Positions 1-16,938 of a stretch of 16,938 bases of DNA are shown here, piece by piece. The first letter of the stretch is position 1. Every line of letters starts with the position of its first letter. The stretch is from Candidatus Kaiserbacteria bacterium (GTDB lineage: Bacteria > Patescibacteriota > Minisyncoccia > Phycocordibacterales > UBA2100): the NCBI GenBank assembly GCA_024654165.1, contig JANLIP010000047.1, positions 1-16,938 of the forward strand, given 5' to 3'. Under the pieces are notes generated by a model. The model did no database searches and was not told the origin of the DNA. It saw nothing but the letters and a program-made list of their open reading frames with translations. The position numbers and the translations under genes were made by a program.

Positions 1-762
1 GAAGTTGAATCGCGCATTGATTACGAGCACTTCTCTATTTTTCGCGAAGCCCACCGGACCTTTGTGAAGCCTTTTCCGATATCCATCGCGTTTCCGGGCA
101 GTGCGGAGGGAAGCGAAGCACCCGACCGCGGAATTTTGAATAGGCTCGGAATGCGGAGCAAACATCTCGTGCTCGGAGTTGACCGCATGGACTACATTAA
201 AGGCATTCCGGAACGCTTCAAAGGGTTTGAATTTCTTTTAGACGCCCATCCCGAATACCGGGGCACGACCGCGCTTCTGCAGATAGGTTCGCCCACGCGC
301 GGATCTGTCGGCATGTTCCGCGAGTACTCCGAACGGGTCGCTGCCGAATCCGAGAGAATCAACGCAAAATTCGGCACCAATGACTGGAAACCGATCGTGC
401 TGGAACGTCGCAGTTACAGCCACGCGGAACTTCGTAATCTCTATCAGCTTGCCGACGTATGCCTCGTCACATCTCTGCACGACGGCATGAACCTCGTCGC
501 CAAGGAATATGCCGCCGCTAGAAGCGACGAATCGGGTGTGCTGGTCTTGAGCCAATTCGCGGGCGCATCGCGGGACATGAAGGGGGCTCTGATTGTGAAC
601 CCGTACAGCGCCGAGGAAACCTCCGCCGCGCTCCATACGGCGCTCACGATGCCGAAGACGGAACAGCATCGGCGTATGAAAACGATGCGCGCCTCCGTCC
701 GCGATTACAATATTTACCGCTGGTCGGCGGAACTTATCAAGGCGCTCTCACAGCTTGAGTAG
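1..762 (+). CDS. otsA: Trehalose-6-phosphate synthase, C-terminal part (5' end outside window)
   Basis: This is a GT20 glycosyltransferase that joins glucose from a nucleotide sugar to glucose-6-phosphate to make trehalose-6-phosphate. The frame is open from base 1, so the first part of the usual ~470-residue enzyme lies upstream and about 253 residues are visible. A GTG at 64 is internal, not the start. Visible family motifs are GVDRMDYIKGIPERF, whose Arg and Lys contact the donor phosphates, then QIGSPTRG, and DGMNLVAKEY followed by VLSQFAGA, the C-terminal nucleotide-sugar site. It ends in TAG at 760-762, directly before otsB, so the two should be co-transcribed. Like otsB it is richer in G+C than the genes that follow. 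Identification is by motif recall and is secure; donor specificity (UDP- or other NDP-glucose) cannot be read here. Confidence 0.95.
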   Translation, partial: EVESRIDYEHFSIFREAHRTFVKPFPISIAFPGSAEGSEAPDRGILNRLGMRSKHLVLGVDRMDYIKGIPERFKGFEFLLDAHPEYRGTTALLQIGSPTRGSVGMFREYSERVAAESERINAKFGTNDWKPIVLERRSYSHAELRNLYQLADVCLVTSLHDGMNLVAKEYAAARSDESGVLVLSQFAGASRDMKGALIVNPYSAEETSAALHTALTMPKTEQHRRMKTMRASVRDYNIYRWSAELIKALSQLE

Positions 763-763
763 C

Positions 764-1519
764 ATGAAAGATGCCGATAAGAACATGAGCCGGATACTTC
801 GGCGCGTCGGGGGAAACGATTTTCTGCTCATGCTGGATTTTGACGGCGTTCTTGCGCCTATCGTCGCGCGTCCGAATATGGCGCGCATAGGGAAGCGCAC
901 GCGCGCGCTTCTTGCGGCATGCGCGAGGCGCGGCCGCGTCGCCGTAATTTCCGGCCGCGCACTCGCAGATGTGCGCACGCGCGTCGGTCTTTCGGATATA
1001 TGGTATGCGGGAAATCACGGCGCCGAGTGGCAAATGGGAAAGGCGCGCGGCCGCGAGAAACTCTCGCGCGCCCTGGGCACGAAGCTTCGCGAAGCGCGCG
1101 AGGCTTTTGCCGAACTTTCGCGGGGGTACCGCGGAGTCGTCGTGGAGGACAAAGTGCTGACCTTCAGCGTGCATTTTCGCGCGCTTGCGCGCCCGCACTC
1201 TGCACGGTTTAGAAAAGATGCAGAACGTGTAGCAAAGAAATTCGCGCATTTTCTTGATATAAGCGAAGGGGCCGAATATATTTTTAACATCCGCCCGCGC
1301 GCAGGCCGTACCAAAGGCGATGCTGTGCGCCTCGCGCGCAAGAGTGCCTCCGCAAAAGCCGTACCGATATACATCGGCGACGATACGACCGACGAAGATG
1401 CCTTCCTCGCCCTTAAGGGCGGCATTACAATCCGTGTCGGCAAATCCGCTTCAAGTGCTGCAGAATATTATTTCAAAACTCGCGCAAGCGTAGACAAATT
1501 TCTGCGCAATCTTGCTTAA
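764..1519 (+). CDS. otsB: Trehalose-6-phosphate phosphatase
   Basis: This HAD-superfamily phosphatase removes phosphate from trehalose-6-phosphate to give trehalose, completing the OtsAB pathway. HAD motif I is DFDGVLAPI (nucleophile Asp25 and acid Asp27 from the ATG start), followed by ISGR (motif II), GNHGAEW (substrate cap), a KGDAV lysine (motif III) and GDDTTDEDAF (motif IV). The 251 residues are normal for the family. The ATG at 764 lies one base after the otsA stop. A TTG at 755 would add three residues by overlapping otsA, and is less likely. No Shine-Dalgarno is seen, so translational coupling to otsA is probable. The coding sequence is strikingly GC-rich, with many GCG and CGC codons. 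Confidence 0.95.
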   Translation: MKDADKNMSRILRRVGGNDFLLMLDFDGVLAPIVARPNMARIGKRTRALLAACARRGRVAVISGRALADVRTRVGLSDIWYAGNHGAEWQMGKARGREKLSRALGTKLREAREAFAELSRGYRGVVVEDKVLTFSVHFRALARPHSARFRKDAERVAKKFAHFLDISEGAEYIFNIRPRAGRTKGDAVRLARKSASAKAVPIYIGDDTTDEDAFLALKGGITIRVGKSASSAAEYYFKTRASVDKFLRNLA

Positions 1520-1576
1520 TCCTCCTCTTCGTAAAAGGGTTTTTGTGCATAACAGAATCTCATGTACCATGGGCCC

Positions 1577-2020
1577 ATGAGAGTCATTCTACTTAAGGAT
1601 GTCGCCACAGTAGGGAGGAGGGACCAGATAAAAGAGGTGGCGGACGGCTACGCTATCAACTTCCTTATCGCGCGCGGATTGGCGCAAGAAGCATCAGCGA
1701 AGAATATTGCCGAGCACGACAAACGGCAAAAGATTTCTGAAATTACTGCGCAAGCGCAGGACGCGCAGTTTCAAGAACTTGCCCGCAAGCTGGCAGAAGA
1801 CAAAATCTCTTTGAAGGTTAAGATGAACGAATCGGGGCATTTGTATGAAAGTATTTCCGCAAAAAGAATCGCGAATGAAATCACGAAAAAATATAAGCAC
1901 GATATTGGCGAAAGCGCGGTAATGTTAGATGAGCCGATTAAGGGGGCAGGGGAGGCAAAAATAGAAATAAAGCTAGGGCGTCACCGAGCCACAGCGACTG
2001 TAGAGATACTTGCTTCTTAA
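1577..2020 (+). CDS. rplI: Ribosomal protein bL9
   Basis: Large-subunit protein L9 is a two-domain protein with a long linking helix that binds 23S rRNA. The N-terminal domain reads [18 protein letters not shown], then [16 protein letters not shown]. The lysine- and alanine-rich connecting helix spans about residues 45-75. The C-terminal domain follows, with [13 protein letters not shown] and the final [12 protein letters not shown]. An ATG at 1562 would add five residues (MYHGP), but the family begins at MRVILL, so 1577 is chosen. The 147 residues are typical. There is no Shine-Dalgarno; a weak TTGTGC (1543-1548) and TACCAT (1565-1570) lie upstream, the latter 6 bases before the ATG. Its stop interlocks with that of rpmA on the other strand. 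Confidence 0.96.
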
Positions 2021-2295
2021 ACGGCTAGAACGTCAACAACACGGCGAGTGTTAGAACGGCCGTCAAAATCCATCTTTCTTTTTGTGCGGAAGCGTACGAC
2101 GCCGGTTGCCATCGCGAAAAGCGTGTGGTCGGTGCCTACGCCGATATTCTTGCCGGGCAGTATCTTTGTACCGCGCTGGCGGACGATGATTTCTCCAACC
2201 CCAACCTTCTGTCCGTCGGAGCGCTTAACTCCGAGGTACTTAGGATTTGAATCGTTCAGGTTATGCGCTGTTCCTCCTGCTTTTGTATGGGCCAT
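2017..2295 (-). CDS. rpmA: Ribosomal protein bL27
   Basis: Large-subunit protein L27 has an N-terminal tail that reaches the peptidyl-transferase centre. Family signatures are [34 protein letters not shown] and the beta-barrel end [14 protein letters not shown]. The tail reads TAHNLNDSN where most bacteria have a basic Asn-Gly-Arg segment, so it is less basic than usual. The 92 residues are normal. L21 (rplU), its usual partner, is not adjacent. It is transcribed toward rplI, and its stop TAA (2019-2017) overlaps the rplI stop (2018-2020) in the palindrome TTAA. A run of CTAG heptads lies just upstream of its start. Confidence 0.96.
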
Positions 2296-2308
2296 ATTGA
2301 ATTAGGGG

Positions 2309-2336
2309 CTAGATGCTAGCTTCTAGGGACTAGTGA
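2309..2336. repeat. CTAG heptad array A (7-base period)
   Basis: CTAG occurs at 2309, 2316, 2323 and 2330, spaced exactly 7 bases apart with three variable bases between copies. On the minus strand the pattern continues one more unit as CTAA (2305-2302). It lies between rpmA (-) and the Ada-like gene (+). The same kind of array, with partly the same heptads (CTAGAAG, CTAGCCC), occurs at 5849-5921. Confidence 0.8.
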
Positions 2337-2339
2337 ATA

Positions 2340-2348
2340 TGATATATT
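2340..2348 (+). promoter_or_regulatory. Candidate extended -10 promoter, leaderless
   Basis: TGA-TATATT (2340-2348) is a TGn-extended -10 box. Exactly 6 bases separate it from the ATG at 2355, so transcription would start at or within a base or so of the start codon. No convincing -35 is seen. The same arrangement occurs before the Xer gene and before the small frame at 9973. Confidence 0.45.
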
Positions 2349-2354
2349 TTGAAC

Positions 2355-2720
2355 ATGCCGAGTATACAGGAAGCGTGGCTTAAAATCAAGAATTGGACTG
2401 ATATTGCGGTGGGAGAGTGGGGATTGGTCGCGATAGTCTTCCTTATAGGCCTTGCTTCCTTTGGACTGGGCCGTTTATCCGTATTAGAGAGCGTCCGACC
2501 GCCTGTATCCATAACAGAAGCGCCCGCACTGACAGAACCGCGGGGGATGAGTATAGGGGGCCTGATAGTGGCCTCGCGAGGGGGGAGCGCGTACTATTTC
2601 CCGTGGTGCGCTTCAGCCTCTAAAATCGCTCCGCAGAATCAGATATGGTTTGCAAGCGAAGAAAAAGCGCGCGCAGCCGGATATGCTCCGGCCAAGAATT
2701 GCAAGGGTTTAGAAAAATAA
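2355..2720 (+). CDS. Small membrane-anchored protein with Ada-like metal-binding fold
   Basis: The protein has about 121 residues from the ATG at 2355; an in-frame TTG at 2349 would add two. One hydrophobic segment (about residues 21-38, LVAIVFLIGLASFGLG) anchors it in the membrane. A Pro-rich linker leads to a C-terminal domain of about 55 residues with GSAYYFPWC, then IWFASEEKARAAGY and PAKNCKGL. That pattern resembles the Ada DNA-repair protein's metal-binding domain (Y..P.C ... F.s..eA..aGy.P...C). Only two of the four Ada cysteines remain (PWC and KNC), so zinc binding and methyl transfer are doubtful. The function is unknown. I associate such short TM-plus-Ada proteins with Parcubacteria, from memory only. 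Confidence 0.7.
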   Translation: MPSIQEAWLKIKNWTDIAVGEWGLVAIVFLIGLASFGLGRLSVLESVRPPVSITEAPALTEPRGMSIGGLIVASRGGSAYYFPWCASASKIAPQNQIWFASEEKARAAGYAPAKNCKGLEK

Positions 2721-2746
2721 GGAGCGAAGCGACTATATTTTCCTTA

Positions 2747-2862
2747 ATCCCGCCCCAATTTAGTATCACACAACTCCATTTAAAATTTGATATACTGTTG
2801 AGACGGTCTCAACAAAATCGCAAAATTAACACATGAGAACGGACACTAAATTGGGGCGGGAT
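2747..2862. repeat. Inverted-repeat element upstream of the exonuclease gene
   Basis: A perfect 18-base inverted repeat, left arm 2747-2764 (ATCCCGCCCCAATTTAGT) and right arm 2845-2862, encloses 80 bases. Outside it, an imperfect second pair (GGAGCGAAGCGA at 2721-2732 and TCGCTCCGCTCG at 2878-2889) gives a nested structure of about 169 bases. The interior holds a palindrome and a possible promoter. No target-site duplication or poly-T tract is evident, so a miniature mobile element, an RNA hairpin and a protein-binding array all remain possible. Confidence 0.75.
2796..2826 (+). promoter_or_regulatory. Candidate promoter with overlapping operator-like palindrome
   Basis: A perfect 9+1+9 palindrome (TGTTGAGAC, centre G2805, GTCTCAACA) spans 2796-2814. 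It contains TTGAGA (2798-2803), a 5/6 match to a -35 box, 17 bases before CAAAAT (2821-2826), a 4/6 match to a -10. An ATG follows 6 bases later at 2833. A dimeric repressor bound here would cover the -35. The regulator is unknown. Confidence 0.4.
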
Positions 2863-2892
2863 GTAAGAGCTTCTAACTCGCTCCGCTCGTAA
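2833..2892 (+). CDS. Possible 19-residue leader peptide
   Basis: A short frame (MRTDTKLGRDVRASNSLRS) starts 6 bases after the candidate -10 and runs through the right arm of the inverted repeat. It ends 11 bases before the exonuclease start. It is very short with no recognised similarity, so it may be fortuitous. It is listed because promoter and start spacing match other starts in the window. Confidence 0.2.
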   Translation: MRTDTKLGRDVRASNSLRS

Positions 2893-2903
2893 CAAAAACT
2901 AAC

Positions 2904-3494
2904 ATGCTAATCGTTGACGTTGAAGCCTCCGGGGTAGAAGCAAAGAAACACTCCATCGTGTCTGTTGGCGCGCTTGATTTTGCGAATCCTACAAATCGCT
3001 TTTATGAGGAGTGCAGAGTGTGGGACGGGGCGCACATTATGGACGAAGCGCTTGCGGTAAATGGATTTACAAAGGCACAGATTACAGATTCTAAAAAGCA
3101 GAGCGAGGGCGATTTGATACACGCTTTTTTGCATTGGAGCGAAAGCGTTGAAGAAAGAACTCTTGCAGGGCAAAATGTTTCTTTTGACCGTGATTTCTTG
3201 AAAGCGGCTGCGGAGCGCGCCGGACACACGGATTGGCAATTCGCGTACCGCACCATTGATACGCACACGCTTGCCTACATGCACATGATAGAGAGGGGGA
3301 TTCAGCCTCCCGTCAAACACAAGCGCTCGGCCTTGGACCTTGATGCGGTTCTAAACTATTGTGGGATTCCGGAGGAACCAAGTCCGCACAATGCGCTTAC
3401 CGGCGCCTTGTCGCACGCCGAAGTAATCGCGCGCCTTTTGTACGGACGAAAACTTTTGCCCGAATTTGAAGAATTCGCGATTCCTTGGAAATAA
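2904..3494 (+). CDS. DEDDh-family 3'-5' exonuclease (DnaQ-like), atypical active site
   Basis: The 196 residues have the RNase T / DnaQ exonuclease fold. Exo I is IVDVEASG (metal ligands Asp5 and Glu7), Exo II is GQNVSFDRDFL (Asp95), and Exo III is HNALTGALSHAEV with His162. In DEDDh enzymes the fourth acidic ligand is Asp five residues after that His; here it is Gly167. The domain therefore shows D-E-D-h without the last D, which could mean reduced activity, a substitute ligand or a subfamily trait. It lacks polymerase-binding or BRCT extensions, so it need not be a Pol III epsilon subunit; general 3' trimming of DNA or RNA is an alternative. The ATG at 2904 is chosen because IVDVEASG starts at residue 3. 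No Shine-Dalgarno is seen. Confidence 0.8.
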   Translation: MLIVDVEASGVEAKKHSIVSVGALDFANPTNRFYEECRVWDGAHIMDEALAVNGFTKAQITDSKKQSEGDLIHAFLHWSESVEERTLAGQNVSFDRDFLKAAAERAGHTDWQFAYRTIDTHTLAYMHMIERGIQPPVKHKRSALDLDAVLNYCGIPEEPSPHNALTGALSHAEVIARLLYGRKLLPEFEEFAIPWK

Positions 3495-3504
3495 CGTGCG
3501 ACGC

Positions 3505-3969
3505 ATGGTTACCTATATCGCAGATTTTTTATACGGCTCTACAAAATACCCGTGCGCATTGTTCAAACCGTTGGTTTTTCTAGGATATTTTGGTTCTGAA
3601 CCGCATCATCGCCATCAGAAAATCTTTTTCAAGACTCTTAGGGCGATTGGATTTAGAAGAACCTTCTGGCAACTTGTGTTTCCAGGACAGACAGCAGGAT
3701 TAATTAAAAGGATTCCTGTCACTGACACTGGGGTGAATGAATATCATGTCAGATTTTATGACGATGGCTTGATTGAATGCGAGCTTGAGGTAGATAGATG
3801 GAGTAGTAAGCATTGGAGAGGTCCTAGGCATCATGGAGAGGACGGCAAGAAATTCCTTACCCAAATACTTGAGTTGGAGTTTAAGGAAATACTTAAAGAA
3901 GAGAAAGTCCGTATTAGTGAACTATTTGGTGCAAAGAACTTTACCTTGGAATGCATACGGCGTACGTAG
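3505..3969 (+). CDS. Hypothetical protein, unrecognised
   Basis: About 154 residues; I do not recognise the family. From the ATG at 3505 it begins 10 bases after the exonuclease stop; a GTG at 3496 in frame would start one base after it. Visible features are an aromatic, basic N-terminal half (FLYGSTKYPCALFKP, then EPHHRHQKIFFKTL), a central stretch that reads like beta strands (NEYHVRFYDDGLIECELEVDRW), a His-rich turn (RGPRHHGED), and a charged helix (about residues 113-136, FLTQILELEFKEILKEEK). There is no signal peptide or clear membrane segment. Codon use is more AT-rich than in the exonuclease before it. Probably co-transcribed with the exonuclease, so a partner role is possible but unproven. 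Confidence 0.6.
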   Translation: MVTYIADFLYGSTKYPCALFKPLVFLGYFGSEPHHRHQKIFFKTLRAIGFRRTFWQLVFPGQTAGLIKRIPVTDTGVNEYHVRFYDDGLIECELEVDRWSSKHWRGPRHHGEDGKKFLTQILELEFKEILKEEKVRISELFGAKNFTLECIRRT

Positions 3970-4042
3970 GGCAGGGGATGCGCCCATATATAGGAGTGCA
4001 TTGAGCCCTATCCCCTATGGGGAATAGAATTTATCGCTGTTG

Positions 4043-4064
4043 AATTTATTTCGGGAAATAAATT
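4043..4064. repeat. 9-bp perfect hairpin
   Basis: AATTTATTT (4043-4051), loop CGGG, AAATAAATT (4056-4064). The stem is all A/T and is not followed by a T tract, so it is a poor terminator. It could be a protein-binding palindrome in front of the recombinase gene. Confidence 0.5.
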
Positions 4065-4201
4065 TATCTCCATAAGAGTCTGCACAGATTTAATTCAAGA
4101 AAAAGAGTCCTATTAAAAGAATGGATGCAATGTGGTTCGGGGAAGCGAGCTCGGCGCTTATATGTTGTAATACATATGCACAGTAGTTCGTTTTACGTAT
4201 A

Positions 4202-4230
4202 TTGTGCGAATGAGCATTGTATGCTAATAT
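4202..4230 (+). promoter_or_regulatory. Candidate xer promoter, leaderless
   Basis: TTGTGC (4202-4207), a 17-base spacer, then TAATAT (4225-4230) preceded by TGC, giving an extended -10. The ATG of the recombinase begins 6 bases later at 4237, so the mRNA would have no or almost no leader. There is no Shine-Dalgarno. Confidence 0.5.
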
Positions 4231-4236
4231 CGCCGT

Positions 4237-5211
4237 ATGAAGGTACCGTCCGGTGTCCTCCCTATCAAGGAATACATCCTGCCCTTTTTAGATTACTGTG
4301 AGATTGAAAAAGGATTATCAAACAATACGCAGAAAAATTATAAACAATATTTGCGACTTTTTGTTAAATGGCTCGACCATAGCAAAAATTCCAATCTCCT
4401 CCCCCATGAGTTAACGGCGCAGCATATTTGGGATTACCGGCTCTATCTCGCTCGGACGTATAAAACCCCTTCAGGCGATTACTTGGGAAAGAAGTCTCAG
4501 AATTATTATCTTATTGCCCTGCGCGCCCTTTTGAGTTTTCTTGCCGAGCGCGATGTGGTCACGATCCCATCATCCAAAGTGAAACTCGCGCGCCAGAAGT
4601 CCGACGAAGTCGTTTCCTTTCTCGAGGTGAGCGATGTAGATAGTATGATACAGATACCCGACACCGCGACGCCCGCAGGCATTCGCGACCGCGCTATAAT
4701 GGAATTATTCTTCTCATCTGGCATGCGCATAGCAGAGCTCGTCTCTCTTAATGTGGACAATGTTTCGTTTCTTAAAGATAAGAATGCAACACGTACATTT
4801 GAACTCTCCATTGTTGGTAAAGGAAAACACGTAAGGACAATATTCATTTCTCCGCGTGCAGCTCAGTGGTTACGAACCTATCTTGATTCTCGCCGCGACG
4901 TGTTTAAACCCCTCTTCATTAATCATCGCTCCAAAGATTCTGATAACTGCCGCCTATCTGTGCGATATATCCAAATTATGATATCTCGATCTGCAATGCT
5001 TGCGGGTATTTCGAAAAAAGTCACCCCCCATACCCTACGCCACACATATGCAACTGATTTGTTGGCGCATGGTGCCGACCTACGAAGCGTGCAGGAACTT
5101 TTGGGCCACAAGAACGTCGCAACGACCCAGATCTACACGCACGTTACGAATAAACAGCTCAGAAACATCCATGAAAAATTCCACGGCGGGAAAGAAATGG
5201 ACAATAAGTAA
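4237..5211 (+). CDS. Tyrosine recombinase, XerC/XerD type
   Basis: The 324 residues comprise an N-terminal SAM-like core-binding domain (about 10-115, with [18 protein letters not shown]) and a C-terminal catalytic domain. All catalytic residues are visible: Arg164 (SGMRIAEL), Lys195 (GKGKHVR), His265 and Arg268 (HTLRHTYA), His291 (LLGHKN) and Tyr300 (TQIYTH). The 23- and 9-residue spacings match XerD. This family resolves chromosome dimers at dif, or integrates mobile DNA. With no phage or transposon genes around it, a housekeeping single-Xer role is more likely. XerC versus XerD cannot be assigned, and no dif site was found nearby. The following gene starts 3 bases after the stop. Confidence 0.93.
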
Positions 5212-5214
5212 CAT

Positions 5215-5859
5215 ATGAGCTACCGCGACAAATTAAAGGCTGTCCTCTCCCCTGCCGAACGCACGGTTTTTGCCAAACTTAATACTCCGCAAAGAATTCA
5301 GGATTATTTGGATACGCTTTCAATAAACTTTGAAACGTCCGGAGAAACTTATATGTCGCCGAGGCGCGTAATGCGGGAAAAAACTGCGCATTGTTTTGAG
5401 GGCGCGCTCTTGGCGGCTGCGGCTTTTGCCTACCATGGGTCCAAGCCCCTTTTGCTTGATTTACAGACAATAGATAGAGACGAGGACCATGTAGTAGCTC
5501 TGTTTGCCGAAGACGGCCTGTGGGGTGCCACAAGCAAGACAAATCATCCTATACTTCGCTATCGCGACCCTGTTTATAAGACCGTGCGCGAATTAGCAAT
5601 GTCGTATTTCCACGAATATATGATGGATGACGGGACTAAATCGTTGAGGAATTTTTCAAAACCATTTGATTTGAGCAAATATGTTCCCGCAGAATGGGTT
5701 ACCGAAGAAAAAGAATTGGACTGGCTCGTAGACGCGCTTGATACTTCCAAACATTTTCCAATCGCTCCGCCAAATATCATTCGCAAACTCCGCAAAGCTT
5801 CCCCGATTGAAATCAAAGCGATAAACAATACCGAGTGGCCGAACCCCCCTAGCAGCTAG
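5215..5859 (+). CDS. Transglutaminase-like (cysteine protease fold) protein
   Basis: The 214 residues are soluble, without signal peptide or membrane segment. The central part fits a transglutaminase-like core. A Cys at the start of a helix (TAHCFEGALLAAAAFAYHG) is followed by a strand (PLLLDLQTI), then DEDHVVALF with a candidate catalytic His, and GLWGATSKTNHP, where the third residue (usually Asp) would be and Thr, Ser or Asn is seen. The N-terminal part (LSPAERTVFAKLNTPQRIQDYLD) is helical. In this superfamily Cys-His-Asp enzymes cleave or cross-link peptides; the substrate here is unknown. It starts 3 bases after the recombinase stop, so the pair is an operon. Its TAG stop lies inside a CTAG heptad array, and the last residues (SS) are encoded by that array. 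Confidence 0.65.
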   Translation: MSYRDKLKAVLSPAERTVFAKLNTPQRIQDYLDTLSINFETSGETYMSPRRVMREKTAHCFEGALLAAAAFAYHGSKPLLLDLQTIDRDEDHVVALFAEDGLWGATSKTNHPILRYRDPVYKTVRELAMSYFHEYMMDDGTKSLRNFSKPFDLSKYVPAEWVTEEKELDWLVDALDTSKHFPIAPPNIIRKLRKASPIEIKAINNTEWPNPPSS

Positions 5860-5924
5860 AAGTCCCGACGCTTCCGGTCGGGACCCCGATTTTTACGTCG
5901 GGGCTAGCCCCTAGAACCTAATCT
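5849..5924. repeat. CTAG heptad array B, split by a hairpin cassette
   Basis: CTAG occurs at 5849 and 5856, then again at 5904 and 5911 with CTAA at 5918, all 7 bases apart within each half. The halves flank the terminator hairpins at 5862-5903. The heptads CTAGAAG and CTAGCCC also occur in the minus-strand reading of array A (2309-2336). The first half contains the TAG stop of the upstream gene. Confidence 0.8.
5862..5903. terminator. Double hairpin between convergent genes
   Basis: Hairpin 1 is GTCCCGAC (5862-5869), 7-base loop, GTCGGGAC (5877-5884). Hairpin 2 is CCCCGA (5884-5889), 8-base loop, TCGGGG (5898-5903). The T tract at 5890-5894 follows hairpin 1, as in an intrinsic terminator for the plus-strand genes. 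The perfect palindrome GGGGCTAGCCCC (5900-5911) adjoins. It sits between convergent genes ending at 5859 and 5924 and probably serves both. Confidence 0.7.
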
Positions 5925-7204
5925 CAAAGGTAGTCCATCGGATTCAAGTATCCGGAAAGCGGGGCTACCGGCATAAGCGCTCCGGAGCAAGGCGTCTTTT
6001 TGTTCGTCGCATCCCCTAGTTTCATTATTTGCGTTGCCGAAGAGACATATACGCCAAAGTGCAGGTGCGGGCCCGTCGCATAACCGGTTTGCCCGCTGTA
6101 TCCTATCAACTGCCCCGTGCCCACAGATTGCCCCCCATAAGCGTTAATCTCCGATAAGTGTGCGTATAGCGTGGCTAGGCCGTTATCATGCTTTATAAGC
6201 ACCCACCTGCCGTATGAATAGCACCCCTTAACTAAGCCGGTATCGCCCACGCCTGCAACTGTGCCGGTAAGAGAGGCTTTTACAGGCATGCCGATTTGAG
6301 CCCCAATGTCAATTCCATTGTGCCCTTTTCCGTTATAACCGCCCGCAAGAGAGAAAGACGTATTGCCGAATTTTTGCGTAATCCGCACTTTATCCAAAGG
6401 CCAATTAAGAATTCCTTTTCCTGCCGGTGTTATCTTTGAAGGATCAATGGTGTATTGCAATTTGGATTGCAGGTCTTGGAGCGCGTTTTCAAAAACAGTC
6501 TTAGCGGCTTGTTTCTGCGCAAGTATCGCTTGGAAATTTGATTCCTGCGATTTCGTTTGAGCAAGAAGCTCGCTTTGAGCTTTTTTTGTAGCGCTCAATG
6601 AGCCCTGTTGTGCAACCAGGGTTTTTTGCTGTTTTACAAGATCCGCCCGCTTGCTTTCTGCGGTTGTCTTTGTCTGAGTTAGGGATTGTTTTTGCTTGGC
6701 TAGCTCTGATATATCTTCGGAAATGGCTTCCCGTATTCTTGCCGAAGAATCAATGTCAGCCCAAACCCCGCCCACATCTGTGGCCGACAAGATTTGAATG
6801 GCAAGGGATTCTGTCTCGCTTTCGCTTAGCCGGCGAATAGTTTCTGCAAGCCCTTTTTTGTTGTTGGCTATGGAATGTTCCTTCAGCGCAATCCCCTGCG
6901 ATAATTGTTTTATTTCCAATTCCGTGGTGGCGATGCGTTTTTTGGTTGCGCTGATTGAAGCTGTAAGTTTCTTTAGAGATAGATTCAACTGGTCAACTGT
7001 ATTCTGCAGTGTTTGCTTTTTTGATGAGGCGCTCGCAAGCTGTGCCTCGTATTGCGCTATCTCTGCATTCAGCTGTTCAATTTCACGGTTCTGTTCGGAT
7101 ATTTGCTGTTGTATTTCCTCGGCCGTGTCTCCCATGACGGCAATGGGAGAAAATATCACCGCGAGGGTTATAAACGTGGCGAAGATTTCAGTTCTTTTAA
7201 TCAT
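5924..7204 (-). CDS. EnvC-like M23 (LytM) peptidase with coiled coil
   Basis: The 426 residues begin with a signal peptide or anchor (MIKRTEIFATFITLAVIFSP, likely cleavage near residues 22-26). A long Gln/Glu/Lys/Ser-rich coiled coil follows (about 27-115 and 165-250), then a C-terminal LytM domain (about 265-426). The zinc-site motifs are present: HNGID (His295, Asp299), YAHLS and HLHFG (His380, His382). It is therefore probably an active peptidoglycan endopeptidase rather than a degenerate EnvC that only activates amidases. It should act outside the membrane in wall remodelling during division. Its ATG overlaps the gltX stop (ATGA), so the two are translationally coupled, and it is the last gene of the minus-strand cluster. 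Confidence 0.9.
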   Translation of the reverse strand: MIKRTEIFATFITLAVIFSPIAVMGDTAEEIQQQISEQNREIEQLNAEIAQYEAQLASASSKKQTLQNTVDQLNLSLKKLTASISATKKRIATTELEIKQLSQGIALKEHSIANNKKGLAETIRRLSESETESLAIQILSATDVGGVWADIDSSARIREAISEDISELAKQKQSLTQTKTTAESKRADLVKQQKTLVAQQGSLSATKKAQSELLAQTKSQESNFQAILAQKQAAKTVFENALQDLQSKLQYTIDPSKITPAGKGILNWPLDKVRITQKFGNTSFSLAGGYNGKGHNGIDIGAQIGMPVKASLTGTVAGVGDTGLVKGCYSYGRWVLIKHDNGLATLYAHLSEINAYGGQSVGTGQLIGYSGQTGYATGPHLHFGVYVSSATQIMKLGDATNKKTPCSGALMPVAPLSGYLNPMDYL

Positions 7205-8562
7205 AATGCAATCTGATTAACCGCAGATTCGATTCGTCCGATCACGGCGTCCTTTCCTATTATAGAGGCTATTTGAAAAGGGTCCGGTGACTGCTTCCGT
7301 CCGGATAGAGAATAGCGCAATGGCCACAATACCTCCCCCCTCCCCTCGCGTGAGGCGTAATCCCAAATCGCGGTTTTTATCTTTTCAGGATTATTGAAAG
7401 AATTTGCTGGAATTCCAACGATTATTTTCTGTAATTCCTTTAGATGTTTTTCCGCATCCTGCAAGTTCCCGCCTTTTCCCGGTATTTCATCCGTAGCAAG
7501 AACAGGGTTTGCAAAAAAGTAATCAAGCTCGCCCTCTGCAATAAGCGCTCTCAAATCTCCCCACACATGTATCCGCTCGCGGACAAGATTTAGAATTGAC
7601 TTGCCCGTTTCTTCGCTCCACTTTACCTCGCGCACAGCAAGCGAAGATTCCATGATAGCAAGAGCGCCTCTCTCAAATTCTTCCGCGGGCATTTTCAAAA
7701 GATAACTGCGGTTGAACCAGCGCAATTTCTCCATATCAAATACAGCTCCGCTTTTGTGCAAATCGGCTATCTCAAACTCTTGTATCATTTCTTCAACAGA
7801 CATAATTTCTCTTTCCGATTTTGGAGTCCATCCAAGCATGGCGATGTAATTAAAAAACGCTTTAGGCAAGTATCCTTCTTCCCTGTAGCTTTTGACCGAT
7901 GTATCCCCTGTGCGTTTGGATAGTTTTGATTTGTCGGAGCCAAGTAAAAGCGGATAGTGCGCGTATTGCGGTCTATCATATCCAAGGCTCTCCTGTATAA
8001 GGATTTGGCGCGGAGTATTTGAAATATGGTCGTCTCCGCGAATAACATGCGTGATGCCCATCTTTGCATCGTCAACAACTGCGGCAAAGTGATACAGCGG
8101 ATCATCCGCGGAGCGCGCTATTACAAAATCCCCTAGCTCTGTCGTATCAAAGGTGATTTCTCCCCGTACAAGGTCGGTAAACGTGACTTTTGTGCCAGGG
8201 TTTTTCAAGCGAACCACGTTCACTATTTTGCCAGGCTCTTTTTTGCTGTCTTCTGCGGAGACGTATGCTCGTCTTGAATCAATTAACGAATGAAGCGCCG
8301 TTCGGTATATTTCGGTCCGCTCCGATTGCCTGTAAAATTCATCCCACTCAAGGCCTAACCAATGCAAAGAATCTATTATGTCGGTCTCAAACTCTTTTTT
8401 GCTTCTTTCTTTATCCGTATCTTCGCTTCTAAATACGATTGTGCCATTATTCTTTTTAGCAAAAAGGAAATTTATTATTGCCATCCGCGCGGTGCCCACG
8501 TGGCAGTATCCCGTCGGGCTGGGAGGCAGGCGTACGCGTACACCGCTGAAATTAGGGGTCAT
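7201..8562 (-). CDS. gltX: Glutamyl-tRNA synthetase
   Basis: This class I synthetase charges tRNA-Glu. Motifs are RLPPSPTGYCHVGTAR (HIGH-type signature HVGT), FRSEDTDKERS, HVIRGDDHISNTPRQILI and SKLSKRTGD (KMSKS-type loop). The C-terminal half is the helical anticodon-binding region, ending IESAVNQIAL. Two starts are in frame: ATG 8583 (460 residues) and ATG 8562 (453). The upstream seven codons lie inside an inverted-repeat arm (8563-8589), and the family normally begins a few residues before the VRxRxxPSPTG motif, so 8562 is preferred; this is a judgement. No Shine-Dalgarno is seen for either. In species without GlnRS it would also mischarge tRNA-Gln for GatCAB, which cannot be judged here. 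Confidence 0.94.
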   Translation of the reverse strand: MTPNFSGVRVRLPPSPTGYCHVGTARMAIINFLFAKKNNGTIVFRSEDTDKERSKKEFETDIIDSLHWLGLEWDEFYRQSERTEIYRTALHSLIDSRRAYVSAEDSKKEPGKIVNVVRLKNPGTKVTFTDLVRGEITFDTTELGDFVIARSADDPLYHFAAVVDDAKMGITHVIRGDDHISNTPRQILIQESLGYDRPQYAHYPLLLGSDKSKLSKRTGDTSVKSYREEGYLPKAFFNYIAMLGWTPKSEREIMSVEEMIQEFEIADLHKSGAVFDMEKLRWFNRSYLLKMPAEEFERGALAIMESSLAVREVKWSEETGKSILNLVRERIHVWGDLRALIAEGELDYFFANPVLATDEIPGKGGNLQDAEKHLKELQKIIVGIPANSFNNPEKIKTAIWDYASREGRGEVLWPLRYSLSGRKQSPDPFQIASIIGKDAVIGRIESAVNQIAL

Positions 8563-8693
8563 ACCTGTCACACGAAATGGCATTGTTTCTGCAATACCAA
8601 ATTCATTATCTTGTTAAACGAGTTAGTAGAGAGATATATCAGATAAAATCTCGAGTCCTGAAACCATTGCCATGCCATTTCGTGTGTACAGGT
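8563..8693. repeat. Long inverted repeat in the murG-gltX gap
   Basis: The core arms are 8563-8582 (20 bases) and 8673-8693 (21 bases), identical in inverted orientation except for one extra base. With a six-base bulge and one further mismatch they extend to 8563-8589 and 8660-8693. The right arm overlaps the last base of the murG stop, and the left arm covers the upstream candidate ATG of gltX and ends next to the downstream one. In the transcript it would form a long stem in front of gltX. Confidence 0.75.
8568..8678 (-). CDS. Possible 36-residue upstream ORF of gltX
   Basis: A frame starts in the 5' arm of the inverted repeat (ATG 8678) and stops in the 3' arm (TGA 8570-8568). It encodes a Trp- and aromatic-rich peptide (starts MAWQWFQDSRFYL, ends LQKQCHFV). 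It overlaps the longer gltX start in another frame. No similarity is recognised and there is no Shine-Dalgarno. It matters because the murG leader has the same layout; coding status is unproven. Confidence 0.25.
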   Translation of the reverse strand: MAWQWFQDSRFYLIYLSTNSFNKIMNLVLQKQCHFV

Positions 8694-9835
8694 CATATCG
8701 TCTCATGCTCTAGGGCAATATCAATAATTGCAGAAGCGATTTTCTTTGCACTGTCTCTTCGCGAGAAATTGCGGGCGGATTCAGACATTCTTTCCTGCAA
8801 TGCCTTATCGCCTAAGATTCTGTCAATTTCAGCAAGCAGAAGGTGCTTGGTCAAATTTTGCTGTTCCAGCACTACCGAAGCGCCCGCGCGCGCAAAAGAA
8901 AAGGCATTTTCTGTCTGGTCGTGAGAAACGTCCAATGGAATGGGGATTAATATTGAGGGCATTCCCCAGCTGGCGATTTCAAAAATCGTTCCGCTCCCTG
9001 CGCGCGCGATTACAAGCGATGTAATTCCGGCGGTCATTCGCAGTGCGAGCGTGTTCAAAAGCCCAAAGGCCCGGTACCGCTTTTCATGGTCGCTATTTCT
9101 AAGAACCAATCGGGCAATGCGCGTGGCCTCAACAAGATTCGCGGTTCCCACTTGGTGTACGACGTTATACCGGCTTACTAGTTCCGGCAATGCGTCCAAA
9201 ACTGCGTTGTTAATCGCCACTGCGCCCTGCGATCCGCCCATGATAAATATTGTGGGCACTGATTTCTCAAGCCCGAGGAATTCATAACCGCCTTCGCGCG
9301 CAGGACTTTCAATCTCTTTTCGTATGGGGTGGCCGGTTCGAGCTATTATGTGCTGGACTTTCTCGGAAAACTGTTTGGCTGCATCCGGGTGCGCAATTGC
9401 AATCAGTTGCGCAAATTTTGACGACCACAGAGAGACTCGTCCAGGAGAGGAATCAGCATCATAGATTATCACCGGGATTCTAAGCAGGCGCGCCGCAACA
9501 AGCGCGGGATACGCGGCAAACCCGCCTGTAGAGAAAATCACGTCGGGGTAGATGTTGAACATCTTAATTGTCCCGAGGATTATGCCCCAAGCAGTTTTAA
9601 ATAAGCCGAAAAAATTAAGCGCGCTTCTGTAATAGCGCACGCGCCCGGCGGTTGTCTCGTAATGCTGTATGTCATGTTCCCGAAGCGCAAGCGCGTCAAA
9701 AGGCTCCGGCCCGATGTAATAGAGCTCTGGCTCAATCAGCCGCCGTTCTTTTGCAAGGTCTTCCAATGCTTCAGCGACGGCTATAAGCGGGTAAAAATGC
9801 CCGCCGGTTCCCCCTCCTGTGAGTGCGATTCGCAT
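8693..9835 (-). CDS. murG: UDP-GlcNAc:lipid I N-acetylglucosaminyltransferase
   Basis: MurG is the GT28 membrane-associated enzyme that adds GlcNAc to lipid I to give lipid II. Signatures are GGGTGGHFYP (residues 7-16), GGFAAYPALVAA, IYDADSSPG (in place of the common HEQN stretch), FIMGGSQGAVAIN at the start of the donor domain, RAGSGTIFEIASWGMPSI and HDQTENA. The 380 residues are slightly longer than the ~355 of E. coli. The start ATG 9835 is followed at once by the GGGTGGH strand, so it is well placed, but it lies inside the 3' arm of an inverted repeat and has no Shine-Dalgarno. It follows mraY and ftsW, the genes for the steps before and after it. Confidence 0.95.
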   Translation of the reverse strand: MRIALTGGGTGGHFYPLIAVAEALEDLAKERRLIEPELYYIGPEPFDALALREHDIQHYETTAGRVRYYRSALNFFGLFKTAWGIILGTIKMFNIYPDVIFSTGGFAAYPALVAARLLRIPVIIYDADSSPGRVSLWSSKFAQLIAIAHPDAAKQFSEKVQHIIARTGHPIRKEIESPAREGGYEFLGLEKSVPTIFIMGGSQGAVAINNAVLDALPELVSRYNVVHQVGTANLVEATRIARLVLRNSDHEKRYRAFGLLNTLALRMTAGITSLVIARAGSGTIFEIASWGMPSILIPIPLDVSHDQTENAFSFARAGASVVLEQQNLTKHLLLAEIDRILGDKALQERMSESARNFSRRDSAKKIASAIIDIALEHETI

Positions 9836-9975
9836 ACCCGTACACTAAGTGTGCCGTAATTCCCGATGTGAAAAATCCAGCGACCACTGGGGTGTGTCGA
9901 TAAAAGAGTATGCCCCTTCAGAATGATTGTGTTTATTCATGGCAAAGCAACGGCACACTTGGTGTCCGGGCATGC
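9832..9975. repeat. Long inverted repeat in the ftsW-murG gap
   Basis: Arms of 26 bases, 9832-9857 and 9950-9975, match at 23 of 26 positions in inverted orientation; one of the three differences allows a G-U pair in RNA. They enclose 92 bases. The left arm contains the murG start codon and the right arm contains the start of a 42-codon frame. Flanking direct repeats are not evident. Confidence 0.75.
9845..9973 (-). CDS. Possible 42-residue small protein or leader upstream of murG
   Basis: This frame runs from ATG 9973 to TAG 9847-9845, with a His-rich N-terminal half (MPGHQVCRC, then AMNKHNHSEGAYSF) and a C-terminal part DTPQWSLDFSHRELRHT. The composition looks protein-like: acidic, aromatic and basic residues are mixed, with no low complexity. 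A strong extended -10 box lies exactly 6 bases before its ATG. Start and stop each lie in one arm of the inverted repeat. I cannot assign a family. It could be a leaderless leader peptide controlling murG, a small protein or a mobile-repeat relic. Confidence 0.35.
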   Translation of the reverse strand: MPGHQVCRCFAMNKHNHSEGAYSFIDTPQWSLDFSHRELRHT

Positions 9976-9979
9976 TTCC

Positions 9980-9988
9980 ATTTTAACA
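9980..9988 (-). promoter_or_regulatory. Candidate extended -10 promoter inside the cluster, upstream of murG
   Basis: On the minus strand TGT-TAAAAT (9988-9980) is followed by 6 bases and the ATG at 9973. TTGACC (10011-10006) lies 20 bases upstream of the -10, too far for an ideal -35, so recognition would rely on the extended -10. It would give murG, gltX and the peptidase a promoter of their own. Confidence 0.5.
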
Positions 9989-10011
9989 TAACTGTTTGCG
10001 GGGGCGGTCAA

Positions 10012-11112
10012 TTAATAGGAACGACGAGAAACGTTTAAGAGGATTCCGGCGCTCGCAAGCGAAATCAGCATGGCGCTTCCGCCCTGGCTTATGAATGTAA
10101 GCGGTATCCCGGTTAAAGGAAGTATGCCGAGCATCGCTGCCATGTTGATAAAAGCTTCAATGCCCAGATATCCGGATATGCCTATGGCAAGCAATCCCCC
10201 GAACATATCAGGCGTATGCGACGCAATGTTAAAACCGCGCAAAGCAAAAAGAAGAAATAAAATAACAATGGATACCCCTCCCACAAAACCAAACTCCTCG
10301 CCAGATACGGCAAATATTGAGTCTCCCATGGGCTCCGGAAGATATGTGAATTTCTGAACTCCTTGGCCGAATCCTCTTCCCCAAAACCCGCCGGAGCCTA
10401 TGGCTATGAGAGATTGTTTTATTTGATACCCTTCAGCCTGTTGATTTTGTGCCGGATGAATAAACGTCATCACCCTGTCTTTTACGTAGGGTTTCCACAT
10501 CATTAAGATGCCTAAAGCAATGGGAGCCATGCACAACACAATCAGAATGTGGCGCCAGGGGGCGCCAGAAGCAATATAAACAGCAAGTACTCCGGCCACT
10601 ATGATGCCTAAGCTCCCAATGTCTGGCTGGAGGATAAGGATTGCAGATGGAACTGCTAGAATTGCCAAAAAACCGCCAAGTCCGTGGTATATAGAATTAA
10701 TGCGCGCATGTACTGTAGTAAAATATGCGGCGGCAAAAATCACGGCGCCGATTTTTAAAGTTTCAGCTGGCTGAAAAGACACGCCCCAAATATCTATCCA
10801 GCGCTTCCCTCCCCCGTATTCCATTCCTATCTGCGGAATAAACACCAGGGCTGTTGCTATGAGAGACAACACATAAATATACGGGGCCAATGTTCGCCAA
10901 TGCCGGTATTGTATAGAGCTGGCGAAAACTAAACAGATCAATCCTGCTCCAACACCCAAGACAAGATGATTGAATGCTACAGAAGAAATGTTTCCGTTTC
11001 CGCGGGCAAGAAGGCCAAATGCGGCGGAAGAGAATATTAGCGCCCCTCCTACAACCAGCAGTGTCATCAAAAGCGCCAATGGCCTGTCAATATGTGTTCG
11101 TGACTTGCTCAC
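10012..11112 (-). CDS. ftsW: SEDS-family peptidoglycan glycosyltransferase FtsW
   Basis: This polytopic membrane enzyme polymerises lipid II into glycan strands with a partner PBP. From GTG 11112 it has 366 residues and about ten hydrophobic segments. SEDS motifs are GGGKRWIDIW with FQPAETLK, LQPDIGSLGIIV, the extracellular-loop region YLPEPMGDSIFAVSGEEFGF, and GIPLTFISQGGSAMLI near the end. The GTG overlaps the mraY stop as GTGA, giving coupling, and is preferred over an ATG at 11208 that would prepend 32 non-family residues from within mraY. FtsW rather than RodA is favoured by the position between mraY and murG; sequence alone does not separate the two here. Confidence 0.9.
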   Translation of the reverse strand: MSKSRTHIDRPLALLMTLLVVGGALIFSSAAFGLLARGNGNISSVAFNHLVLGVGAGLICLVFASSIQYRHWRTLAPYIYVLSLIATALVFIPQIGMEYGGGKRWIDIWGVSFQPAETLKIGAVIFAAAYFTTVHARINSIYHGLGGFLAILAVPSAILILQPDIGSLGIIVAGVLAVYIASGAPWRHILIVLCMAPIALGILMMWKPYVKDRVMTFIHPAQNQQAEGYQIKQSLIAIGSGGFWGRGFGQGVQKFTYLPEPMGDSIFAVSGEEFGFVGGVSIVILFLLFALRGFNIASHTPDMFGGLLAIGISGYLGIEAFINMAAMLGILPLTGIPLTFISQGGSAMLISLASAGILLNVSRRSY

Positions 11113-12179
11113 ACATGCAATGCGCCTGTTATGGCGATTATTACTCCGGCAAACGCAAAAATAATGGAAAGAATCCAATAGCGCATAACCACTTTGGAGC
11201 CGGGCCATCCGATTGCCTCAAAATGATGATGAAGGGGCGCAATGCGGAATAATTTTTTGCCGAAGAATCTTTTTGATATAACCTGGGCTATATCTGATGC
11301 GACGGTCGCCACAAGCAATGCGCCAATGATAGGCAATACTGCTATGCCTATGCCGCCGCCCAAACTGTCTGTCATAAATGCGATGACGGCTATTGTGAGA
11401 GTAAGACCCATTGTCCCTGTGTCCGACATATAAAATCGCGCTGGAGGGATGTTAAACCATAAGAACGCGAGCAACCCGCCTAGCAGTGCCGCAGAAAAGG
11501 CCGCCAAATCTATCTGATCTTGCACAAAGGCAATAATGGTATACGAGGCAAAAACAGAGGCAAAGACTCCGCCCGACAAGCCGTCAATGCCGTCTATAAC
11601 TCCGCTTGCATATACCGCAAGAGACATCAATACGAATAGCGGTATCACAAGCCATCCTATAAAAACAGGAGCTCCAAAGGGTATGCCCACGACGCTTACC
11701 CCGAGTTTTGCCCAGAACCACCAGCCTATAAAACATGACAGAAGGATTACTGTGAAAAGGCGTATCGCAAGAGGCAGACCGTTCCCTCCCGGGCGTATTA
11801 CGAGCAGGTCGTCTATCAGCCCCGCGAATGCGCCAATAAGCAGTGCTGCAAGCGGTATCCATGTTTGGCTTCGGCTTAGGAAGCTTAATTTCAATATCTC
11901 GGCGCTTGGCACAAACTTGGCGACAATTGCAATGCCCACAATGGTAAGCAAGAGAGATGCCCACACAATTATCCCGCCCATGCGCGGAGCGCGCGTCTCA
12001 TTTGCCTCGTGCAGGCGATTGAATTCCTGCGCGCGGGAACCGTCCAATGCGCTTTTTCCGGGGCTTTTTTTCCACGCCTTATATTTATACAGGTAATGCG
12101 TAATGATGGGGGCAATGGCAATTCCTACGAGGAATGAAACTGTCGCGGGCACTAGTACTCGTACAATGTCGGAGAACAT
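11109..12179 (-). CDS. mraY: Phospho-N-acetylmuramoyl-pentapeptide transferase
   Basis: MraY transfers phospho-MurNAc-pentapeptide to undecaprenyl phosphate to make lipid I in the membrane. The 356 residues carry about ten membrane segments and the family signatures: ETRAPRMGG (usually TPTMGG), LIDDLLVIR (Asp123, Asp124), SGVIDGIDGLSGG, RFYMSDTGTMGL and the cytoplasmic HHH loop APLHHHFEAIGW. All catalytic acidic residues are present. It starts 12 bases after the carboxypeptidase stop and overlaps ftsW, fitting one operon. MurF and MurD, often next to mraY in wall clusters, are not here. Confidence 0.95.
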   Translation of the reverse strand: MFSDIVRVLVPATVSFLVGIAIAPIITHYLYKYKAWKKSPGKSALDGSRAQEFNRLHEANETRAPRMGGIIVWASLLLTIVGIAIVAKFVPSAEILKLSFLSRSQTWIPLAALLIGAFAGLIDDLLVIRPGGNGLPLAIRLFTVILLSCFIGWWFWAKLGVSVVGIPFGAPVFIGWLVIPLFVLMSLAVYASGVIDGIDGLSGGVFASVFASYTIIAFVQDQIDLAAFSAALLGGLLAFLWFNIPPARFYMSDTGTMGLTLTIAVIAFMTDSLGGGIGIAVLPIIGALLVATVASDIAQVISKRFFGKKLFRIAPLHHHFEAIGWPGSKVVMRYWILSIIFAFAGVIIAITGALHV

Positions 12180-12191
12180 AATGTTTTTGAA

Positions 12192-13247
12192 TTATTGATT
12201 TGTTTGCGAAATCGCTTGCTGTGTTTTTGCAATAAGAATCTTCATGTCTTCAAAGCGGCCTTCTCGCGTGGAACCAAGTACAACTGCGACGATTGGATGC
12301 GCAGGTCCCACATCAAAAACTATTGCTAAATTACCGCCGGCCAGATCCGTCGCGCCGGTCTTGCCCATTATAAGCCCGGGAATATCTCCCAGGGCTTCGT
12401 TGGTGTTAAATGCCCGAGTTTTTGAATTTCCATTTGGCGACGTAAACAGCAAGCCCCCCTCGGCAGTGCCTGCAAAGACGGCGGTATTCTCCTTAGCCGC
12501 GTACGCAAATAGTTTTGCCATATCTCCAGCTGACCCATAGGCACCCGATAAAGTTGCGCTTACATCCAATCCGCTCACGTTTAAGAAATATGTGCGGACT
12601 AGCCCAAGTTCCTGCGCGATACGGTTCATGCGCCAAAGCGCTGCTTGTCCTTCCGGCGCCTCTTTAAACCTTTCCCGTATAGCCCTGTCCGCAGACAATG
12701 CCAATATTTCCGCGCCTGCGTTTGAGGATGCAATTAGAGTGAAGCCAGCAACATCTTTAACCGACCACTTCTCGCCCTTTGCCAGGCGTTCAGCGCTTCC
12801 CTTAGGCGCCGTGTCATAGGGAATTGTGATTATTGTCTCCAGGGGCAGAGCTTCGCTTACCGCAAGCATGAGCGGGACTTTCGTAAGAGATGCCAGAGGC
12901 AATTGTATGTCGGGATTCTTTGAGTAAAGCACTTTCCCATTAAGCATATCCGCTACGATGGCAGATTTTGCAGTCAAAACTAGGCCCTCAAAAGAATCTT
13001 GCGCAGTGACAACAGCCGCTTCTAATGCCGTGCGCGGGGCGTGTTTTGTGCTCTCGTATTCTAAAGTGATTGCTACGGCTCCAAGAAAAAGAATTGCTAA
13101 AGCAAGAGACGGCAGAGATGCCCATTTCATTCCTTGCCCCGCTTCTTGCACAGGCTCGCTTGGCATAAATTGTTCTATCGGTATTGCCGTTGATTGGACA
13201 TCCGGCAGCGCTTCTGGCACTGTGTCTTTTTTTTGTTCTTCTGGCAT
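12192..13247 (-). CDS. Membrane-anchored D-alanyl-D-alanine carboxypeptidase (S11, PBP5-like)
   Basis: A penicillin-fold serine peptidase expected to trim the terminal D-Ala from wall peptides. The 351 residues have a cytoplasmic, Pro- and Glu-rich tail (1-40), one membrane helix (about 43-62) and an external catalytic domain. The three active-site motifs are intact: S-L-T-K (Ser120, Lys123), S-S-N (174-176) and K-T-G (296-298). The N-terminal helix anchor replaces the cleaved signal peptide plus C-terminal amphipathic anchor of E. coli PBP5. It lies 21 bases after scpB and 12 before mraY. A D,D-endopeptidase activity or a class-A-like beta-lactamase relative is possible but less likely, given the S11-like SxN and KTG context. 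Confidence 0.88.
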   Translation of the reverse strand: MPEEQKKDTVPEALPDVQSTAIPIEQFMPSEPVQEAGQGMKWASLPSLALAILFLGAVAITLEYESTKHAPRTALEAAVVTAQDSFEGLVLTAKSAIVADMLNGKVLYSKNPDIQLPLASLTKVPLMLAVSEALPLETIITIPYDTAPKGSAERLAKGEKWSVKDVAGFTLIASSNAGAEILALSADRAIRERFKEAPEGQAALWRMNRIAQELGLVRTYFLNVSGLDVSATLSGAYGSAGDMAKLFAYAAKENTAVFAGTAEGGLLFTSPNGNSKTRAFNTNEALGDIPGLIMGKTGATDLAGGNLAIVFDVGPAHPIVAVVLGSTREGRFEDMKILIAKTQQAISQTNQ

Positions 13248-13268
13248 ATCAGGATTTATGAACTAGAT

Positions 13269-13856
13269 TCATCCTTGGATTGGGGCCTGCGCCTGTGTTG
13301 TTTCAAATGCAGATAATTCTCCGGCGATAACGGCATATTCAGGAAGATGCTTTTTGTCCGTTACGCCAAGGTAAGCCAAGAGTTCTGTTGTCGCGCTATA
13401 AATATATTCTCGCGCGTCATTAGGATTCCCTGCGCGCTGTGCCAGCCCTCTTGAAAGCAGGGTTCTTAGGCTGGTGCTCGTGTTCACTCCTCGTATGTAA
13501 TCAATCTGCGAGCGCGTGGATGGACCGCGGTATAAAAGTATTGCTAATACCTCCAAACCGGCATCGCCTATCTCGCGCGCAAGCTCCCGCTCATTTTCCG
13601 CGCGAATCGCAGGCGCGCATAAAGCAGAGACGGCAAGGCTGACTTCGTCTTCGGTTCTCACGAGGTTTATCGCGCTCCCCTCCCTGCTTTGCTCTAACGC
13701 CTCCATGGCCGAGTCAAAATCCGCGTCGGAACATCCCAGGATTTGTTTCAATTTTCGCACCGAAAGCGCTTCGCCTTCGGCAAAAAGGAACGCCTCCGCC
13801 TTTAGAGCGAGCTCCGCAATACTTTTAACTTTTTGGGGTTGTGTTTCTGTTTCCAT
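13269..13856 (-). CDS. scpB: Segregation and condensation protein B
   Basis: ScpB is a winged-helix dimer that binds the ScpA kleisin and, with SMC, organises and segregates the chromosome. The N-terminal winged helix reads LALKAEAFLFAEGEALSVRK. The second winged helix has LEVLAILLYRGPSTRSQIDY, IRGVNTSTSLRTLLSRGLA and YIYSATTELLAYLGV, ending HLPEY, all typical. The 195 residues are normal. A -10-like TAATAT (13873-13868, minus) lies 11 bases before the ATG, so a very short leader and a local promoter are possible. No Shine-Dalgarno is seen. The gap to scpA holds an AGGCAAT heptad array. Confidence 0.93.
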   Translation of the reverse strand: METETQPQKVKSIAELALKAEAFLFAEGEALSVRKLKQILGCSDADFDSAMEALEQSREGSAINLVRTEDEVSLAVSALCAPAIRAENERELAREIGDAGLEVLAILLYRGPSTRSQIDYIRGVNTSTSLRTLLSRGLAQRAGNPNDAREYIYSATTELLAYLGVTDKKHLPEYAVIAGELSAFETTQAQAPIQG

Positions 13857-13880
13857 AATTTTTCACTATATTAAAATCCC

Positions 13881-13901
13881 ATTGCCTGATGCCTATTGCC
13901 T
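13881..13901. repeat. AGGCAAT heptad array at the scpA-scpB junction
   Basis: On the plus strand ATTGCCT, GATGCCT and ATTGCCT follow one another (13881-13901), with degenerate units on each side (AAATCCC at 13874, GCCTTGT at 13902). The period is exactly 7. The scpA stop codon (13895-13893) lies inside it, and the last residues of ScpA (QGRQ) are encoded by the array and its edge. Confidence 0.65.
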
Positions 13902-14630
13902 GCCTTGTGTGCCATATCGAGGCGAGGTAAGCGCTTCTGCCTCAAGAGTAATCTCGCTAAAAATGCGTTCTTGAGTGGCGCTTATAGAGCCCCCGCGCAC
14001 CAATTCCAGCATCGCAAGAAAGTAAACTATTGTCTCATTCTTGCCCGCGGATTTTGTTATTTCGCTAAACCTGGCTCGCACAGCGCCCATAAGGCGTTTT
14101 TCCAACCGCACGATTACATCTTCAAGCGCGAGTACCGGGGCCACGAGTGCAGAAGCCGTTTGTTCCACTTTTGGCAAAATGCTTACCAAGCGCTTTACCG
14201 CTTCTGCAATAGTATTCATACCGACCTTGCCCGGAGTAAATATAGGCTCCAGGAGAGGGGCTCGGCGCGGGAAAACGAGAGGCGCTTTCCCCCATTCCTT
14301 TCTAAGCAATTTCGCAGATTTGCGTATAAGGGCATAGCGCGCAAGCCGGCGTTCCAGTTCTTCAACGCTTTCTTTTTCTTCGGAAGACAATTCAAGCATC
14401 GGCAGAAGAGTGCGCGACTTTATTAGAAGCAGGGTTGATGCGACTAACACGAATTGCGCGGTTTCGCCCAGGGGAAGCGAGGGAAGTTTTTCTACGTAAG
14501 CAAGGTAGGTGTCCGTAACATCGGCGAGGGCGATTTCGGATATAGATAGCCGGCGCTCCTCTATCATACAGAGGAGCGTCTCCAGAGGTCCGGAGAATTT
14601 CTCGGTTGCGACAACGAATTTTGTAGTCAT
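13893..14630 (-). CDS. scpA: Segregation and condensation protein A
   Basis: ScpA is the kleisin that bridges the two SMC heads and recruits ScpB. The N-terminal domain has the family opening FSGPLETLLCMIEERRLSI, followed by ADVTDTYLAYVEKL and LVASTLLLIKSRTLLP. The middle is variable and charged. The C-terminal winged helix includes IVYFLAMLELVRGGSISATQ. The 245 residues are normal. Its ATG overlaps the aspS stop (ATGA), so it is coupled to aspS. Adjacency to scpB is the usual order; smc itself is not in the window. Confidence 0.93.
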   Translation of the reverse strand: MTTKFVVATEKFSGPLETLLCMIEERRLSISEIALADVTDTYLAYVEKLPSLPLGETAQFVLVASTLLLIKSRTLLPMLELSSEEKESVEELERRLARYALIRKSAKLLRKEWGKAPLVFPRRAPLLEPIFTPGKVGMNTIAEAVKRLVSILPKVEQTASALVAPVLALEDVIVRLEKRLMGAVRARFSEITKSAGKNETIVYFLAMLELVRGGSISATQERIFSEITLEAEALTSPRYGTQGRQ

Positions 14631-16048
14631 TTCCCTTCAGTTTTGTTAACGCTTAGCCCGAGCTCAAGCAGCTGTTTTTGAGTGAGGGGTTTTGGCGCTT
14701 TCATGACGGCGGTTTGGCCTCCGCGCGTCATCGGAAATGCCTGGACTTCTCGCAGATACTTCTCTCCGGTGAGCGTCATCAGAATTCTCTCAATGCCAAG
14801 GGCGATGCCTCCGTGAGGCGGAGCGCCGTAGGTAAACGCTTTCAGCATATGCCCAACGCGTTCCTCTATTTCATTTTCGGTGTAACCCATGATTTTGTAA
14901 ACACTTTTGAGATATTCGGGTCTGTGTTCGCGAATGCTTCCCCCGCCGGTCTCATAGCCGTTGCATACTAAATCGTACTGCATGGTCAAGATTTCTCCGA
15001 TATTTTTATTTTGCATCAGCCATTCTGAATGTTCAGCGACTGTTTTTGAGAATGGGTTATGGGTAAACGTCCATGCACTCGCCTGCCCTGAGTCCGTCGA
15101 AGGGTCTGTTTTCTCAAAAAACGGAAATTTGTATACAAATGCAAAGGCAAGAATTCCCTTCGCCTTGTCTTCCTCCGTGCGAAGGTCAAATTTGTCGGCG
15201 CCGAATTTTGCAACAGCTTCAGCGTAGGTAAATCGCGGGAACGGCTTCTCTTTTAGGCAGAAGCCCATGCCCTCGCAAGCTTCTGTCATCATTTCCTCTA
15301 CGAGGTCCATGACATCGTCCTCCTCCACGAAAGACATCTCAATGTCCACTTGCGAGTGCTCAAACCCGCGGTCTGCGCGCAGGTCTTCGTCGCGCACTGC
15401 TCGGGCTATTTGGAAATATTTCTCAAATCCGGCTACCATGAGAAGCTGTTTGTACTGCTGTGGCGCCTGCGGAAGCGCGTAAAAGGAGCCCGGGTGCAAT
15501 CTGGACGGAACGACGAAATCTCGCGAACCCTCTGGCGTTGATTCCGTAAGCAGGGGCGTCTCAATTTCCGCAAATGACTTTCTAAAAAGGAATTCCCGCA
15601 CTCTGCGGACAAAGTCGCTCCGCATGCGGATATTCTTTTGCATTCGCAGGGTTCGCAGGTCAAGATAACGGTAGTCCAGCCGTGTTTCCTCGCCTATGCC
15701 GGATGTGTCGGAAGTAACGTCAAACGGCGGGGTTTCAGACGTGTTCAAGGTCGCGATGCTTTCAATGCGTATTTCCAAATCACCGTTTTCCCTTTCCTTC
15801 TGAACGTTCTTTTCTCCACGTTTAACCACAACGCCCTCCACAGCAACGACATACTCGGTGCGAAGCTTCTTCGCTTCCTCCATTGCCGAAGACGCGGGTA
15901 AAACAACTCCCTGAATGGTGCCGGTTGCGTCGCGGAAATCAAAGAAAACCATTTTGCCTTGATTACGGCGCACTGAAACCCAGCCCGCAATGGTAACCTT
16001 GTTTCCGACATTATTCCGCAAATCTTTTATTAATACTCGCTCTTTCAT
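14627..16048 (-). CDS. aspS: Aspartyl-tRNA synthetase, compact form without GAD domain
   Basis: A class II synthetase that charges tRNA-Asp, and also tRNA-Asn if non-discriminating. The N-terminal OB fold (about 1-105) has GWVSVRRNQGKMVFFDFRD. The core has the bacterial-type TPEGSRDFVVPSR, ALPQAPQQYKQLLMVAG, motif 2 RDEDLRADRGFEHSQVD, then GGGSIREH and motif 3 GIALGIERILM. At 473 residues it is over 100 shorter than the usual bacterial enzyme of about 590. The missing part is the GAD domain expected between the FTYAEAVAKFGADKFDLR stretch and FPFFEKTD. A short segment (about 312-322, DPSTDSGQA) is encoded by a dispersed repeat. No Shine-Dalgarno is seen, and the start codon lies in a heptad array. 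Confidence 0.94.
   Translation of the reverse strand: MKERVLIKDLRNNVGNKVTIAGWVSVRRNQGKMVFFDFRDATGTIQGVVLPASSAMEEAKKLRTEYVVAVEGVVVKRGEKNVQKERENGDLEIRIESIATLNTSETPPFDVTSDTSGIGEETRLDYRYLDLRTLRMQKNIRMRSDFVRRVREFLFRKSFAEIETPLLTESTPEGSRDFVVPSRLHPGSFYALPQAPQQYKQLLMVAGFEKYFQIARAVRDEDLRADRGFEHSQVDIEMSFVEEDDVMDLVEEMMTEACEGMGFCLKEKPFPRFTYAEAVAKFGADKFDLRTEEDKAKGILAFAFVYKFPFFEKTDPSTDSGQASAWTFTHNPFSKTVAEHSEWLMQNKNIGEILTMQYDLVCNGYETGGGSIREHRPEYLKSVYKIMGYTENEIEERVGHMLKAFTYGAPPHGGIALGIERILMTLTGEKYLREVQAFPMTRGGQTAVMKAPKPLTQKQLLELGLSVNKTEGK
15082..15104. repeat. Dispersed CTTCGAC..CTCAGG-type repeat inside aspS
   Basis: The minus strand contains CCCTTCGACGGACTCAGGG (15104-15086) followed by CAGG. I recall this as a short imperfect palindrome common in metagenomic bacterial genomes, which yields PSTxSGQA-like peptides when in frame. 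Here it is in frame within aspS and adds residues that other AspRS enzymes lack. Family recall only; not searched. Confidence 0.5.
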
Positions 16049-16078
16049 ATCGTATCTCTTATTTCATATCTCATATCT
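16044..16078. repeat. AGATATG heptad array at the trpS-aspS junction
   Basis: Read on the minus strand, units AGATATG, AGATATG, AAATAAG, AGATACG and ATATGAA follow with an exact period of 7. They fill the whole 28-base gap and reach into both genes: the trpS stop (16079-16077) at one end and the aspS start (16048-16046) at the other. Confidence 0.7.
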
Positions 16079-16938
16079 ATTGTATTGACACCCCTACCTT
16101 TTGGCGGACATCGCGCATCTTGCCCGAAGCCAGTGCACGGGCCTTTTCCCCGCCCTCTCTTAATACCCTCTTTACCTCTTCGTCTGTGATACTTTCTCGC
16201 ATCTCTCTCATGCCTGCACAGTAAGAGCTCATGTCTTCTATAAGCGCCTCTTTGAGCGCTTTGTAGTTTCCTTTGTTGGCCTTGTATATCACGGCAAGCT
16301 CTTCCTTGGTTTTGAAAAGTGCATGAATAGCATATACGTTTTCGGGACTCTCGCCCTTGGAATCCGTAAGGATGCTCATCACTGATTTTTTGATTTCATC
16401 TTTTGTGCCGAAAAGCGGAATGGTATTGTTGTAGCTTTTGCTCATCTTCCGGCCGTCAGTTCCAGGCACCACATCCGCGCCGCGCAGAATCATTTCTTTC
16501 GGCTCTTTGAAAGTCGCGCCGTACGCATTGTTGAATTTATTCGCAGCTTCGCGCGCATATTCCACGTGCTGTCTTTGGTCGGTGCCTACAGGAACGACAT
16601 CGGTGTCGTACATTAATATGTCGGCGGCCATCAGCATCGGATATGCAAAAAGGCCGGCATTCGCCTCCATGCCCTGCGCGATTTTATCTTTGTATGCGTG
16701 AGCAAGCTCAAGAAAAGAAACTGAAACGAGGCATTGGAATATCCAGGATAATTCCATGTGCTCCGGCACATCGGATTGTTTGAAAATAATATCCTTATTA
16801 GGGTCAATTCCCACGGCAAGATAATCCCGAGCAACGCTCATAATATTTGCCTGCAATTGAGCGGGGTCTCTCATGGTTGTGAGGGCGTGATAATCGGCAA
16901 TCATCAGCATGCTATCGTGCTTTTTGGAGAGTTCCATA
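16077..16938 (-). CDS. trpS: Tryptophanyl-tRNA synthetase, 3' part (start outside window)
   Basis: A class I synthetase that charges tRNA-Trp. The visible ~286 residues begin near the conserved IADYHALTT, so the HIGH-type motif and roughly the first 45-50 residues lie beyond the window edge. The ATG at 16937 is internal. Visible signatures are NAGLFAYPMLMAADILMYDTD, VPVGTDQRQHVEYARE, and the catalytic loop GRKMSKSYNNTIPLF. The C-terminal helical domain ends QKVGVSIQ. It is the first visible gene of the minus-strand cluster, 28 bases before aspS. Confidence 0.94.
   Translation of the reverse strand, partial: MELSKKHDSMLMIADYHALTTMRDPAQLQANIMSVARDYLAVGIDPNKDIIFKQSDVPEHMELSWIFQCLVSVSFLELAHAYKDKIAQGMEANAGLFAYPMLMAADILMYDTDVVPVGTDQRQHVEYAREAANKFNNAYGATFKEPKEMILRGADVVPGTDGRKMSKSYNNTIPLFGTKDEIKKSVMSILTDSKGESPENVYAIHALFKTKEELAVIYKANKGNYKALKEALIEDMSSYCAGMREMRESITDEEVKRVLREGGEKARALASGKMRDVRQKVGVSIQ

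Follow-up and report, generated by a model that had tools for sequence, protein, structure and literature searches.

MITEs are short, multicopy sequences with terminal inverted repeats and target-site duplications, and they carry no transposase. T4-like phages contain free-standing GIY-YIG homing endonuclease genes, and homing copies such genes into allelic sites by recombination. Other mobile elements are aimed at the regions where expression starts, among them Ty3 (Pol III start sites) and TnGBS (promoters). The Rickettsia palindromic elements, as presented in the part of the source considered here (PMC10969869), are ~150 bp long, belong to many families and occur in unrelated genes, where open frames keep the host gene usable. 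For CPR rRNA genes, the portion of the text at hand (PMC11270868) places all GIY-YIG proteins found there in insertions that are not introns, and also reports short ORF-less insertions, uncharacterised and mostly <200 bp; the terms "start codon" and "inverted repeat" do not occur in its main text. In the openly licensed literature, preprints aside, we found no description of start-codon-targeted GIY-YIG elements.

The window, i.e. the whole stretch of 16,938 nucleotides analysed here, contains a long inverted repeat at the start codon of murG. This hairpin is likely to be a non-autonomous member of a mobile family that targets start codons, with an internal open frame (the relay frame) that would keep the host gene translated and with a GIY-YIG version acting as mobiliser. 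The element differs from MITEs in its start-codon position, in its fixed orientation and in having a GIY-YIG candidate partner instead of a known transposase. Like the GIY-YIG homing genes of T4-like phages, its long version is a small, presumably selfish GIY-YIG gene between genes; here, however, the insertions are non-allelic and have arms and duplications, and the many non-allelic sites argue against simple homing. With Ty3 and TnGBS it shares the targeting of expression starts, but the proteins differ, and we know of no start-codon duplication or relay frame in either of them. The Rickettsia elements, as far as the text considered goes (PMC10969869), are likewise small palindromes in unrelated genes with open frames that spare the host, but they are read in frame within the host ORF, whereas the element described here precedes the gene and stops before or at its ATG. 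The CPR insertions have in common with it the Patescibacteria hosts, the non-intron GIY-YIG insertions and the short ORF-less ones; they lie in rRNA genes, and the portion at hand (PMC11270868) makes no mention of start codons, of relay frames or of miniature derivatives.

The following features were located around murG (all on the minus strand):

9837-9970, minus strand: start-codon element at murG, 134 bp (inverted-repeat scan, L001 1513-1646, and covariance model R1, which includes this copy)
9950-9975, minus strand: upstream arm as delimited by the repeat finder (pair I2), taking in flanking duplication bases
9832-9857, minus strand: gene-side arm as delimited by the repeat finder (pair I2), taking in the murG ATG
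9971-9974, minus strand: upstream target-site duplication CATG, keeping the old start codon position (from the sequence)
9833-9836, minus strand: downstream duplication TATG with the murG start codon (from the sequence)
9845-9973, minus strand: relay frame of 42 codons, ATG 9973 to TAG 9847-9845 (ORF list)
9980-9985, minus strand: -10-like TAAAAT, 6 nt before the upstream ATG (from the sequence; TANNNT at like spacing in relatives)
8693-9835, minus strand: murG, 380 aa (Pfam PF04101, PF03033)

The initial annotation had described arms that would bury the murG AUG, an enclosed 42-codon frame with its own -10 and a similar design at gltX, and all of these observations were borne out. The arms of 26 nt are 88% complementary and belong to the A-type (CCCGGACACCAAGTGTGCC... 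/ ...GGCACACTTAGTGTACGGG); the exact borders of the element were set by comparison with other copies. The RNA segment 9820-9990 was predicted to fold at -58.3 kcal/mol (z = -4.1), with 0 of 200 shuffles as stable, and the murG AUG sits in the outer stem of this fold. The upstream arm by itself folds at -4.0 kcal/mol. The relay frame stops 9 nt before the murG ATG. No match above the gathering score was obtained with Rfam in the window, and the 42-aa frame had no Pfam match.

A DNA search with the murG copy gave a second, partial match in its own genome, and 5 of 60 genomes, its own included, were matched. Ten aligned copies, the murG copy among them, showed covarying arms (7 of 21 pairs changed on both sides) and were used to build the covariance model R1. 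With R1, 13 distinct loci were detected in the genome of the window (E≤1), and 19 of 52 genomes of the genus had matches. One contig with matching arms carries the label Candidatus Kaiserbacteria. Judged from these sequences, the murG hairpin is one copy of a multicopy element of ~130 bp, with inverted CCC...GGG arms, in a Kaiserbacteria-type genus of Patescibacteria. All results were computed from assemblies, probably mostly MAGs. An independent scan for CCC...GGG inverted repeats, which covered the loci fetched for matching the family and is not a genome-wide census, revealed 84 distinct elements, vs 3 matches in reversed sequence. The terminal inverted repeats are MITE-like, and the length is 129-146 bp among 81 copies at start codons (defined below). 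The interiors are very diverse: they fall into 50 clusters when the alignment score per length is set at 0.70, and the median pair scores 0.46. Mismatches in the arms were A.C in 28 cases and G.T in 25; with no wobble excess, pairing looks maintained at the DNA level, and no RNA function is implied. Among viral contigs there were 9 exact matches to the arm pattern, none with a match to the model.

To count duplications, 80 of the 84 elements were kept; L075:5796, L095:2635, L097:2636 and L100:1370 were dropped, the last three of which share arms CCCCGTTAGAAGTC and precede gltX of relatives. Exact direct repeats of at least 4 bp flanked both ends of 54 of the 80 elements, whereas in 2000 flank shuffles the count averaged 8.0 and never exceeded 17. 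With the 35 elements that lack CAT/ATG in the left flank, 24 had exact repeats (shuffles: mean 2.1, maximum 9). For all 126 elements the count was 88 (mean 31.6, maximum 42), the shuffled value being high because many share TATG. The repeat varies by site (TATG, CTTG, GATAA, CGCAG and others), as a target-site duplication of 4-5 bp should. Counting against a mobile element, 26 of the 80 have no exact 4-bp repeat, and the murG copy is one of them, its flanks CATG and TATG being one base apart. In genome G008, near-identical copies (0.97-0.985 in pairwise alignment) lie at three different genes, which points to recent mobility. An alternative offered at the outset, a mobile repeat with a relic frame, thus held as regards the mobile repeat; that the frame is a mere relic did not hold, given the frequency of bridging frames reported below.

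The position relative to genes was then scored. A copy was called start-type if the ATG one base past GGG begins a frame of 60 or more codons, or of 40 or more where the frame runs off the locus. This is an operational ORF criterion (at least 60 or at least 100 codons, depending on the count) and not a mapping of protein starts; conserved N-termini fix the start for ribosomal L9, murG and the GlmS-like protein (MCGIF). By this definition 81 of 126 elements are start-type, the other 45 not being at a start codon. In 79 of these 81 the frame reaches 100 or more codons, or 60 or more where it runs off the locus. Of the copies ending in YATG, 77/84 precede a frame of at least 100 codons, vs 147/632 (23%) YATG sites outside called ORFs; with the looser threshold of at least 60 codons the values were 79/84 and 189/631. 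In a B-type set chosen by arm sequence alone, from which two far ends were taken out, 38 of 43 gene-side ends lay where a frame of 100 or more codons begins, vs 0 of 23 opposite ends; this set is largely fresh (2 of the 38, L028 and L030, were known before), and the rule had itself been shaped in part by B-type copies. The exceptions were L153, L177 and L181, together with one end in L145 and the minus end in L157. An internal motif was present on the far side only in 55 of 81 copies and on the gene side only in 2. These counts show that the element often sits at start codons, in one fixed orientation. Pfam analysis of 20 selected host genes revealed largely core genes, including those for DapA, DapB, ArgJ, NusG, ribosomal L9, FolD, SecA, FtsW, ScpA, MreB, FtsZ and RNase III; the insertions at 2 of the 20 scanned genes (L196 and L209) and at the gene for RNase III (L144, which is also the locus of L183) are GIY-YIG versions.

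To count as a relay frame, a frame had to span at least 20 codons and either stop 10 to 5 nt ahead of the gene ATG or share 4 nt with it (ATGA). Such a frame was found in 75 of the 81 start-type copies (the exceptions are L009, L055, L067, L090, L166 and L175), whereas shuffling the interiors with the arms kept gave 986/4050 (24%), and the antisense strand 3/81; weighted over the 50 clusters, the fraction was 0.93. The element is thus unlike the Rickettsia elements, which are inserted in frame within a coding sequence: these 75 frames stop 5-10 nt before the gene ATG or overlap it. The choice of the frame that is open towards the gene varies with the presence of ATGA at the gene start (dominant-frame test, Fisher p = 3.5e-5); this test replaced a Fisher test of overlap versus arm stop, which was circular and was set aside. 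In our own reading, the B-type arms differ where the upstream arm would have to stay open and where the gene-side arm gives TAA/TAG. The pN/pS of the relay frames was 0.56 (27 non-independent pairs), which indicates at most weak selection on the peptide. The earlier suggestion, in which translating the small frame to its end would bring a ribosome to the gene start, may hold as a general property of the element, not as a switch of murG.

The second element of the window lies between murG and gltX:

8564-8692, minus strand: second start-codon element, at gltX, with D-type arms, 129 bp (inverted-repeat scan, L001 240-368)
8693-8697, minus strand: upstream duplication TATGA; the murG TGA (8695-8693) overlaps the ATG (8696-8694) that opens the relay frame
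8559-8563, minus strand: downstream duplication TATGA with the gltX ATG 8562-8560 (from the sequence)
8568-8696, minus strand: relay frame of the gltX copy, 42 codons, with its stop 5 nt before the gltX ATG
7201-8562, minus strand: gltX (PF00749, PF19269), with its start placed on the basis of the duplication and of where gltX starts in three relatives

Here the direct repeat is exact (TATGA), and the element lies inside the ATGA overlap of murG and gltX; murG ends in ATATGA. Because TATGA was duplicated, murG retains its stop, the upstream ATG opens the relay frame and gltX retains the ATG at 8562. This copy is the clearest case of insertion at a start codon. The longest ORF of gltX begins at 8583, within the element, so that annotation can call the starts of element-bearing genes inside the element. 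At the murG-gltX junction of three relatives a different inverted repeat, roughly CCCCGTTAGAAGTC...GACTTCTAACGGGG, stands before the gltX start, and its arms resemble those at the GIY-YIG loci L188 and L200:

L095:2635-2765: different junction repeat in a relative
L097:2636-2762: different junction repeat in a relative
L100:1370-1500: different junction repeat in a relative

The state of murG without an element was judged from 30 fetched murG loci of 50 matches, all of which were read. R1 detected the element in the murG leader of its own genome only (the match in L104 is at ftsW), and neither R1 nor the inverted-repeat scan placed one in the other 29 fetched leaders; conservation of the leader, which had been proposed as a check, is therefore not seen in this set. 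TANNNT was present exactly 6 nt before the murG ATG in 17 of the 29 relatives. Among 377 ORFs of at least 150 codons at the fetched loci of the genus, TANNNT peaks 6 nt before the ATG (13.8%; other spacers 0.3-4.2%) and Shine-Dalgarno-like sequences are scarce (7.4%, crude motif), as expected of frequent leaderless transcripts. TAAAAT at 9985-9980 is thus a probable original leaderless promoter of murG: the box that stands 6 nt before ATG in relatives stands here 6 nt before the upstream ATG, and the element probably split the promoter-start unit, so that an ATG remained at both of its ends. Of 38 element-bearing genes, only 9 have a box at this 6-nt distance from the upstream ATG, which means that a promoter is no requirement. 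A promoter inside the gene-side arm of the murG copy itself was also considered, with TAGTGT 6 nt before the ATG. Such a promoter is possible for murG, but as a general feature it was thought unlikely, since other copies have, by eye, TGGTGT or TACTAA at that position.

A long version of the element was sought by arm patterns; most arms paired at short distance, and some had no listed partner. An arm spacing of 273 bp at G072:C15 pointed to a B-type element of 302 bp in which the relay slot is taken by a 99-aa GIY-YIG protein, its frame running between the upstream ATG and the usual stop (Pfam PF01541, E 3e-14; further versions of ~300 bp, 5e-19 to 6e-15). With the G072 protein as query, 49 of 52 genomes of the genus were matched, and 30 best-match loci were fetched. 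GIY-YIG versions were found with A-type arms (L196, at a G6PD gene, and L199), with B-type arms (L183, at RNase III, where the frame stops 24 nt short of the border) and with D-type arms (L191, L209 at a GlmS-like gene, and L210 in the genome of the window), and they share arm families with the miniatures. In a strict ungapped test, which misses the gapped arms of L182, L191, L209 and L210, arms plus repeat were present at 10 of 28 fetched best-match genus loci with an intact frame (8 of the 10 at start codons), at 3 of 23 loci of the wider phylum (one at a start codon, L222) and in 0 of 277 control intervals. Since 49 of 52 genomes have matches and few loci pass, many GIY-YIG genes may not be such elements. 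The GIY-YIG versions of ~300 bp are likely the autonomous form. Counting against this, the sole GIY-YIG match in the genome of the window has D-type arms and not the A-type arms of the murG copy.

We propose that the element would insert at the start codon of a gene in one orientation and duplicate 4-5 bp that contain the ATG. The upstream ATG would keep the original translation input, namely the probable leaderless promoter at murG and the TGA/ATG overlap with murG at gltX. The frame of the element, sometimes two frames in series, would open at the upstream or an inner ATG and stop a few nt from the downstream ATG, and we infer that ribosomes traverse the hairpin and then re-start at the host gene, so that insertions in important genes would be tolerated. 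Mobilisation would most likely come from the GIY-YIG nuclease of the ~300-bp versions, which would drive insertion and move the miniatures in trans. A bolder reading, to which we give an even chance, is that these sequences represent a new class of mobile element in which GIY-YIG is the sole insertion enzyme, the inverted-repeat elements recognise start codons, and the ATG duplication together with a translated relay evades counter-selection; related families may aim at further short sites, DnaA boxes for example. If the proposal is true, it could account for many small GIY-YIG genes of Patescibacteria, a selfish element could enter the start codon of an essential gene without killing the host, and nature would supply a translational-coupling system in a setting poor in Shine-Dalgarno-like signals.

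It is unlikely that an ordinary MITE with a (T/C)ATG preference accounts for the data, with only start-codon insertions surviving because others break genes. Both the duplications and the arms agree with a MITE, and the genomes are indeed compact, but starts make up 147 of the 632 YATG sites outside called ORFs, yet they receive 77 of 84 copies; orientation is fixed (38 vs 0), and such a MITE alone leaves the bridging frames unexplained. An attenuator or leader-peptide switch specific to murG, which the initial annotation had favoured for lipid II synthesis, could draw on the AUG in a strong stem and the frame ending 9 nt before it; it is largely refuted and now scarcely probable, because the arms are multicopy and a like element stands at the start codons of unrelated genes, none was found in the leaders of the 29 further murG loci that were fetched, and in 17 of 29 relatives the murG ATG is preceded, at 6 nt, by a -10-like box.

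We regard as very unlikely a fixed, non-mobile regulatory leader of a regulon, spread by ancient duplication and kept for translation control. Orientation and distance to the ATG are constant, and orthologous-looking genes, judged by their N-termini, bear the element in more than one species (a pilB-like ATPase in L056, L058 and L037; L002 and L082; a dapA-like gene in L083 and L009), but the direct repeats vary with the site, near-identical copies occupy different genes of one genome, arm families are many and GIY-YIG versions exist. In REP/REPIN sequences each arm is itself a short hairpin. That the element is of the REPIN/RAYT type and moved by a Y1 (IS200-like) transposase is most improbable: its inverted arms are short, GTAG occurs within 34 of 81 upstream arms and a Y1-like ORF was seen by eye in L076, yet a hairpin of its own (≤ -3 kcal/mol) is formed by just 4 of 81 arms on the upstream side, that of murG among them, and by 4 of 81 on the gene side, GIY-YIG genes lie between the arms, and the duplications are of the staggered-cut kind with variable sequence, which to our knowledge is not expected of Y1 enzymes.

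Further repeats were noted besides the start-codon element. Another inverted repeat of the window, at 2747-2862 (arms of 21 nt, 95% complementary, ATCCCGCCCCAATTTAGTATC), lies upstream of the ORF at 2904, and no clear direct repeat was found at it. The 45 copies off start codons include 8 whose empty site (TTATCCACA/TTTTCCACA) matches TTWTCCACA, which we take to be a DnaA-box-like motif, with at most one mismatch, vs 1% by chance; this was tested after the sites had been seen, and such sites may be another target class:

L073, L085, L091, L092: DnaA-box-like empty sites, exact
L011, L014, L045, L046: DnaA-box-like empty sites, one mismatch

In genome G017, loci L068-L076 contain a high-copy arm family, CCCGCACACTTACTTTGGC, off start codons and with repeats such as CTTG, TTGA and CGCAG. 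The ORF at L076:3064-3795 resembles, by eye, a Y1 transposase of the IS200/RAYT type.
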